DNA of 64,000 bases, from the NCBI RefSeq assembly GCF_009712605.1, contig NZ_WASO01000014.1:62001-126000 (forward strand), read 5' to 3'. The translations under genes were made by a program, and so were the position numbers. This document shows positions 1 to 64,000 of this stretch, piece after piece; the first letter of the stretch is position 1; each line of letters begins with the position of its first letter. Below the pieces are notes generated by a model, which worked only from the letters and a program-made list of their open reading frames with translations, was not told where the DNA came from and made no database searches. The DNA comes from Paludibacter sp. GTDB lineage: Bacteria > Bacteroidota > Bacteroidia > Bacteroidales > Paludibacteraceae.

Positions 1-1
1 G

Positions 2-529
2 AAATATTTTGGAGAAATGATGAAATATTCAGCACCAGAAGCCTGGAATAATATTATAGAGAATGGTGGCACTTTAGTCCTTCATGTTTGCTTTTCAGGG
101 GTAGATGGTGGTATTGCTCAGATGATATCAAAAGCGAATAGGAATATATTAGTCATTGCTCCTGATGGATACGATGTAATTCAAAGTAATGGAGTAGATC
201 TTGGTCCTTTTTATTCTTACGATGAAAAGACAGGAAAAGCTTCAAATCCAGGGAAATGGATATACTATAGAAATGGCAAGCGATTACCTTATACAGGTAC
301 CCAAAGCAAAGGTGGAAAATATATTAAATTTGAAGGATGCGCAGTTGAATGTAATGCAAGTACCCAAGAGGTTGATTATGAAAAATATAATCAAGATCTT
401 CTTGAGCAAACTTCACCTCGTCAGCAAGATAGATTGCATGTTGGGGAGAATGGATACGAGGGGTCATATTGGGCAACAGATGATTATTTAAGACAATTTG
501 GCAAGCCTGATAAGAAAAAAATCCAGTAA
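2..529 (+). CDS. C-terminal part of a polymorphic-toxin-like protein (cut by window edge)
   Basis: The frame is open to the left edge of the window, so this may be the tail of a much longer protein. An ATG at 17 with GGAGA just upstream would alternatively give a free 170-residue protein. A segment reading LVLHVCFSG (about residues 21-29 from that ATG) resembles the cysteine-containing strand of caspase-like (clan CD) folds found at the ends of Rhs-type proteins; the matching histidine would lie off the window. Later parts are rich in G, Y and K with no recognised motif. Two lipoprotein genes follow directly, an arrangement typical of toxin C-terminus plus immunity genes. The toxin assignment is inference; an unrelated secreted or cytoplasmic protein remains possible. 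Confidence 0.45.
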   Translation, partial: KYFGEMMKYSAPEAWNNIIENGGTLVLHVCFSGVDGGIAQMISKANRNILVIAPDGYDVIQSNGVDLGPFYSYDEKTGKASNPGKWIYYRNGKRLPYTGTQSKGGKYIKFEGCAVECNASTQEVDYEKYNQDLLEQTSPRQQDRLHVGENGYEGSYWATDDYLRQFGKPDKKKIQ

Positions 530-545
530 CAATAATATTTTCATT

Positions 546-1112
546 ATGAAACATTTATATTTTTTTTTCACTTTAGCCTTGTTGTTTGTAGGATGTAAAG
601 GACAAATCAACAAAGTTGAAACTGTTCATTATTTCCAATCGGGCGATACCCTAAGCTTTCAAGCTTTAAATAACAAATCGAAATATGAAAACTTTCGGGA
701 AGTAATTAATACTGGCAACCCGATTCGATATGCTTATATTAACGACAACTACTATGGCTTGTATTTCCTTAGTGATTTAATAATGGCCAATAAATACCAT
801 TATACAGATGCATATGTACACATTTATTACCATTATATGTCTCCAGATTTTAACAAATCCGAATGGAATGCATTGGATACGGTATCCCAACACAGGGCAT
901 TATACTATTTACAACGAGCTGCAGAAACAGGTAGTAACAACGCACAGGAAATACTTGGACAGCTGTATCTAAATGGTAATGCATTTCCTAAAGACATAAA
1001 AAAAGGGGAATATTGGATAAAACAATCCGAAGAAAAAAAACAAGGTTTAGCGCAGCAACGATGTTGGTTTTGGCGGGAGAAATGGCACTTAATATACACG
1101 CAGAAATATTGA
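546..1112 (+). CDS. Lipoprotein with Sel1-like repeat, long member of a duplicated cassette
   Basis: The start at 546 gives a signal peptide with a lipobox (LLFVGC), so the product is probably anchored in the envelope; a longer frame from 498 would bury the signal. The C-terminal half contains a Sel1/TPR-like segment (ALYYLQRAAETGSNNAQEIL followed by YLNGN). It shares the MANKYHYTDAY segment with the next gene and is the counterpart of the protein at 26028-26624. It lies 16 bp after the toxin-like gene and 5 bp before the next lipoprotein, so the three are probably co-transcribed. The role is unknown; an immunity or toxin-accessory function is inferred from context. Confidence 0.7.
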   Translation: MKHLYFFFTLALLFVGCKGQINKVETVHYFQSGDTLSFQALNNKSKYENFREVINTGNPIRYAYINDNYYGLYFLSDLIMANKYHYTDAYVHIYYHYMSPDFNKSEWNALDTVSQHRALYYLQRAAETGSNNAQEILGQLYLNGNAFPKDIKKGEYWIKQSEEKKQGLAQQRCWFWREKWHLIYTQKY

Positions 1113-1117
1113 TTATC

Positions 1118-1549
1118 ATGAAAAAAATACTATTCGTCACAGTATTAATAATTTGTTGGGGATGTCACAAGAATACTCCCAAGAATGTAGAAATAGTTGC
1201 GTTGCCTAATTTTATTCAATATCATGAAGATTTATATCGCAAAACAGATTGTGGAGATACACTAGCTTATGAAAAGTTTAAAGAAGAATATTCGAAAGAA
1301 AGCTATTTTCCGATATTACTTCCGATATGTTTGAAAATGGCCGATAAATACCATTACCGACATGCTTATTGGGATGCTTATCTCTGTCTTTGGCATGCTT
1401 TTAATGACGATGATAAAAATGTAGCTATTTATGATTTAACTCGTTTTGATCCAGATTCACGCCAAATGGCAATTTATTATCTGGGTGAAGCAGCTAAAAG
1501 AGGCAATCAACAGGCAAAAGACATCCTGATCAAACAATACATTCGTTAA
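1118..1549 (+). CDS. Short Sel1-like lipoprotein, short member of a duplicated cassette
   Basis: The start at 1118 gives a 143-residue protein with a signal peptide and lipobox (IICWGC). The C-terminal 70 residues contain KYHYRHAYWDAYLC, FNDDDKN and EAAKRGNQQAKDIL, the last being a Sel1-like helical repeat. The tail is nearly identical to the product of 25574-26008 on the other strand, while the N-terminal half differs strongly. It follows the long cassette member by 5 bp and is followed by a good terminator, so it closes the operon. Function unknown; an immunity-like role is an inference from its position behind a toxin-like gene. Confidence 0.72.
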   Translation: MKKILFVTVLIICWGCHKNTPKNVEIVALPNFIQYHEDLYRKTDCGDTLAYEKFKEEYSKESYFPILLPICLKMADKYHYRHAYWDAYLCLWHAFNDDDKNVAIYDLTRFDPDSRQMAIYYLGEAAKRGNQQAKDILIKQYIR

Positions 1550-1567
1550 ACAAGGGGGAATGGCTTA

Positions 1568-1594
1568 GGGCAGACTTACGGGTCTGTCCTTTTT
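1568..1594 (+). terminator. Rho-independent terminator of the toxin/lipoprotein operon
   Basis: An 8-bp stem (GGGCAGAC with GTCTGTCC, one G-U pair) with a 6-base loop is followed by TTTTT, starting 19 bp after the stop codon of the short lipoprotein gene. Confidence 0.75.
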
Positions 1595-1739
1595 GCATTG
1601 AATAAGAAGTGCAAAAAAACAATCGATTAAATGAACTTTTTTTGATGTGCCATTTTAGAGGGTTTGAGGTAGCAAAAACACGTTTTTTTGCAAAGTTCAT
1701 TTATTAGATGGATTTAGTGAACTATTAGCCGGACAAAAT

Positions 1740-1761
1740 AAAAGCCCCGGGTGGGGCTTTT
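1740..1761 (-). terminator. Terminator behind the HTH remnant
   Basis: A 9-bp perfect stem (AAAAGCCCC with GGGGCTTTT) has a 4-base loop. On the minus strand it comes 6 bases after the stop codon of the HTH-protein remnant and runs into TTTTATTTT. Confidence 0.7.
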
Positions 1762-1767
1762 GGCGTT

Positions 1768-1950
1768 TTATATAGCTGCGATATTTTTCTGGTAGAAGTC
1801 CAGGAACTTCTTTTTGGTAAGCATGGCATCGATCATGCGGTAAAATACATGCTTATCGTCATCATCCAACTGGTCGATCATCCTTACTTTCTCCGAAACG
1901 GATTTATCTTCAATCACCACTTTCACTGGGATTGTATCTTCCAGATTAAG
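1768..1950 (-). pseudogene. C-terminal remnant of an XRE-type HTH regulator
   Basis: The minus strand is open for about 60 codons ending in IAAI-stop, and an in-frame TAG cuts it off upstream. The readable part contains LDDDDKHVFYRMIDAML and TKKKFLDFYQKN, typical of the C-terminal tail of small XRE regulators of Bacteroidota. The DNA-binding domain and any start codon are missing. The remnant keeps its own terminator, which argues that a complete gene once stood here. It lies in the island next to the integrase. No function is expected. Confidence 0.55.
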
Positions 1951-2415
1951 CTATAGGTATATAGAAAAATCGGATGCTTAAAATATATCCAGATAAATAC
2001 ATTTTTCAATTGATAAAAAGAATGTTTTTGCAAATCTTCTTTCTAAAATAATGAACAGAATGAATGAAATGAATAGTTTTTTATAAAATATTTTTCATAT
2101 AGAAGCTTACATAGAAATATAAAATAAAAGATTGATTTATAGCTCATTTCATTCACTTTCTTCATTACTATTATTCCCTATTCTGGAAATAAATTTTCTT
2201 AAAAAAGAGGACTTTCAATAATCATTTCTGAATTATCTACAGGAGAAAAAGCCCTGAAAATATCATTTTCAATCTCTTTCTCCACCTCATCAATAGAGGC
2301 AAGCAGGTGTTCAACCATTCCTTTCATAACGATATAATTTAACGTGTTTTGATACAGACTATATCCTTGAGAAATAAAAATTATAAGGCAATCAGGAAAG
2401 AAAACACTTACCCGC
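1951..2415. other. AT-rich stretch without a convincing gene
   Basis: This is low-complexity, AT-rich DNA between the HTH remnant and the integrase. A minus-strand frame of 89 codons (2199-2468) overlaps the integrase end by 53 bp. Only its last 42 codons, from an ATG at 2327, look protein-like (MVEHLLASIDEVEKEIEND). It could be a small island gene or chance, and I do not call it. Confidence 0.4.
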
Positions 2416-3639
2416 TTAATCAAAGCAGGTAAGTAATAGAGCATTCTTTTCGCGCTCTTCACGCTCAAAGCTGGCTAAGTAAGCTTCTGTAGTCTTCAAA
2501 TCAGAATGCCCCAGAGACTCGCTTATGTAGGCTATATTGGCTCCTCCTCGCTTCAATATGGTAGCAAAAGAGTGTCGGGCTGTATAGGTAGTTATATGAC
2601 CAAATCCAAGAGTATTACCAATCTCTTTCATCCTTTTATTGATCCGTTTTGTTAGTTCTTTTGTAATGGTCTTTCGTTCCAAAGGGGTTTCGTTGCCGTT
2701 TAAATAGGGGAATATATAATTATCAGGATTGGTTTCGCTTCCCCATCGATCAATAATTGCTTTCAATTGTGGTGTTATTACACATCGTATCTCCTTTCGG
2801 CTCTTTGCTGTCCGTTCCGTCTTTTGCCGTACAAAACAAATTTCTCCGTCAAGAATATTTGAGTATTTCAATTTCACAATATCGGCTACATTAATACCAT
2901 TACACATGTAAACAAACAACCATAAATCCCGATATTTATCAGTAGTCTCCCTCCCGTCGGAGTAATGAAATATCTGTTTTATCTGTTCCATAGACAAAGC
3001 TTTTTTATGGCCTTCGCCAGTTTTAATTTCAAACCGGTCTTTACCGAATGGGTATTGAGACTCTTTGATAACACCCGCTTTTTTTGCTTCATTCATTATG
3101 GCTCTGATATTACGAAAATACATTCCAATTGTGGTCTGATTTTTTGTTTGAGACCAGTACTGTTCGCATCTCTTCAACCAAGCGATATTAATAGCCGAGA
3201 ATGGGATGTCTTTACCTCCAAACTCTTCAAGCACTTTGAGCGTATTAATGTGAATAAACATGGATCCGATTCTCTCCTCACTTTTAAGTATGTCTATTTT
3301 CGCCCGTAGCGCATTGTTAACCGTATCACCCGTTGCTCTTCCTAAACGAGAATTTAAAAGGTCAAAATTGAATTCTCCCTTTTCTGCAAGTGCTTCTACA
3401 TTATTGCGCACCAGGGAAAAACTGTTTTCTATGTTGCCACGAATATTTTTCCCGGTTACTGTCCTATTGCCAGAAAGATTCTCCCAATCTGACTTGGTCA
3501 TGCTGATGCCCGTGGAATAATAAGCCCGTTTGCTTTGAAAGTTTACTCTTATCTTTACCGGGTATTCACCTCTCGAATTAGGTTTACGGGTATCGATCAT
3601 TGATGCCACACTAATTCCGTCTTTTACGAATGTATTCAT
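2416..3639 (-). CDS. Tyrosine recombinase (phage/ICE-type integrase)
   Basis: This is a site-specific integrase of about 407 residues. The N-terminal 100 residues are the arm/SAM-like region common in Bacteroidota integrases (KIRVNFQSKRAYYSTGI). The catalytic domain shows TARHSFAT (second-box arginine), LGHS (histidine) and TEAYL (tyrosine nucleophile). At the usual place of the first catalytic arginine the protein reads CNGINVAD, a variant I recall from a sub-branch of Bacteroidota integrases. The gene starts about 310 bp from the tRNA 3'-end remnant, so it is the likely enzyme that used that site. Together with the toxin-like operon and HTH remnant it marks an integrated island. Confidence 0.9.
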   Translation of the reverse strand: MNTFVKDGISVASMIDTRKPNSRGEYPVKIRVNFQSKRAYYSTGISMTKSDWENLSGNRTVTGKNIRGNIENSFSLVRNNVEALAEKGEFNFDLLNSRLGRATGDTVNNALRAKIDILKSEERIGSMFIHINTLKVLEEFGGKDIPFSAINIAWLKRCEQYWSQTKNQTTIGMYFRNIRAIMNEAKKAGVIKESQYPFGKDRFEIKTGEGHKKALSMEQIKQIFHYSDGRETTDKYRDLWLFVYMCNGINVADIVKLKYSNILDGEICFVRQKTERTAKSRKEIRCVITPQLKAIIDRWGSETNPDNYIFPYLNGNETPLERKTITKELTKRINKRMKEIGNTLGFGHITTYTARHSFATILKRGGANIAYISESLGHSDLKTTEAYLASFEREEREKNALLLTCFD

Positions 3640-3951
3640 CCAAATTTCAAGTTAAGTGTGAGGCTTTGTTGCACACACTTATACTTTATCCCAATATAAA
3701 AGGAATTATAAATTGAATGGGTAAACAGACGTGATTTACAGCGTTTTTCAAACTTGATTTGAAGGTTTTTCGGATAGTCAGGGGGCAAAATTTGGAACAC
3801 CAAAATTGCACTTAGCTGGGTGAAAGTAGGGGAAAATAGATGAAATCGGATGAAAAATGAAAGTGCACAAAATGAATATTATGTGCTGGTTTTTAGCAAG
3901 ATATGCAACGAAATGAAGCGGCTTGAAAAGCCATGAAAATGGCTTAAAAAC

Positions 3952-4000
3952 GACTCATAATCAGGGGGTCACAGGTTCAAGCCCTGTTGGGCCCACCCCT
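3952..4000 (+). repeat. tRNA 3'-half remnant, att-like direct repeat copy 1
   Basis: The sequence reads as the 3' part of a tRNA: an anticodon loop CTCATAA (anticodon CAT at 3956-3958), a variable loop, a T-arm ACAGG-TTCAAGC-CCTGT, the acceptor 3' strand TGGGCCC and discriminator A. The 5' half is not present upstream, where the bases cannot pair. Positions 3962-4000 recur identically at 4363-4401. This is the pattern left when an integrase inserts at a tRNA 3' end. The complete tRNA, probably Met-type, should lie at the far left border outside the window. Confidence 0.65.
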
Positions 4001-4007
4001 TAAAACG

Positions 4008-4041
4008 AAGGACTTACGAGATAAATCGTAAGTCCTTTTTT
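4008..4041 (+). terminator. Terminator following the tRNA remnant
   Basis: A 12-bp stem (AAGGACTTACGA with TCGTAAGTCCTT) with a 6-base loop is followed by a T-run. Lying 8 bases after the tRNA 3' end, it looks like the original tRNA gene terminator carried along with the repeat. Confidence 0.75.
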
Positions 4042-4053
4042 ATTTCATATTTT

Positions 4054-4341
4054 ATGTGTGGATGCTATGTTATTTTTAGCAAAAATCTGAACAGATTCTA
4101 TGTCGGAGCCACGCAGGATGATGTTTCTACAAGAATAGAACATCATAACAATGCTGAATATGGTAAGAATAAGTTTACTGCAACGGCTAAAGACTGGGAA
4201 CTCTTTCTGTTTATCCCCGCCAATGATTACCCACATGCTATTCGCATTGAAAGAAAAATCAAAGCCATGAAATCTTCCGTATACATCCGTAATCTATGCA
4301 AGTATCCTGAAATGCTTCAAAGGTTGGTTAGTCGCACCTGA
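4054..4341 (+). CDS. GIY-YIG nuclease-domain protein (YhbQ/UPF0213-like)
   Basis: This is a 95-residue single-domain protein. The GIY-YIG motif appears as CYVIFSKNLNRFYVGAT near the N-terminus, followed by the conserved arginine (RIEHHN) and later ERKIKAMKS, as in small stand-alone GIY-YIG proteins of Bacteroidota. Such proteins are presumed DNA nucleases, but the cellular role of this subgroup is not established. It sits exactly between the two 39-bp tRNA remnants. A dead copy of its first 77 bp occurs at 5903-5979, so this gene family has been inserted here more than once. Confidence 0.8.
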   Translation: MCGCYVIFSKNLNRFYVGATQDDVSTRIEHHNNAEYGKNKFTATAKDWELFLFIPANDYPHAIRIERKIKAMKSSVYIRNLCKYPEMLQRLVSRT

Positions 4342-4362
4342 CTCTCCCGATAGCTATCGGGA

Positions 4363-4401
4363 CAGGGGGTCACAGGTTCAAGCCCTGTTGGGCCCACCCC
4401 T
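4363..4401 (+). repeat. tRNA 3'-end remnant, direct repeat copy 2
   Basis: These 39 bp are identical to 3962-4000: variable loop, T-arm, acceptor strand and discriminator base. Directly before it is an 18-bp perfect palindrome (4345-4362, core CCGATAGCTATCGG), which takes the place of the anticodon-loop sequence seen in copy 1. The unit length between copies is 401 bp and contains the terminator and the GIY-YIG gene. Confidence 0.75.
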
Positions 4402-4607
4402 CGAAATGAAACACTTGCACTTCTCTGTGTAGATGTTTTTTTATGTGGTGCCAACAAAGTGCCAGCAAAAAGGAAAAATATACCAAAGGGGAATATAAAG
4501 TTACACTATCAGTGTAAGTTCTTAATCAAATTGTATCTGATTGTGAACCAAATTGTTTATTTATTTTTAGATGAATTCTGTTGCCCAAGATTCCTCATTG
4601 AAACAGT

Positions 4608-5771
4608 TTATAGTTCGACCTTTTTCAAAAAATCGCTTAATCCGCAAACTTCCACATCATTCTTAATTGGATAAGATGTCGATACTGGAGAAACAATATA
4701 TGTTTTATCCGGTTTTGTCGTTTCTATAGCGCTCCAAAAGCCTTTAGTTACTTGTGGTGCTGATGAGGCTTTGCATTCTACGGCAATCGTTCGGGTACCT
4801 CTTTCAATGAGCAAATCTAATTCATCTCCTGTCGCACTGCGGTAAAAAGAAAATTGACAATCTTTCAATGAAGAAATGATGTTTTCAATTACAAAACCTT
4901 CCCAAGATGATCCGAAAACAGGGTTGCCCATTAGAGAATTAAAATCATCAATTTGTAGCAACCGATGTAATAGCCCGCTATCTCTTATATATATTTTGGG
5001 AGATTTAACTAAACGTTTTTTGATATTCTTTTCAAATGGAGGTAACGAATGGATAATAAAGGTTTGTTCCATCAAGTCGATATAGCGGCGGATAGTTTGA
5101 TAGGTTACACCTAGCGATTCCCCCAATTTGGATGAATTAAAAAGTTGTCCTTGATTGTGCGCACACATAGTCAGCAGTCGACGAAGTTGCAATGCAGGAA
5201 TCTGAAATCCGAGCTGTGGAATATCCCGTTCTACATATGTTCTAAGGAAATTTTCTCTCCAGAGTATGCTCCCTTGATCTGATAATGCAAGATAACTGTC
5301 AGGATACCCTCCTCTAAGCCAGAATTTATTTAATTCAAAATTTGCTCTTTGCTCAACTTCTTCAATTGTAAATGGTGTGAGTTCAATAAACCCAACCCTT
5401 CCAGCTAACGATTCTGATGTTTTCTGTATAAGGTCTTGTGAAGCAGAACCAAGCAAAATGAATCGTCCCGGACGACGATTACGGTCTATCTCACTTCGCA
5501 ACACAGAAAAAAGTTCCGGTACAAACTGAATTTCGTCCAAACAAATTGTCACATTCTGATTAGCTTGGAAGAATAACATAGGTTCTCTCAGCTTATTTAG
5601 GTCATCCAAGTTCTGGAGGTCTAAATACAAATAGGCATCCGAATTCTGATAGAGCATTTTCACCAAAGTAGACTTTCCGCATTGCCTTGAGCCTAAAATA
5701 GCAACAGCTGGAAATACTCTTAGATTCTCATTTACAAACACTTCTATATTTCTGTTTATTAATTCATGCAT
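4608..5771 (-). CDS. AAA-type ATPase with C-terminal DUF4143 domain
   Basis: The product is about 387 residues from the ATG at 5771 (MHELINRNIEVF). A further 32 codons upstream are open but hydrophobic and unlike this family. Walker A is GSRQCGKST and Walker B is ICLDEIQ, followed by the sensor LLGSAS. The second half has the DUF4143 layout: a winged-helix-like region and a nuclease-like end containing DLLIERG and AVECKASS. Members are scattered accessory ATPases of uncertain function, often mobile. A 14-bp direct repeat (4422-4435 and 5900-5913) flanks this gene, consistent with insertion into an older GIY-YIG copy. Confidence 0.88.
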   Translation of the reverse strand: MHELINRNIEVFVNENLRVFPAVAILGSRQCGKSTLVKMLYQNSDAYLYLDLQNLDDLNKLREPMLFFQANQNVTICLDEIQFVPELFSVLRSEIDRNRRPGRFILLGSASQDLIQKTSESLAGRVGFIELTPFTIEEVEQRANFELNKFWLRGGYPDSYLALSDQGSILWRENFLRTYVERDIPQLGFQIPALQLRRLLTMCAHNQGQLFNSSKLGESLGVTYQTIRRYIDLMEQTFIIHSLPPFEKNIKKRLVKSPKIYIRDSGLLHRLLQIDDFNSLMGNPVFGSSWEGFVIENIISSLKDCQFSFYRSATGDELDLLIERGTRTIAVECKASSAPQVTKGFWSAIETTKPDKTYIVSPVSTSYPIKNDVEVCGLSDFLKKVEL

Positions 5772-5902
5772 ATCATAAATGTGATTTCTATTTTGCACAA
5801 ATATAATAATTGCATTTAGAACTACCAAAAACAGAACGATATTTTGTTTCTGAAATGCATAGTACATAATAGAAACCAGAGAAAAGTATCTTTTACAAAT
5901 CT

Positions 5903-5979
5903 CTGTGTAGATGCTACATTATTTTCAGCAAAAATCTGAGCAGATTCTATGTCGGAGCCACGTAGGATGACGTTTTTAC
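5903..5979 (+). pseudogene. 5' fragment of a second GIY-YIG gene
   Basis: These 77 bp align without gaps to the first 77 bp of the gene at 4054. The start codon is changed to CTG, codon 21 is TAG instead of CAG, and the rest of the gene is missing. Translated, it still reads CYIIFSKNLSRFYVGAT. It is a decayed duplicate to the right of the DUF4143 ATPase gene. Confidence 0.8.
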
Positions 5980-6031
5980 ATTGCTTGAGGTTCAATGAAA
6001 TGTATCTGCGTGTTTTGATGCAATATTTGCT

Positions 6032-6535
6032 CTACAGGAACTCTCTTTTCAACTGTTCTACCCAATTTCGTATTCGTTCATCGGTTTTGTCTGACTGATT
6101 ATCCACATCAAGAGCCAATCCTAAGAAGTTGTTATCTCTGATTGCCTGTGATTGCTGAAAGTGGTAACTCTCAGACGAGGTCTGTCCTGCCAATTCGGCT
6201 CCTTGGACTTCAACCACTCTTGCCAATATGCCGATGGCATCAACAAAATTGTCGGGATAATTTTGTTGATCGCCCAGGCCAAAAATTGCCACTTTTTTCT
6301 TGTGCAGATTCAATGTCTTCAATTCCGGGACAATTTCATCCCAATGAGCGGGCAATTCACCGTCAAACCAGGTAGAAACGCCCATAATCAGGTTGTCATA
6401 CGCTTCAAAATCGACTCCCCGTGCGGTTTCGACGGGAATCCGGTCAACTTGCGTATCGCCAAATGCCTCCTGTATTTTTGCAACAATAGCAGCAGTCGCT
6501 ATACCTGCTCCATAAAACAAGCCTATTTTTTTCAT
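6032..6535 (-). CDS. fldA: Long-chain-type flavodoxin with unusual phosphate loop
   Basis: The product is 167 residues from ATG 6535 (MKKIGLFYG). A longer frame to 6622 runs through the upstream repeat and is not used. Conserved flavodoxin parts are visible: WFDGELPAHWD (first aromatic flavin loop), GLGDQQNYPDNFVDA (second FMN loop) and the C-terminal helix with LDVDNQSD. The usual T/S-rich phosphate loop after FYG reads AGIATAAI and lacks the standard T-G-x-T pattern. Electron carriers of this kind serve pyruvate:ferredoxin-type or reductive enzymes. It is the last gene after the E1 gene, 116 bp away with a hairpin repeat between, and may accept electrons in the same pathway. Confidence 0.85.
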   Translation of the reverse strand: MKKIGLFYGAGIATAAIVAKIQEAFGDTQVDRIPVETARGVDFEAYDNLIMGVSTWFDGELPAHWDEIVPELKTLNLHKKKVAIFGLGDQQNYPDNFVDAIGILARVVEVQGAELAGQTSSESYHFQQSQAIRDNNFLGLALDVDNQSDKTDERIRNWVEQLKREFL

Positions 6536-6634
6536 ACTATAATAATTTTTTAATCTAAGGAAGTATGTAACTTCATGTTGCTGAAGATTATTACAGTCCT
6601 CTTGGACGTTGTGAAGCAACATGTTCGTTTCGTG
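6533..6634 (-). repeat. Intergenic hairpin repeat, copy 1
   Basis: An approximately 100-bp unit lies upstream of the flavodoxin gene and begins at its start codon. On the transcript, AACATGTTGC and GCAACATG can pair as an 8-9 bp stem around a loop of about 35 nt. Related units occur at 8683-8774 and 8775-8888. Confidence 0.6.
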
Positions 6635-6651
6635 TGTTTATTTTTTACGGT

Positions 6652-8685
6652 TTAATATTCCAGCAATTCTTTTGCCGCCTTATAAATGCGTTCCTCGTTT
6701 GGTAGAATGGCCTGTTCAAAAACCGGATGAAAGCCAACCGGCGTAAATGTAGAACCGACCCGTTGGATGGGCGCGTCAAGATATCGGAACATCTCGGTTC
6801 CGATCGTGGCAGCAAGTTCAGCCCCGAAGCCGGAAAACACCTTGTCTTCATGCACAACAATCACCTTGCCTGTTTTTTTTACCGATTCAAACAAAGTCTG
6901 TTTGTCGAGGGGAATGAGAGAGCGGATATCAATCACTTCAATATTTCCTATGTTTTCTTTAGCAAGACGTTCTGCTACTTTCAGGCAAAGATGAGTTGTA
7001 TTCCCGTATGTAATCAGGGTCGCATCATCGCCTGTCCTGCGAATACGTGCTTTACCAAAGGGAACTTCAAAGTCATCGGGAACGACCGTAGCTGCTTCCA
7101 CCGCATTGTACAATGCCTTGGGTTCCAGGAATAGGGTAAATCCTTTGGATCGCATTGCAGTGCGCAACAAACCCGCTGCATCGTCGGCAAAAGAAGGATA
7201 GACAATGCGGGCTCCGGGCAATGTCGACAACGCCCCTTCAACATTCTGGGAATGATACAATCCTCCGCCTATATATCCTCCGGAGGCAAGGCGCAAAGTG
7301 ATATTAGGCGTAAATTGCCCGTTGCTTCGCCAATATTCATGGGTACATTCAACATACTGTTCCACTGCCGGCCAGAAATAGTCTGCAAATTCGGCTCCCT
7401 CTATTACAATATGAATTTTGGGGTCGAAGCGGCACATCCCATTCGCGGATCCAACAATAAAGTCTTCCGCAATAGGCGCATTGAATACGCGTTTGCTACC
7501 AAACTCCTTCTGCAAACCCTTTGTCACGTTAAAGACGCCTCCCTTATCCCTGTTAGCCACGTCCTGTCCCCAAAGAAAGGTGTCGGGATTATGACGGAAT
7601 TCGCTTTTTAATGTTTCGTTGATAGCCGTCACCAGATTCGTCTTTTCTCCGGCTTCGTTATGCGTGCCGTCACGATATTTTGCCGGGAGATAGGGTTCGG
7701 GCAATACGAAATCCAGTACGGTAGACGGATCGGGATCGGGAGCCATAATGGCGTTGCGATTGGCAATACTGAGTTCTTTCTTAACTTCGGCTTCTATCGC
7801 CAACAATTCTTCTTCTGTGAAACGATTGTAACGCAGCAACATGCGGCGAAATTTAAGTAGCGGATCGGCAGCTTTTACATACGACAACTCATATTCATCC
7901 CGGTATAGTGACTGGTTATCTGAATTGGAATGAGAGCCGATACGTACGCAATTGGCATGCACAATCACAGGAGAACCCGTCTCGATGGCATGTGCACGGG
8001 CCTCGGCCATGGCATTCATCGAGTCGAACACGTCCTTGCCGTTGCAATAAATGATTTTCAGATTTTTGAATCCTGAAAAATTTTCGGCCACTTTTCGGTT
8101 CGCCGTTTGATCTTTCTTTGGTACCGATATTCCGTAGCCATTATCCTGTATCACAAAAATTACCGGGAGTTTCTCGGTGCTCGCCCCATTAATTGCTTCA
8201 TAAACATATCCTTCCGAAACGGTAGCTTCGCCAATAGACGTGATTGCCACTCCCGTATGATTATAATAGGCCATAGCGCGGGCTACACCTACGGCATGCA
8301 TGGCTTGCGTGCCTACGGCAGAAGAAATATTCTCGATATGCCATTCTATTTTAGAAAAATGGTTGGACATATGCCTGCCGCCACTTGTGAGATCCGTCGC
8401 TTTGGAAATGCCGTTCAAAATGATCTCTTCCGCAGTCATTCCGGCTGACAAGGCGGTCAGCATATCGCGATAATACGGGAATAAAAAATCCTGACCACGG
8501 ACGAATGTTTGTCCGATGGCTAACTGAATTCCATCATGCCCTGCATAAGGAGCATGAAATGACCACCCGAGCGATTGACGCTGATGCATCGGAGCTTTTT
8601 CGTCGATAGCCCGTCCCAGTGTCAGCAGGTGATACCATTTTTGAAGTATGTCTTTATCTGTGTTATATATATCCAATGTTTTCAT
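6652..8685 (-). CDS. 2-oxoacid dehydrogenase E1, fused alpha and beta subunits
   Basis: The protein is 677 residues: an alpha half (about 1-325) joined to a beta half (about 345-677), together the thiamine-diphosphate E1 that decarboxylates a 2-oxoacid and acylates the lipoyl arm of E2. The alpha half shows the ThDP motif region SIGEATVSEG to IQDNGYGIS. The beta half shows GGYIGGGLYHSQ, EPKALYN and VIVVHED. Fused E1 of this form is common in Bacteroidota and is usually annotated as branched-chain (2-oxoisovalerate) dehydrogenase; a pyruvate or acetoin substrate cannot be excluded. The gene follows E2 with 207 bp of repeat-filled DNA between. Confidence 0.92.
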   Translation of the reverse strand: MKTLDIYNTDKDILQKWYHLLTLGRAIDEKAPMHQRQSLGWSFHAPYAGHDGIQLAIGQTFVRGQDFLFPYYRDMLTALSAGMTAEEIILNGISKATDLTSGGRHMSNHFSKIEWHIENISSAVGTQAMHAVGVARAMAYYNHTGVAITSIGEATVSEGYVYEAINGASTEKLPVIFVIQDNGYGISVPKKDQTANRKVAENFSGFKNLKIIYCNGKDVFDSMNAMAEARAHAIETGSPVIVHANCVRIGSHSNSDNQSLYRDEYELSYVKAADPLLKFRRMLLRYNRFTEEELLAIEAEVKKELSIANRNAIMAPDPDPSTVLDFVLPEPYLPAKYRDGTHNEAGEKTNLVTAINETLKSEFRHNPDTFLWGQDVANRDKGGVFNVTKGLQKEFGSKRVFNAPIAEDFIVGSANGMCRFDPKIHIVIEGAEFADYFWPAVEQYVECTHEYWRSNGQFTPNITLRLASGGYIGGGLYHSQNVEGALSTLPGARIVYPSFADDAAGLLRTAMRSKGFTLFLEPKALYNAVEAATVVPDDFEVPFGKARIRRTGDDATLITYGNTTHLCLKVAERLAKENIGNIEVIDIRSLIPLDKQTLFESVKKTGKVIVVHEDKVFSGFGAELAATIGTEMFRYLDAPIQRVGSTFTPVGFHPVFEQAILPNEERIYKAAKELLEY

Positions 8686-8774
8686 ACGATAATAATTTAT
8701 TTTTCAAAGGTCGTATGGAACTCCATGTTACTGTATTATCATTCGCTTTGGTGCGATCCAAAACATGTTCGTTT
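8683..8774 (-). repeat. Intergenic hairpin repeat, copy 2
   Basis: Upstream of the E1 gene and beginning at its ATG, this unit shares with copy 1 the segment ATAATAATTT, a CATGTTnCTG block and AACATGTTCGTTTC at the far end. It abuts copy 3. Confidence 0.6.
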
Positions 8775-8888
8775 CATACTATAATGATTTTTTCATTTAA
8801 CGAATCATGAAACTTCGTGTTGCTGAATTATTTTCCGATAGCTATCGGAATCTCTTTCTGGTTGTAAGTCAACATGATAGTTTCGTGA
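8775..8888 (-). repeat. Intergenic hairpin repeat, copy 3, with internal palindrome
   Basis: A third copy in tandem with copy 2 has the start CATACTATAATGATTTTTT, a GTGTTGCTGAA block and a distal TCAACATGATAGTTTCGTG. Its loop carries an 18-bp perfect palindrome at 8833-8850 (core CCGATAGCTATCGG) like that at 4345-4362. On the transcript its ATG would open a 12-codon reading frame (MKRTCFGSHQSE), which is probably untranslated. Confidence 0.55.
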
Positions 8889-8892
8889 TACT

Positions 8893-10143
8893 TTACTTTG
8901 AATCCCAATTTTCAAGATATTCGGCAATATGGAGTAAAAATTTGCCTCCCAAAGCGCCGTTCACAATCCGGTGATCATATGAGAGCGATAAAATCATTTT
9001 GTGCCGTATGGCTATCACGTCGCCATCGACAGTTTCGAGTACCGCCGGTTGTTTGACAATATAACCGACACCAAGAATAGCTACCTGCGGCTGGTTAATA
9101 ATCGGCGTTCCTGCAATATTCTTGAAAGTACCGAAATTGGTAATGGTAAACGTTCCTCCCTGGATGTCATCGACTTTCAGTTTGTTTGCACGGGCATTTC
9201 CGGCCAGAGAGTCCATTGTATGAGCCAGGCCGCTGATACTCAATTTATCTGCATCGTGCACAACGGGAACCACCAGATTGCCATCATCGAGTGCCACTGC
9301 AATGCCGATATTGATATGTTTTTTCAGAATCATACGATACCCTTCAACCGAGGCGTTGACTTGCGGATAAGCTATCAACGCTTTCGTCGTAGCTTCTACT
9401 ATTGCCGGCATATAGGTCAGGCTAATGCCTTCGTGTTTCAGGAATGAGTCCTTGTTGCGTTTACGCCATTCCACCAGTTTGGTAACATCCACCTCAACGA
9501 AGGTCGTAACATGTGGCGAGGTCTTTTTAGACAGCACCATATGGTCGGCAATGATGCGCCGTACAGGATCCATTTCCACTATTTGGTCTTCGTCGCTACT
9601 TACAACCGGTGTTTGTACCCTTTGTTCCACAACAGGTTCAGGTTTTTTCGCTACTGTAACAGAGGGAGCCTTGACTCCATCTTTCGTTTGTGTTATATAT
9701 CTCTGAATATCTTTTTTACTCAAACGGCCTAAATACCCGCTACCCTGAATCTTGTCCAACTCGTCCATAGGTATGTTTGCCTCGTTTGCCAATCGAAGGA
9801 CAACGGGCGAATACCATTTTTCTTCTTTTGTCTCGACGGGAGCGATTTCAATAGTAGCCGATGAAGTATCGGGTGATGTATCTTGCTCCCCGGTATTTTC
9901 TCCTTCTATCTGCATTACCATAACAACCGTACCGACAGAAACCGTATCGCCTTCGCTGAAAAGGATTTTCAATACCATTCCTTCCACCGGTGAGGGAATT
10001 TCGGCATTCACTTTAGCGGTAGTAACCTCAAATAGAATATCGTCTTCCTTAACGGTATCACCCACTTTGACAGACCATGCCACGATCGTTCCTTCTGTAA
10101 TACTTTCGCCCAGTTTGGGCATTTTAATATCGAATGTTGTCAT
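8893..10143 (-). CDS. Dihydrolipoamide acyltransferase (E2 component)
   Basis: The product is 416 residues. The N-terminal lipoyl domain has the modified lysine at K44 (EVTTAKVNAE). An alanine/proline/glutamate-rich linker leads to a peripheral subunit-binding domain at about 110-150 (VVLRLANEANIPMDEL), and the catalytic acyltransferase domain starts near 185. The active-site stretch near the C-terminus reads SYDHRIVNGALGG, where the family normally has H-x-x-x-D-G; here the aspartate is asparagine. E2 carries acyl groups from E1 to CoA. Its start overlaps the end of the lipoate ligase gene by 20 bp, so the two are translationally coupled. Confidence 0.92.
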   Translation of the reverse strand: MTTFDIKMPKLGESITEGTIVAWSVKVGDTVKEDDILFEVTTAKVNAEIPSPVEGMVLKILFSEGDTVSVGTVVMVMQIEGENTGEQDTSPDTSSATIEIAPVETKEEKWYSPVVLRLANEANIPMDELDKIQGSGYLGRLSKKDIQRYITQTKDGVKAPSVTVAKKPEPVVEQRVQTPVVSSDEDQIVEMDPVRRIIADHMVLSKKTSPHVTTFVEVDVTKLVEWRKRNKDSFLKHEGISLTYMPAIVEATTKALIAYPQVNASVEGYRMILKKHINIGIAVALDDGNLVVPVVHDADKLSISGLAHTMDSLAGNARANKLKVDDIQGGTFTITNFGTFKNIAGTPIINQPQVAILGVGYIVKQPAVLETVDGDVIAIRHKMILSLSYDHRIVNGALGGKFLLHIAEYLENWDSK

Positions 10144-10807
10144 TGTTGTTCATTTTTAATCGTTCAATTTCTGCAATATCTTGATTGTTCAATAAATAGT
10201 TTTCTCCCGAAAAATGTTTCATAATCAGGTGCTTGAATTGCTCTATCTGCATAGACCCCGATAGATGCTCACTAATATTGGTTACCGGGCATTTTACCGA
10301 TCTCAGATATGTTCTCGGATCAGTATCCGGACTATCCAATACTTTTTCAAGCACGAATAAATCAGTCGAGAATAATAACGAGGCATGAAACATTGTCCTG
10401 TCTTTGTAAATATACTGGGCACTCCCCGAAATTTTCAATCCATTTATAGTCAAACCCAAACGTTTGTCGGGTTGTGCCTGTATCCCTATTGTTGCCAGAA
10501 AGTCGATAATCAGTTGGGGATATTTATTGAAATCGGGTTTCTTGTTGCTTTCAATAAATGTCAGATTCACATTCCCCAAATCATGATATACGGCTCCTCC
10601 TCCCGAAATTCTTCGTCCTATTTTTATCCGGTGCTGATCTGCAAAATCCACATTCACTTCTGTCCGCACATTCTGATGTTTTCCTATGATGACAGATGGT
10701 TCGTTTTGCCACATCATAAAAACACCTTCTGAACTGTGCTGCAGCAAATACTTTTCAGCAGCTATATTAAAATAAGGGTCTGTATAAGGGTTGTTTATAC
10801 ATATCAT
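10124..10807 (-). CDS. lplA: Lipoate-protein ligase A, short form without accessory domain
   Basis: The product is 227 residues with the catalytic domain only: RRISGGGAVYHDLGN (lipoate/AMP loop) and LKISGSAQ with the catalytic lysine. Full-length E. coli-type LplA has an extra C-terminal domain of about 80-100 residues, absent here as in split or short ligases. It would attach lipoate to K44 of the E2 encoded immediately downstream, a clear functional link. It begins 14 bp after the lipoamide dehydrogenase stop codon and overlaps the E2 gene by 20 bp, so it is part of one operon. Confidence 0.88.
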   Translation of the reverse strand: MICINNPYTDPYFNIAAEKYLLQHSSEGVFMMWQNEPSVIIGKHQNVRTEVNVDFADQHRIKIGRRISGGGAVYHDLGNVNLTFIESNKKPDFNKYPQLIIDFLATIGIQAQPDKRLGLTINGLKISGSAQYIYKDRTMFHASLLFSTDLFVLEKVLDSPDTDPRTYLRSVKCPVTNISEHLSGSMQIEQFKHLIMKHFSGENYLLNNQDIAEIERLKMNNNDNIRY

Positions 10808-10821
10808 AACGGGTTGTTTGA

Positions 10822-12168
10822 CTATAAAAACAGACTTTCGTGTATGATTTCGCCAACCGTAGGGTGGGGGAAAACAATTTGTTTAAACTCGTCTACGGTA
10901 AATTTTCGTTCTATGGCAATGCCCGCCACTACGATGAGTTCTGATACCGGATTACCCATAAGATGGCAGCCAATGATTTGTTCCTGTTCATTGATTATCA
11001 ACTTACAAAGTCCGTTTCCGGCTTCGTTTTCGGCAACAAACCGGCCGGAATAGGCCATTGGCAGTTTTAATATGCTGTATCTTATATTTCCCGCTATCAG
11101 TTCTTCCTCCGTCTTGCCTATTCCGGCTATTTCCGGATTGGTATAAACCACTGCCGGGATGGCATCGTACGACATTCGGTCTGAGAGGCCTAAAATATGG
11201 TTAATAGCGACATCGGATTCCCGCATGGCCGTGTGGGCCAACATGGAAAATCCGGTAATGTCTCCACAGGCATATACATTGGGATTCGATGTCTGCATAT
11301 ATTCATTCACGTTCGCGCCATTGGACCTCAATTCGATATTCAATTTTTCCAGACCAGGCATGTTCAGTACGGCTTTCCGTCCAACACAAACCAATATTTT
11401 GTCCGCTTCGAGTGTGTTTGTCTTTCCCTGTTGTTCTATTGTGATGCCGGTTTTACTTACTTCCGTCACTTTAGCATTGAGATAAAACGAGATACCTTTT
11501 TTTGTGTATTCAGTCCGGAGCATGGCTGATGTTTCTTTGTCCATTGCGCCCAATATTTCAGGCATCATCTCAATAACATGCACTTTTACTCCCATGCAAT
11601 TAAAAAAAGAGGCGAATTCCATTCCGATTACGCCGCCGCCTATAATGGCAAGTGATTGAGGAGTTGTCGTATTGTCCAGAGCTTCTTTCGAAGTCCAATA
11701 ATCGACCGTTGAAAGCCCTTTGATAGGAGGTATCACAACATCGGAACCATTACAAAGCAAAAGATAACGCACATTGTATTGTTCATTATTACACACGATG
11801 CAGATCATCTCTTTTGCGTTTTCTATAGAGGCTTCGCCTTCGATGATTGAAACGCCGGCGGCAATCAGTTTCATTTTGACTCCGGCCGTTAGTTTCTTCA
11901 CAACTTTGTTTTTACGGCCAATGATTTTATCCAGAGCAAACGAAGGAGTACATTCAATATTGATTCCATATTTGGATGATCCTTTGGCATTGTCTGATAA
12001 TTTGGCGGAATAGAGTAAAGTTTTGGAAGGAATACATCCCTCGTTAAGACATACTCCTCCAATGTCTTTTTTCTCGAATAGAACTGTTTTCAGACCGTTT
12101 GTGGCCGCTCTTTCGGCTGCATTGTAACCGGCAGGTCCTCCGCCGATGATTGCTATATCGTATTCCAT
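10822..12168 (-). CDS. lpdA: Dihydrolipoyl dehydrogenase (E3)
   Basis: The product is 448 residues from ATG 12168 (MEYDIAIIGGGPAG). The FAD-binding GGGPAG lies at 9-14 and the redox-active cysteines are C40 and C45 in GGVCLNEGC. The NAD-binding IIGGGVIGMEFAS follows in the middle, and the C-terminal interface ends with FPHPTVGE supplying the catalytic histidine/glutamate pair. It reoxidises the lipoyl groups of E2. It is the first gene of the operon lpdA-lplA-E2-E1-flavodoxin, with a TATATTTG promoter box 30 bp upstream. Confidence 0.94.
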   Translation of the reverse strand: MEYDIAIIGGGPAGYNAAERAATNGLKTVLFEKKDIGGVCLNEGCIPSKTLLYSAKLSDNAKGSSKYGINIECTPSFALDKIIGRKNKVVKKLTAGVKMKLIAAGVSIIEGEASIENAKEMICIVCNNEQYNVRYLLLCNGSDVVIPPIKGLSTVDYWTSKEALDNTTTPQSLAIIGGGVIGMEFASFFNCMGVKVHVIEMMPEILGAMDKETSAMLRTEYTKKGISFYLNAKVTEVSKTGITIEQQGKTNTLEADKILVCVGRKAVLNMPGLEKLNIELRSNGANVNEYMQTSNPNVYACGDITGFSMLAHTAMRESDVAINHILGLSDRMSYDAIPAVVYTNPEIAGIGKTEEELIAGNIRYSILKLPMAYSGRFVAENEAGNGLCKLIINEQEQIIGCHLMGNPVSELIVVAGIAIERKFTVDEFKQIVFPHPTVGEIIHESLFL

Positions 12169-12197
12169 AATTACATTGATTTTCTTGAGTAGAATCA

Positions 12198-12205
12198 CAA
12201 ATATA
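12198..12205 (-). promoter_or_regulatory. -7 box (TATATTTG) of the lpdA operon
   Basis: This is a perfect match to the Bacteroidota -7 consensus TAnnTTTG, 29 bp upstream of the lpdA ATG. No clear -33 TTTG is seen at the expected spacing. Confidence 0.45.
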
Positions 12206-12398
12206 AACAGGATTACAGCGATTGATAAAAACGGGATGTTCTTTTACGGACTATTAGAACTTAAGGTTGCCCTTCAAAAAAATATTTATCTTACTGTAGT
12301 AAACGAATGAACGGGGAGAAATAGATGGGAGTCGTACGGAAGACTGAAATGTGTAAAAAAGAGGAGCAGAGGTTCGGGATTTGTTGAGGCAGCTCGTT

Positions 12399-12440
12399 AA
12401 AAACAAAGGACTTGCAATGTGTGTCGCAAGTCCTTTGTTT
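12399..12440 (-). terminator. Terminator of the TPR gene
   Basis: A perfect 15-bp stem (AAACAAAGGACTTGC with its complement at 12426-12440) is followed on the minus strand by TTTGTTTTT. It lies about 90 bp beyond the TPR gene stop and upstream of the lpdA promoter. I see nothing else in the 360 bp between these genes. Confidence 0.75.
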
Positions 12441-12528
12441 TTTATTGATATAAAGCTACGGAGAATGGATCTTTCCAAAAGTTGAGCGTCATTTTGATGG
12501 CTAAAAATTAGATTAAGTCAAGCTTAAT

Positions 12529-14214
12529 TTACTTATAAGGCAAACGGGAAATCAATATCTTTTCGGGACGGTTTTCGGGTTCTGTGTCGTAACTGTAGTA
12601 AATGGCAGAGGCCCATTCATCAGGCTTGGATACCTTGGGGCCTAAGGTGATTTGTTTTACTAATTTGCGGATATTCACCAGTTCTATGTACACCTTAGGC
12701 GGATTGGTCTCACGGTCGCATTTTTTCTCGAACTCGACTCCTTTTATGACCAGCCGTATCTCATTCTCGTTTTTGTAAGCATCGCTTTTGAACAAAAAGG
12801 CAATACTATTCAGGTATTTCTCCAGAACCGAACGATCTTCTCCCTTATATTCGGTGACTTTCTCTTTTAGCTCTTGCATCAATGTATTCAACCCGTCTTC
12901 TATCGCCTTCTCTGCGCCAGGAATATGGAAATTCGGTTTAGTGATATCGTGATCCCAATAGGCTACCCGGTAGAAATTAATATCGTCTTCAATCTTTCTA
13001 TTGTTTTCTTTTTGCCCCTTTGTTAACAACAAATTAATCTCCTCGATAAAATCTTTCATCTTTAAAGTAATGGCACAACCTCGAGCCTCAACTCCGTTTT
13101 CCTTGCCATAAAAGCGCCACAGATTCAAATCATCGTGTTTAGTCTCTGCAACGAAACTACCAATAAACGGCTTTGGTGCAAATGGTGCGGCAATCAAACC
13201 ATCCGGTTTACAATTAAAAGATTGGTATTGCAAATAATTAAAAAGCTCGGTTCCTTCCGAAGTATCGTTCAGAAAGCTACCTTCCGAAATCCGGAATAGG
13301 CTATTTCCCTCCAAAATCAACTTCCGGAGAACCGACAATCCTGTATAATGGGTAATACAACCTTCAGTAATCAATAAGAGTTTTTTAATTTTTGAAGTTA
13401 AATCTCCAATAGCCGCAATCTCTTTATCTTTTATTTTTTCACGAATTTCTTCAATAAAATCTTTAGCTCTCTTTGCCCAGAGATCATCTTTTTCATTTGT
13501 AAGATCTAAATATTTTTCAAAGTCTTTGATGCATGCATCTAAATTTTTTCCACTAGCTCTTCTTTCTAGACCTCTATTATAATAAGGATCGGGTATGTTA
13601 GGATTTAATTCTATAGCCTTCCCATAATCTGCTATGGCTTCATCGGGGTGTCCTTTATTTTTCCACGCTATGCCTCGATTATTATAAGCATCACAAAATT
13701 CAGGTCTCAATTCTATGGCTCTAGTATAATCTGCTATGGCTTTATCGTATTCCCCTTTTTCTCGCCATTCATTTGCTCTATTATAATAAGCACTTACATA
13801 AGATGGGTTCAGTTTTATCACCTGACTGTGATCAATAATAGCTTTATCATATATACCTTTATTGTTCCACGAGTTTCCTCGATTATTATAAGCATTTACA
13901 TGATTAGGCTTTATTTCGATGGCTTTGCTGTAATCGGCAATAGCTTTATCATAGTCGCCTTTATTGTACCATAAATTTCCCCGATTATAATATGCAGAAC
14001 TAAACTCAGGGTCTATTTCTATGGCCTTGTTGTAATCGGCTATTGCTTGATCATAGTCGTTCCAATCATCAAAAGCCATACCTCGACTATTATACAATCT
14101 CGCATCCTTATGCTGTTCTAATACCTCATTGGTCAATAAATCGATTACCGCTTGGTATTGATTCTTATAATACAGTTCATTTGCCTGTTTTAATAGTTCT
14201 TCGGGTGTTGCCAT
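12529..14214 (-). CDS. TPR-repeat protein with C-terminal DUF2971-like domain
   Basis: The product is about 561 residues from ATG 14214 (MATPEELLKQ). Residues about 30-260 hold six to seven consecutive 34-residue TPR units with the pattern YNRGNLWYNKGDYDKAIADY. A linker near 260-300 leads to a C-terminal domain of about 260 residues that begins HYTGLSVLRKLILEG and contains FLNDTSEG, as in DUF2971 proteins, which are often linked to mobile or defence loci. There is no signal peptide, so it is cytoplasmic. It is a single-gene unit with its own terminator. The function is unknown; TPRs imply a protein partner. Confidence 0.85.
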   Translation of the reverse strand: MATPEELLKQANELYYKNQYQAVIDLLTNEVLEQHKDARLYNSRGMAFDDWNDYDQAIADYNKAIEIDPEFSSAYYNRGNLWYNKGDYDKAIADYSKAIEIKPNHVNAYNNRGNSWNNKGIYDKAIIDHSQVIKLNPSYVSAYYNRANEWREKGEYDKAIADYTRAIELRPEFCDAYNNRGIAWKNKGHPDEAIADYGKAIELNPNIPDPYYNRGLERRASGKNLDACIKDFEKYLDLTNEKDDLWAKRAKDFIEEIREKIKDKEIAAIGDLTSKIKKLLLITEGCITHYTGLSVLRKLILEGNSLFRISEGSFLNDTSEGTELFNYLQYQSFNCKPDGLIAAPFAPKPFIGSFVAETKHDDLNLWRFYGKENGVEARGCAITLKMKDFIEEINLLLTKGQKENNRKIEDDINFYRVAYWDHDITKPNFHIPGAEKAIEDGLNTLMQELKEKVTEYKGEDRSVLEKYLNSIAFLFKSDAYKNENEIRLVIKGVEFEKKCDRETNPPKVYIELVNIRKLVKQITLGPKVSKPDEWASAIYYSYDTEPENRPEKILISRLPYK

Positions 14215-14350
14215 AGCATTGGATTTATAGTATCGGGCATTTGCATTAGATTCAATTTGCATTGCAAACTTAGTTTTTATTTTTAACAAAAAAATAAAAA
14301 CGTCGGGTTTTGTAATGCTATCTTTGGTTTTCTAAGCAATCAAACGCGCT

Positions 14351-14409
14351 GTTCATCGTAGCGTGTAAAGCAGATTGGAGTTCGGCGTATGGCTCTGCCT
14401 ACGCCGAAC
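14351..14409 (+). repeat. REP-like element (RAYT-associated), copy A
   Basis: A 59-bp element has a 10-bp perfect hairpin (GTTCGGCGTA at 14380-14389 with 14400-14409). Its reverse complement recurs at 27557-27615 with only two differences. It lies between the TPR gene start and the TonB-receptor gene end. Confidence 0.8.
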
Positions 14410-14498
14410 CGGGGTTCCTGACAAAAAATCAAGATGACTTCAGTAAATAATTTTGACGACTACCAGATTAAGAAATTTGGTAAACGGAGAATCAACAT

Positions 14499-16370
14499 CT
14501 AAAATTTCAGATTAAAGCCTCCCATGGCAGTTGCTTTGGGCATGGTGAAACCGGCGTTGATTTCGTAATGTTGTGCCAACAGGTTTTCTCCGCGAACAAA
14601 CAGGCTGAACTGACGGCTCAGTTGATAACTTCCACGAAGATTCCACAGGACGAAATTCTCCCGGTTCACAGGACTGACAGAGGTATAAAGTCCGTTAATA
14701 TACTGCACGCCGGTCGATACCATCCACTTACCACGGGTAAAATCCACCCCGGCAAAAAGCTTGTGTTCGGGAGCAGCCACTACCGGATATTTCATGTGTA
14801 GCCAGCTGTAGTTAGCCGAAAGCATCCATGTCTCATTAATCCGATAACTGCAACTTGTTTCTGCACCCCAATTTTCAATTTTACCGGTGTTGATATTAAT
14901 CGGACGGCCGTTCTGAAACACCGTCTGAATCATATTGTCACCGTTGATATAAAACAGGTTAATGCCATAGGACAATGCATTACTGAGCAGTCGCTGTGAC
15001 CACGAAACCTCATAGTTCATCATTTTTTCGGGCAATAAATTCGGGTTTTGAGGAGGGAACATATACAATTCGCGAATGGTCGGGTTGCGGAACCCTTTAC
15101 TTACCAATGCTTTCAGTTCGGCAGTCTGTGGCAGATGCAATGACACCCCTGCCTGAGGTACCAACTCTGTGCCGGTGACCGAAAAATGATCGACCCGCAA
15201 ACCTGCATCCAGTGTAATCTGCGAACCAAGCGTTTGGCGAACGTCGGCATATCCGGCCACTTCTTCTTCAACTTTATCGGCAATATTAGTGCTGCTGCTT
15301 GTAAACTGATTCCAGGCCTTCCCTCCGACATTCTGATAGTCAATACCTACCGTTATCCGGTTGCCCGTAAAGAAGCTTGCACTCTGATACCAGTTGATTC
15401 CGTACAAGCGATCGTTGGAATGAAACAGGTAGGCTGGGGGAGTGTTACCGGCATAATAACCGTCATTGATTTTGTGATTACCCCAGTTGTAATAAAACAT
15501 GAATGCCCCGGAAGTGTTGCTGTAATTATTTTCAAGGGAAAGCGACGACATGCCGCGGGTTATGTGAGAATCATTGTTCAGAATAGGTTTGGTAACCGTG
15601 CCCGGATTAGAGGCGTTGAAATGAGTGACGTTCACATCGGCATACAGTTTCCATTGGTTACTGAAATCATATCCCATTTTAGCGAAACCGCTCAATTGCT
15701 CAAATTCCATGTTAGCACGGTGCCCGTCACTGCGATTGTACGAAACGGAAGCAACACTGTTGAAACGTCCTTTTTTGACAATGTTGGATGCTTCTGTCAT
15801 CAGCGTGTTGAACGACCCGTAACCCATCTGAATGTTGTTTTTTACACCATCTTCCTGCGACTTTCGGGTAACTATATTGATGACACCTCCCATGGCATTG
15901 GATCCGTACAACACCGACGCCGGCCCGCGTAACACTTCCACCTTGTCGGCAAGTAATGACTGGTAAGCATCTGCCAGCGGATGCCCCATTAAGCCCATGT
16001 ATTGCGGGTGACCGTCGATAAGCACCAACAGTTCGGTGGTGGGGCTTCCCCCAATACCGCGCAGACTCATTCCTCCGGCAGCTCCGGTCGAAACACCGTA
16101 ACCCATGATGCCACGGCTGGTGGTAAACAATCCCGGAACCTGTTCGGTCAGTATAGGTAGCAATGATTGCTCGTACCTCTGACTAATTTGCTCCCGGTTC
16201 ACCACCGAAACGCTCATGGGTAAATAACGCTTGTCGGTTTCATTTTTGGTACCAGTTACGACTACTTCATCAATTGTGTAATGCTTTGAAACACTGGTTG
16301 TATCTTTTTCAAGTGCTGAAACGGACACAAACGAACTGCATATTAAAATACCGGTTAATAAATTTCTCAT
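14499..16370 (-). CDS. TonB-dependent outer-membrane receptor (BtuB/siderophore type)
   Basis: The product is 623 residues with a signal peptide ending near SVSA. A TonB-box-like stretch (YTIDEVVVTGTKN) leads to the plug domain with MSLRGIGGSPTTELLVLIDG and VEVLRGPASVLYGSNAMGGV, then a beta-barrel ending in a terminal phenylalanine (GGFNLKF). The size and the absence of the CarboxypepD-like N-terminal extension separate it from SusC. It imports an unknown ligand such as a cobalamin, heme or iron chelate. No partner genes or riboswitch are visible nearby, so the substrate stays open. Confidence 0.9.
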   Translation of the reverse strand: MRNLLTGILICSSFVSVSALEKDTTSVSKHYTIDEVVVTGTKNETDKRYLPMSVSVVNREQISQRYEQSLLPILTEQVPGLFTTSRGIMGYGVSTGAAGGMSLRGIGGSPTTELLVLIDGHPQYMGLMGHPLADAYQSLLADKVEVLRGPASVLYGSNAMGGVINIVTRKSQEDGVKNNIQMGYGSFNTLMTEASNIVKKGRFNSVASVSYNRSDGHRANMEFEQLSGFAKMGYDFSNQWKLYADVNVTHFNASNPGTVTKPILNNDSHITRGMSSLSLENNYSNTSGAFMFYYNWGNHKINDGYYAGNTPPAYLFHSNDRLYGINWYQSASFFTGNRITVGIDYQNVGGKAWNQFTSSSTNIADKVEEEVAGYADVRQTLGSQITLDAGLRVDHFSVTGTELVPQAGVSLHLPQTAELKALVSKGFRNPTIRELYMFPPQNPNLLPEKMMNYEVSWSQRLLSNALSYGINLFYINGDNMIQTVFQNGRPININTGKIENWGAETSCSYRINETWMLSANYSWLHMKYPVVAAPEHKLFAGVDFTRGKWMVSTGVQYINGLYTSVSPVNRENFVLWNLRGSYQLSRQFSLFVRGENLLAQHYEINAGFTMPKATAMGGFNLKF

Positions 16371-16617
16371 TCTTAAGTGGCTTTACTCCATTCTGTTTTT
16401 TGCGCAAATTTCGGCCAAAGATAAGATTTACTCCGCATTTCCATCCATTAATCTGATATAAATTACGCATCAAAATTAACGAACGATCTATATTGCCAAC
16501 AACAAAGCTGTCGTATTCAAACAATAAATGGAGATGTGCAGATGCCGGTAGCGCATTTGAAATAAAATACATTACCGGCATCCCTTTGTTCTTTTGGACT
16601 ATTGTTCTGTCAAGAAG

Positions 16618-17622
<1,005 letters not shown>

Positions 17623-17682
17623 TCAAATATAATTGACTATTCTGATTTTAATCGGAATTATTTTTCTGATAAGCAGTTCGGT

Positions 17683-18216
17683 TTATAAAGATGCTCCCAT
17701 GCGATAAGCTTCATCCATTACAGACTTACCCTTAACCTCTCCTTTTTGCCATACGCCAGTACCATAAATCACTCCCTTTTCGGTAGCCCCATTCAGGCAA
17801 TCGGTAAAGCCCCGAAACGATTCCAGCGTTCTCTCCAACGAGTTTTTGTTGCCATCGGCAGCAGTCATGATAAAGCAAAACTCTTTGTTGCTAATTTCTG
17901 TATAACGTGCGCAACAACGGTCAATCAGGGTCTTTATCTGTCCGTTCAATGAATAAAAATAGACCGGAGTCGCCATTACAATCACATCGGTAGCAATCAT
18001 CTTCGCCAGGACTTCGGTCATGTCGTCCTTCTGCGAACAAACCCGCTTATCGTAACACACACCGCAACCGGTACAATAATGGATATTTTTATCCTTTACG
18101 TAGATTTTCTCGGTCTGATGTCCTGCCGATTGTGCGCCCTCCATCAAACGGTCGCACAACAAGTCAGAATTGCCACCCTTACGCGGACTTCCCGACAGTA
18201 TCAATACTTTCTTCAT
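17683..18216 (-). CDS. Flavodoxin-like NADPH-dependent FMN reductase (WrbA/iron-sulfur flavoprotein type)
   Basis: The product is 177 residues with the FMN loop SGSPRKGGNS at the N-terminus, then YCTGCGVCYDKRVC, a cysteine cluster like that of iron-sulfur flavoproteins but in shortened form, and ATPVYFYSLNGQ near the flavin ring. It probably reduces flavins, quinones or other small acceptors. The gene begins 2 bp before the end of the cupin gene region (1-bp gap), so it is in the same operon. Confidence 0.88.
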   Translation of the reverse strand: MKKVLILSGSPRKGGNSDLLCDRLMEGAQSAGHQTEKIYVKDKNIHYCTGCGVCYDKRVCSQKDDMTEVLAKMIATDVIVMATPVYFYSLNGQIKTLIDRCCARYTEISNKEFCFIMTAADGNKNSLERTLESFRGFTDCLNGATEKGVIYGTGVWQKGEVKGKSVMDEAYRMGASL

Positions 18217-18217
18217 T

Positions 18218-18622
18218 TTATCCCTGTTTTAATGCATTACGATACTCATCATCGCTAACCGGTTCGTGCCAGGTAACCTGATTTCTGCTTGCTTTTGGAG
18301 TAATCCCTACATGCACAAACTCGCTTGCGGCAGTTGCTCCATGCCAGTGCAATATATTGGGTTTAATTTCCACCACATCACCGGCTTTCAGTAATTGTGC
18401 CGGCTTTCCTTTCTCCTGATAATAACCTTCTCCCGAAGTGCATAATAGCAATTGTCCTTCGGAATGTTCGTGCCAATAGTTGCGGCATCCGGGTGCGAAG
18501 GTAACATTATAACTCAGCAGATCATAAGTAGCAACGTCTGTAATCAGCATCTCCACCCAGGCATCTCCGGTGAAATAAGCAGGAGCTTTTTGTCCTTTTG
18601 GAAAGATTTCGTTTTTGTTCAT
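18218..18622 (-). CDS. Cupin-domain protein
   Basis: The product is 134 residues forming a single cupin barrel. Motif 1 reads YWHEHSEGQLLLCTSGEGYY with two histidines and a glutamate for a metal ion. Motif 2 reads NILHWHGA with the distal histidine. Small cupins of this type accompany reductases and carboxymuconolactone-decarboxylase-like proteins and are of uncertain activity. It is tightly packed between the alcohol dehydrogenase (9 bp) and the FMN reductase (1 bp). Confidence 0.9.
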   Translation of the reverse strand: MNKNEIFPKGQKAPAYFTGDAWVEMLITDVATYDLLSYNVTFAPGCRNYWHEHSEGQLLLCTSGEGYYQEKGKPAQLLKAGDVVEIKPNILHWHGATAASEFVHVGITPKASRNQVTWHEPVSDDEYRNALKQG

Positions 18623-18631
18623 TACTGTAAA

Positions 18632-19780
18632 TTACTTTGCATTTTCCAATACCGTACGAATCATATCCGGTGTATAAAGCGCGGTAGCTCCCCACATAGC
18701 TGCTACTGCCGATAGTTTTTCCACCAGCATCGGGATGTCGCTTTCGGAAATATTACCCTCTTTCAAAGTAACCGGAGCACCGATTTTCGAATACCAGTTT
18801 TTCAGGGCTTCGATACCGGCATCGGCACCTTCTACATTGAACATATTGCGGGCAAATTGTTCAAAACGGTCGGGCAGGTTATTCTTTTGCCATTGCATCC
18901 AGGCAGGCATAACAATTGACAAACCTGCGCCATGTGCAATGTTGTATTCGGCAGAGAGCGTATGTTCCAGAAAATGGGTGTCAAAACGATTGCCGGCTAC
19001 CCCACAGAATGTCGTGAAGTTTAATGCTTGTGTAGCCGCCCATGCAAATTCGGCACGTGCTTCGTAATTGCCTGCATCTGTCAATAAAATTTCGGTGGTA
19101 CGCATCACTGTTTTCAAAAGGTTTTCAACGTATCCAGCCATGTATTCAGGTAGATACGTTGCCGAAAGGTACATATCCAGACTGTGAGCGAAAATGTCGG
19201 ATGCAGAATAAGCCAAATAGTCGTTGGAAACGGTAGCCTGTAATTCCGGATTGATAACCGAAACCGTCGGAAAGGTTTCCGGCCCGGCCAGACTGAGCTT
19301 TTGTTTGGTTTGGTCGTTGGTAACTACCGCATAGTTGTTCATTTCGCTACCGGTAGCGGCCAGAGTCATAATGTCGAAAATCTTCAAAGCTTTTTGCGGT
19401 TCTGCCTTATGAAGGAAGAAATCCCATACGTCGCCGTCGTATTTAGCACCGGCTGCAATCGTTTTGGACGAATCGAGCACCGAGCCTCCGCCAACAGCCA
19501 GTACAGCTTCCAGACCTTTGTTTTTGGCAATTTCAATTCCCTCACATACTTTACTCAGCAGAGGATTGCTCTGTACGCCCCCAAGTTCTTCAAAGTTGAT
19601 ACCATTTTCGGCTAACGATTTGGTTACGGTAGAAAAAAGTCCGCTCTTTTTAATGCGGTCCGAACCATACACGATCAATACTTTCGACACACCATATTCT
19701 GCAATGTATTTACCGATATTTGCCTCTTTCCCTTTTCCGAATTCAATGCGGGTCGGGTTGTAATAATTAAAGTCGTTCAT
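18632..19780 (-). CDS. Iron-containing alcohol dehydrogenase (YqhD/butanol-dehydrogenase type)
   Basis: The product is 382 residues from ATG 19780 (MNDFNYYNPTRIEFG). The NAD(P)-binding stretch is LAVGGGSVLDSSKTIA. Metal ligands are in SDIFAHSLDMYL, HFLEHTLSAEYN and IAHGAGLSIV. The family reduces aldehydes to alcohols, normally with NADPH. It is the first gene of the four-gene operon facing the AraC regulator, with a TAATTTTG promoter box 53 bp upstream. Confidence 0.93.
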   Translation of the reverse strand: MNDFNYYNPTRIEFGKGKEANIGKYIAEYGVSKVLIVYGSDRIKKSGLFSTVTKSLAENGINFEELGGVQSNPLLSKVCEGIEIAKNKGLEAVLAVGGGSVLDSSKTIAAGAKYDGDVWDFFLHKAEPQKALKIFDIMTLAATGSEMNNYAVVTNDQTKQKLSLAGPETFPTVSVINPELQATVSNDYLAYSASDIFAHSLDMYLSATYLPEYMAGYVENLLKTVMRTTEILLTDAGNYEARAEFAWAATQALNFTTFCGVAGNRFDTHFLEHTLSAEYNIAHGAGLSIVMPAWMQWQKNNLPDRFEQFARNMFNVEGADAGIEALKNWYSKIGAPVTLKEGNISESDIPMLVEKLSAVAAMWGATALYTPDMIRTVLENAK

Positions 19781-19833
19781 AAGTTTTTTGTTATTTGTTT
19801 GATTTTGCAATTCATTTAATCTTTTCGACGCTG

Positions 19834-19841
19834 CAAAATTA
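19834..19841 (-). promoter_or_regulatory. -7 box (TAATTTTG) of the alcohol dehydrogenase operon
   Basis: This matches TAnnTTTG on the minus strand in the 190-bp divergent region between the dehydrogenase and the AraC gene. Confidence 0.4.
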
Positions 19842-19938
19842 CGGGTAGAAAACGGCCCGTCATTTATACGAATTACTGATGTTTATACCATTTTTACTTA
19901 TAGTGATCCGGGGAGATTCTTTATTGGATTCAGGGAGT

Positions 19939-19946
19939 TATCTTTG
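19939..19946 (+). promoter_or_regulatory. -7 box (TATCTTTG) of the AraC-family gene
   Basis: This matches TAnnTTTG. It lies only 11 bp before the ATG at 19958, which would leave almost no leader, and therefore favours the ATG at 19970 as the real start. Confidence 0.45.
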
Positions 19947-19969
19947 CATCAAATTTAATGCAAATTGCT

Positions 19970-20866
19970 ATGGACGAGTTAACAAGAATAGAAGATATTT
20001 CGAAATATAATGCCATGCTGGGATTGGAAACATTCCATCCTTTAGTAGCCGTGATTGATTTTTCTAAATCGAAGCAGATATGTCAGATGCGCCGCTATAT
20101 GGGACTGTATACCATGTTTTTGAAAGATGTAAAATGTGGGGATATCAAGTATGGCCGTAACTATTACGACTATCAGGAAGGCACACTGGTGTTTGTCGCG
20201 CCGGGGCAGGTGATGGAGGTGGAAAATAGTGGTGAGATCATTCAACCGAAAGGGTGGGCGCTGGTGTTTCATCCCGATTTGATTCATGGTACTTCGCTTG
20301 GACAGCATATCAAGGATTATACCTTCTTTTCCTATGAGGTGTACGAGGCGCTTCATCTTTCGGAACAGGAGCGGCAAATGGTACTGGACTGTCTGCATAA
20401 GATTGACTTCGAACTTCGCCATGCTATCGACAAGCACAGCAAAACCTTAATTGTGAACAATATTGAATTGTTGCTCAATTATTGTATTCGCTTTTATGAC
20501 CGGCAGTTTATCACCCGTAGCAATGTCAACAAGGATGTGTTGATTCGCTTCGAGAAATTGCTGGATACCTATTTTCAATCGGAAACGCCTCAATTACTTG
20601 GATTGCCAACCGTAAGCTATTGCGCAGAAAAGCTCAATCTTTCAGCTAATTATCTGGGCGATCTGATTAAAAAAGAGACCGGCAAATCGCCTCAGGAGCA
20701 TATTCAGCTAAAGGTGATTGATCTCGCCAAAGAGAAAGTTTTCGATACAAGCCTATCGGTTAGTGAAATTGCCTACGAGCTTGGTTTTAAGTACCCGCAG
20801 CATTTCACCCGCATGTTTAAGAAGAGTACCGGCGTATCGCCCAACGAATTCAGAAACCGCAATTAG
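19970..20866 (+). CDS. AraC-family transcriptional regulator
   Basis: The product is 298 residues from ATG 19970. The N-terminal cupin-like sensing domain contains GTLVFVAPGQVMEV. The C-terminal double helix-turn-helix (about 200-298) reads LNLSANYLGDLIKKETGKSP and LSVSEIAYELGFKYPQHFTR, followed by KKSTGVSPNEFR. It is divergent from the alcohol dehydrogenase operon and is its probable regulator. The inducer is unknown; a carbonyl compound is a reasonable guess from the target genes. Confidence 0.93.
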   Translation: MDELTRIEDISKYNAMLGLETFHPLVAVIDFSKSKQICQMRRYMGLYTMFLKDVKCGDIKYGRNYYDYQEGTLVFVAPGQVMEVENSGEIIQPKGWALVFHPDLIHGTSLGQHIKDYTFFSYEVYEALHLSEQERQMVLDCLHKIDFELRHAIDKHSKTLIVNNIELLLNYCIRFYDRQFITRSNVNKDVLIRFEKLLDTYFQSETPQLLGLPTVSYCAEKLNLSANYLGDLIKKETGKSPQEHIQLKVIDLAKEKVFDTSLSVSEIAYELGFKYPQHFTRMFKKSTGVSPNEFRNRN

Positions 20867-20978
20867 AGAGGTCTGTGATTTAATGAATTATTTTCTTTAG
20901 TAATTTAGAAGATGTTTGAGATCAGATGAAAAACGAGATGCATGCAATGCGTCTGTACTATATGAAAAGTAGGTGAGG

Positions 20979-22136
20979 TTATCGTCCGTAGTGGACGAAA
21001 CTATATCGTTTGTAGAAGATATAAAGCAAAAGGCATCCGGTGAAGGCAAAGGGTACGCCCACCAGGGAAGGATAACGGCAATCGAGGCCTGCATGTAATG
21101 TGAGACCTCCGCAATAGGCTCCGATGGCATTTCCCAGGTTAAAAGCAATTTGTACACAGGCAGCTCCCAGCATTTCGCCTCCTTTCGAATAGCGGATAAT
21201 GAGTATTTGTTGCGGACTTGAAAGAGCGAATAGTCCGGTGGTGCATATCATCATCAGTAATACTGATAACCACGATATGGGCGACAGGAAAAAGATAAGC
21301 AGCAAGGTCGCACCTATAGAAGCCTGAGTAAGTGAACCAACTTTGGCAGGGTTGTAGCGGTCGGACAAAACGCCTCCCGTAAGATTGCCTACTACCATTC
21401 CTAATCCTGCAAGCACCATCAGAAATGTAATGATGTGTGGATCGAAACCAGATACGTCTCTCAACAGGGGATTAATGTAGCTGTACCATGCAAAAACGCC
21501 TCCGTTGCCTAACAGAACGGCTCCTATCAGCAGCCAGGGAGCAGGTGATTTCAGAAAGCGAAACTGCCCCTTGAATCCTGTATCGGGCAGGCTGGGGACA
21601 CGGGGAACCCATTTCGAGATAAATAGCAGTGTGATAATACTCCAGCCTCCGATGAGTAAAAAGGTGATGCGCCATGACAGTGTTACGCTTAACCAGGTAC
21701 ACAGCGGAACTCCGAAGAGATTAGCGATAGTCATACCTGATACCATCAGTGCAATGGCTTGTGAACCTTTTCCTTTGTCGGCCAGCTTGTCGGAAACGAT
21801 GGTGCCCACTCCGAAATATGCCCCGTGTGGAATGCCGGAAACAAAGCGGGCTAACAAAAGTAAGGAGTAGTTTGGTGCAACAGCAGCGCCCAGATTCCCG
21901 ATCAGGATAAGAACAACAAGCGCTAATAGTATGTGTTTTAGTTGAAATTTGCGGGCAAGAATCAGCATGGGAGCTCCCGCGCAAACCCCAAGTGCATAGG
22001 CGGAAATCAGGTGGCCGGCCGTGTCGATACTGATGAGAAGGTCGTGAGCCACATCGGGTAATATCCCCATCATGGCAAATTCCGACATGCCCAGGCATAA
22101 AGTGCCAAATGCCAGCGCTACAATACTTTTCTTCAT
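20979..22136 (-). CDS. MFS exporter (AraJ/YdhP-like)
   Basis: The product is 385 residues with twelve predicted hydrophobic segments. The N-terminus reads LCLGMSEFAMMGILPDVA, a signature of the drug/sugar efflux (DHA1) branch, and the loop after helix 4 has GIPHGAYFGVG. The substrate is not predictable. It follows the DMT-family exporter gene by 17 bp, so the two are probably one transcript. Confidence 0.9.
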   Translation of the reverse strand: MKKSIVALAFGTLCLGMSEFAMMGILPDVAHDLLISIDTAGHLISAYALGVCAGAPMLILARKFQLKHILLALVVLILIGNLGAAVAPNYSLLLLARFVSGIPHGAYFGVGTIVSDKLADKGKGSQAIALMVSGMTIANLFGVPLCTWLSVTLSWRITFLLIGGWSIITLLFISKWVPRVPSLPDTGFKGQFRFLKSPAPWLLIGAVLLGNGGVFAWYSYINPLLRDVSGFDPHIITFLMVLAGLGMVVGNLTGGVLSDRYNPAKVGSLTQASIGATLLLIFFLSPISWLSVLLMMICTTGLFALSSPQQILIIRYSKGGEMLGAACVQIAFNLGNAIGAYCGGLTLHAGLDCRYPSLVGVPFAFTGCLLLYIFYKRYSFVHYGR

Positions 22137-22153
22137 ATCATCGTCTCACTTAT

Positions 22154-23071
22154 TCACCTTCTCACCTTCTTGTTTAGCTGGCTGACGAATAGTCCGGCAA
22201 TAACCACAACCATTCCGATAATTTGTTGAGCAGGCAATACTTCATGCAGGATAATTGCCGAGAAAATAGCTGTGAGTACCGGAAGTAGGTTGCAAAACAC
22301 ATTGCTACGCGCAACACCTATGCGACGTACAGCTTCGGCAAATAACACGAAAGCGATAAATGAGGCAAAGAGAGCCAAAAGCAACATGCAAACAATGGAG
22401 TCGGTACGCCACACTATTTCATGTAAATGAGGCGCTTCTATTCCAAGAAACAGTGGCAGGAAATAGAAGAATCCTATAATGTTTTGGTAGGTGACCAAAG
22501 TGACACCGTTGTAGTGAGCCGAGAGTTTTTTCAGCACCGTGGCGTAGAATATGGCCGATGTTACAGCCAGAGCTATCAGTAAAACGCCAGCAGTATCGGT
22601 AGCCGTGGCTTGATCGCTACCCACCGTGACGATGGAAATGATACCGGCAAATGATACGATAATGCCTGCAATATTTGCTTTGCTGATCTTTTCTTTCAGG
22701 ATGAAATATGCCGAAAATGGAGCAAAGAGCGGAATGGTGGCAATCATCACTGAAGCAATGGTCGGACTAATTCGTTTCAATCCGTAGGTTTCGCCGATAA
22801 AATAAAGGAACGGCTCGAAAACGGCCAGCAGCAGAAACCATTTAATATCTTCGCGCCGGGGTAGCTGAAGCTGTCGGGTGAATACGCCGAACAGGAGCAT
22901 CACGGCGGTGGCTACCAGTAAACGGGATTCAAGCAGCGTGATGACGGTGAACGATCGCAGGGCAATGTTGGTCCATACGTACGAAAACGACCAGAATACC
23001 ATGGATAGTATAATGGCCGTGTAAATCGTTGGTTTGCTCCACTCACGGGGAGTAGCCGGTTTATTCGACAT
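22154..23071 (-). CDS. EamA/DMT-family transporter
   Basis: The product is 305 residues with ten hydrophobic helices in two EamA halves (first half ends near ISPTIASVMIATIPLFAPFS, second near VLPAQQIIGMVVVIAGLFVS). Members export amino acids or metabolites; the substrate is unknown. Its start codon overlaps the end of the PfkB kinase gene by 11 bp. Confidence 0.9.
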   Translation of the reverse strand: MSNKPATPREWSKPTIYTAIILSMVFWSFSYVWTNIALRSFTVITLLESRLLVATAVMLLFGVFTRQLQLPRREDIKWFLLLAVFEPFLYFIGETYGLKRISPTIASVMIATIPLFAPFSAYFILKEKISKANIAGIIVSFAGIISIVTVGSDQATATDTAGVLLIALAVTSAIFYATVLKKLSAHYNGVTLVTYQNIIGFFYFLPLFLGIEAPHLHEIVWRTDSIVCMLLLALFASFIAFVLFAEAVRRIGVARSNVFCNLLPVLTAIFSAIILHEVLPAQQIIGMVVVIAGLFVSQLNKKVRR

Positions 23072-24050
23072 TTAAAAGCTGTTCAATCCATTTATGAATG
23101 TCACTCCAGCGTTCGTGCTGTATTTTCGGGCCGATCTCTTCCACCACACGGGCAGCCAGATATGAACCGATGCGACCGCTCATTTCGAGAGGAAGATCTT
23201 TGGCAAAGCCATATAAAAATCCGGCCGCGTAAATGTCGCCTGCACCGGTGGTATCCACACAGTTAGCTTCGAATCCCTGTACGCGAATTACATCGTCGCC
23301 GTGCTTGATGAGCGAACCCGCTTTTCCGATTTTCACTACAGCTACCGGGCAAATAGATCCCAGTTCCTGCAGAGCCTCTTCCGGTTCTTTGCCGGTAAGC
23401 GCTTTGGCTTCTTCTTCGTTGGCAAACACGATGTCAACGTTGCCGGGAATAATCTCTTTCAGAAAGTCGAGATTGGCTTCCACCACGTTGAAACTGGCAA
23501 GGTCGAGAGAAACCGTAAGACCTGCTGCTTTTGCGGTATGGATGGCTGTTCGGATTAAATCATAGTTTTGAACCAGATAACCTTCTATGTGGAAAATGCG
23601 ATACCCTTCAAACAGCGAAGGAACGATATCTTTGGCTTCCAGTTCGGCGCTTGCTCCGAGATAAGTGCAGAGAGTACGTTCTCCATCATTAGAGATCATT
23701 ACAAGACAGCGTCCCGATTCGTTTTCAGAAGCGAAAAGCATGGGGTTGATACCGTTGGCACGGGCATCGGCCTGATAAAATTCTCCTACTGAGTCGGGGC
23801 CTATTTTGCCTACAAATCCGGCAGGCAATCCTAAGCGAGCCACTGCGTTAAGGGTATTTGAGGCAGAACCTCCGGCTACCATGTTTTTGTTGTATTCTTC
23901 TGTGTGTCCGCTGATTCGGTTCATTGTGTCGCGGTCGATCAGTTGCATACTGCCTTTTGGCAACTCCAACTGATGAAGCAACTCGTCCGATTCGAGGATG
24001 GTTAGTATGTCTACGAGGGCATTCCCCATACCCAATATTTTGTTACTCAT
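23061..24050 (-). CDS. PfkB-family carbohydrate/nucleoside kinase (adenosine-kinase-like)
   Basis: The product is 329 residues from ATG 24050 (MSNKILGMGNALVD); 27 extra upstream codons are rejected because the family begins here. The N-terminal substrate region has AGGSASNTLNAVARLG. The C-terminal anion hole and catalytic base are in DTTGAGDIYAAGFLYG. Proteins of this type in Bacteroidota are usually annotated as adenosine or ribokinase-like sugar kinases, and the exact substrate cannot be told. It leads a likely three-gene operon with the two exporters. Confidence 0.9.
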   Translation of the reverse strand: MSNKILGMGNALVDILTILESDELLHQLELPKGSMQLIDRDTMNRISGHTEEYNKNMVAGGSASNTLNAVARLGLPAGFVGKIGPDSVGEFYQADARANGINPMLFASENESGRCLVMISNDGERTLCTYLGASAELEAKDIVPSLFEGYRIFHIEGYLVQNYDLIRTAIHTAKAAGLTVSLDLASFNVVEANLDFLKEIIPGNVDIVFANEEEAKALTGKEPEEALQELGSICPVAVVKIGKAGSLIKHGDDVIRVQGFEANCVDTTGAGDIYAAGFLYGFAKDLPLEMSGRIGSYLAARVVEEIGPKIQHERWSDIHKWIEQLLNVE

Positions 24051-24229
24051 TGTGTTATCTTTAGTTGATCTATCTGACAAAAACGGCACAAAGGTAACAA
24101 AAATTAGTGGCATTTTGTTGATTGCCAGCAAAGAATAAAATCAAGTTCAGGGTGTGACGTGACGAATGCACGATGACATCGGCAAAAATCAGTTTATATC
24201 ATTTATCATTAACCATTAACAACTAATCA

Positions 24230-24634
24230 TTACCCATTAACCATTACTCGTGATTTTACCAATGCATGGATGTTCTGCAAGCCGAGTATGATGCGTCTCA
24301 GTTCGTCACCTTTAGGCGTTTTGTATCCGAATCCGTCAATAGAACAGATAGATTCGAAACGATTAATCAACCGGCAGGTTTCCTGCATTTCAGGCGTCAG
24401 TTCAGGCTCTACCTCTTTTGCCTGCTTGTAGAGGGCTACTGGCATGTGGTGTTCTGCTATTTCGTCGTAATGCGACAGTAGTGCAACAAAGAGCTTTTCG
24501 CAACACATCACGGCGATACTGTAGAGCAAATCGTTGTCGAACCGGCTTTTGCGTTCCAATGTTTTCGATAGCGTCGCGAGGTATTTTTCTCCTTCCTGAA
24601 AGAGGTCAAGCGTATTGTCTTTGAGTTTAAACAT
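24230..24634 (-). CDS. Conserved protein of unknown function, possibly HEPN-like helical
   Basis: The product is 134 residues and almost entirely helical by composition, with no signal peptide. Segments such as DLLYSIAVMCCEKLFVALL and AEHHMPVALYKQA recall the helix pair of HEPN-fold proteins, but the catalytic R-x4-6-H motif is not evident. The last codons (VMVNG) fall inside a run of degenerate CATTAAC-type short repeats at about 24200-24246, so the C-terminus may have been changed by repeat growth. Function unknown. Confidence 0.65.
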   Translation of the reverse strand: MFKLKDNTLDLFQEGEKYLATLSKTLERKSRFDNDLLYSIAVMCCEKLFVALLSHYDEIAEHHMPVALYKQAKEVEPELTPEMQETCRLINRFESICSIDGFGYKTPKGDELRRIILGLQNIHALVKSRVMVNG

Positions 24635-24880
24635 AGTGAGGCTTATTACAATTTACAAATCTGATTTTTAGGCTGAAATTATCTACCTATTAGCAATATT
24701 TGTACAGATACATAAACTGTGCCATGGTTGTAATAGTCATATATTCAGGATTATGGTAGAAAGAAAGTGTAGGAAGGAGAGGCTGATTCTCACAAAAATG
24801 TAGACTGGCTACATCTTCTTTTACAAAAATGTAGCAACCTGCTACGACTGTCAGTTTCATATAAGGGCAGACAGTTTACA

Positions 24881-25327
24881 TTACAGACTCTTAAAATGGG
24901 GATTATAAAATCCAGAGTGTTTTTTTATCATTTGGACTAAGACCCCATTATCTTTCATTACAACACCATTTAATGAAATGCACCAATACCCAATAAGTAA
25001 TGTATCAGCCTTATGCGAGGTTGGATAATGAACAATACATTGCATATTTGTCTTGCAATTCTCAGGTATAGCCTCTTTTTTCATTGGAGAAAGTGTTTTT
25101 AACTGGCTAATAATAGAGTCGCAAACATCTTTTTCTGAAATAGTTACCTTTATCAAGTATTCAGGATGCTCTCCACTGATTACAGATTCCCATGAAGGGC
25201 CAGTAATAGATTCAATGGAGTAATTCTGATAATTGACCTCAATTATTGGAGAGGAATTTTTTTTATGGCACCCATAGCAAGTAAAGCCTAATGCTACAAC
25301 TGTAACTATTGAATATATTAGCTTCAT
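24881..25327 (-). CDS. Small lipoprotein of unknown function
   Basis: The product is 148 residues with a signal peptide and lipobox (FTCYGC). The mature part has a pattern of alternating hydrophobic residues and no recognised motif. It sits in the patch with the duplicated lipoprotein cassette and an Imm26-like gene, and AT content is visibly high, as is usual for toxin-immunity DNA. An immunity-type role is only an inference. Confidence 0.65.
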   Translation of the reverse strand: MKLIYSIVTVVALGFTCYGCHKKNSSPIIEVNYQNYSIESITGPSWESVISGEHPEYLIKVTISEKDVCDSIISQLKTLSPMKKEAIPENCKTNMQCIVHYPTSHKADTLLIGYWCISLNGVVMKDNGVLVQMIKKHSGFYNPHFKSL

Positions 25328-25411
25328 TTTACTATTATTTGTATATTAGGATTGACAGATAACTAAAATGTTTTTGTTTCAATTGTCTCTGTTTTGAGTA
25401 AACTTTTTCTT

Positions 25412-25550
25412 CCCCTGCTGCCGCACGGGTCCTCTCGTGAGGCCGTGCCGTGCATGCTTTGTTTTGCCGCTCGGCTGTTACTGTTTCGTTTTTGTTTTAC
25501 CGTATGGTTTGGTCACACAATACGCTGCGCTAATTGTGCGGCAGCAGGGG
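25412..25550. repeat. 139-bp GC-rich element with 15-bp perfect terminal inverted repeats
   Basis: CCCCTGCTGCCGCAC at 25412-25426 is matched by its exact reverse complement at 25536-25550. The interior contains a further hairpin (CACGG/CCGTG) and is much more GC-rich than the flanks. No target-site duplication is obvious. It fits a MITE-like element or the end of a lost mobile gene, between two lipoprotein genes. Confidence 0.6.
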
Positions 25551-25573
25551 CAAAGCCGATAGGACGATGACTT

Positions 25574-26008
25574 TTATCGAATATATTGTTTCTTTAAAAT
25601 ATCTTTTGCCTGTTGGTTGCCTCGTTTAGCAGCTTCTTTCAAATAAAACATCGCCATTTGGCCTGATTTAGGATCAAAACGGCTTAAATCATAGATTGCT
25701 GCATTTTTATCGTCGTCATTAAATGCATGCCAAAAGCAAAGGTAAACATCCATATAGGCCTGAGTATAATGATATTTATTGGCCATCATCATGGAGTAGA
25801 ATATAACTTCGTATAATTCTCCTTTCTGTTTGTAAAGTTCTTTTACCAATTCATAGGCTTTAATATTTCCCTGAGTTATTTGCTTATGTAGCGCATCCGA
25901 TTCTATTGAGTGAACACAACAGGTTGTTGTTTCTACAATTTGTTTTTTCTTTGGCTGACAGCCGATAAAGCAAAGAAAAAGTAGTAAGTAAAGAATTCTT
26001 GTCGTCAT
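25574..26008 (-). CDS. Short Sel1-like lipoprotein, second copy of the cassette
   Basis: The product is 144 residues with a signal peptide and lipobox (LCFIGC). The C-terminal half (KYHYTQAYMDVYLC, FNDDDKN, EAAKRGNQQAKDIL) is nearly the same as that of 1118-1549 while the N-terminal half has diverged. It follows the long cassette member by 19 bp. No toxin gene remains beside it, so it would be an orphan copy if the family is immunity-related. Confidence 0.7.
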   Translation of the reverse strand: MTTRILYLLLFLCFIGCQPKKKQIVETTTCCVHSIESDALHKQITQGNIKAYELVKELYKQKGELYEVIFYSMMMANKYHYTQAYMDVYLCFWHAFNDDDKNAAIYDLSRFDPKSGQMAMFYLKEAAKRGNQQAKDILKKQYIR

Positions 26009-26027
26009 AATAAGATAGATTTACAGC

Positions 26028-26624
26028 TCAATAGAGCTTAAATTTCAAGAAATCACCTTTACTGGATATAGATTCCACACCACGATCTGTTGTGCTATCT
26101 GATCCACTTACGGCTTTAATTAATAATTCATTGCCTAATTGGGTATCCTTTTTTACTCCATTCCCATACAAATAGTAGCTTCCCAATCGCTCTTCCGCTA
26201 TGAACATTTTGCTTTCTGCCGATTCTTTCAAAAAACCTAATGCTTGTTGCCTGCTGATTTCATCTAAAGCATTGAAGTCCATCAAAGCTTCTGATTCATG
26301 TCCTTTTAATGTAGGATAGTTTGGTTCATATGTTTGAAAAGCATCAATTAAATACGATTTTCTTCCAAATTTGTTCCCCATAATCAATGAATAGATAAAT
26401 CTTTGTTCTTTAGAACAATGAGAAAATATGAGTGCGTACACGTAAGGATTGCCGGTTTGAATAAACAGCCGCTTTAATTGATGATCGGACAACTTATTGA
26501 AGTACTCTGTATTCACGCACAAGGTATCGCCTTCTATGAAAACTTGATTCAACTCTTTTCCTTTGTGGAGTTTGCATCCAGATAGGCTGATACATAACAG
26601 GAGTAAGACTGTTATTCGTTTCAT
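26028..26624 (-). CDS. Sel1-like lipoprotein, long member of the second cassette
   Basis: The product is 198 residues from ATG 26624, with a lipobox (ISLSGC). It has the same plan as 546-1112: a GDTL segment, TGNPYVYALI, a central helical part, and a Sel1-like repeat (ALGFLKESAESKMFIAEERL then YYLYGNGVKKD). Identity to its counterpart is lower than between the short members. Function unknown; the conserved long-short gene pair suggests the two products act together. Confidence 0.7.
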   Translation of the reverse strand: MKRITVLLLLCISLSGCKLHKGKELNQVFIEGDTLCVNTEYFNKLSDHQLKRLFIQTGNPYVYALIFSHCSKEQRFIYSLIMGNKFGRKSYLIDAFQTYEPNYPTLKGHESEALMDFNALDEISRQQALGFLKESAESKMFIAEERLGSYYLYGNGVKKDTQLGNELLIKAVSGSDSTTDRGVESISSKGDFLKFKLY

Positions 26625-26797
26625 GTTATTGTGATTTATCAGATTAATTACTATTAGGAAGGTTATTTCCAAGGTTTTTTTAAGTAAATCATAATTCTCC
26701 CGTTCCGCCGGATTTAGCTATCGCTGATATTTAATTGCAATCCGATGACGGAATCGAGTGTGAGGATTTGGAATCCAATACTTTCCAAAATTCCCCC

Positions 26798-26825
26798 GTT
26801 CGGCGTAGGCTCCGCCTACGTCGTT
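26798..26825 (+). repeat. REP-like hairpin upstream of the transposase end, copy B
   Basis: GTTCGGCGTAGG and CGCCTACGTCG form a near-perfect hairpin with a 3-base loop. It is a shortened relative of the elements at 14351 and 27557 and lies 36 bp from the stop codon of the RAYT gene. Confidence 0.65.
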
Positions 26826-26860
26826 GCTAAAAGGAAAGCTCCTGCTTTCCAAGTTCAAAC

Positions 26861-27448
26861 CTATTTCAGTCCTCTCATCAATGGCAATCTTTCTATGGTC
26901 ATGTATAGCGGGGCAACATCAATCACACAAGAGCAACCGGCAAATGCACGTGCACTTGAATACAAATAATCTTCAGGACGCTCAACAATAGCTGCTCTCA
27001 CCGGATTGTTATGGATATAGTTGACTTTTTGATCGATGAAGGCGTTGCTATAAATCAATTCGGCATGATTCTCATGTGTCCATATCTGATATTTTTCATT
27101 TCGTTTGTGTTGCTTGGCGGCAAACTCAAAGATATTGAGCATCCATTCACGCCGACTCTCCGGCTCGGATTCAATAGCGGCAAGCATTTGTTTTGCCGTG
27201 AAACTCTTAAACTCTCGTATGGTATCGCTCAATTTTCCGATATTACTACGAGCCAGTAAATGTACATGGTTGCTCATGATTACGAAGACGTAGATTTCGA
27301 ATCCTTTTTTCTCTTGACAGTAACGCAAGCTATCAATAACAATGTCCCGATAAACCAGCCGGGTAAAAAGATCAACCCAATTTACTATTTGAAAAGTCAA
27401 ATAATGCAGCGCATCCTGTTCCTTTATTTTATAGCCGGTACTCATCAA
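26861..27448 (-). CDS. REP-associated tyrosine transposase (RAYT, Y1/HUH family)
   Basis: The product is 195 residues. The HUH motif is SNHVHLLA, and the conserved tyrosine probably lies in the central helix or in VNYIHNNPVRA, with the common ending ERPEDYLYSSARAF. Such enzymes cut single-stranded DNA at REP hairpins and are usually single-copy. Here REP-like hairpins lie on both sides of the gene (26798, 27557, 27639) and at least two more occur elsewhere in the window, fitting the expected enzyme-substrate pairing. It appears intact. Confidence 0.9.
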   Translation of the reverse strand: MMSTGYKIKEQDALHYLTFQIVNWVDLFTRLVYRDIVIDSLRYCQEKKGFEIYVFVIMSNHVHLLARSNIGKLSDTIREFKSFTAKQMLAAIESEPESRREWMLNIFEFAAKQHKRNEKYQIWTHENHAELIYSNAFIDQKVNYIHNNPVRAAIVERPEDYLYSSARAFAGCSCVIDVAPLYMTIERLPLMRGLK

Positions 27449-27491
27449 TTTTACATTTTATCTTTGGCAAATATAGTCATTTTCAATAATC

Positions 27492-27525
27492 AAAAAAGCG
27501 ACAGCTTATTGCTATCGCTTTTCTA
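27492..27525. terminator. Hairpin AAAGCGACAG/CTATCGCTTT upstream of the RAYT gene
   Basis: A stem of 9-10 bp with one mismatch is flanked by A and T runs. Nearly the same hairpin occurs at 28240-28273. Both copies are followed by a REP-like element, so the hairpin appears to be part of the repeated unit or a duplicated bidirectional terminator. Confidence 0.5.
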
Positions 27526-27556
27526 TTCTTTTGCAAGGCCGGAGCCTTGCTTTCAG

Positions 27557-27615
27557 GTTCGACGTAGGCAGAGCCATACGCCGAACCCCAATCTGCTTTA
27601 CACGCTACGATGAAC
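27557..27615 (-). repeat. REP-like element, copy C
   Basis: This is the reverse complement of 14351-14409 with two differences in 59 bp, containing the GTTCGGCGTA-type hairpin and the GCGTGTAAAGCAGATT segment. Confidence 0.8.
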
Positions 27616-27638
27616 CGGGGTAAGAGCCTTGCTTTTAT

Positions 27639-27698
27639 GTACGCCGCAGGCAGGAACTATACGCTGAACTTTAATCTGCTTTACACGCTACGCTGAAC
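27639..27698 (-). repeat. REP-like element, copy D (diverged), overlapping the immunity gene end
   Basis: This keeps GCGTAGCGTGTAAAGCAGATT but has many changes in the hairpin arm. It forms a tandem pair with copy C and supplies the last codons of the gene at 27681-28166. Confidence 0.7.
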
Positions 27699-28166
27699 GG
27701 GGGCATTTTTTAATACTAGGTTTTTTGGTTTTTTCGTAGAGTCTAATAACAATTGATCTAAATAATTCGGATCATACCAATCATCCCAAGGAGTTAAGGA
27801 ATGATATGCATTTAAGAACTCCTCAATAATTGAAGCATCGTAGGATTTAGATCCGATCCAATTATTTTCTCTAAATTCTTCATTAGGAAATAATTTAGAA
27901 TCTATTATAATGGGCTTTTTGTCTATAATTTTCCAAATGCCATAATCAATCTGTTCTCTAGTACAAGCAACCATGGAGATTAAATTTTCAACTTCATAAA
28001 AATTACTGTTATGAACATCGTCAACAGTATTGAACCTGTTTCTAAAAAAGGAACATCTTACGATATTAAACATTTGGAGATCTAATATTTGACCAACAGA
28101 AAATGTCCCATCAATCAATTTTACCACAAAAACATCTCCATTTTGCCACTTTATTTTTCTTTTCAT
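27681..28166 (-). CDS. Imm26-like immunity protein, C-terminus overwritten by REP element
   Basis: The product is 161 residues, cytoplasmic. The N-terminus KWQNGDVFVVKLIDGTFSVGQIL matches the pattern of the Imm26 immunity family (G-D-V-F-x-V-x-L-x-D-G). The last residues (NAPVQRSV) are encoded by REP copy D, so the natural end has probably been lost or replaced. There is no toxin gene beside it, making it an orphan immunity gene. Imm26 proteins neutralise toxins of polymorphic toxin systems; the matching toxin is unknown. Confidence 0.65.
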   Translation of the reverse strand: MKRKIKWQNGDVFVVKLIDGTFSVGQILDLQMFNIVRCSFFRNRFNTVDDVHNSNFYEVENLISMVACTREQIDYGIWKIIDKKPIIIDSKLFPNEEFRENNWIGSKSYDASIIEEFLNAYHSLTPWDDWYDPNYLDQLLLDSTKKPKNLVLKNAPVQRSV

Positions 28167-28239
28167 ATCCTAATAATATAATGCTGTGTACCCCCTGTTT
28201 CCCATATCCTGTCAAATGTAGCAATATTTCTTTCAAACA

Positions 28240-28273
28240 AAAAAGCGACAGCTTATTATGCCATCGCTTTTCT
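28240..28273. terminator. Second copy of the AAAAGCGACAG hairpin
   Basis: Near-identical to 27492-27525 and upstream of the Imm26-like gene, it has a run of A on one side and TTTTCTGTCTT on the other. Confidence 0.5.
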
Positions 28274-28305
28274 GTCTTATTACAAGTTCGTATGCTTACT
28301 TTTCT

Positions 28306-28349
28306 GTTCGACGTAGGCCGAGCCTCTAATCTGTTTTTCTGTTACGGTA
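28306..28349 (-). repeat. REP-like element, copy E (degenerate)
   Basis: It starts GTTCGACGTAGGC like copy C, keeps AATCTG, and has lost part of the hairpin. It ends 11 bp from the stop codon of the hybrid two-component regulator. Confidence 0.5.
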
Positions 28350-28359
28350 AACAGGATAG

Positions 28360-31300
28360 TTATCCGATGATGTCCTTCAGAATTGGATTATCGGGATCGT
28401 TTTTATAACGTTCGATGAACTCCGAAGGTTTCATGCCGAAGAAGTCATGGAAACTGTTGGTGAAGTAGGAGTGACTTGAGAATCCTACTTTGTAGGCCAC
28501 TTCCGAAATATTCACCTCGTTGTTTAGCAACAGGAAGGCGGCCTGTTTCAAACGTATGGAACGTATCATTTCGCTGGGCGAAGTGTTTATCAGTTCCTTT
28601 AATTTCCGGTTCAGGTGTACGCGGCTCAGACCAACCTCTTCGCTCAGTTTTTCCACACTGAAATCAGAATCTTCGATATTCTTCCGTATCACCTCGATGG
28701 TTTTTTCGAGCAGGCGTTTGTCTGCAGAATTTATTTTCAGGTGTTCATAGTCATAGTCAATGGGCTGGCTGTACTTCTTCTTAATAGTTTGCCGAGCTCC
28801 TATCAATTGGACTATGTTCCGTTTCAGAATATCGATATTAAACGGTTTGGTAAGATAAGTATCGGCACCACTGTCCAATCCTTCTATAATGTTCTCGTCT
28901 TTGGTTCTGGACGACAGCATGATAATGGGAATATGGTTGGTGTTAGTATTGCTTTTTATCTTGCGACACAGCTCGTTACCATCCATTTCAGGCATCACAA
29001 TGTCGCTGATTACCACGTCCGGCAAAATGCTGGTAATAGCGTTCCATGCCGCTTTACTGCTGTCAAAACTTTCTACGTTGTATTGATCCGACAGTTCAAT
29101 GCGAAGATAGGAGAGAATGTCCTTGTCGTCATCAACAATGACAACTGTTGGCTTGCTTTTAATCTTCTTCTGTGTTTCAGCGTCTTCGGATTTTTCCAAG
29201 ATGGTAAAGTTCTCTTCGTTTCGCGACATCTTAGCCGGTTGCGAATATAAATCACCCTGCCTGCTGGTCTGGAGTTCTTTCTCCGAGAGATGATCGTAAG
29301 TGAGAGGTATCCGGATGATAAACGAGCATCCAACTTCTTCGTTTTGAGCCGAAATTGTACCGTGATGCAAATCTACCAGCTGTTTGGTAAGATGAAGGCC
29401 GATGCCGGAACCAAGGTACTCAGCCTGACTGTTTGCCTGATAAAAGCGGTCGTATATCTTGTTAATAGCTTCCTGTTTAATGCCGGGGCCGGAATCGTGA
29501 ATCTTGATTTCGAAATAATACTGTAATTCGTTGGTGGCGTTCCTGTCTTCACCAGTAATAAGCTGAACGGTGATCTTTCCTCCTTCGGGTGTGAACTTGA
29601 AGGCATTCGATAAAACATTGAAAATAATCTTGTCAAAATTACTCTGGTCTACCCAAGCTGTCAGGTGTTCGTATTCGCTTTCTAGACTGAAATCTATCTG
29701 TTTGTTTTTTGCCAGATAGTCAAACGACATCATAAGATCTTTCAGGAAGAAGACAATGTCTGTCTCCTGGAAATGCATCTGCATCTGGTTGTTGTCAATT
29801 TTACGCATATCCATCAACTGGTTGATTAGCCGTAAAATACGAGCGCTGTTACGATACATCAGATTATAGAGATCTTTCTTCTGATTATCTTTTTCTTCCA
29901 TTCTCAATTTATCAAGTGGACTCATAATGAGGGTGATGGGAGTCCTGATTTCGTGCGAAATATTGGTGAAAAACTGAAGTTTGGCTTCTTTGATATGTTC
30001 AGAATGTTCGCGTTCCACCTGCATTTGCTTGTCACGCATTTTTCGTTGTAACCTTTCGTACATTCGATAAATTACGGCACCCAAGATGATAAAATACAGC
30101 ATGTATGCCCACACGGACTGCCACCAGGGAGGTAGGATGACAATCGTTAGCTCGGTTTCATTGTAAGAGCCCTGTAAATCGGAACTACAAGCCTGAACTT
30201 TAAATGTATACGTTCCGTGGGGTAGGTTAGTATATGTAACCAGACGATTGTCGGCACCTGTTTCTTTCCATTCCTTGTCGAACCCTTCCATTTTGTATCT
30301 ATAAGTAATACTTTGAGGATGGGTAAATTCCAAGGCTACAAATTCGATTGAAAAAACGTTGTCGCTTTGTCGTAATTTAATCTCTTTTGCGTACGACACC
30401 GCTTTATCTAACTTCACCATTTTGCTCGACTCCTGGCCTACGTTTACCGATTTGTTGAATACATAAAAATTGGTGATGTATACATTCGGAACTTTGCGGG
30501 AGTGGCAAATGTTTTTGGGGTAAAAGGCGGTGACTCCGTTGATACCACCGAAATAAAGTTTTCCGTCGGCAGCTTTGAAGAAAGCTCTCCGTCTGAATTC
30601 GTCACTCTGTAAACCGTCGTAAGAGAAGAAATTAATGAATGTTTTATTTTGCAGCGAAAACTTTGCAAGACCGTGATTGGTGGTTATCCAGAGATTTTTA
30701 TTGCTATCTTCAACAATGGCATTGATGAAGTTATTAGGAAGTCCGTTGGCCATGGTATAGGTCTGTACACGGCCCGATTTTCGGTCAAAAGAAAGCAGGT
30801 TGCTATTGGATCCAATCCATAATAAACCGTTGGAATCTTCGCAAAGCGAGTATATTTTAATGTTTTCAGGAAGGCCCTTTATATTGTTATAATAGTGTAG
30901 CTTTCCGGATTTATCAATCACGTTCAAACCTTTTAGCGTTCCAACAATGAGATTGCCATTCCGGTCCGATGTCATGGTGTTGATCCAGTTGTTGCTCAGT
31001 TCCGTTTGAGTACTGTTTCCTATTGTGTTTTTATAGAGAGAAATAGCTCCGGTTGTGCCATCTATTCGGTTTAATCCTCCGTCGTATGTGCCTACCCACA
31101 TATTCCCTGAAGCATCTCCATAAAGACACATGATTTTATTACTTCCAATCTGATTTTGCTTCGGATAACGTTGGATACTCCGGCCTCCGGTGCATATGCA
31201 TAATCCGTTGAGACTGGTGCCAATCCAAATGGTTCCTTTTTTATCCTGATATAATGATGTAATTGAATTGTCAGGAAGTGACGAGTTGGATTTTGTGAAA

Positions 31301-32478
31301 TTAATAGTATTGCTTTGTCCTTTTGCTTTATAAAACAAACCGCTTCCATCGGTTCCGACCCACATGCCTCCATCTTTATCTATCAATATGGAATGAACAC
31401 AGTTGCTGTTTTCCGATTGTGTTTGCGAACTGAACCCGTAATATTCAAATTTATTGACAAAGTTGGGAATAAAATAGATTCCTTTCTGGTATAAACCGGC
31501 CCATATATTTCCTTGGTTGTCTTCCATTATGGCACTCACATGCCAGGTGCTGTTGGAGCGGTCGTTGTTTTCGCGGGGAACAGCTTCAAAACGCTCGTTT
31601 TTAGCATCAAAAAGCATTAACCCCCGATCGTTGGTTCCCACCCAAATGCGTCCTTTAGAATCGTATAGCATTGATCTTACCGCACAATTACGGGCATCCG
31701 GAGTAGTGGCTTCTCTGACATTTCCGGTGACCTCATCGTATACAAACATGCCTCTGTTGTAGCAGCCAAGGAGTATTTTACCAGTAGATTTATCTTCTGT
31801 AATGGAGGTAATATATTTCCCTTTCAACCATTGTTTGACGGGAACGCATCTGCCTTTTTGAGTACGGTACAAAATGCAGCCTTCGGTTTCTGTTCCGATC
31901 CACATGTTGTTATGAGAATCCTGAAAGGCAGATCGAATAAATGAACTTGGTTGGTTTTTTATAGTGTTCTCTATTTGAGTTACTTTGAGGGTATGCTTAT
32001 TGATACGATAAAAGCTGTGTCCTGCCGTACAAACAACAACGTTGTCTTTATCGCTGTTTAGAATAGCCGTAATATGGGGCTTTAGCAAAACATTTGTTTT
32101 TGCCTCGTAGAGCGGGAAGTTTTGGAAGCTATTGAAATTTCTGTCGTATAATTGCAATCCGCTTACAGTCCCTATCCAAAAATTGTTGCAATCGTCTTCA
32201 AAAAGAGTTTGAACGTAATTACTTTTGATGGACTTGGGGTCATCGGAATTGTGAAGAAAAGTGGAGAACTTCATCCCATCGAAGTAACTCAAGCCGTCTT
32301 CTGTTGCAATCCACACAAATCCCTTTTTGTCCTGATAGATTTGGTTTATCTGGCTGTTAGGCAGACCCGAATTTGAAGAAGTATATAAACGGGATATTTG
32401 CGCTTGTGTTTGAGAAAATGGCAAAAAGAACAATGCACTGATCATGATCAGTGGAAAAATGAGGGTGCTGCTTTTCAT
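28360..32478 (-). CDS. Hybrid two-component system regulator of the xylan locus
   Basis: The product is 1372 residues, the one-protein sensor/regulator (HTCS) used by Bacteroidota for polysaccharide loci. In order: signal peptide; a periplasmic two-propeller sensor of Reg_prop repeats (about 30-690, e.g. WIATEDGLSYFDG, WIGTNDRGL); Y_Y_Y domain (about 700-775); transmembrane helix near 790-810; HisKA with NISHEIRTPITLI (histidine near 842); HATPase; receiver with ISDIVMPEMDG (aspartate near 1160); AraC-type DNA-binding domain (about 1280-1350). It probably senses a xylan oligosaccharide and activates the genes upstream. A long inverted repeat lies just before its start codon. Confidence 0.95.
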   Translation of the reverse strand: MKSSTLIFPLIMISALFFLPFSQTQAQISRLYTSSNSGLPNSQINQIYQDKKGFVWIATEDGLSYFDGMKFSTFLHNSDDPKSIKSNYVQTLFEDDCNNFWIGTVSGLQLYDRNFNSFQNFPLYEAKTNVLLKPHITAILNSDKDNVVVCTAGHSFYRINKHTLKVTQIENTIKNQPSSFIRSAFQDSHNNMWIGTETEGCILYRTQKGRCVPVKQWLKGKYITSITEDKSTGKILLGCYNRGMFVYDEVTGNVREATTPDARNCAVRSMLYDSKGRIWVGTNDRGLMLFDAKNERFEAVPRENNDRSNSTWHVSAIMEDNQGNIWAGLYQKGIYFIPNFVNKFEYYGFSSQTQSENSNCVHSILIDKDGGMWVGTDGSGLFYKAKGQSNTINFTKSNSSLPDNSITSLYQDKKGTIWIGTSLNGLCICTGGRSIQRYPKQNQIGSNKIMCLYGDASGNMWVGTYDGGLNRIDGTTGAISLYKNTIGNSTQTELSNNWINTMTSDRNGNLIVGTLKGLNVIDKSGKLHYYNNIKGLPENIKIYSLCEDSNGLLWIGSNSNLLSFDRKSGRVQTYTMANGLPNNFINAIVEDSNKNLWITTNHGLAKFSLQNKTFINFFSYDGLQSDEFRRRAFFKAADGKLYFGGINGVTAFYPKNICHSRKVPNVYITNFYVFNKSVNVGQESSKMVKLDKAVSYAKEIKLRQSDNVFSIEFVALEFTHPQSITYRYKMEGFDKEWKETGADNRLVTYTNLPHGTYTFKVQACSSDLQGSYNETELTIVILPPWWQSVWAYMLYFIILGAVIYRMYERLQRKMRDKQMQVEREHSEHIKEAKLQFFTNISHEIRTPITLIMSPLDKLRMEEKDNQKKDLYNLMYRNSARILRLINQLMDMRKIDNNQMQMHFQETDIVFFLKDLMMSFDYLAKNKQIDFSLESEYEHLTAWVDQSNFDKIIFNVLSNAFKFTPEGGKITVQLITGEDRNATNELQYYFEIKIHDSGPGIKQEAINKIYDRFYQANSQAEYLGSGIGLHLTKQLVDLHHGTISAQNEEVGCSFIIRIPLTYDHLSEKELQTSRQGDLYSQPAKMSRNEENFTILEKSEDAETQKKIKSKPTVVIVDDDKDILSYLRIELSDQYNVESFDSSKAAWNAITSILPDVVISDIVMPEMDGNELCRKIKSNTNTNHIPIIMLSSRTKDENIIEGLDSGADTYLTKPFNIDILKRNIVQLIGARQTIKKKYSQPIDYDYEHLKINSADKRLLEKTIEVIRKNIEDSDFSVEKLSEEVGLSRVHLNRKLKELINTSPSEMIRSIRLKQAAFLLLNNEVNISEVAYKVGFSSHSYFTNSFHDFFGMKPSEFIERYKNDPDNPILKDIIG

Positions 32479-32492
32479 AAGTAGATGGTTGA

Positions 32493-32522
32493 CAAAATCT
32501 GTGTAAAATTACACAGATTTTG
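32493..32522 (-). promoter_or_regulatory. 30-bp perfect inverted repeat in the regulator's leader
   Basis: Two 13-bp arms (CAAAATCTGTGTA and its complement) are separated by 4 bp, 14 bp upstream of the regulator ATG. It could be an operator for autoregulation or a leader hairpin that limits translation. No T-run follows it, so it is not a normal terminator. Confidence 0.55.
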
Positions 32523-32544
32523 GTGTATATATGCTGATTAAAAA

Positions 32545-32590
32545 CAAAATATTCACCTGACACAATTTTGTGAGGTGAATATTTTGTTTT
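32545..32590 (-). terminator. Terminator between GH67 and regulator genes
   Basis: A perfect 14-bp stem (CAAAATATTCACCT at 32545-32558 with 32573-32586) has T-rich flanks on both strands. It directly follows the GH67 stop codon, so it separates the glycosidase transcript from the regulator gene. Confidence 0.75.
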
Positions 32591-34705
32591 TTAATTATGG
32601 CTGGCCATATTTAGCTTGATCTTTTTCAGGTCATCGAGCTTGTGAACCGGAGCTTCGATGTATGGAGGTATTGGTTGTTGTGAGAATCCCTGAAAGTATA
32701 ACAAGCAGGCATCTTTCCACCAAATGGCATCTTGCTCCTGAATGGCCAGTTTGGCTTTGACAGCCTCAAAACGTTCTTTGTCAACGTAAGCTTGCAAATT
32801 GTTCCAGGTGGCTTCTGATCTTCTTACATCCTTCACTCCTGCGTCATACAGATAACACAGCTCATCCCAGAGTGTTTTCCCGTCTTTCATTTTGTAGTTC
32901 CAGGGTACATGATGGAACCAAAGAAGATATTTTTCGGGGCAGGTTTCTGTTTTGTCGAACATTTCACGAAGGGGAGAGCAGTACTGTTCTACGTTATTGG
33001 TTCCGTGAGACGAACGGTCGAACCCTATTCCGTCTTCGTTTGCCTGATGATAATATTTCGGCAACCAATCGGGACGGGCATTCGGAAAGTCGCACCAGGG
33101 TTCGGGCCCGTAGTGATGTTCCCATGCAAAAAGGTGGTGCAGCCCCAATGGCATCATGTAATTTACCACAGCTTCGCGCGATGCAATCATCATATTGCTT
33201 GCAGATCTGACGAAACCAGTATCTTTGTTGAAGGTCATTTTTAACCACTCTCCGGCAATCTGTTCCGATGTGAGGTTGTGATTCCATGCCAGCCGTCCGA
33301 AAGCATACCAGTTTGCCTGAGCAAAGTGGTGACCACACCAGTTGGTATCTTCTCCAATATTGGCAACGCCGGCAATTGCCGATAGCTCTCTTTTATAGAG
33401 CGTGCCATCCGTAATGCGTGCAACAGTTGATCCTTTTCCCTGACAATAGGTGTCGCTATCAAGACATTCTTTCCAGAGAGGAGCCAGATATACCATGTGG
33501 TTCGACTGTCCCAGATACTCTTGTGTAATCTGGAATTCAGGCATTATTTTTGTCAGTTTCAAACCTCCGAAAAGTGGGCTGAATGGCTCGCGGGGCTGAA
33601 AGTCGATAGGCCCGTTTTTAACCTGCACAATCACGTTATCTCGGAACTTTCCATCGAGAGGCACAAATTCATTATAAGCTTGTTTGGCACGGTCATCATT
33701 ATCAGGACTGTAGACAAAAGCTCTCCACATTATAATTCCTCCGTGAGGTTTCAATGCGTCTGCCAGCATATTGGCACCGTCTGCATGTGTGCGCCCAAAA
33801 TCCTGAGGGCCGGGAAGTCCTTCAGAATTGGCTTTTACCAGAAATCCCCCGAAATCAGGAATCAGCTGGTAAATCTCATTTACCTTGTCACCCCACCATT
33901 TGATAACAGCAGGATTAAGTGGATCGGCTGTGGGCAAACCACCAATAACAGAAGGGGCTGAAAAATTAATGGATAGATATACTTTGATATGGAAAGGTCG
34001 GAAGATACCGGCAAGAATCTTTACTTTTTCAAGATAATTTTTGCGAAGGATATTCGGAGAGGCATTCACATTGTTCAGTACGCTGCCATTTATACCAATT
34101 GAAGCATTTGCACGGGCATATTCAGTATATCTCGGCGAGATTTTTGTTGGCATTTCTTCCCATTTCCAGATAGAATGACCGGCATATCCCCGTTCTATAC
34201 TCCCATCCAGATTATCCCAGTGGTTTAGAATACGCACTGCATAAGATGGTTTTTCAACTATATTCAGGTTTTCAGGTAAATCATTGGTTTGGATAAGTCG
34301 CAGCAAATGATACACTCCGTATAGTAAACCGGCCTTTCCTTTAGCGGCGATAACGGTCTGATGCTTACCGTGGGTATCGAAAGATTTTATTAAATATCCT
34401 TCTTCGCCCAGCTGTTCCAGATTTTTGTTCAATCCGAAAGATTGCAGTTCTTTGCTTCCGGTGGCTCCGATCACCAGTGTTTGGTTTCCTGAGTTGTTAA
34501 AGGAAAGCTGTTTTCTGTACATTTCTTTCCATGCTTTCTGAAGTTCTTTGACAGCAAAGAGATTTTTGTCTGCATTAATGCCGGTAAAGTGTATTGGTGA
34601 CGCTTTGGTCTGTCCAAAACGAAGCCAAAGTTTGCTACCGTCTTCAGCTTGTGAAAGTAAGATGGAAACGGTAAAAAGAAATATTATTGATATATATCGG
34701 GTCAT
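32591..34705 (-). CDS. aguA: GH67 alpha-glucuronidase
   Basis: The product is 704 residues with an N-terminal signal peptide (cleavage near LLSQA). GH67 enzymes remove (4-O-methyl)glucuronic acid from the non-reducing-end xylose of xylo-oligosaccharides. Family segments visible are the N-terminal hexosaminidase-like domain, the barrel region DNLDGSIERGYAGHSIWKW, VKANSEGLPGPQDFGRTHAD, QVKNGPIDFQPREPFSPLF and HNLTSEQIAGEW. Length is normal. It is the last gene before the terminator, behind the GH43 gene by 83 bp. It would act after the GH30 and GH115 enzymes, probably in the periplasm. Confidence 0.94.
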   Translation of the reverse strand: MTRYISIIFLFTVSILLSQAEDGSKLWLRFGQTKASPIHFTGINADKNLFAVKELQKAWKEMYRKQLSFNNSGNQTLVIGATGSKELQSFGLNKNLEQLGEEGYLIKSFDTHGKHQTVIAAKGKAGLLYGVYHLLRLIQTNDLPENLNIVEKPSYAVRILNHWDNLDGSIERGYAGHSIWKWEEMPTKISPRYTEYARANASIGINGSVLNNVNASPNILRKNYLEKVKILAGIFRPFHIKVYLSINFSAPSVIGGLPTADPLNPAVIKWWGDKVNEIYQLIPDFGGFLVKANSEGLPGPQDFGRTHADGANMLADALKPHGGIIMWRAFVYSPDNDDRAKQAYNEFVPLDGKFRDNVIVQVKNGPIDFQPREPFSPLFGGLKLTKIMPEFQITQEYLGQSNHMVYLAPLWKECLDSDTYCQGKGSTVARITDGTLYKRELSAIAGVANIGEDTNWCGHHFAQANWYAFGRLAWNHNLTSEQIAGEWLKMTFNKDTGFVRSASNMMIASREAVVNYMMPLGLHHLFAWEHHYGPEPWCDFPNARPDWLPKYYHQANEDGIGFDRSSHGTNNVEQYCSPLREMFDKTETCPEKYLLWFHHVPWNYKMKDGKTLWDELCYLYDAGVKDVRRSEATWNNLQAYVDKERFEAVKAKLAIQEQDAIWWKDACLLYFQGFSQQPIPPYIEAPVHKLDDLKKIKLNMASHN

Positions 34706-34788
34706 GTAGAGAGTTTCTGTTTCAAAATTTCATGTTTCCAGTTAGAATCTGTAAATGCAAATACTATTGGCGTTTTTGAGGATTATAA

Positions 34789-35745
34789 TTATTTCCCGTC
34801 GATTGTTTTTATAGTTCCGTCGGCATTGTATTCCAGTTCTGTCACCTTGATGCTTCGTAACCATGTCTTGCCTCCGGACGGTACGCTATCGTGGTGGAAC
34901 AGGTACCATTTCCCCTGAAATTCAACGATAGAGTGGTGAGTTGTCCATCCCACAACAGGAGTGAGTATAACCCCTTTGTAAGTAAACGGTCCGTAAGGAT
35001 TATCTCCTATGGCGTAACACAACAAATGAGTATCGCCGGTAGAGTAGGAGAAATAATATTTGCCGTTGTACTTGTGCATCCAGGGCCCTTCAAAATAGCG
35101 GCGACTGTTATCTCCGGCTTTCAGGGGCTCTCCGTTTTCATCAAGAATTACGACATCACGGGGCTCTTCAGCGAATTCAAGCATGTTGTCGCTCAGTTTG
35201 GCAACACGGGCAAATAAAGCAGGTTCATCATCAGCCGGTAAAGCAGGATTTTCAATGGCTTTGTTGTTGTGGTAGCGTTGTAGTTGCCCTCCCCATAATC
35301 CGCCAAAATAGATGTAATAATCATTGTCATTATCTTGCAATACAGCCGGATCTATAGAGAAACTTCCTTTGATAGGATCGCTTTGCGGAACGAAAGGGCC
35401 TTCGGGTTTATCGCTTACTGCTACGCCAATACGAAAAATGTCGTTTTTGTCTTTCAAAGGAAAATAGAGATAGTACTTTCCGTTTTTGCAGGCGGCATCC
35501 GGAGCCCAAAGCTGACGCCCCGACCAGGGGATGTCTTTTACATCCAAAACAACTCCATGGTCGGTCACTTCTCCATCGATAGAGTCCATTGAGAATACGT
35601 GATAATCACGCATGTCGAAATGATCGCCATTGTCATTTTCCGGGATACCCGATTCAATGTCGTGGGAGGGATAGATATAAATTTTGCCGTTAAACACGTG
35701 AGCCGAAGGATCGGCAGTATATAGATGATCGACTAAGTAACGCAT
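34789..35745 (-). CDS. GH43 glycosidase (beta-xylosidase/arabinofuranosidase type)
   Basis: The product is 318 residues, a single five-bladed propeller without a signal peptide, so probably cytoplasmic or exported by an unrecognised route. The catalytic base is the aspartate in YTADPSAHVF; the transition-state aspartate is in FSIDPAVL; the general acid is the glutamate in YFEGPWMHKYNG. WAPDAACKNGKYYLYFP is a typical GH43 strand. The sequence best fits the xylosidase-like subfamily found in xylan loci. It would release xylose or arabinose from imported oligosaccharides. About 700 bp of remnant-containing DNA separates it from susD. Confidence 0.92.
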   Translation of the reverse strand: MRYLVDHLYTADPSAHVFNGKIYIYPSHDIESGIPENDNGDHFDMRDYHVFSMDSIDGEVTDHGVVLDVKDIPWSGRQLWAPDAACKNGKYYLYFPLKDKNDIFRIGVAVSDKPEGPFVPQSDPIKGSFSIDPAVLQDNDNDYYIYFGGLWGGQLQRYHNNKAIENPALPADDEPALFARVAKLSDNMLEFAEEPRDVVILDENGEPLKAGDNSRRYFEGPWMHKYNGKYYFSYSTGDTHLLCYAIGDNPYGPFTYKGVILTPVVGWTTHHSIVEFQGKWYLFHHDSVPSGGKTWLRSIKVTELEYNADGTIKTIDGK

Positions 35746-35897
35746 AGGTTTGATGTTTTTGAGTGAGAAAAATATTTTGATTTGCCCAAATGTCTATCGA
35801 TACATGATATCTTAGCTTTAAGTCTCTGGTAAAAATGTAAGTAACCGCAGAGACATTTTATATGGATTTAGGGTTTGCTGTTTGCCATCTTCCGTCT

Positions 35898-36065
35898 TCA
35901 AGAATCACAGCGCTTTTGTTTTAAATTATATTTTAGAAGGGCTGTAAAACAGCATATATAGTTGTTGATTGAACTTTCAATTTCAGATTTGTAGATAGGC
36001 CTCACCCAATGAACGGGGAGTTCCTTGTTCGATTGTCCGTAATAAAATCGGGCGTCGCCGAACAT
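35898..36065 (-). other. Small open frame between susD and GH43
   Basis: A 55-codon frame from ATG 36065 reads FGDARFYYGQSNKELPVHWV and ends in KQKRCDS. It is not a recognised family. Composition is protein-like at the N-terminal end. It could be a fragment of a lost gene or a small orphan. Confidence 0.25.
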
Positions 36066-36072
36066 AATATTT

Positions 36073-36237
36073 TTAATTGTGATGGAGTTTCCCCGTTACA
36101 GATATAGAGTAGGGATCTCCGGCTTTTAACGGGTCAGAAAAGGCTGACCATTTGCAGTTTGAATTGGTAATGGTTTTGTTTGCGTGTTTACCAATGGCAC
36201 AAGAGTCATTGTTTGGAGGTGTATCCAGCCCGTACGT
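36073..36237 (-). pseudogene. Remnant of a secreted protein gene C-terminus within the locus
   Basis: The minus strand is open for 54 codons and contains LDTPPNNDSCAIGKHANKTI and FSDPLKAGDPYSISVTGK. This looks like the tail of an exported esterase or glycosidase, but a stop codon and frame changes disrupt it upstream. It lies between the susD terminator and the GH43 gene, so it is probably a decayed enzyme gene of the xylan locus. Confidence 0.35.
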
Positions 36238-36384
36238 TCACACGGGAATTTTTTAAGCACCAAGCCGTCTTTTATTAGTTTGGAATTTTATCAGGGCGTT
36301 TGATGGTTATGCTTACTAACATGAGATTAAGATCAGGTAAAAAGAGCGTTTGAATTTCACGTAGAGAGGTTAGGTTTGTGATGG

Positions 36385-36423
36385 TTAGAAAAGAAGACTC
36401 TCTCCATAAAGGAAAGAGTCTTC
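36385..36423 (-). terminator. Terminator after susD
   Basis: A 9-bp stem (GAAGACTCT with AGAGTCTTC) is followed on the minus strand by TTCTTTTCT, 26 bp after the susD stop codon. It indicates that susC-susD form one unit and that GH43-GH67 have their own promoter or rely on read-through. Confidence 0.65.
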
Positions 36424-36448
36424 GTGTCTATAAAAAACAATCGTTCAA

Positions 36449-38446
36449 TTAATAACTTGGATTCTGATAAGCTGCTTTTTCAGTAGCTGTCATATCCATA
36501 CCATCTATTTGTCCTTGAGGAATTGGATCCAAATAATTTGCGGGCAAAATTGTACGTGTTACTGATTGAATCGTATGATCACCGATTGCGGTTCCACATA
36601 TTTGATAACTACCAGCAATGTCAACCCAAGTTTGCGTACGTCTTAAATCGAAGATACGATAACCTTCTCCATAATACTCACGAGAACGTTCTGCCAAAAT
36701 GTAATTGATATCTATTGTTGCTGGCGTTGCGGCTACCATAGCAGCACTGTTATCTGCAACTAATGTAGCATTTTGAGCATTGCTAAATTTCCATTTTCCG
36801 GCACGAGCACGAATTACATTGATCAGTCCTCTTGCGGTTCCATCATTTGCATAAGGCCCTGTAATGGCTGATGTTGTTGCACCTTTCACCGCAGCTTCTG
36901 CAGCTATGAAAAACAGTTCGGAGAATTTCATGATCGGGAAAGGACGAGTGCTTCCTGCATTTGGATTTCCTAGTGTAGTACCATTGTCAGTACGATATGG
37001 GCCTAACTTCCAAATGCCAGGATAAACAATTCTACTTATTGCGCTCGGTCCTATTACATAATCTGCTCTACCAGGCATTACACCAGCACCGACATTACTT
37101 ATACCGGCAGTTTTTGAAGCAGGATAAACAATACTTGGATCATCCGTGTTCAGGAATGAAAGTATTGGGGCTCCCGGTAAAACAGTCATGCCATTTGCAT
37201 TAATTAAAGATGAATTAGTAACACCACCTAAAGGCCAATTGCCATGGTAAACAGTTGTAAATGTTCCATCGTAACGAGAGTCGTTCGTCTTGTCAGCAAA
37301 GGTATTCGTAAACACACCAATAGGAGGAGCCATACGTACCCATGGACGTCCTAAGTCTTGAGTAGATGCACGTTGAACTGAACTTATACTATATGATTTG
37401 CCATCAGCCGAACTTCTGATATTTGGATAATTCCAAGTCAACATCCAGCTTGCAAAGTTGTCAGGAGCGCCACCACTACCATAAGTAAGGCTACTTACGT
37501 TATATTGTGCACTTGCTTGTGTGTGGTCTGCATAGAGCATCATTTCGTTGTTTCTATCATTTGCCCCTGCATTTACATCGTAGTATGTTGCCTGTAAGCC
37601 ATAAGATCCTGGATTAGCAATGGCAGCAGAAGCAATATTGTAAGCTTGCTGGAAATACCATGCAGCTGTTTGCCCATTGGGGTCAGTTCTGTCACATACT
37701 GGGTATGTGGGAATGTTTTTAGGATTTTGAAGCCACCAGCCGTAAGTCAGATAAGCTTTGGCCAATAACAATTGAGCAACTTGTTTGGTTACAGTTCCCG
37801 TCAGACGTTGTTTTGCCGGTAATTGGTTTACAGCTTTTATCAAATCAGGAAATATACATTTAGTATAAACCTCTGGCACTGTGTTGCGTACTGAATATCT
37901 AACAGGATTGATATTGAACTTAAGAGCTCCAGCACCCAAATCCAAAGGTACTCCGCCATATCTTTGTACTAGCAGAAAATAGTCGAATGCACGGAAAAAA
38001 TTGGCCTCAGATACCAGTGAACTTGGGATCGTGTCTGACGATCCATGTTTGCTGGCATTAACTAATGCTGCATTTTCAATAATGCCATTAGCAGTATTGA
38101 TATTAGAAAATACAGTTCCCCACAATATAGCGATTGGATAAGTTTGAGCATTAAATGTTGCTGCACCAGAATAGTCCATAGCAGTGAAGTTTCCATCTGC
38201 ACTAGCGCCCCAGGTTGCTTCATCAGTTCCGGTCTCACAAGCATTATAATAATAAGCTTGTCCGTACAAATTGCGAAGGTTAGCGTATAGTGATGTTATA
38301 CCTCCCGTAACACCTGCTTGTGTTTGGAAATATGAAGGTGTAAAAATGCTGCGTGGATCTTCTGTTAAAAGATCGGAGGAACATCCCACCAGAAACATCG
38401 AAAATAGGGCGGTTCCTATTAAAGTTTTTATATATTTACTTTTCAT
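36449..38446 (-). CDS. susD: SusD-like surface glycan-binding lipoprotein
   Basis: The product is 665 residues with a lipoprotein signal (MFLVGC, cysteine 22). It shows the SusD N-terminal helical domain (PSYFQTQAGVTGGITSLYANL), FFRAFDYFLLVQRYGGVPLD, LLLAKAYLTYGWW and the C-terminal SusD block ending in YILAERSREYYGEGYRIFDL. It caps the SusC transporter and binds xylan fragments at the cell surface. At 665 residues it is longer than the classic SusD (about 550). It begins 10 bp after susC. Confidence 0.95.
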   Translation of the reverse strand: MKSKYIKTLIGTALFSMFLVGCSSDLLTEDPRSIFTPSYFQTQAGVTGGITSLYANLRNLYGQAYYYNACETGTDEATWGASADGNFTAMDYSGAATFNAQTYPIAILWGTVFSNINTANGIIENAALVNASKHGSSDTIPSSLVSEANFFRAFDYFLLVQRYGGVPLDLGAGALKFNINPVRYSVRNTVPEVYTKCIFPDLIKAVNQLPAKQRLTGTVTKQVAQLLLAKAYLTYGWWLQNPKNIPTYPVCDRTDPNGQTAAWYFQQAYNIASAAIANPGSYGLQATYYDVNAGANDRNNEMMLYADHTQASAQYNVSSLTYGSGGAPDNFASWMLTWNYPNIRSSADGKSYSISSVQRASTQDLGRPWVRMAPPIGVFTNTFADKTNDSRYDGTFTTVYHGNWPLGGVTNSSLINANGMTVLPGAPILSFLNTDDPSIVYPASKTAGISNVGAGVMPGRADYVIGPSAISRIVYPGIWKLGPYRTDNGTTLGNPNAGSTRPFPIMKFSELFFIAAEAAVKGATTSAITGPYANDGTARGLINVIRARAGKWKFSNAQNATLVADNSAAMVAATPATIDINYILAERSREYYGEGYRIFDLRRTQTWVDIAGSYQICGTAIGDHTIQSVTRTILPANYLDPIPQGQIDGMDMTATEKAAYQNPSY

Positions 38447-38456
38447 TGTTTATTAT

Positions 38457-41400
38457 TTAAAAGGTTACATTGATACCCAATAAGTATGTGTGAGTTGTAG
38501 GGGTGTTGAAACCTACAGTCAATATACGATGGTTGTAAGATGATACCGCTGAATTTGAATCGCCATACGAGTTGGTTTCCGGATCCATACCTGATTCTTT
38601 GTGGTAAGGAGAGAAGAGAACGAATGGGTTTTGTACAGTTCCATAAACACGTAGTTTTTCAATTCCGGCATACTTCAGCCATTTTTGTGTAAAATCATAT
38701 CCAAGTGTGATTGTACGTACTTTAGCATAAGATGCACTAAAGTAGCCCAGCAATTGTCCGTATTTGGGATTATCGCCACTTAACGGTCCGGCAGGATTTG
38801 GGAATGATGCATTTGTATTTGTTGGAGTCCAGTAATCTACCTTAATATTTCCTCTACGTCCTGTCAGCATATTAAGATAACCGGCCGATCCATAAAGTGT
38901 ACTGATAAGGGTTCCTCCGCATTGGAAACTACCAACTAGGCTCAAGTCAAAACCTTTGTAAGCTACGCGAGTGTGGAAACCACCTTGAAGATTTGGATCA
39001 AGATTTTGAACTTGCATGTCTGCAGCTCCAATTGCTCTTGTTGGTGAGCCATCCGCATTGTAAGTGCCGGTGTATTGAACCTTGATCATACCAGCAACTC
39101 CACCAGGTTCCAATGTTTGTAAATATTTATAATCTTTATCTGAGGTGTTCCAGAGGCCTACCTTTTTGTAATCGTAAATACTATTAATAGAATGTCCTAC
39201 AAACCATCCATTGCCTTTATCTTCTGTTTGACCAGAAGCAAGAGATGTAATCTTATTAACATTGTGATACATATTCACGCCTAATTCCCATGTCCAACCA
39301 TGGTAATTTTCTAAAATGACACCATTGAGTGAAAGTTCAAAACCCTTGTTTTGAGTGGAACCTACATTTGCAGTATAACTACCAACTCCCGTAGTGGAGG
39401 GTAAGTTAACTCCCAATAACAGATTTTTGGTATCTGTGATATAATATTCAAAAGTACCGGTTAAGCGATTCTTTAAGACAGCAAAGTCTGCACCAAAATT
39501 CTCTGTTTTAGAAAATTCCCATCCTAATTTTGGATTTGGTAGTGTATTTACATAGTAACCTGTTAGATAAGAAGTTCCAAAATTGTAAGGTGAGGTAGCT
39601 AACGATCCCAGTGTAGAATATGCATTTACAGCTTGATTTGACGTTTCACCATAACCAGCACGAACTTTCAGTTCATCAAGCCAGGTAATATTTTTCATAA
39701 ACGATTCTTTATGGATATTCCATCCCATAGACACAGCAGGATATGTATGCCACTGATGTCCGGAAGCTAATCTTGAAGAACCGTCGGAACGACCTGTAAC
39801 ACTTATCATATAACGATCGTCGTAAGAATACATTACACGACCCATCCATGATTCTAACCCCCATACAGTATATCCTTGATAACTAGGGTTCATTGTTATG
39901 TCCGAAGCGGCGCTTTGTCCCAAGTTATAAAACTGCAAGTTGTCTGCAGGTATATTTTGAGCGGAAACATAGGTGCTATTGTAAAAATTCTGTTCGGCAG
40001 AGAACATTGCTACTGCATTTACTCTATGTTTCTTCCATGCACGATCATAAGTAAACATGTTTTCAATCGCCCAATCTGTGTCATAAGAGTTACTGAGACT
40101 TGCAGATGATACTGTGTTCGACGTTGAGCTCATAACACCAACACCTGTATATGTACCTGCATTAGTAAAATTGAAGTTAGCTCCAATATTGGTGCGATAT
40201 TTCAGACCTTCTACACCAGGAATATTTATTTCGCCATAGAAAGAGTTGTAAGAGCCAAATCCCTTTTTTTGATCTTTCCATGTATCTCCCAAATTGTTTA
40301 TACCACTTTTTGTATATACATACTGATTGTCCATTACCATATTGACAATTCTTTTCAGAGAGCCATCAGTATTATATGGATTGGCAATTGGCGACATGCT
40401 TAATACCCCATACATTCCTAAGCTTGCGCCATTAGTGATGTTGAAATTAGTGTTTGTGGTAAAGCCTACATGTATGTATTTTCCAATACCCTGATCTAAT
40501 GAACCGCGAATTGCATAACGGGTGTAGTTTTGACCCGGTATAGCAGCTTGGCTTGTAAAGTAATTAGCACCAAATTTGTAGCTTCCTTTTTCGTTACCAC
40601 CAGTGACATTCACATCGTGGCTTTGTGTCATAGCGGTAGTGTAAAATAATGATTGCCAATTGGTATTTACATCATTAGATTCGTCTGTTCCGTTTGTTGT
40701 ATATCTGCCGGAAGCTTTACGTAGGGCAACAAATTCCGATCCATTCATCATAGGATAATAAATAGCTTTTCCTACACCAACGTAACCATTATAGCTAATT
40801 TGTGCATTGCTACCTTTAACACCTTTATTAGTTGTTATCAAAATAACACCGTTAGCACCACGTGATCCATAGATAGCTGTAGCCGATGCATCTTTCAAAA
40901 TATCAATGCTTTTGATATCATTAGGACTGATGTCGCTAAGAGTACCAGAGAAAGGAATTCCGTCGAGTACGATAAGTGGGTCATTGGTAGCAGTCAATGA
41001 ACGTGTACCACGAATACGAATCTGTAATGTAGCTCCCGGATGCGTATCTGTTTGCTCCAAATCTACACCGGCAACACGACCTTGCAATGCATTCGTCACG
41101 TTAGCTGCCGGAATTTCTTTGAGTGCATTCCCATTTACGGAAGCTACAGATCCTGTAACGGCTTCTTTGCGTTGAGTACCGTAACCGACTACAACGACTT
41201 CACTCAAAGCTTTCGTATCTTCGGCCAATGTAACGTTTATGACCGTTTTTCCGCTTACACTAATTAACTGAGATGTGTATCCAACGAAAGAAAATTCCAA
41301 TTTAGCATTAGAAGGAACCTGGATAGAGAACTTGCCGTCAACATCAGTAATGGTTCCTGTGGATGAACCGTGAATTCTGACATTGACCCCCGGAAGAGTA

Positions 41401-41522
41401 GCACTTGATGCATCCTTAACAGTCCCTTTGACCGTTATCGTCTGCCCAAACACTGAGATTGAAAACAAAAGCAGCAGGAATAAAATCCCGGGTGCTCTGA
41501 GACAACTAGAAGTTTGTTTCAT
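38457..41522 (-). CDS. susC: SusC-like TonB-dependent oligosaccharide transporter
   Basis: The product is 1021 residues from ATG 41522 (MKQTSSCLRAPG); 26 open codons upstream are not used because the signal peptide begins here and ends near SVFG. A CarboxypepD-like N-terminal extension (GTVKDASSATLPGVNVRI) leads to the TonB box EVVVVGYGTQ, then the plug with LQGRVAGVDLEQ and IYGSRGANGVILITTNKG, then the barrel ending in LLGINVTF. It imports xylo-oligosaccharides handed over by SusD. A promoter box and paired motifs lie upstream. Confidence 0.95.
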   Translation of the reverse strand: MKQTSSCLRAPGILFLLLLFSISVFGQTITVKGTVKDASSATLPGVNVRIHGSSTGTITDVDGKFSIQVPSNAKLEFSFVGYTSQLISVSGKTVINVTLAEDTKALSEVVVVGYGTQRKEAVTGSVASVNGNALKEIPAANVTNALQGRVAGVDLEQTDTHPGATLQIRIRGTRSLTATNDPLIVLDGIPFSGTLSDISPNDIKSIDILKDASATAIYGSRGANGVILITTNKGVKGSNAQISYNGYVGVGKAIYYPMMNGSEFVALRKASGRYTTNGTDESNDVNTNWQSLFYTTAMTQSHDVNVTGGNEKGSYKFGANYFTSQAAIPGQNYTRYAIRGSLDQGIGKYIHVGFTTNTNFNITNGASLGMYGVLSMSPIANPYNTDGSLKRIVNMVMDNQYVYTKSGINNLGDTWKDQKKGFGSYNSFYGEINIPGVEGLKYRTNIGANFNFTNAGTYTGVGVMSSTSNTVSSASLSNSYDTDWAIENMFTYDRAWKKHRVNAVAMFSAEQNFYNSTYVSAQNIPADNLQFYNLGQSAASDITMNPSYQGYTVWGLESWMGRVMYSYDDRYMISVTGRSDGSSRLASGHQWHTYPAVSMGWNIHKESFMKNITWLDELKVRAGYGETSNQAVNAYSTLGSLATSPYNFGTSYLTGYYVNTLPNPKLGWEFSKTENFGADFAVLKNRLTGTFEYYITDTKNLLLGVNLPSTTGVGSYTANVGSTQNKGFELSLNGVILENYHGWTWELGVNMYHNVNKITSLASGQTEDKGNGWFVGHSINSIYDYKKVGLWNTSDKDYKYLQTLEPGGVAGMIKVQYTGTYNADGSPTRAIGAADMQVQNLDPNLQGGFHTRVAYKGFDLSLVGSFQCGGTLISTLYGSAGYLNMLTGRRGNIKVDYWTPTNTNASFPNPAGPLSGDNPKYGQLLGYFSASYAKVRTITLGYDFTQKWLKYAGIEKLRVYGTVQNPFVLFSPYHKESGMDPETNSYGDSNSAVSSYNHRILTVGFNTPTTHTYLLGINVTF

Positions 41523-41611
41523 GATTAAAAGAATTAAAGAATTGATTGGATTGTTTGTATGTAAACCTCGTTTATCTAAACTAAAGCTAAGAACACACAA
41601 TTTTGACTATG

Positions 41612-41619
41612 CAAAACTA
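41612..41619 (-). promoter_or_regulatory. -7 box (TAGTTTTG) of susC
   Basis: This matches TAnnTTTG on the minus strand, 89 bp upstream of the susC ATG, with no clear -33 box at the normal spacing, which suits an activator-dependent promoter. Confidence 0.45.
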
Positions 41620-41666
41620 GTCTTGAATTAAAAAAACGTTGAAATTATAGCAACATCTTCTGGCAA

Positions 41667-41717
41667 TTTTGTTACATCAGTTTTAAATATGATTCATTTA
41701 CTGTTGTTTTTGATACG
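41667..41717 (-). promoter_or_regulatory. Paired TTTTGnTACA motifs, candidate regulator operator (susC)
   Basis: TTTTGTTACA at 41667-41676 and TTTTGATACG at 41708-41717 lie in the same direction, start to start 41 bp apart. The same arrangement at 51195-51245 controls the other main transcript of the locus. The rest of the 446 bp between susC and the GH2 gene is AT-rich and I see nothing else in it. Confidence 0.5.
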
Positions 41718-41968
41718 TTTTAATAGAATATATCATATCAATTAAGAAACATCACATATTCGTAACAATCAATTTATCATTGACTTAGCTCAATTTTGTA
41801 TTTTAACATTTGGAAATGGTGGGCTAGAATACATTTGTTTGCAAATGTTTACAAATGAAAAGCGTCCGGATTGCGTACGAAATATATCTTAGATGTGACG
41901 CCTCCGGACGTTTTGTGTGATAGAATTGATTGTGCTGAGTGATTGTATAACCAACAAAATCCGCTTTT

Positions 41969-44704
41969 TTACTTACAAGTGATAGTAAGATGAGCCTCGG
42001 TTAGCCCTGTAGATTTTGCTGTGATGGTAATCTTTCCTTTTACTCCGGATTTAGATCGGACTATTACCAGACAAAGACCATTGAATGCATCTCTTGTTCG
42101 GGATGGAAACGGAGTCATATTGGTAGGATCGCCATTGTCAGTTGCAATAATTTCTCCCGGACCATCAATGCTAAATTCAATCTGGTTGTTCGCAACCGGC
42201 ACCGTAAGCCCATGCTGGTCTTTGATTTTTACGGTTATAAAGGCAAGGCCTTTCCCATCTGCCTGAATTTCATTTCTGTCAGTTTCAATGGCAAGCTGTG
42301 ATGGTGTATCAGTAGTGCGTACGATTTCTTCTGCCCATTTGTTTCCATTCTTGTAGGCAATCACTTTCAGTTCGCCGGGTTCGTATCTCACACTATCCCA
42401 ACGCAGGCGATATCCATATTGCCCTTTTGTTTTTCTGCCGAGAGATTTGCCGTTGAGAAATAGTTCAGCTTCATCTCCGGAAGTAAATATGTGTACAGGA
42501 GTAATTTGTCTTATCCTGTCAGGCCAGTTCCAGTGTGGAAGAATATGAACCATAGGTAATTCGGGGCGCCAATGTGCCTGATAAAGATAAAAACGATCTT
42601 TTTTGAATCCGGCTAAGTCAATTATGCCGGTATAAGAGCTGCGCGCTTCGTAATAAGGGGTTGGTTCACCGATATAGTCGAACCCGTTCCAGACAAATTC
42701 ACCGGCAACGAAAGGGTGATGATCGAGAGCACTGAAGACTTTATCAGCAGAAGAACCAAAATCCACCGCATGCAGTTCGTAGGAGCTTACCTGACAAAGC
42801 TTTGAATCGCCGCCTTCACAATCCCGTATCGGAGCACTTGTTTTAGGACTTACAGGAAAGAGGTACACCCCGCGGCTACTAGCGGCCGAAGCGGTTTCTG
42901 TACTAAAAATCATTTTATTTGGGAACTTTTGGTGATAAGAATCATATTGCGGAGCTGTCCGGATGCGGTCGGTGCCTTCAAATACAGGATCCTGCCGGAT
43001 TCCTTCTCCCTGATAATTCAATCCTATGACATCCAACACAGCAGGTAGCGGCATGTCGGGTTTTGCATAATTCATAGCTCCGGTAGTGGGACGCGTAGGG
43101 TCTTCTTCTTTTATATAACCGCCCAAACGTGCAGCAATTTTTGCTCCATCTTCTCCGGTGTATTGTTCTCCGACTTCATTGCCAAAGCTCCACATAATAA
43201 TTGAAGGACAATTTCTGTCTCGGCGAACGAATGCCCGGGCATCCTGTTCTGCCCAATCAGGAAAGATCAGGTGAAAATCGTGTGGCGTTTTCTTTCGTTC
43301 CCACGAATCGAAGATTTCGTCTATAACAAGAAATCCCATTTTGTCAGTTAATTCAAGTAGTTCAGGTGCCGGAGGATTGTGTGAAAAGCGAATAGCATTG
43401 CAACCCATCTCTCTCAGTATCTCGAGTTGCCTTTCGGCAGCACGTGTGTTGAATGCCGAACCCAATGCTCCTAAATCGTGATGCTGATTAACACCTTTGA
43501 TGGATATATGTTCGCCATTTACCAGAAGTCCTTTGTCGGGGTTATACTCAATGTTTCGTATTCCAAAGCGTGTTTCATAGGTATCAATGACTTTTTTATT
43601 CGATAATAAAGTGGTGACTGCAACATATAAATTGGGCTTTTGTGTAGGAGGAGGTCCCCATAATTTCGGGTTATTGATGGTAACAGAACTTTCAAATTTA
43701 CTTGATTCTCCTGCCGCTATGGTTACTTGTTTAGGAGCAAAATTTGCAACAACATCAGCTGATTTGTACCCATTGCTATCTATTGAATATATTTTTGTAA
43801 CAGCTTCAATATTAGCTGATTTTTTCAATTTGTTTTCTACTGATGTTTCAAGATTGATAGTAGCGGAGGTCGGAGTTACGTTCTTTGTGGTGATATAAGT
43901 GCCGTATTGATTTACATGTACAGGGTTGGTTTTTACAAGCCAAACGTTACGATATAGACCAGCTCCGGGATACCAGCGTGCCGAGTAATTCGGATTATCA
44001 ACCCGGATGGCTAACTGGTTTGTTTTCCCCGGCAAAGTATAAGGAGTCAGGTCAACTCGCCAGGAATTGTAACCATAAGGCCATCCGCCTACTAGTTTAC
44101 CATTACACCAAACGATGACATACGACATAGCTCCGTCTATATCCAAAAAGATAGATTTACCAGCATCATCAGCAGGAATATCTATCTTTTTCCGGTACCA
44201 AGCTACTCCGTTTACCGGCAGCCGTCCCATTCCACCACCAACTTCAGGATTTGATACTGTTTGAAACGGGCCTTTAATTGCCCAGTCGTGAGGGAGGTTC
44301 ACGGTTTCCCAGGCATTGTCATCAAAGTTGCTTTGCACAAAAGGAAAATCTCCTCCGGGATTGCCGGCAGGGCGGGAGTAACGCTTTCGGGGATCTTTTA
44401 TGAATGAATTTCCTGTGGGTAAAATCCACAATTTCAGAACATTGTTGGCTGACTCCAGCTTAATGGCCTCTGTCGGCTTTGAATCGGCAGCTTTACTGTC
44501 ATTATTGTCGGTTACTTCCGGCCGGATGTCGTATATCAGGTTATCAACTTTCGCCCCAGACCCGTATTTAAAGAAATGCCATCCGTTGTTGATTGAAATT
44601 CGTTGGCGGAAGGCTGTCTTCGTTGTTTCGCTTGCAGATAAAATTAGGGAACTGTTTGATATGACAAGAATATATAACAATGGGATAATCTTAAATTGTT
44701 TCAT
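41969..44704 (-). CDS. GH2 glycoside hydrolase (beta-galactosidase/glucuronidase superfamily)
   Basis: The product is 911 residues with a signal peptide (ending near LILSA). The N-terminal jelly-roll sugar-binding domain has WETVNLPHDWAIKGPF and GVAWYRKKIDIP. Immunoglobulin-like domains precede the barrel (VNGEHISIKGVNQHHDLGALG). The acid/base glutamate is in MWSFGNEVGEQY and the nucleophile glutamate in IFSTETAS. A long C-terminal part with Big/DUF4982-type modules follows. The sugar specificity is not clear; in a xylan locus it may act on galactosyl, arabinosyl or glucuronosyl branches. It follows the GH30 gene by 46 bp. Confidence 0.92.
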   Translation of the reverse strand: MKQFKIIPLLYILVISNSSLILSASETTKTAFRQRISINNGWHFFKYGSGAKVDNLIYDIRPEVTDNNDSKAADSKPTEAIKLESANNVLKLWILPTGNSFIKDPRKRYSRPAGNPGGDFPFVQSNFDDNAWETVNLPHDWAIKGPFQTVSNPEVGGGMGRLPVNGVAWYRKKIDIPADDAGKSIFLDIDGAMSYVIVWCNGKLVGGWPYGYNSWRVDLTPYTLPGKTNQLAIRVDNPNYSARWYPGAGLYRNVWLVKTNPVHVNQYGTYITTKNVTPTSATINLETSVENKLKKSANIEAVTKIYSIDSNGYKSADVVANFAPKQVTIAAGESSKFESSVTINNPKLWGPPPTQKPNLYVAVTTLLSNKKVIDTYETRFGIRNIEYNPDKGLLVNGEHISIKGVNQHHDLGALGSAFNTRAAERQLEILREMGCNAIRFSHNPPAPELLELTDKMGFLVIDEIFDSWERKKTPHDFHLIFPDWAEQDARAFVRRDRNCPSIIMWSFGNEVGEQYTGEDGAKIAARLGGYIKEEDPTRPTTGAMNYAKPDMPLPAVLDVIGLNYQGEGIRQDPVFEGTDRIRTAPQYDSYHQKFPNKMIFSTETASAASSRGVYLFPVSPKTSAPIRDCEGGDSKLCQVSSYELHAVDFGSSADKVFSALDHHPFVAGEFVWNGFDYIGEPTPYYEARSSYTGIIDLAGFKKDRFYLYQAHWRPELPMVHILPHWNWPDRIRQITPVHIFTSGDEAELFLNGKSLGRKTKGQYGYRLRWDSVRYEPGELKVIAYKNGNKWAEEIVRTTDTPSQLAIETDRNEIQADGKGLAFITVKIKDQHGLTVPVANNQIEFSIDGPGEIIATDNGDPTNMTPFPSRTRDAFNGLCLVIVRSKSGVKGKITITAKSTGLTEAHLTITCK

Positions 44705-44750
44705 ACAGAAATCCGTTTTGAAGTTTAACCTGAAGCTTGTTTGTGCAAAC

Positions 44751-45977
44751 TTAATTGGAAACCAATGTCGTTATGCTTGATGCCGGGAGAGGAAATACCA
44801 CCGCATTGCCTGATGTTGTCGTATTTTTAGAAACCAGGTTGGCTGCTTTCGTTGTGCTATAACCGGTGAATCCTGTTGCGCTTAATCCGGAATAATTGAA
44901 GGTGTAATTTATTGCGTAATCATTCTGATTAATAGCAACAATTATTAGTTTGGATCCGTTTGAAAATGCAGTGCAGTATATGCCATCCTGGGGAGTTTCG
45001 GTACAGGAGACCCGATAATAACCGGGACGTATCCACTTTGCAAAGTGTGCCATAGCATAACCTCGTTTGGTAATGTTGCTGTTTTCATCTATGAGTCCGT
45101 AAAACCTTCGGATATACCACCATACATACATGCTGTAACCGGATGTCATACAGTTGTGAATCTCTTTAGCTACATTAATTGCTCCACTCCAGACATTTCC
45201 TGAATCGGTAGAGTTGGTATAATGCTCTGTCATCCAGATTTCTTTCCCAACAGAATATTTGTATGGAGTTGTTCCATAAATATGGCCGCAAATAGTAGTC
45301 AGTTTTGCTCCTGCAATTGCTAGTACAGAGTCGTTTATCGACTTACTCATATTGAACGTCTCGGGAGCAACCACTTTTGTACCACAAGAATCGGCGTACA
45401 TTGAAAGAAAGTTGCCGATTTCGGCCGCATTGTTGTTCATTCCTTCGTAAGATACAACATAATTGGGTTCATTCCATGGACTTATAGAGGTGACACCTCC
45501 TACAGCAGTATTGTAACTTCGTAAATAGGCAGCATAAGCGGAATATGAATCGGGTTTTAATTTACCACCAACTACATTATTACTGGTTTTCATAGATGCG
45601 GGTGCTGACCATGCCGTGGCTATCACAGAAACACCGAACTGTTTGGCGGCATTGATTTGGGGGACTTCTCCGCTAAATTGATCGCTACTGCTGGGAATGC
45701 GCACACGCATAACACTTAAACCAATGCCGTCAGTTGTAGAAAAGGCTTTGGTCATTTGTGTGCTGGTGAGATCTGCAATCCAGTTATGAATGGCAGCACC
45801 TCCAAAACCTCTTATAGTTTGAAATTGTGTACTCGTATTAATTGTTACCGGCATTTCACCTTCCAGTATCGGCTCCGTTGGACTAGTGCTGATTTCTTTT
45901 GAACAACCGGAAAAGATAACCGGGATAATAAAGAAAGCGATAATTAAAAATGTGTTTTTCAGTGGATTGTTTTGCAT
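44751..45977 (-). CDS. GH30 subfamily-8-type glucuronoxylanase lipoprotein
   Basis: The product is 408 residues with a lipoprotein signal (VIFSGC), so probably surface- or periplasm-anchored. The catalytic acid/base is in SPWNEPNY and the nucleophile in WMTEHY. The segment WWYIRRFYGLIDENSNITKR closely follows the characterised glucuronoxylanase XynC pattern, in which the arginine contacts the carboxylate of the methyl-glucuronic acid branch. It ends with the small side beta-domain. Such enzymes cut the xylan backbone at a set distance from a glucuronic acid decoration. It is the only clear endo-xylanase in the window. Confidence 0.93.
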   Translation of the reverse strand: MQNNPLKNTFLIIAFFIIPVIFSGCSKEISTSPTEPILEGEMPVTINTSTQFQTIRGFGGAAIHNWIADLTSTQMTKAFSTTDGIGLSVMRVRIPSSSDQFSGEVPQINAAKQFGVSVIATAWSAPASMKTSNNVVGGKLKPDSYSAYAAYLRSYNTAVGGVTSISPWNEPNYVVSYEGMNNNAAEIGNFLSMYADSCGTKVVAPETFNMSKSINDSVLAIAGAKLTTICGHIYGTTPYKYSVGKEIWMTEHYTNSTDSGNVWSGAINVAKEIHNCMTSGYSMYVWWYIRRFYGLIDENSNITKRGYAMAHFAKWIRPGYYRVSCTETPQDGIYCTAFSNGSKLIIVAINQNDYAINYTFNYSGLSATGFTGYSTTKAANLVSKNTTTSGNAVVFPLPASSITTLVSN

Positions 45978-46006
45978 GGCGGTATTGTTCTATGTTAATT
46001 GATTGT

Positions 46007-48931
46007 TTATCTGTAACTTTCCGAAGGAAAAAAGAAACTTGGTTTCAAGCCTCCGGTATTTATGATGATTCGTTGCAGCGTTACAATGGGATCCATCATG
46101 ATGATCTTGATTTTATGATAACCTGCTTGTGAAATAGAATGCGATGTTTTACAAACGCGAATACTGTTAATCACAGAATTCGACCACTCCGGATCGTCTT
46201 TTGATCCGACAATATTGATTTTCGGAATCTGAACTACCTGCGGTTGTTCATCGTCAACAGCTATAGCAAATCGCATATCCGCATCGGGAAGACAGTTAAG
46301 TGTTGGCGCAATTAATGTATTGATTTCAATCTTACTGGTCGTAAAGATATAGCAGTCATATTCGAGAGTAGGTGCATTTTTCAGATTAGTAAAACTTGGA
46401 GATGTAACAGGCATTGGCATCATGGATGAGAGGGTACGTCCGTAACCGGGAATCAACTGCCATTGTATGCCGTTTACCGCACGATTGTTGGTATAATGTT
46501 CGGCCTCTATTGCCACATAACCGTTCGATTCCACAAATCCTTTCAACGACTTTCTATTTGGAGAGGCAGGATTAAAAAGAGGAACAACAACATTATAGGT
46601 CTGATTTTCTGCATTGATAGAAATTTTTCCAAACTGAGATTCTCCTTTCGGGGCATTGTTCCAGTCAATGTCTATTTCAATGCGTTGTTCTCCATCGACT
46701 TTACCGCTTGTTACCGACGGAATAATCCACGATTGCTCAGGTTGTATCGTAAACGAATGGAGACCTGCTTGTTTTGAGAAAATCTCGAGATAGTGTTTTT
46801 CTCTCGAATAGTTGCTGAACTGAGGCAAGGTGTCCGGCTTTTGTACTTCGGAAGCCGAAAGAGAGCCTTCTACAGCAATACCGATAGCTTCAGTTTCCGA
46901 TGGTTTGGTGTAATTCAGCCGAGGCATTATATTTTGCTTCGGATCCGACCAACCCCGATAGCCAATATGGGGTTGATTCATCATTCCATCCCATTTGCCT
47001 CCAGCTACCTGAGTGTGATAGGCAACGGTCAGCAACGAATCCTGAACGAACAACTCTTTTGTTTTAAGAGCATAATCATTGGCCGATAGTCGCCCCTGCG
47101 CTGCATACGTATGGTTTTTAGAAAGATTGAAATACATATCGTTCAGGGTGTATGAGGCTTTTACAGGGTATAGCACGAGTTCGAAAAATGCATCTTTTTT
47201 AGACGGCTCGAGCACAGAATAGATCGAATCGGCCTTGTCGGAAATTGCTTTCCATTTGGAAACAACCGTTTCGGCTTCCCTGTAATTGCTCAAACTAAAA
47301 GTGTTTGCCGAAAGCAGTTCGGGTTTTATCCAACCATTGTATTTCGTGTATTTGTCTATCAGATCGGCAATCGCTGGTGCATTTTGATCTCCAAATTGGA
47401 GACCTGACCATTCTTGAGTATAAGCTGCAATATTGTCTTTGTTCCAGGCTTGCGGATTCCATGCCAGTGACATGAAGAAATCTATCGGAACTTCAAGCGG
47501 TTTAATGTCTCCAACATTCATTATCCAGATGCGGTCGGCACCATACGCGTAAGCTTTACTCATCTGATCCCATATTTTAGTTACCGGGATGGTATTGATC
47601 CATTTGTAGCTGCGGGGGCCTCCCACATAATCAGCATGATAATAAATTCCGGCACCTCCGCTACGTTTTCTTTCATCGGCCGATGGCAAACGGCGGATGT
47701 TGCCCCAGTTGTCGTCGCTCCAGAGCAACGTGATATTGTCGGGTACTTTTAATCCGTTTTCATAATACTCCTGTATCTCTTTGTAAAGACACCACATTTG
47801 AGGTGTTTTCGTGATATCAGGGTTCATTTCTTCGCGCAGAATTTTCTGTTGCTTTGCAACAATGCCTTCTACCATAGCAATATTGCTCTTCAAATCGCCA
47901 CCCATGTCGGTATCGTTTGCACCCCGGAGTCCCATTGTGATAACGCTTTCGTAGTTTTTGTTGCGACGGATGCCTTCCCTCCAGAAGTTTACAAGTGTAT
48001 CCGGATATTTAGTATAATCCCAATGTCCCAGTGTTTTAAAATAGCGTCTGTCCCATTCCTGTTGTGAACGAAGCATGGGTTCCTGATGCGATGTTCCCAT
48101 CACGATGCCGTATTCGTCGGCAAGACGAGGATTTTCAGGATCGTCTTCATTAAAGTCGTTTGACCACATTGCCGGCCACAGATAGTTGGCTTTCAGACGC
48201 AAAAGCAGCTCAAATACCTTCGTGTAAAATTGATGATTGCAGTTCGGAATACCATTCGGAATAAAAGGATATTTGCTTGGTTTGACAGTGCCGTAGGTCT
48301 TTTTTATCCAGGTGCTTAGCGCCGGGGCTTCATCGTTGATAAAGATGCCGCGATATTTTACCGCAGGGTGGTCTTCTTTGTGGAAATTACGGGAAATAGC
48401 AAGGGTACTCTGTTTTTGGGGAGTTACATCGGCAAACCAGTACCAGGGAGATACGCCTATTTGTTGTGAGAGATCGTAAACGCCATAAATTGAGCCCCGC
48501 TTATCGCTTCCGGCAATGACCAGAGCCTGATCGACACCCGGAAACGGTTTGCTGACGATTTGCATGGAAAATGCTTCCCATTGATTCTTAATGGCGTTTA
48601 CATTAATTTTTTTTGACCGGATAAGCTGTGAGATAAACTTACTTTTTCCGATTGTTCCTACTATGATTGCATAAGAACGATTTTTGGGCAGGGAGTTGAC
48701 AAGCTCCGGTTGAGTTCCGGTTACTTTCTGAATGTCTGATTGAAGATCGGAAATCGCACGTGTTACACCCTTGAAGTCTTGCAGGTCGACGATCAATGTA
48801 GCTGTAGTGCCAGGTTTGGCGATACAGAAATTATTTTCGACAGAGTGTTTTACATAGCTTTCGGAAGCTGTTGCCGAAAAAGTAAAAACTTGAAATACTG
48901 CAATTAAGGGTATAAGTACTAATTTCTTCAT
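46007..48931 (-). CDS. GH115 alpha-glucuronidase
   Basis: The product is 974 residues from ATG 48931 (MKKLVLIPLIAVF) with a signal peptide ending near ATAS. GH115 enzymes remove 4-O-methyl-glucuronic acid from internal positions of polymeric xylan. Family segments visible are FINDEAPALSTWIKKTYG, LLRLKANYLWPAMWSNDFNE, GIVMGTSHQEPM, TLLWSDDNWGNIRRLP and GAGIYYHADYVGGPRSYKW. A C-terminal Ig-like and sugar-binding tail follows about residue 760. It is complementary to the GH67 enzyme, which needs a terminal decoration. It lies 29 bp ahead of the GH30 gene. Confidence 0.95.
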   Translation of the reverse strand: MKKLVLIPLIAVFQVFTFSATASESYVKHSVENNFCIAKPGTTATLIVDLQDFKGVTRAISDLQSDIQKVTGTQPELVNSLPKNRSYAIIVGTIGKSKFISQLIRSKKINVNAIKNQWEAFSMQIVSKPFPGVDQALVIAGSDKRGSIYGVYDLSQQIGVSPWYWFADVTPQKQSTLAISRNFHKEDHPAVKYRGIFINDEAPALSTWIKKTYGTVKPSKYPFIPNGIPNCNHQFYTKVFELLLRLKANYLWPAMWSNDFNEDDPENPRLADEYGIVMGTSHQEPMLRSQQEWDRRYFKTLGHWDYTKYPDTLVNFWREGIRRNKNYESVITMGLRGANDTDMGGDLKSNIAMVEGIVAKQQKILREEMNPDITKTPQMWCLYKEIQEYYENGLKVPDNITLLWSDDNWGNIRRLPSADERKRSGGAGIYYHADYVGGPRSYKWINTIPVTKIWDQMSKAYAYGADRIWIMNVGDIKPLEVPIDFFMSLAWNPQAWNKDNIAAYTQEWSGLQFGDQNAPAIADLIDKYTKYNGWIKPELLSANTFSLSNYREAETVVSKWKAISDKADSIYSVLEPSKKDAFFELVLYPVKASYTLNDMYFNLSKNHTYAAQGRLSANDYALKTKELFVQDSLLTVAYHTQVAGGKWDGMMNQPHIGYRGWSDPKQNIMPRLNYTKPSETEAIGIAVEGSLSASEVQKPDTLPQFSNYSREKHYLEIFSKQAGLHSFTIQPEQSWIIPSVTSGKVDGEQRIEIDIDWNNAPKGESQFGKISINAENQTYNVVVPLFNPASPNRKSLKGFVESNGYVAIEAEHYTNNRAVNGIQWQLIPGYGRTLSSMMPMPVTSPSFTNLKNAPTLEYDCYIFTTSKIEINTLIAPTLNCLPDADMRFAIAVDDEQPQVVQIPKINIVGSKDDPEWSNSVINSIRVCKTSHSISQAGYHKIKIIMMDPIVTLQRIIINTGGLKPSFFFPSESYR

Positions 48932-49012
48932 GGTATAAAATTTGGCATGCCAAAGGCATACCTTCTCCAAAACGGAGAAGGTAACCTTGAGTTTGTGAAC
49001 GATGTAATTGTT

Positions 49013-50197
49013 TTATTTTGAGGGATAGAGAGACTTGGCAATGCCCATCTCTAATCCTCTTAATTCTGCTAAACCTTTCATACGGCCAAGGAGAGAGTAT
49101 CCGTAGAAAACTTGTGGTTTAGCCAGGTCGTCAAGCATCTGGTGCCCGTGGTCGGGACGAAGGGGAAGGGAAATCTGGCGTTTTTGCATGGTTTCGATAA
49201 ACGAACTCATCACACCAAACATATTCACGCTTCCTTCAAGATGGTTGGCTTCGAAAAAGCGGTTGTCGTCAATCCATTCGGTACTACGCAGGTGCACGAA
49301 GTGGATTCTGTCGGCAAAACGCTGGCTCATTTTTACAAGATCATTCTCACGGCGTACACTCAGCGATCCGGTGCAGAAACAGATACCGTTTGCAGTAGAA
49401 GGAACTGCTTCGGCAAGTGCTGCATAATCCTCTTCGCGGCTGGCAATACGCGGCAGACCGAGAATGGGGAAGGGAGGATCGTCAGGGTGAATGGCCATTT
49501 TGACACCAACTTCTTCTGCTACCGGAATCACTTCTTTGAGGAACAGAATCAGGTGTTCACGCATTTTATCGGCATCAAAATCTTTATATTTTGCTAATTG
49601 TTCCAATACGTATTCTACCGTGAAAGCTTTGCCTTCGCCGGGAATGCCAGAGAGAATCACGCTGAGAATGCGGTTCATATCCTCTTCGGTCATCGATTCG
49701 TAGCGTTTCTTGACCTGTTCGAATTCTTCATCCGACAGTTCTTCGCGTGCTCCCTGCCGTTGCAATACAAACACATCGAAAGCCAGGAATGCGTAACGAT
49801 CAAAATACATAGCTTTTGAACCGTCAGGAAGAGTGTACGACAGGTCAGTACGTACCCAGTCGAGCACCGGCATAAAGTTGTATGTTACTACGTCAACACC
49901 GCATTGTGCGAGGTTGCGTAACGTAGTTTTATAGTTCTCAATGTATTGAAGATAGTTACCTGTGCGACGTTTAATGTCTTCGTGTACATTCACACTTTCC
50001 ACTACGTGCCAAGCCAATCCGGCATCTTCAATTACTTTTTTGTATTTCTGAATTTCTTCTACGCTCCACACTTCACCTGTGGGAATGTGGTGTAGAGAAG
50101 AAACAACCGCTGTGCAGCCGCTTTGGCGGATATCCTGCAGGGTTACTGTATCTTTGGGCCCATACCAACGCATGGACTGTTCAAAACCGTAAATCAT
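49013..50197 (-). CDS. uxuA: Mannonate dehydratase
   Basis: The product is 394 residues from ATG 50197 ([13 protein letters not shown]), the normal UxuA start and length. It shows [39 protein letters not shown] and FVHLRSTEW, with histidine and cysteine ([12 protein letters not shown]) metal ligands. The cytoplasmic enzyme dehydrates D-mannonate to 2-keto-3-deoxygluconate, a step in glucuronate breakdown, linking the released glucuronic acid to central metabolism. Glucuronate isomerase and KDG kinase are not in the window. Confidence 0.95.
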
Positions 50198-50290
50198 TTT
50201 GTTCAATTTGAAAAATTTGAAAATAACAAACAGACAATGACTTTGTCGTTTTTTACACACTAACTCACAAACTCATTGTCTCGCTATCTA

Positions 50291-51106
50291 TTACACTCCC
50301 GAATAGGCATCGAAGCCCCCGTCAACGATGATGTTTTGTCCGTTAACGAAACGTGAAGCATCGCTACACAACCATTGAATGGTTCCATTCAGTTCATCGG
50401 CAACGCCCATGCGACCGAAAGGAGTGGAATTGATGATTTTATGTCCGCGGGGAGTCAAAGAACCGTCTTCGTTGGTCAGTAAGGTTCGGTTTTGTTCTGT
50501 CAGGAAGAAACCCGGGCAAATAGAGTTGACTCTGATTTTATCACCATATTTCTGAGAATATTCCACGGCCAGCCATTTTGTAAAGTTCTGAATAGCACTT
50601 TTAGCAGCAGAATAACCTATAACACGTGTCATAGGGCGAGCAACGGTTGCCGATGTGAAGTTGATAATATTGCCTTCTTTGCGGTCTACCATTTCTTTTG
50701 TGAAAACGCGGGTAGGGTAGATGGTTCCATAAAGATTCAGATCGATTACCTGACGTAAGTGCTCTAAGTCAAGGTCGAAAAATGATTGTTCAGGAAGAAT
50801 GTTGGCTCCGGCACGGTTTCCACCGGCAGCATTGATAAGAACGTCTACAGGTCCGAATTTTGACTTGATTTCGTCATGATTTTGTTGCAGAATATCAATG
50901 TTGAGAACATCAGACACTAAAAATAAGGCCTCGTGGCCTTCTGCTTTGATTTCGTTCTCAAGGGCTTTGCCTTTTACAGCATCACGTCCCAAAATAGCAA
51001 CTTTTGCCCCCTGGGCTGCCAGATGTTTACTGATAGAACTGCCAAGTACGCCAGTCCCGCCGGTGATTACGATCACTTTACCGGCAATGTTGAATTCATT
51101 TTTCAT
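50291..51106 (-). CDS. uxuB: SDR-family D-mannonate oxidoreductase (fructuronate reductase)
   Basis: The product is 271 residues from ATG 51106. The Rossmann glycine motif is TGGTGVLGSS, NAAGGNRAG is the second motif, and the catalytic YSAAKSA carries the tyrosine and lysine. Paired with UxuA, it most likely interconverts fructuronate and mannonate, taking the place of the unrelated long-chain UxuB of E. coli. The symbol reflects that role, not homology to E. coli UxuB. It is the first gene of a five-gene transcript (SDR, uxuA, GH115, GH30, GH2). Confidence 0.9.
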   Translation of the reverse strand: MKNEFNIAGKVIVITGGTGVLGSSISKHLAAQGAKVAILGRDAVKGKALENEIKAEGHEALFLVSDVLNIDILQQNHDEIKSKFGPVDVLINAAGGNRAGANILPEQSFFDLDLEHLRQVIDLNLYGTIYPTRVFTKEMVDRKEGNIINFTSATVARPMTRVIGYSAAKSAIQNFTKWLAVEYSQKYGDKIRVNSICPGFFLTEQNRTLLTNEDGSLTPRGHKIINSTPFGRMGVADELNGTIQWLCSDASRFVNGQNIIVDGGFDAYSGV

Positions 51107-51159
51107 ATTGAAGATTAAAAAGGGTCGGCTTTGCATTATCTGCATGCAACCGACAATTG

Positions 51160-51167
51160 CAAAATTA
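51160..51167 (-). promoter_or_regulatory. -7 box (TAATTTTG) of the uxuB-uxuA-GH115-GH30-GH2 transcript
   Basis: This matches TAnnTTTG on the minus strand, 53 bp before the start codon. No good -33 box is seen; the paired motifs begin 28 bp upstream. Confidence 0.45.
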
Positions 51168-51194
51168 TATATTTAGTTATTTGTAGTTCCGGAA

Positions 51195-51245
51195 TTTTGA
51201 TACATATGGTTTCAAAATAGTTTCTCTGCTGCTACTTTTGATACA
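51195..51245 (-). promoter_or_regulatory. Paired TTTTGATACA motifs, candidate regulator operator (uxuB promoter)
   Basis: Two identical TTTTGATACA decamers start at 51195 and 51236, 41 bp apart and in the same orientation, just upstream of the -7 box. The same spacing occurs before susC. Direct repeats close to the promoter suit an AraC-type activator such as the locus regulator. Confidence 0.55.
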
Positions 51246-51697
51246 GGGAGTATAACTATCGAAACATTTTCACATCTAAACCGAATGCTGTCACATTGTT
51301 GAAGCATACAAGTATTAGACAGGAAGCAACAGGCTCAGGGTAGTCTCATATTTATTTTATCGGTATGAAACAATGCAATCTTTGATTCATTCGTGTCCGA
51401 TCACGGATTTCAATAAGCTGTTGTGTGGATATGGTGAACGATTAAAAGGAAAATAAAAACACGTCTGTTACCAGAAGAAATCTTCGGCAGATGGGAAAAT
51501 ATTAGCGACTTCAAAGATAGCAAGATGTTACCGTCTTTCAATGTGTATAAGACGACTTCTTTACACATTTTTGATACAGGCGATTACAGAAGAGATTCCT
51601 GTTTCAGGATTTAGTTGCATATTGCATGCATAAGTTGGTGAAATACTTGATTTTCCTCACCCTATTCCCCGCAATTCCACACTTTTCTACAATGCGG
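51246..51697. other. Intergenic stretch with one further TTTTGATACA
   Basis: I find no gene in these 450 bp between the xylan locus and the small secreted protein. One more TTTTGATACA lies at 51569-51578 without a partner at 41 bp. Confidence 0.5.
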
Positions 51698-51705
51698 TAT
51701 ATTTG
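51698..51705 (+). promoter_or_regulatory. -7 box (TATATTTG) of the secreted-protein gene
   Basis: This matches TAnnTTTG, 98 bp upstream of the ATG at 51804, with a T-rich block (ACTTTTC) about 13 bp further up. Confidence 0.4.
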
Positions 51706-51803
51706 TAAGTGTTTGTTTATTAGTCTGTAATGATTTTGGCATGATTGTTGGATGTTATGTGATATAAACAACCAGGTACATAACCATATAAAAAGTAGAA
51801 ATC

Positions 51804-52304
51804 ATGAAATCACTAAAATTAATAATCATTGGAGTGATGTTATTGTTTGCAGGCGCAATGCAGGCACAGGTTTCAATCAATATAAATCTGGGAAGCGTTC
51901 CTTCATGGGGACCACGCATACAGGAGGATGTGCGGTATTACTATCTCCCTGACGTCGATGCTTACTACGATCTTAGAACCGCTATGTTTGTATTCTCGTA
52001 TAATGGATGCTGGGTTCGCCAACGTCATCTTCCGGAAATATACCGAAACTATAATCTTTATGATGGGCGGAAAATTGTGATGAGAAATTATTACGGAGAT
52101 TCTCCTTATTCTTATTACAGAGGTAGAGGAGAATACAGAGATAACTGGATGGCACAACGACCCGAGAGACATGAAAATCGGCATGAGGAATTCAATGCCA
52201 GACAAATGCGGGAGGAACATAACTGGAGAGATAACGATGACAGACAGAATTTCAGACACGATAATGGCCGTGGGCACGGACAGAAGAGAGGTTGGGAATA
52301 TTGA
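51804..52304 (+). CDS. Small secreted protein, aromatic N-half and charged C-half
   Basis: The product is 166 residues with a signal peptide ending AMQA. The mature N-terminal half is rich in tyrosine and tryptophan (VRYYYLPDVDAYYDLRTAMF, FVFSYNGCWVRQRHLP); the C-terminal half is very rich in R, N, H, D and E and likely disordered. Similar proteins are common in Bacteroidota and unassigned. It may be a periplasmic or surface protein. It is followed by a lipoprotein gene with its own promoter box. Confidence 0.8.
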   Translation: MKSLKLIIIGVMLLFAGAMQAQVSININLGSVPSWGPRIQEDVRYYYLPDVDAYYDLRTAMFVFSYNGCWVRQRHLPEIYRNYNLYDGRKIVMRNYYGDSPYSYYRGRGEYRDNWMAQRPERHENRHEEFNARQMREEHNWRDNDDRQNFRHDNGRGHGQKRGWEY

Positions 52305-52334
52305 ATAACAAGAACATTTTGAAATGTTTGTCAG

Positions 52335-52342
52335 TATATTTG
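52335..52342 (+). promoter_or_regulatory. -7 box (TATATTTG) of the coiled-coil lipoprotein gene
   Basis: This matches TAnnTTTG, 40 bp before the ATG at 52383. Confidence 0.45.
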
Positions 52343-52382
52343 TAACGTTTTTAATATATTATAAACCATTAAATTTACAACA

Positions 52383-53258
52383 ATGAGAACAATCAGATTT
52401 TATGTAATTATTACAGTGCTTGCTTTTGTAGCAGTATCTTGTGTCGAAAATTCTTCGAAATACAAAGCTGCAATTGCACAACGTGATTCACTGGCTCTCC
52501 AGAAACAAATTATGGATTCCAGTTACAATCAGACACTTACGCTTTTGAATGATATTGAAACCGGTTTTTCTGAAATCAATCAGACCGAAAGTAATATGAA
52601 GCTTAACCTCAAAGGTGTTGAGGGTTCAACAAACAAAAGAGCTCAGATCGCAGCTCAGATGAAAGCAATTAAGGAAACGATGGAGAAGAACAAAGCAAAA
52701 ATTGCAGAACTTCAACGTTTGGTAGGCAAAAACAGCAAAGCTACCGCACAATTGCAGGAAACGATCAAACGTCTTCAAACAGAAGTGGATACCAAAACTG
52801 CTCAGCTTCAATCATTACAAGCTGAACTGGAACAGAAAAATATCAAAATTACTGAGTTGACAACTACAGTAACAGAACAAGGGAAAAATATTGCAGAACA
52901 AAGCAGCACAATCGAACAGCAAAAAACAACTATCAAGACTCAGGATGTTGATCTTCATACAGTTTGGTATGTTGTAGCTACTTCAAAACAATTGAAAGAT
53001 AACAAGATTGTAACCGGCGGTGGTCTTTTCAAATCGAAAAAACTTTCAGCAAGTGATTTCGATCAAAAGAACTTTACACAAGCTGATTTAAGAAGTCTTT
53101 CTTCAATCCCGACAAATAGCAAAAGTGTGAAAATTTTATCACTGCATCCTGCCGACAGCTATAAATTAGTAACAGGAGCCGATAAGAAAATCACTATTGA
53201 GATTACCAATCCTTCTAAATTCTGGAGTGCATCTAAATATCTGGTTGTTCAAATATAA
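52383..53258 (+). CDS. Coiled-coil lipoprotein
   Basis: The product is 291 residues with a lipoprotein signal (FVAVSC, cysteine near 20). Residues about 75-190 form a long heptad-like coiled coil (IAELQRLVGKNSKATAQLQE, SLQAELEQKNIKITELTTTV). A small C-terminal globular part reads TVWYVVATSKQLKDNKIV and ends in SASKYLVVQI. The layout is that of an envelope spacer or scaffolding protein. Function unknown. A terminator follows directly. Confidence 0.85.
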   Translation: MRTIRFYVIITVLAFVAVSCVENSSKYKAAIAQRDSLALQKQIMDSSYNQTLTLLNDIETGFSEINQTESNMKLNLKGVEGSTNKRAQIAAQMKAIKETMEKNKAKIAELQRLVGKNSKATAQLQETIKRLQTEVDTKTAQLQSLQAELEQKNIKITELTTTVTEQGKNIAEQSSTIEQQKTTIKTQDVDLHTVWYVVATSKQLKDNKIVTGGGLFKSKKLSASDFDQKNFTQADLRSLSSIPTNSKSVKILSLHPADSYKLVTGADKKITIEITNPSKFWSASKYLVVQI

Positions 53259-53274
53259 TAGTTTTATTATTTAC

Positions 53275-53307
53275 AAAAATACCGGGACATTGTTCCGGTA
53301 TTTTTTT
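53275..53307 (+). terminator. Terminator of the coiled-coil lipoprotein gene
   Basis: The stem AAAATACCGGGA with TCCGGTATTTT (one mismatch) is followed by eight T, 17 bp after the stop codon. Confidence 0.8.
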
Positions 53308-53413
53308 TGTGTATAATAAAAGATAAGACCGGAACTTGTGTTTTTAATTATGATGGATTCCTATGCGTTCAGGGACACAAATATCCGCTAAATTGCTTAT
53401 TTTTGCTCCCTGT

Positions 53414-54733
53414 ATGAAACAAACGATTTTACTGATCGAAGACGATGCCGCTTTTGGAACAATGTTACAAAAATGGTGTTGTCGGAATGGATTCGAGGCA
53501 GAATTATGCTCCGATATTGCTTCGGCACAGGCAGAATTGACACATAAGAATGTCGACCTTGTGTTGAGTGACTTGCGTTTGCCTGATGGTGACGGCATCA
53601 TGCTTTTACATTGGATGCGTGACCTGAACATGGATACCCCCGTTATTGTGATGTCCAGCTATGGCGAGATTCAGAGTGCAGTTGCGGCAATGAAGCTCGG
53701 CGCTGAGGATTTTCTGGAAAAACCAATGAATCCGGTTATTTTGAAAGAAAAGATAGAACAGGCTCTTTCGAAGAAACCGTCTGAGGCAAAGCCCGTAAAA
53801 GCAGTAAAAGCGAATGTTGACGGCATGGTGTTAGGTAAAAGTGCGGTGGCTCGTCAGATGTACGATCATATTCAGAAGGTAGCTCCTACACGTATGTCGG
53901 TGCTTATTATGGGCGAAAGCGGTACCGGAAAGGAATATGCAGCACGAATGATTCATGAAAACAGTCCGCGTCGTAACAAGCCTTTTATTGCTGTCGATTG
54001 CGGTAGTTTATCGCGCGAACTGGCACCGAGTGAACTCTTCGGTCACCTGAAAGGATCATTTACTTCTGCCATTGAAGATAAAACCGGCGTGTTTGTGCAG
54101 GCTGACCAGGGAACCGTTTTTCTGGACGAAGTAGGCAATCTTTCGTACGAGGTGCAGGTACAGTTGTTGCGCGCCTTGCAGGAACAAAAAGTTCGTCCGG
54201 TTGGGTCGGTTAAAGATATAAAGGTTGATGTTCGGATTCTTGCTGCTACCAACGAAAATCTTGAAGAAGCGATTGCCGAAGGGCGTTTCCGCGAAGATTT
54301 ATATCATCGCCTCAACGAGTTTTCGCTATTTATTGCTCCCATCCGTGACCGGAAAGGCGATATCGAAATATTTGCGAATGAATTTTTGCGACAGGCCAAC
54401 GAGGAACTGGATAAGTCGGTCAAGGGTTTTTCCCCCGATGCAATGGCGCTCCTCGAAAAGCACCACTGGAGCGGCAACCTGCGTGAATTAAGGAACACTG
54501 TGCGACGTTTGGTGTTGTTTGCCTCAAACGAAATGATTACGGTTGACGATATCCCAGCTTTTGCGTCCCAATCGACCAATGAAGATCTGGCTTTGCAGCC
54601 CGACAATGAGCGTGAGCAGATAGAAAATGTGTTGCGCAAAACACGTGGCAATAAAACGCTGGCAGCTCAATTGTTGAAGATAGACCGCAAAACACTCTAC
54701 AACAAAATGCACCTTTACGGCATCAAACTTTAA
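53414..54733 (+). CDS. NtrC-family sigma-54-dependent response regulator
   Basis: The product is 439 residues from ATG 53414 (MKQTILLIEDDAAF); 17 upstream codons are rejected. Receiver domain (aspartate near 54 in LSDLRLPDGDG), then an AAA+ domain with Walker A GESGTGKE near 165, the sigma-54 contact loop at about 214 reading GSFTSA instead of GAFTGA, and Walker B VFLDEVG. The C-terminal Fis-type helix-turn-helix is KTLAAQLLKIDRKTLYNKM. It ends convergently, overlapping the hybrid kinase gene by 11 bp; the kinase is the likely partner. Targets are unknown. Confidence 0.93.
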   Translation: MKQTILLIEDDAAFGTMLQKWCCRNGFEAELCSDIASAQAELTHKNVDLVLSDLRLPDGDGIMLLHWMRDLNMDTPVIVMSSYGEIQSAVAAMKLGAEDFLEKPMNPVILKEKIEQALSKKPSEAKPVKAVKANVDGMVLGKSAVARQMYDHIQKVAPTRMSVLIMGESGTGKEYAARMIHENSPRRNKPFIAVDCGSLSRELAPSELFGHLKGSFTSAIEDKTGVFVQADQGTVFLDEVGNLSYEVQVQLLRALQEQKVRPVGSVKDIKVDVRILAATNENLEEAIAEGRFREDLYHRLNEFSLFIAPIRDRKGDIEIFANEFLRQANEELDKSVKGFSPDAMALLEKHHWSGNLRELRNTVRRLVLFASNEMITVDDIPAFASQSTNEDLALQPDNEREQIENVLRKTRGNKTLAAQLLKIDRKTLYNKMHLYGIKL

Positions 54734-56906
54734 TATCCAGGATTGCTTTTACATCGTTTTGCCAGCCCTCATACGACTTACCACGCTGAGCATCCATACG
54801 GCGCAGGGCTTCGGACGGATACCCCAGCAATACAAACATGGGCAGCATTTTGTGGCACACAGCCTGCGCTTTGTCAAAGTCGTCGTTGACCAGCGTTTCT
54901 TCCAATAGTTTATAATTTTCAACGGTAGAGGCCCGAAACATCTCTTTGATCTCTTCATCGTCATCATCCAGAAAACTATCGGTTGCCGGTTCTCCTTCCC
55001 CGAAAATCTCACGCAGCGATTCCAGCGAAAATGGTTTTGGCAAGAAACTTTCGAACCCGAGGCGGGTTGCTTTTTCTGCCGTAAAATCGCTGTGACCGGT
55101 CATTATCACGACAGGAGTGTTGCCCGCCGAAGCCAGAATGTCCAGTCCAGTACGTTCTCCCATTTCCATATCGGTTAAGATCACATCACAATCCGTCTCC
55201 ACTATTTTGTGTCCCAGTCGTGTCAGCATATCGCACGCCATTTGTGCAATCACCGGATCATCGTCATATACGGTAATCTTTTTAGTCCCTTTTTTGATTC
55301 GTATTTCAGCCTCCCGGCAGGGAATGGTTACTTTGACCTTTGTGCCTTTCCCGACTTCAGAAACGACATGGATGCTTCCGTGTAGCAGATCGATCAGCCC
55401 TTTTACCACGTACAAACCCAAACCGGTGCCATGTGCCAGTGCGTTGTTGCTTTCCACCCGTGAGAATGGTTCGTAAATTTCCTCCAGCTTGTCGGTGGGG
55501 ATTCCTGCTCCGGTATCGGTTACTTCAATGAAAAGCTGGTATCCGTTATGCGTTGTGTGCAACGATATTGAACCTTCACTGGTATATTTGATGGCGTTCG
55601 ACACCAGATTGATGATGATCTGCTTGATCTTCATCAGGTCGGATTTGAGCCGAACTGTATCCGAATCGAACGAAAATTGCAGTCCTTTTTTTTCTGCCAG
55701 CGGTAGGAACATCTGACCGGTTTCTTCATTCAGGTCAGCCAATGAAAAAGTGCTGGATGTGACCTGTAGCGAACCTTGTTCAAGACTGGAGAACTCAAGC
55801 AGGTTTTCCAGCAATGCCAGAATATGCCTTGCGGAGTTTTGCATCGATTTGATGTCTTCGCCCTGCTGACGCCGCAATTCCAGATAGCCGAGAATGGAGC
55901 CCAGCGGACTTTTAATGTCGTGCGAAACGGAAAGCAGCAGTTTGTGCCGGCTCTCCATTACCTGACGAAGACGTTCGCGTGCTTCCTTGCCTTTGTTGAC
56001 ATCGTAGATAATAAGCAGTATAAATGCAAGTATCAATCCCAAAGCAATGATGCCTCCCACTACAGAAAGCGTGTAATTTCGATTGATGGATTTTTCACTC
56101 CGGTCAATGGTTCCCAATACAGAATTCAGCGTTTGGCGGTGCAGATCGAGCAATACACCGGCTATTTGGGTCGAGATTTCTCTGTCGGATGCGATTTGAC
56201 GAGCCACTTGCTGTTCAATGGCTTTCATGGTCTTTTCGTAGCGCTTGCCTTCAATAAGTGCCAAATCATTCACCTCTGTCAGGATCGGCGCAGGTGCTTC
56301 AGCGCCTACTTTTACGGTGTCGACCCTGACGTTGGAAATCACCATCGTTGTGTTTTTACTGGGACTGAAAAGTTCTCCCAACCGTTTGAAAAATCCCTTC
56401 TTCTTTTCCGGTTTTTTATAGACAGTGTCTTGTTTGACTGTTACCACACGTGAAGGAGTACTAGGTTGAGGTTTGTATTGCCGAATACGTTCGCTGATAA
56501 GCGTAAGTGGGTTTTTGTTTCCTAACTGACGGTTCAGGGCTGCAACTTCGGAGGTTTGGCGTGCCAACAGGATTTTGATCTGCTGCAATTTGGCTTTTCC
56601 AATCGGTTCATTGACGACGAGAGTATCAATCAACGTGTTGATAGAAACCAGCTTTTTGCCGAATTTATTGATATATGTAGTGTCGTGAGTGGACACAAAA
56701 AGGCTCACCGACGATTGTGCTTCACCTACTGCATAGATCAGCTCGTTGGTGAGAGCAAGTACCTGATGCTGTTTTTCTATTTCTGTCCGCTGGCTGTTGA
56801 TGTTGCTTCTCATGTTGTACAAAAACACAACCATCACCGCAACGGCAATGCCTGTGATAATGTACAGACCGGCAGCCTTGAAACGTATTTTATTCTCGAT
56901 ATTCAT
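54723..56906 (-). CDS. Membrane hybrid histidine kinase with receiver and Hpt-like end
   Basis: The product is 727 residues. A transmembrane helix near 10-30, a helical periplasmic region to about 280, a second helix near 285-305, HisKA with SVSHDIKSPLGS (histidine near 330), HATPase (NLVSNAIKYTSEG, DTGAGIP), a receiver near 545-655 (ILTDMEMGERTG), and a C-terminal helical part with VCHKMLPMF, which looks like an Hpt domain. The phosphate could pass His-Asp-His and then to the sigma-54 regulator encoded convergently. Its stop codon lies within the last codons of that gene. Confidence 0.92.
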   Translation of the reverse strand: MNIENKIRFKAAGLYIITGIAVAVMVVFLYNMRSNINSQRTEIEKQHQVLALTNELIYAVGEAQSSVSLFVSTHDTTYINKFGKKLVSINTLIDTLVVNEPIGKAKLQQIKILLARQTSEVAALNRQLGNKNPLTLISERIRQYKPQPSTPSRVVTVKQDTVYKKPEKKKGFFKRLGELFSPSKNTTMVISNVRVDTVKVGAEAPAPILTEVNDLALIEGKRYEKTMKAIEQQVARQIASDREISTQIAGVLLDLHRQTLNSVLGTIDRSEKSINRNYTLSVVGGIIALGLILAFILLIIYDVNKGKEARERLRQVMESRHKLLLSVSHDIKSPLGSILGYLELRRQQGEDIKSMQNSARHILALLENLLEFSSLEQGSLQVTSSTFSLADLNEETGQMFLPLAEKKGLQFSFDSDTVRLKSDLMKIKQIIINLVSNAIKYTSEGSISLHTTHNGYQLFIEVTDTGAGIPTDKLEEIYEPFSRVESNNALAHGTGLGLYVVKGLIDLLHGSIHVVSEVGKGTKVKVTIPCREAEIRIKKGTKKITVYDDDPVIAQMACDMLTRLGHKIVETDCDVILTDMEMGERTGLDILASAGNTPVVIMTGHSDFTAEKATRLGFESFLPKPFSLESLREIFGEGEPATDSFLDDDDEEIKEMFRASTVENYKLLEETLVNDDFDKAQAVCHKMLPMFVLLGYPSEALRRMDAQRGKSYEGWQNDVKAILDIKV

Positions 56907-57046
56907 ATCGCAAAGGTAGAGATAAATTTGAGGATATTAATCAGAACAAGAGCATGGAATATGTTGATGTAACTTAGAGCGTTTTTAATAAATAAAATTC
57001 AATAATTGCTTCATTATTTGAAAATTATACGTGCTGTATGAAAATA

Positions 57047-57082
57047 AAAAAAACTGTCACGGTATGTATTCGGACAGTTTTT
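57047..57082 (-). terminator. Terminator of the frameshifted gene at 57122
   Basis: The stem AAAAACTGTC with GACAGTTTTT has a 14-base loop and is followed on the minus strand by eight T. Confidence 0.75.
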
Positions 57083-57121
57083 CTGAAATTGTTAATTGAA
57101 ATGTGCTAGCCTGTGACCGGT

Positions 57122-57858
57122 TTATTTGCGACTTAGAATGTCATTTATTTTTCCACTGTTATCAATCACTTCAAAGCGAGGAGTGCCTTGCTTGTCGACA
57201 TAAATTTTCATCTTGGGATTCCCTTCGGAATCATATAAAAATAAACCCGATTTATTATCCCTGTTTCGTCCAAGAAATAATCGTCTTCGAGAACCTTCTT
57301 TGTCAAATAAGGCATTGAGTTGAGCTTCTCTTTGGTTGGTGTCTTTTATTTTCAGGATGGCCTGATATTTGTCATTGGTTGCATTAAAATCGGCACCTCC
57401 GGAAATTCGTTTACCATAATACCACGTTGTATGTCAGAGCTATTGTCTCCGTTATATGTCTCGTCATTTAAAATTTGCACTACCTGATCGTTGTGGTAAT
57501 TATCCATGGTGAATGACATGCCAGAGTTGGTGCTATTCTTTTCTTTAACAACATTGTAAACCAGACCTCCGCATTCATCGCCCTGATTGTTAAAGAAGAG
57601 TATTCCAGCTGGCCGTTCTCTTGGTGCAAGATTTTTCCCATTTATTCGTCCCGGATGCTGACGTTTTTCGTTACTGATTACCATGCGTAAGCTACCATCT
57701 TCACCAATCAAGTTGATGCGTTTTACAGTTAGTTCATCGGTCAAAATATTGTTCTCTTTGTTCTTGAACGAAGTGAAAACTAGAGTTCCTAATGCGAGTG
57801 TGCTGACAACAGCATAAATTGTTAATAGATTGATGCGTCTTTCTAATTTGTCTCTCAT
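57122..57858 (-). pseudogene. Membrane-anchored protein of unknown function, interrupted by a frameshift
   Basis: The first 168 codons (57352-57858) start MRDKLERRINLLTIYAVV, with one transmembrane helix, followed by repeats of the type LIGEDGSLRMVISN and ILFFNNQGDECGGLVYN. The frame then ends in an unrelated tail (PILMQPMTNIRPS). One base out of frame the expected continuation runs on: GADFNATNDKYQAILKIKD through LFLGRNRDNKSGLFLYDSEG to a stop at 57122, followed by a terminator. The shift lies at about 57405-57418. The complete protein would be about 245 residues. It is either a real mutation or a sequencing error; function unknown. Confidence 0.75.
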
Positions 57859-58051
57859 CTCTTTTTGTAAATTAAAAAATTGTCGGTTTAAATTGCAAGT
57901 TACGCGAAATGGTTTCTTGCAATAGCTTGTTTATTATACAAAATTAAATAGAATTTTCAGATTAAAGGAAGAATGGGGCGATTATCATAGATGGAGATAA
58001 GCGAATCCAGTTCTTGTTTAGACTATAGATAGCGTTTGGAATAAAAAAATG

Positions 58052-58059
58052 TAGTTTTG
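58052..58059 (+). promoter_or_regulatory. -7 box (TAGTTTTG) of the monooxygenase-fold gene
   Basis: This matches TAnnTTTG, 27 bp before the ATG at 58087. Confidence 0.45.
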
Positions 58060-58086
58060 TACTCAATATAAACTAAAAATAGCATT

Positions 58087-58362
58087 ATGATTCGATTAAA
58101 TGTATTTATCTCGGTAGTAGAGGAGAACCGTACAAAAGTGTTGGATGCTGCCAGAGAGTTGACAGCATCTTCGTTGAAGGAAGAAGGCTGTATTGCTTAC
58201 GATGTGTTTGAAAGCGCTACTCGCCCCGATGTATTGATGATTTGCGAAACATGGAAAGATGCAGAGGCTTTGACTGCTCATTCCAAGGGTGCCGTTTTCG
58301 TTAAGAATATTGCTGTACTGCAGGAGTTTGCAACTGTTAAGCTGGAGAAATTCGAGTTTTAA
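58087..58362 (+). CDS. Antibiotic-biosynthesis-monooxygenase-fold protein (YgiN-like)
   Basis: The product is 91 residues forming a single ABM domain: VFISVVEENRTKVLDAAREL, then KEEGCIAYDVFES and MICETWKDAEALTAHSKG, the usual dimeric ferredoxin-like barrel pattern with a conserved histidine. Relatives include putative quinol monooxygenases and small heme- or quinone-related proteins. The substrate is unknown. It is a single-gene unit with promoter box and terminator. Confidence 0.9.
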   Translation: MIRLNVFISVVEENRTKVLDAARELTASSLKEEGCIAYDVFESATRPDVLMICETWKDAEALTAHSKGAVFVKNIAVLQEFATVKLEKFEF

Positions 58363-58387
58363 TAACGGTATCAATTCACCGGATACG

Positions 58388-58416
58388 AAAAATGGCGACT
58401 GTTACAGTCGCCATTT
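58388..58416. terminator. Bidirectional terminator between the ABM and epimerase genes
   Basis: A perfect stem of 12-13 bp (AAATGGCGACTG with CAGTCGCCATTT) has a 3-base loop, with A and T runs on both sides. It serves both convergent genes. Confidence 0.85.
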
Positions 58417-58438
58417 TGTTTTTGTAATTCGCTATAAA

Positions 58439-59605
58439 TTATTTCTTTACAGAGAATTTGTAAATGGTTGTAGTATTGTACACTTTGCCCGGAGCCAGTT
58501 CGATTGAAGCGAAGTTCTTGTGGTTAGGAGCATCGGGGAAGTGTTGTGTTTCGAGGCAAAGAGCAGTACGGTAAGCATCTTTGATGCCGTTTTTGAATGC
58601 GCTTGAACCATTCATAAAGTTACCCGCATAGAATTGCAGACCCGGTTCTACGGTGTAAACATCCATTACGATACCTGATTTGTCGCCGGTAAGAGTACAA
58701 GCCTTGAACATTTCGCCCGGTTTGCCGTTAAGTACGAAATTGTGGTCGTAACCTTTGCCGAATTTCAATTGCTGATTGGCTTTGTCGTTGATGCGTTCGC
58801 CGATAGCGGTTGCTTTGTTGAAGTCGAATGGAGTACCTGCAACCGGAGCTAATTCGCCGGTAGGAATCAGTGTGCTGTCAACCGGAGTCATTTTGGCGGC
58901 GTTGATTTGCAACAGGTGATCGAGGATTGTACCGCTTCCTTCACCATTCAGGTTGTAGTAAGCATGGTTGGTAAGGTTGACAATCGTTTTTTTGTCGGTA
59001 GTAGCTGTATATTCCATTTTCAGACCATTATCGGCTGTGGCGGTATACGTTACTTTTATGTTCAGATTGCCGGGATAGTGACCTTCGCCGTCTTTCGACA
59101 GGTAGCTCAATACCAATGTTGAATCATTTGGTTGGGCTGCATCCCAAACCACATCCTGATAACCGGCTTTGCCACCGTGGAGTGAGTTAGGACCATCGTT
59201 GGTATCCAGTTGATATGCCTTGCCGTCAATTGTGAATTGACCCTTGGTGATACGATTGCCTACGCGGCCAATCAACGCACCATAATATTGAGCCAATGGA
59301 TTGGTATATTCTTTCAATGTAGCATGACCAACCACCACGTCGGTAGCTTTGCCGTTTTTGTCAGAAACAACCAGACCGACAATACGTCCGCCATAGTTGG
59401 TAATATAGGCAGTTAAGCCACTTTTGTTTTTTACCGTGTAGAGCGAAACGGCTTTGCCATTGATTGTGTCCGTAAAGTTCTTCTTTTCAGGAGTTACAAC
59501 TTTGATAGAATCGGATTGGTCTGCCTTTTTAGCCGAAGAGTGGCAGGAGGTAAATCCGAAAGTCAGCGCCGAAAGGCACAAAGTGGTCAGGATTGTTTTT
59601 TTCAT
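58439..59605 (-). CDS. galM: Exported aldose 1-epimerase (mutarotase)
   Basis: The product is 388 residues with a lipoprotein-type signal (GFTSC), so it acts in the envelope, unlike the cytoplasmic E. coli enzyme. It interconverts alpha and beta anomers of galactose, glucose or similar sugars. Catalytic residues are in NSLHGGKAGYQD (histidine), VNLTNHAYYNLNGEGSG (histidine) and CLETQHFPDAPNH (glutamate). Exported mutarotases are common in saccharolytic Bacteroidota and help sugar uptake. No neighbouring sugar genes are seen. Confidence 0.94.
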   Translation of the reverse strand: MKKTILTTLCLSALTFGFTSCHSSAKKADQSDSIKVVTPEKKNFTDTINGKAVSLYTVKNKSGLTAYITNYGGRIVGLVVSDKNGKATDVVVGHATLKEYTNPLAQYYGALIGRVGNRITKGQFTIDGKAYQLDTNDGPNSLHGGKAGYQDVVWDAAQPNDSTLVLSYLSKDGEGHYPGNLNIKVTYTATADNGLKMEYTATTDKKTIVNLTNHAYYNLNGEGSGTILDHLLQINAAKMTPVDSTLIPTGELAPVAGTPFDFNKATAIGERINDKANQQLKFGKGYDHNFVLNGKPGEMFKACTLTGDKSGIVMDVYTVEPGLQFYAGNFMNGSSAFKNGIKDAYRTALCLETQHFPDAPNHKNFASIELAPGKVYNTTTIYKFSVKK

Positions 59606-59974
59606 TTGTAAATAATTTAGATTTTAAAGGACAAATGGAATCCCCTGCCGCATTGTTTTAATAAACAGAGGCGTTTGTTAAAGCATGGGGATTTCATACG
59701 ATATTGATTTATAAGTGTTGGATTTGTGTATTTGTTTTTCTGAAAAATACGCTGTAAAATTCGTACATGTTCCTGATATTTGCAAATAATAAGTGTAAAA
59801 ATTACAAATATTTTTTTGAGATCAACGGAAAGAGTGAGAACGCACGCTTCATTTTTCAATAATCAATAAAGAAATTAACAAAAATATGAGCGGATTGAAA
59901 ATGAATTTGTAGATTTGAGGCGCGTAATAATTATCTTGTTTTTTCGAAAGACCGTATAAAAAAGACACACAGCA
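59606..59974. other. AT-rich intergenic stretch
   Basis: I see no gene or clear structure in these 370 bp. The short open frames are in low-complexity AT-rich DNA. It marks the change to the AT-rich gene that follows. Confidence 0.5.
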
Positions 59975-61099
59975 ATGAAAGTAGCTTATCATTTTAAATG
60001 TGGAGATATTGAAGGTAGATATGATAGCGTTTTTTACAAAATATTATTCAATAATCTATTAAGACTTAATGATCCGTTTGTTTCTTCCAAAATATTGATA
60101 GGAGACCTTTCAATTTATGAGTACTTACGTCAAAATAATCCAGCTGATTTTTTGAATTATTTGTTTCAACTAAAGGGCGATAATTGGAAAAGAATTATTG
60201 CAGATAAAGTCAGATATTTCATTGAAGATACTGTATTTATTATATGCTTTGAGACTATTACAAAAGAATTTGCTAACAAAATAAATAACTCGCTTGTAAG
60301 TGAAGAGCATTATTTAGGCGCCTTTGAAATTGATGACTCTTTTGAACTGCATTGGTGGTTGTATGGAGAATGTATTGGTCCAAAATTTAGGGTGTTGAAT
60401 AAAGAATTAAATATTTTGATAGACAATAATGAGCCAGAGAGTATTGAGTACGTAATTGACATGAAGGATAGGCTGAAAGGTATTCCATTTGAAAACATCT
60501 ATACAGAATTATCCAACTATAGATATAGTTTGTTTGACGATAAGCATAATTACGAAAATGCTAAACGAACAACAGAATGGAAAAAAGGAATGGAGTCAAT
60601 ATTTACTACTATTACTGATGAGATAATTTCTAAATTGACAGATACCGCTCCAGATTTGACAGATAAGCTTTGGGCTATAAATCAGAGTTTTTTAAATGCC
60701 CAAACAGGAGAACAGTATGCTCAAGCTATGACTTCATGCAGACGTGTTTTTGAATATGTAATTGATTGTTTATTTCCTGCAACAAACGATATTATCGACG
60801 GCCATTCGTTAAAAAAAGACAAATACAAAAACCGACTTTTAGAATTTGCTAAACAAGAGCTTAAAAGTGAAACAAATATCGATTTAATTGTCACAAATAC
60901 ATCCTCACTTTTTGACGAGTGGAATAAACTATATGAATTATCTAACAAAGGGGTTCATAGCGACCCTCACAGGCAGGAGTGTAGGCGCTGTATTATAAGA
61001 ACGATTTTACTTTTAGATGACTTAATAGCAATAAAACGGACTCCATTTCAAGTAAATATAATTATAGATAAATTTGCAAATGGATTTAAAAATACATAA
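59975..61099 (+). CDS. Large AT-rich gene of unknown function, possible HEPN-type defence protein
   Basis: The product is 374 residues, cytoplasmic, with no transmembrane segments. I do not recognise the N-terminal 200 residues. The C-terminal part (about 215-374) is helical and contains QAMTSCRRVFEYVIDCLFPA and YELSNKGVHSDPHRQECRRC followed by IIRTILLLDDLIA. This N-K-G-V-H pattern is common in helical domains of abortive-infection and restriction-like proteins (HEPN-like or DUF4145-like). The base composition is clearly more AT-rich than the genes on either side, suggesting acquisition. A defence role is inference. Confidence 0.75.
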   Translation: MKVAYHFKCGDIEGRYDSVFYKILFNNLLRLNDPFVSSKILIGDLSIYEYLRQNNPADFLNYLFQLKGDNWKRIIADKVRYFIEDTVFIICFETITKEFANKINNSLVSEEHYLGAFEIDDSFELHWWLYGECIGPKFRVLNKELNILIDNNEPESIEYVIDMKDRLKGIPFENIYTELSNYRYSLFDDKHNYENAKRTTEWKKGMESIFTTITDEIISKLTDTAPDLTDKLWAINQSFLNAQTGEQYAQAMTSCRRVFEYVIDCLFPATNDIIDGHSLKKDKYKNRLLEFAKQELKSETNIDLIVTNTSSLFDEWNKLYELSNKGVHSDPHRQECRRCIIRTILLLDDLIAIKRTPFQVNIIIDKFANGFKNT

Positions 61100-61165
61100 A
61101 TCATCGTTCTGTCGGATTGCAAATCTGACAGAACGGTACAGTGGTGCAAAAATTTAAGATATTAT

Positions 61166-61570
61166 ATGAATAAGGTCAGAAACCATATCGTTGTATTATT
61201 TCTAGTGTTACTCAGTTCCTGCACTGGCCAAAAATTCGATAAGACTCTCTGGCTGAATGATGATCCCGCATTTTATCCTCAACGCAAGCCAATGGCTGAT
61301 GACTTGATTCAGTCTCACATTCTTATTGGAAAAAGTAATACGGAAATTGTAAATTTGCTCGGGAAAAACGGCTCGGTCGATACGACAAAAACGGGCAAAA
61401 TAAAATCGATTACGTACCCCGTTTTAATCAGATATGGCTTCGATATCGATCCCCGGTATTGGGAAGATTTGCAAATTCGTTTCGACACTCTTCAACAGAA
61501 GGCAATTGGAGTCGAAATTGTAAAAGGAGAAGACTCTCGGAGTTCCCTTGAAAAAATATTCGCGGAATGA
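61166..61570 (+). CDS. Small lipoprotein with BamE/SmpA-like repeat
   Basis: The product is 134 residues with a lipobox (LLSSCTG). The segment MADDLIQSHILIGKSNTEIV followed by NLLGKNG matches the pattern of the SmpA/BamE and BLIP-like fold (G-x-S-x-x-E-V-x-x-L-L-G). It is too small to assign a role. It begins 66 bp after the AT-rich gene. Confidence 0.75.
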   Translation: MNKVRNHIVVLFLVLLSSCTGQKFDKTLWLNDDPAFYPQRKPMADDLIQSHILIGKSNTEIVNLLGKNGSVDTTKTGKIKSITYPVLIRYGFDIDPRYWEDLQIRFDTLQQKAIGVEIVKGEDSRSSLEKIFAE

Positions 61571-61812
61571 ATCTTTCTATCTATAAACAATCTATTCTAT
61601 TTTTAATTCCGACCTCTCGAATATGTATCAAACCGTCGTAGCGGCTGATCTGCGAACACTCGTGTTTGCAAATCCGACGGGATACTCTGTATGTTGTAAG
61701 TTATGTCCTGTGAAACTGTAGAATTCAAAGATTTTTAACGCGATTGATATTCATTGAAGGATTGACTTTGAATGTTGGATTGAGTAACTTTGAGAATAAA
61801 ATAGCTTGAATT

Positions 61813-62169
61813 ATGAACAATCGATTTTTCTCCGGGTTACAAGACGTCCATATCCAGAAAACCATCCTACTGCTTGTGGTTTCTCTTGTTTTGATTGGAA
61901 GTTCCCTGCTTATAGGTGTCGGGGATAATTTTCCAATGATTGCCATGCTCTTTACAGGCTTGATTATTTTCTTTTTTGCCTTGCTCCGCCATTGGCAAAA
62001 AGCCGCCTACTTTGTCATTATGGCCGTAATTTTTACCGTAATTCTTATTCTTGTCTGGATTTTTAAGGCTTCTCTGGGTGAAGATATTGCCATGCCTGCC
62101 GGATTGGTGAGCATTTCCGGCATTTTAGCCGGTATTATCGGAGCTTATGTCTTTGTTAGTAAAGAATAG
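61813..62169 (+). CDS. Small integral membrane protein
   Basis: The product is 118 residues with four hydrophobic helices (TILLLVVSLVLIGSSLLIGV, MLFTGLIIFFFALL, AAYFVIMAVIFTVILILVWI, LVSISGILAGIIGAYVFV). There are no recognised motifs. The start at 61813 (MNNRFFSG) gives a short cytoplasmic lead. Function unknown. Confidence 0.75.
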   Translation: MNNRFFSGLQDVHIQKTILLLVVSLVLIGSSLLIGVGDNFPMIAMLFTGLIIFFFALLRHWQKAAYFVIMAVIFTVILILVWIFKASLGEDIAMPAGLVSISGILAGIIGAYVFVSKE

Positions 62170-62617
62170 GAATGATCTTCAAAGCCTGATGTGTCGGCCA
62201 GTCCGGGCAGATAAAACGCATTTAAGATTTATACAAAGAATAGACACCAAATGAGTAAAATTTGCTATGCCAGATTTGGAACGGCCTTGTCCGGTGAGCC
62301 AAAAAACAAGAGAGACAAGCGTGAAATTGTCCATTGTTTGAGGCTCCTGACCAAAGGAGGGAGCGAGTTTGGACAATTTAGCTTGGTGATAGCCGGTTTT
62401 TTGAGCAAAGCGGGCACAGCCTTGAACTTTTTGCTTCCTTTTAGCTTCAAGGCAAAAAGGAAGTCGGGGTCACAGGGGCGGAAGCCCCGTATTTTAATTC
62501 TAAAAGCGTTTTTCCTGCTGTCCGGATTGATGAATTTTCCTCCGAAAACATAATGATTATCTTTGCACCGAATTTTACACCGCTGTCGGAACAGGCCGCG
62601 GGACTACAAAAAAGATT
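62170..62617. other. Non-coding stretch, possible degraded repeat
   Basis: A plus-strand frame of 100 codons (62251-62553) has the look of a chance frame. The stretch GAGCGAGTTTGGACAATTTA and the paired segment AAAAAGGAAGTC resemble intergenic repeat DNA that I have seen in other Bacteroidales, but I cannot place it. The last 60 bp may hold the promoter of the peptidase gene. Confidence 0.35.
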
Positions 62618-63790
62618 ATGTTTACAGAAGAAATATTACCGGAACTGAATAACCGGTGGAAGGCCATACAAAAAGAGATGGCAAAGAAAGGCGCAGATGC
62701 CTGTCTGATTGCTGGCAATGTGAATTTGTTTTATGTGGCAGACAGAGTATACAGTGGATATTTTTATCTGCCCGTAAAAGGCGCTCCCTGGTTTTTTGTG
62801 AAACGACCGATATCCCTGAAAGGTGAGAATGTGCACTATGTCAGAAAGCCGGAGCAAATTGCTGAAATCCTGATAAAGAAAGGCGTGGCTCTGCCTCATA
62901 CGCTTATGCTGGAACTGGACGAGCTGCCATACAATGAGATTGTTCGTTTGCAATCGGTTTTTATACCCGAACAAACGTTAAATGCCACGGCAACTCTCCG
63001 TAAGGTCAGAAGTGTGAAATCGGCCTATGAAACCGCTCTGCTGCGCCATGCCGGACAACTGCATGCAGCCTGTTATGCGGAAGTGCCGCAATTGTACCGA
63101 CCGGGAATGACGGATATAGACTTCTCTATTGAAATAGAGCGATTGTTTCGTAAAAAAGGCGCACTCGGACACATCCGGGTATTCGGGCAATCGATGGAAA
63201 TTTTTATGGGGAGCGTAATTGCCGGTGATAATGCGATCAATCCGTCTCCATACGATTTTGCGTTGGGTGGTGGCGGTTTGCACAACTCTCTGCCGGTGGG
63301 AGTGAACGGAACCATACCGGAGCCGGGAACCACCATCATGGTGGATATGGGCGGAACATTTACCGGCTATATATCCGATATGACACGTGTGTTTTCTATC
63401 GGGAAAGTTGCTCCACTGGCGTATGAAGCGCATCAAACTGCTCTGGAAATTCAAAGTGACATAGAAGCCAATGCCAAACCGGGCATAGCAGCTTGCGATC
63501 TGTACAATGCGGCCATTGAGAAAGTGAAAAAAAGGAATTTGCTGCCATATTTTATGGGATATAATCAACAGGCCGGTTTTATCGGACATGGTCTCGGCAT
63601 TGAACTAAATGAATCGCCGGTGTTGGCGCCCCGTTCTAAAGATGTGTTGAAAGCGGGACATACTTTTGCGTTGGAACCGAAATTCGTAATTCCGGGAACG
63701 GGAGCTGTCGGCATTGAAAATACATTTGTGGTAAATGAAAACGGAATAGAAAAGCTTACCGTGCTGAACGAAGAAATTATTGAATTGTAA
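62618..63790 (+). CDS. M24-family aminopeptidase (Xaa-Pro aminopeptidase type)
   Basis: The product is 390 residues. The N-terminal creatinase-like domain (about 1-140) includes CLIAGNVNLFYVADR. The pita-bread catalytic domain shows the five metal ligands: VDMGGTFTGYISDMTRVF (two aspartates), FIGHGLGIELNE (histidine), TFALEPKFV (glutamate) and GIENTFVVNENG (glutamate). It hydrolyses N-terminal residues before proline or acts as a dipeptidase. No signal peptide, so cytoplasmic. It is a single gene with a strong terminator. Confidence 0.93.
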   Translation: MFTEEILPELNNRWKAIQKEMAKKGADACLIAGNVNLFYVADRVYSGYFYLPVKGAPWFFVKRPISLKGENVHYVRKPEQIAEILIKKGVALPHTLMLELDELPYNEIVRLQSVFIPEQTLNATATLRKVRSVKSAYETALLRHAGQLHAACYAEVPQLYRPGMTDIDFSIEIERLFRKKGALGHIRVFGQSMEIFMGSVIAGDNAINPSPYDFALGGGGLHNSLPVGVNGTIPEPGTTIMVDMGGTFTGYISDMTRVFSIGKVAPLAYEAHQTALEIQSDIEANAKPGIAACDLYNAAIEKVKKRNLLPYFMGYNQQAGFIGHGLGIELNESPVLAPRSKDVLKAGHTFALEPKFVIPGTGAVGIENTFVVNENGIEKLTVLNEEIIEL

Positions 63791-63826
63791 TAGACTGTAA
63801 AGTTCAGTGGTAATCGGCTTAATGAG

Positions 63827-63881
63827 AAGCCCCGGAAATAAGAGGTTTAATAATGACTATCTTATTTCCGGGGCTTTGCTT
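63827..63881 (+). terminator. Terminator after the M24 peptidase gene
   Basis: A perfect 17-bp stem (AAGCCCCGGAAATAAGA at 63827-63843 with its complement at 63860-63876) is followed by a T-rich stretch. I see no gene in the last 120 bp of the window. Confidence 0.8.
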
Positions 63882-64000
63882 TTTCTATTTGAGTCTAAGA
63901 TCTGAAAATAGTTGTGTATTTGTTGTGTATGTTTTTAAGTCGGTTGTATTCGGCACAAAGGTACTCGTAAGTGAGATGTACTAATCTGGAGTTGTATACT

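Follow-up and report, generated by a model that had tools for sequence, protein, structure and literature searches.

Paired decamers before a glucuronoxylan-type locus of Paludibacter sp. as part of a predicted four-half-site operator for a hybrid two-component regulator

Two identical decamers placed 41 bp apart before the first promoter of a glucuronoxylan-type locus in Paludibacter sp. raise the question of which protein reads them and whether the pair is the unit that is read. The window, i.e., the whole analysed stretch of 64,000 nucleotides (contig NZ_WASO01000014.1, positions 62,001 to 126,000), encodes in order of transcription a uxuB-like dehydrogenase, uxuA, GH115, GH30, GH2, susC, susD, GH43, GH67, and a hybrid two-component regulator (HTCS), which is composed of Reg_prop propeller repeats, Y_Y_Y, HisKA, HATPase, receiver, and AraC-type helix-turn-helix domains according to Pfam. 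GH30 gave no Pfam match and was recognized as a xylanase by its match to PDB entry 1nof (E 1.4e-77). Alignment with relatives places the uxuB start at ATG 51106, and susC probably starts at ATG 41522, the listed TTG 41600 probably being too far upstream. The original prediction regarded the decamer pair as a candidate operator for the HTCS.

The locus itself shows several further features. The susC and susD genes (36449-41600) share only about 70% and 68% identity with those of the related genome G033, whereas the other locus genes are 88-98% identical (GH43 98%, uxuB 98.5%, HTCS 97%); the susCD transporter pair is evolving, or being exchanged, much more rapidly than the genes around it. Between susD and GH43 lies an interval of about 700 bp (35746-36448) that contains no open reading frame of 100 aa, while the equivalent interval in G078 measures about 3.3 kb; the 700-bp interval may contain the remains of a lost gene. 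The GH115 homolog of G114 (contig C53, L155) contains one in-frame TGA, indicating a pseudogene or an assembly error.

Regarding the pair, TTTTGATACA occurs twice on the same strand, at 51195-51204 and 51236-51245, with a start-to-start distance of 41 bp; the locus genes lie on the minus strand, and the coding-strand form before uxuB is TGTATCAAAA. Between the nearer copy and the -7 box TAATTTTG (51167-51160, minus strand) there are 27 bases. The lone copies of TTTTGATACA at 2347 and 51569, cited in the original prediction as a sign that the decamer alone is not specific, are present as well. The four exact matches in 64 kb compare with 0.48 expected, and none of 100 shuffles reached four. Before susC, a relaxed pair (GTATCAAAA / GTAACAAAA, at 41708-41716 and 41667-41675) is also spaced by 41 bp; the original prediction of an identical arrangement is correct with regard to this spacing, whereas the -7 box is at a different distance because the pair lies one box further upstream. 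Across the whole genome of 3,695,992 bases (3.70 Mb), the relaxed pattern GTANCAAAAN{30,34}GTANCAAAA has two matches, both within the locus, namely at the uxuB and susC promoters, and its reversed-control pattern has none. The observation of paired decamers is confirmed as real.

The strict pair was found in seven of 300 genomes of the family, with no match for the reversed control. Four of these belong to the genus and carry the pair at uxuB at exactly 41 bp; the remaining three have other spacings and no glycan context, and were taken as chance matches (G018, 44 bp, between lipocalin and endonuclease genes; G256, 42 bp, next to a gene that lacks a Pfam family; G191, 40 bp, within an AAA-domain gene). 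Many spaced pairs at unrelated genes, which had been named beforehand as adverse to an operator, are absent as far as tightly matching pairs are concerned. When up to three mismatches were allowed at a spacing of exactly 41 bp, six pairs were found in the Paludibacter genome itself (control 0) and 26 in the eight genomes of the genus set, compared with eight for the reversed control. Loosely lettered 41-bp pairs alone are therefore unspecific, and their presence elsewhere is what speaks for regarding the decamers as chance repeats in AT-rich intergenic DNA.

Comparison of the promoters among seven species revealed that each contains four half-sites in direct orientation, A-B-C-D, with the core TGTnTC and spacings of 21, 20, and 21 bp (Table 1). 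This spacing was observed in 13 of 13 promoters, and a -7 box, predicted by its match to TAnnTTTG, follows D after 26 or 27 bases in all of them; the 13 promoters consist of a first set of 12 and a thirteenth found later (uxuB of G121). The visible pair corresponds to B and D at uxuB and to A and C at susC. As the pair is made of every second member of a 21/20/21-bp array, its 41 bp do not represent the interval within a single dimer site.

Table 1. Coordinates of the half-sites, -7 boxes, and genes discussed in the text (positions within the window)
Feature	Sequence	Position	Strand	Remark
uxuB half-site A	TGTTTCGATA	51257..51266	-	21 bp before B; G2 and C6 kept in 7/7 species
uxuB half-site B	TGTATCAAAA	51236..51245	-	upstream copy of the original prediction; exact in 4 species, drifted in 3
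uxuB half-site C	AGAAACTATT	51216..51225	-	weak; TGTGTCTACT and TGTGTTCTAT in relatives
uxuB half-site D	TGTATCAAAA	51195..51204	-	nearer copy; ends 27 bases before -7 box in 7/7 species
-7 box of the uxuB-uxuA-GH115-GH30-GH2 unit	TAATTTTG	51160..51167	-	TAnnTTTG match; fixed distance from D
susC half-site A	CGTATCAAAA	41708..41717	-	
susC half-site B	TGAATCATAT	41687..41696	-	21 bp from A; TGACTCATAT / TGGATCAATT in relatives
susC half-site C	TGTAACAAAA	41667..41676	-	
susC half-site D	TGTTGCTATA	41646..41655	-	weak; 21 bp from C; 26 bases before -7 box
susC -7 box (predicted)	TAGTTTTG	41612..41619	-	26 bases after D
HTCS, presumed binder		28360..32478	-	Pfam
uxuB-like short-chain dehydrogenase		50291..51106	-	first gene of downstream unit; Pfam adh_short
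susC-like TonB-dependent receptor		38457..41522	-	Pfam Plug / CarbopepD_reg_2

The lattice was recovered by offset scans. A scan of 185 offsets from the distal copy at uxuB in four diverged species gave the best means at +41 and 0, followed by -21; at susC, again in four species, the best offsets were 0 and +41, then +21, with +62 next and tied with three unrelated offsets. With the -7 box as the sole anchor, the best-scoring offsets were -77, -98, -36 (with the neighbours -78 and -37), and -57, i.e., the lattice. Since MAFFT aligned the arrays strong box to strong box, scripts were used to fix the register relative to the -7 box.

The letters of the half-sites provide a further line of evidence. 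Among 36 half-sites from nine representative promoters, G2 is present in 36, C6 in 35, T1 in 31, and an AAAA tail in 10, counts that are not independent because the species are related and their promoters are of shared descent. In the 158 columns covering these nine promoters, G is invariant only at columns 1, 22, 42, and 63, which are G2 of each box, and C occurs in at least eight of nine only at columns 5, 26, 46, and 67, which are C6 of each box. An invariant A is found for boxes A, B, and C at columns 15, 36, and 56, about one turn downstream of these C6 positions. The weakest box is C of uxuB, which matches the consensus, originally derived from the visible pair, at 4 of 10 positions in this genome (3-6 of 10 among the promoters); it rests on G2, C6, and the spacing, G2 being kept throughout and C6 in all but G104. 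The half-site letters would fit an AraC-type domain reading two neighbouring grooves, with two helix-turn-helix contacts per monomer. Bending of the promoter DNA by phased A-tracts, with no specific protein reading the decamers, would suit the AAAA ends of the strongest boxes and a period near two helix turns; however, AAAA is scarce among the half-sites while G2 and C6 are nearly universal, a pattern that largely refutes this explanation and leaves it very improbable.

The original prediction pictured the two strong decamers as the contacts of one HTCS dimer spanning 41 bp, in which case the weak boxes would be incidental. Consistent with this, the strongest boxes in G000, G033, and G114 are 41 bp apart, namely B and D at uxuB and A and C at susC, and the same is true of B and D at uxuB in G078. 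A single dimer over this distance is nevertheless unlikely because the boxes in between, like those beside the pair, keep G2 and C6. Moreover, two further promoters of G104 contain TGAATCAAAA, AGTATCAAAA, and TGTTACAA at 21 and 20 bp, where the neighbouring boxes A and B are both strong at a distance of only 21 bp. The pair takes two registers relative to the -7 box, whereas the four-box array takes one, and the published HTCS motifs, as far as the available text of that study describes them, are 21-bp repeats (PMC3878776). The four-box array is thus preferred here to the 41-bp pair as the unit.

The array is conserved within the genus. The pair before the orthologous uxuB genes is exact in four species and kept with drifted letters in three more; arrays precede uxuB in seven species and susC in four, while none was found upstream of susC in G060. 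In G104, one of the two extra arrays lies directly before GH2, and the other lies 925 bp before the next long open reading frame, a susC-like gene that was counted as its target. Orthologs of the HTCS are present in G033 (97% identical), G114 (96%), G078 (77%), and G104 (60%), and partially in G060 and G121 (about 69%), and the helix-turn-helix domain is 80-99% identical across the array-bearing genomes. In G093, only a partial match of 36% was found and no HTCS ortholog. Because neither many tightly spaced pairs at unrelated genes nor a loss of the pair in orthologous loci was observed, the candidate operator for the HTCS stands by comparative evidence. The original prediction is thus partly supported, being right in direction and wrong in unit, as the unit is the array of four half-sites.

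Binding by another protein, such as a hexuronate regulator of uxuAB, a second AraC-type protein, or two alternating proteins, was also considered, given that uxuB and uxuA are hexuronate genes and that two binders could explain the unequal strength of the boxes. This alternative would be even less probable than a single dimer over 41 bp, since the presence of the array tracks the HTCS ortholog rather than uxuB itself: similar arrays lie before susC and, in G104, before GH2; the paralogous uxuB genes at L206-L208 (in G060, G093, and G104) lack it; and it is absent from G093, which lacks the ortholog. The locus, in addition, encodes an HTCS with a conserved helix-turn-helix domain.

A sequence profile built from 12 arrays served as a test of prediction on the eight genus genomes, in which the 12 training arrays return by construction. 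A new match in G121 (contig C51, E 2.7e-7) proved to be a uxuB promoter with four boxes and a -7 box 27 bases after D. Another in the same genome (C269, E 0.002) has three boxes cut by the contig end and lies about 2 kb from a GH30 homolog, as read by eye. In the Paludibacter genome itself, only two sites reached E<1e-10, the next being at E 0.03, and the regulon predicted by the lattice with the -7 template would consist of two promoters. G093, without an HTCS ortholog, yielded no array (best E 0.275). Among 120 family genomes, searched with stricter filters in a set for which G121 was not drawn, no site outside the genus was better than E 1e-4, the weak matches there being G002 (E 1.2e-4) and G103 (E 3.1e-4). 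Conservation in seven species, the fixed distance to the -7 box, and the retrieval of an unseen array by the profile refute chance repeats for the four-box array, for which such an origin is hardly credible.

Several other candidates were examined and rejected. The lone copy at 51569 scored 7, 0, 10, and 3 of 10 at the four box positions and is not a further operator; a weak partner, TGCAACTAAA, lies 41 bp off on the same strand (51569-51619), without a four-box array. The weak profile match at G104:C1:944456 (E 1.4e-4) contains no four-box array. Among the six loose pairs of the Paludibacter genome, one before an OPT transporter and one in the wrong orientation beside a PPDK gene were taken as background. 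The same applies to a third (L189:4210-4260), which has no four-box array and no -7 box at 25-28; it is located 45 bp before the ATG of a gene for 269 aa without a Pfam family and is kept in G114. In G121, four loose matches (C53:412-626) form one local 41-bp tandem repeat with TGTAnCAAAA-like words, for which no link to an operator was seen.

Taken together, the paired decamers probably belong to a 72-bp operator made up of four half-sites, of which they are two, and two HTCS dimers bound there would activate the uxuB unit and susCD. According to this model, built on sequence comparison, xylan-derived oligosaccharides would bind the periplasmic sensor of the HTCS, which would then phosphorylate its own receiver. 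Two HTCS dimers may occupy A-B and C-D next to each other, along one face of the helix, where the half-sites would be read as direct repeats of TGTnTC(n)A with D ending 26-27 bp before the -7 box. Each dimer site would combine one strong and one weak half, the strong ones being B and D at uxuB and A and C at susC, which would explain why a 41-bp pair is visible to the eye. The proximal dimer may touch RNA polymerase where a -33 element would lie, so that transcription of uxuB-uxuA-GH115-GH30-GH2 and susCD would be activated. In class II activation by AraC-type proteins, the proximal half-site adjoins or overlaps the upstream element of the core promoter. The end of D fits this position, and the contact with the polymerase is putative. 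At araBAD, AraC likewise uses directly repeated half-sites with a 21-bp spacing adjacent to the core promoter, but with one proximal dimer site and a distant loop site.

Related bacteria seem to use arrays of the same layout before other sugar-digestion genes. The HTCS of a Bacteroides/Phocaeicola group is only about 32% identical, and its gene is followed by GH31 (3/3 loci, the only ones tested by Pfam) and GH2 (1/1). Of 16 loci of this type, 15 intergenic stretches were extracted and 12 aligned. The aligned promoters share the blocks TAACAAA..ACC, GAAACAT, ATCAAA...CC, and CAACAT, followed by TAnnTTT. The distance between the cores of blocks 1 and 2 is 22 in 12 of 12, and that between blocks 3 and 4 is 21 in 11 and 22 in one, while the middle distance ranges between 21 and 23; two dimers would be expected to give such rigid outer pairs around a variable middle. 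The last core lies 34-35 bases from the -7 box, compared with 33-34 in the Paludibacter-like arrays. When this layout was expressed as a pattern, 16 of the 80 fetched loci matched it; the figure measures spread and not significance because the pattern was derived from the aligned set. L126 has the same array as this group; L091 has similar blocks and, like L108 and L112, does not match the pattern.

Closer relatives were also surveyed. Of 11 fetched family loci with an HTCS about 40% alike, nine were scanned (L193-L198, L200, L201, and L203), L199 and L202 being left out at only about 1.1-1.2 kb each. In L203, from another genus of the family with an HTCS about 38% alike, a good candidate array lies between the HTCS gene and susC, with the boxes TGTATCAAAA, TGAAACAATT, TGTAACAAAT, and TGTATTAATT at 22/20/21 and TATGTTTG 27 bases later, the last box and the -7 box being read by eye. 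The scan for the lattice plus a -7 box gave weaker candidates in L196, L198, and L200, no array in L193-L195, L197, and L201, and none in four control stretches (L189-L191 and L239). Nine Prevotella HTCS loci showed no clear layout; their target promoters may lie outside the stretches viewed. Upstream of five Prevotella HTCS genes (L067, at 9615-9973, L069, L071, L078, and L143), GTTACAT-type words are repeated before TAnnTTTG, and further upstream there is a conserved stretch ending in GTTTGTTTTGTAAC, followed by a hairpin.

On the basis of the Bacteroides-type promoters, the 16 of 80 loci, the L203 array, and the three weaker family candidates, it is conceivable, with a likelihood slightly short of even, that the general operator format of HTCS activators in Bacteroidota consists of four half-sites phased by about 21 bp and placed 26-27 bp upstream of the -7 box, that the regulator acts as a pair of dimers, and that the 21-bp pair described in the literature covers half of the true site. 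If so, two membrane-bound kinase dimers would bring four DNA-binding domains to one promoter. Among the glycan switches of Bacteroidota, HTCSs form a major class, yet little is known about how a membrane-tethered regulator is seated at its promoter. An array of four boxes whose distance to the -7 box is fixed offers exact, testable positions for two dimers and bears on the number of regulator molecules per promoter, and the box lattice with the -7 box would provide a search template for HTCS regulons in genomes without expression data.

The available accounts of HTCSs allow a comparison with known systems. The receiver-DNA-binding fragments of BT4124 and BT4663 bind promoters of susCD homologs in a phosphorylation-dependent manner, and the DNA-binding domain is restrained by an S/CHIP loop (Gao et al. 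2024, PMC11253607); the receiver loop of the present HTCS reads NHIP, whereas that of most Bacteroides HTCSs reads S/CHIP. BT0366 shifts the promoters of its own locus (PMC5061871), and HTCSs have been reported to bind as a dimer (PMC6874557). The accounts of BT4124, BT4663, and BT0366, in their available text, describe no half-site layout or -7 distance (PMC11253607, PMC5061871). Neither a four-half-site HTCS operator nor a fixed -7 distance is described in the available text of PMC3878776, PMC12125979, PMC10766802, PMC6874557, PMC5061871, and PMC11253607, a negative that, beyond these papers, covers titles and opening lines of abstracts in the open literature and is no proof of absence from print. 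SusR-like sites, 67 or 77 bp apart in the available text of PMC3878776, are likewise widely spaced direct repeats before glycan genes; they differ from the 21/20/21 spacing found here, and SusR has another DNA-binding domain. The closest known counterparts are the HTCS operators of Bacteroides, predicted as direct repeats with an average spacing of 21 bp, from which dimers two helix turns apart were inferred (Ravcheev et al. 2013, PMC3878776, available text). The present arrays share with these operators the direct repeats of about 21 bp, the conservation upstream of glycan genes, and the AraC-type HTCS in the locus, but occur in a different genus and a glucuronoxylan-type locus, and comprise four half-sites at 21/20/21 bp with a fixed 26-27 bp to the -7 box instead of exactly two conserved sites. 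Compared with the published 21-bp pair, an HTCS operator with four half-sites, as predicted here, would be new.
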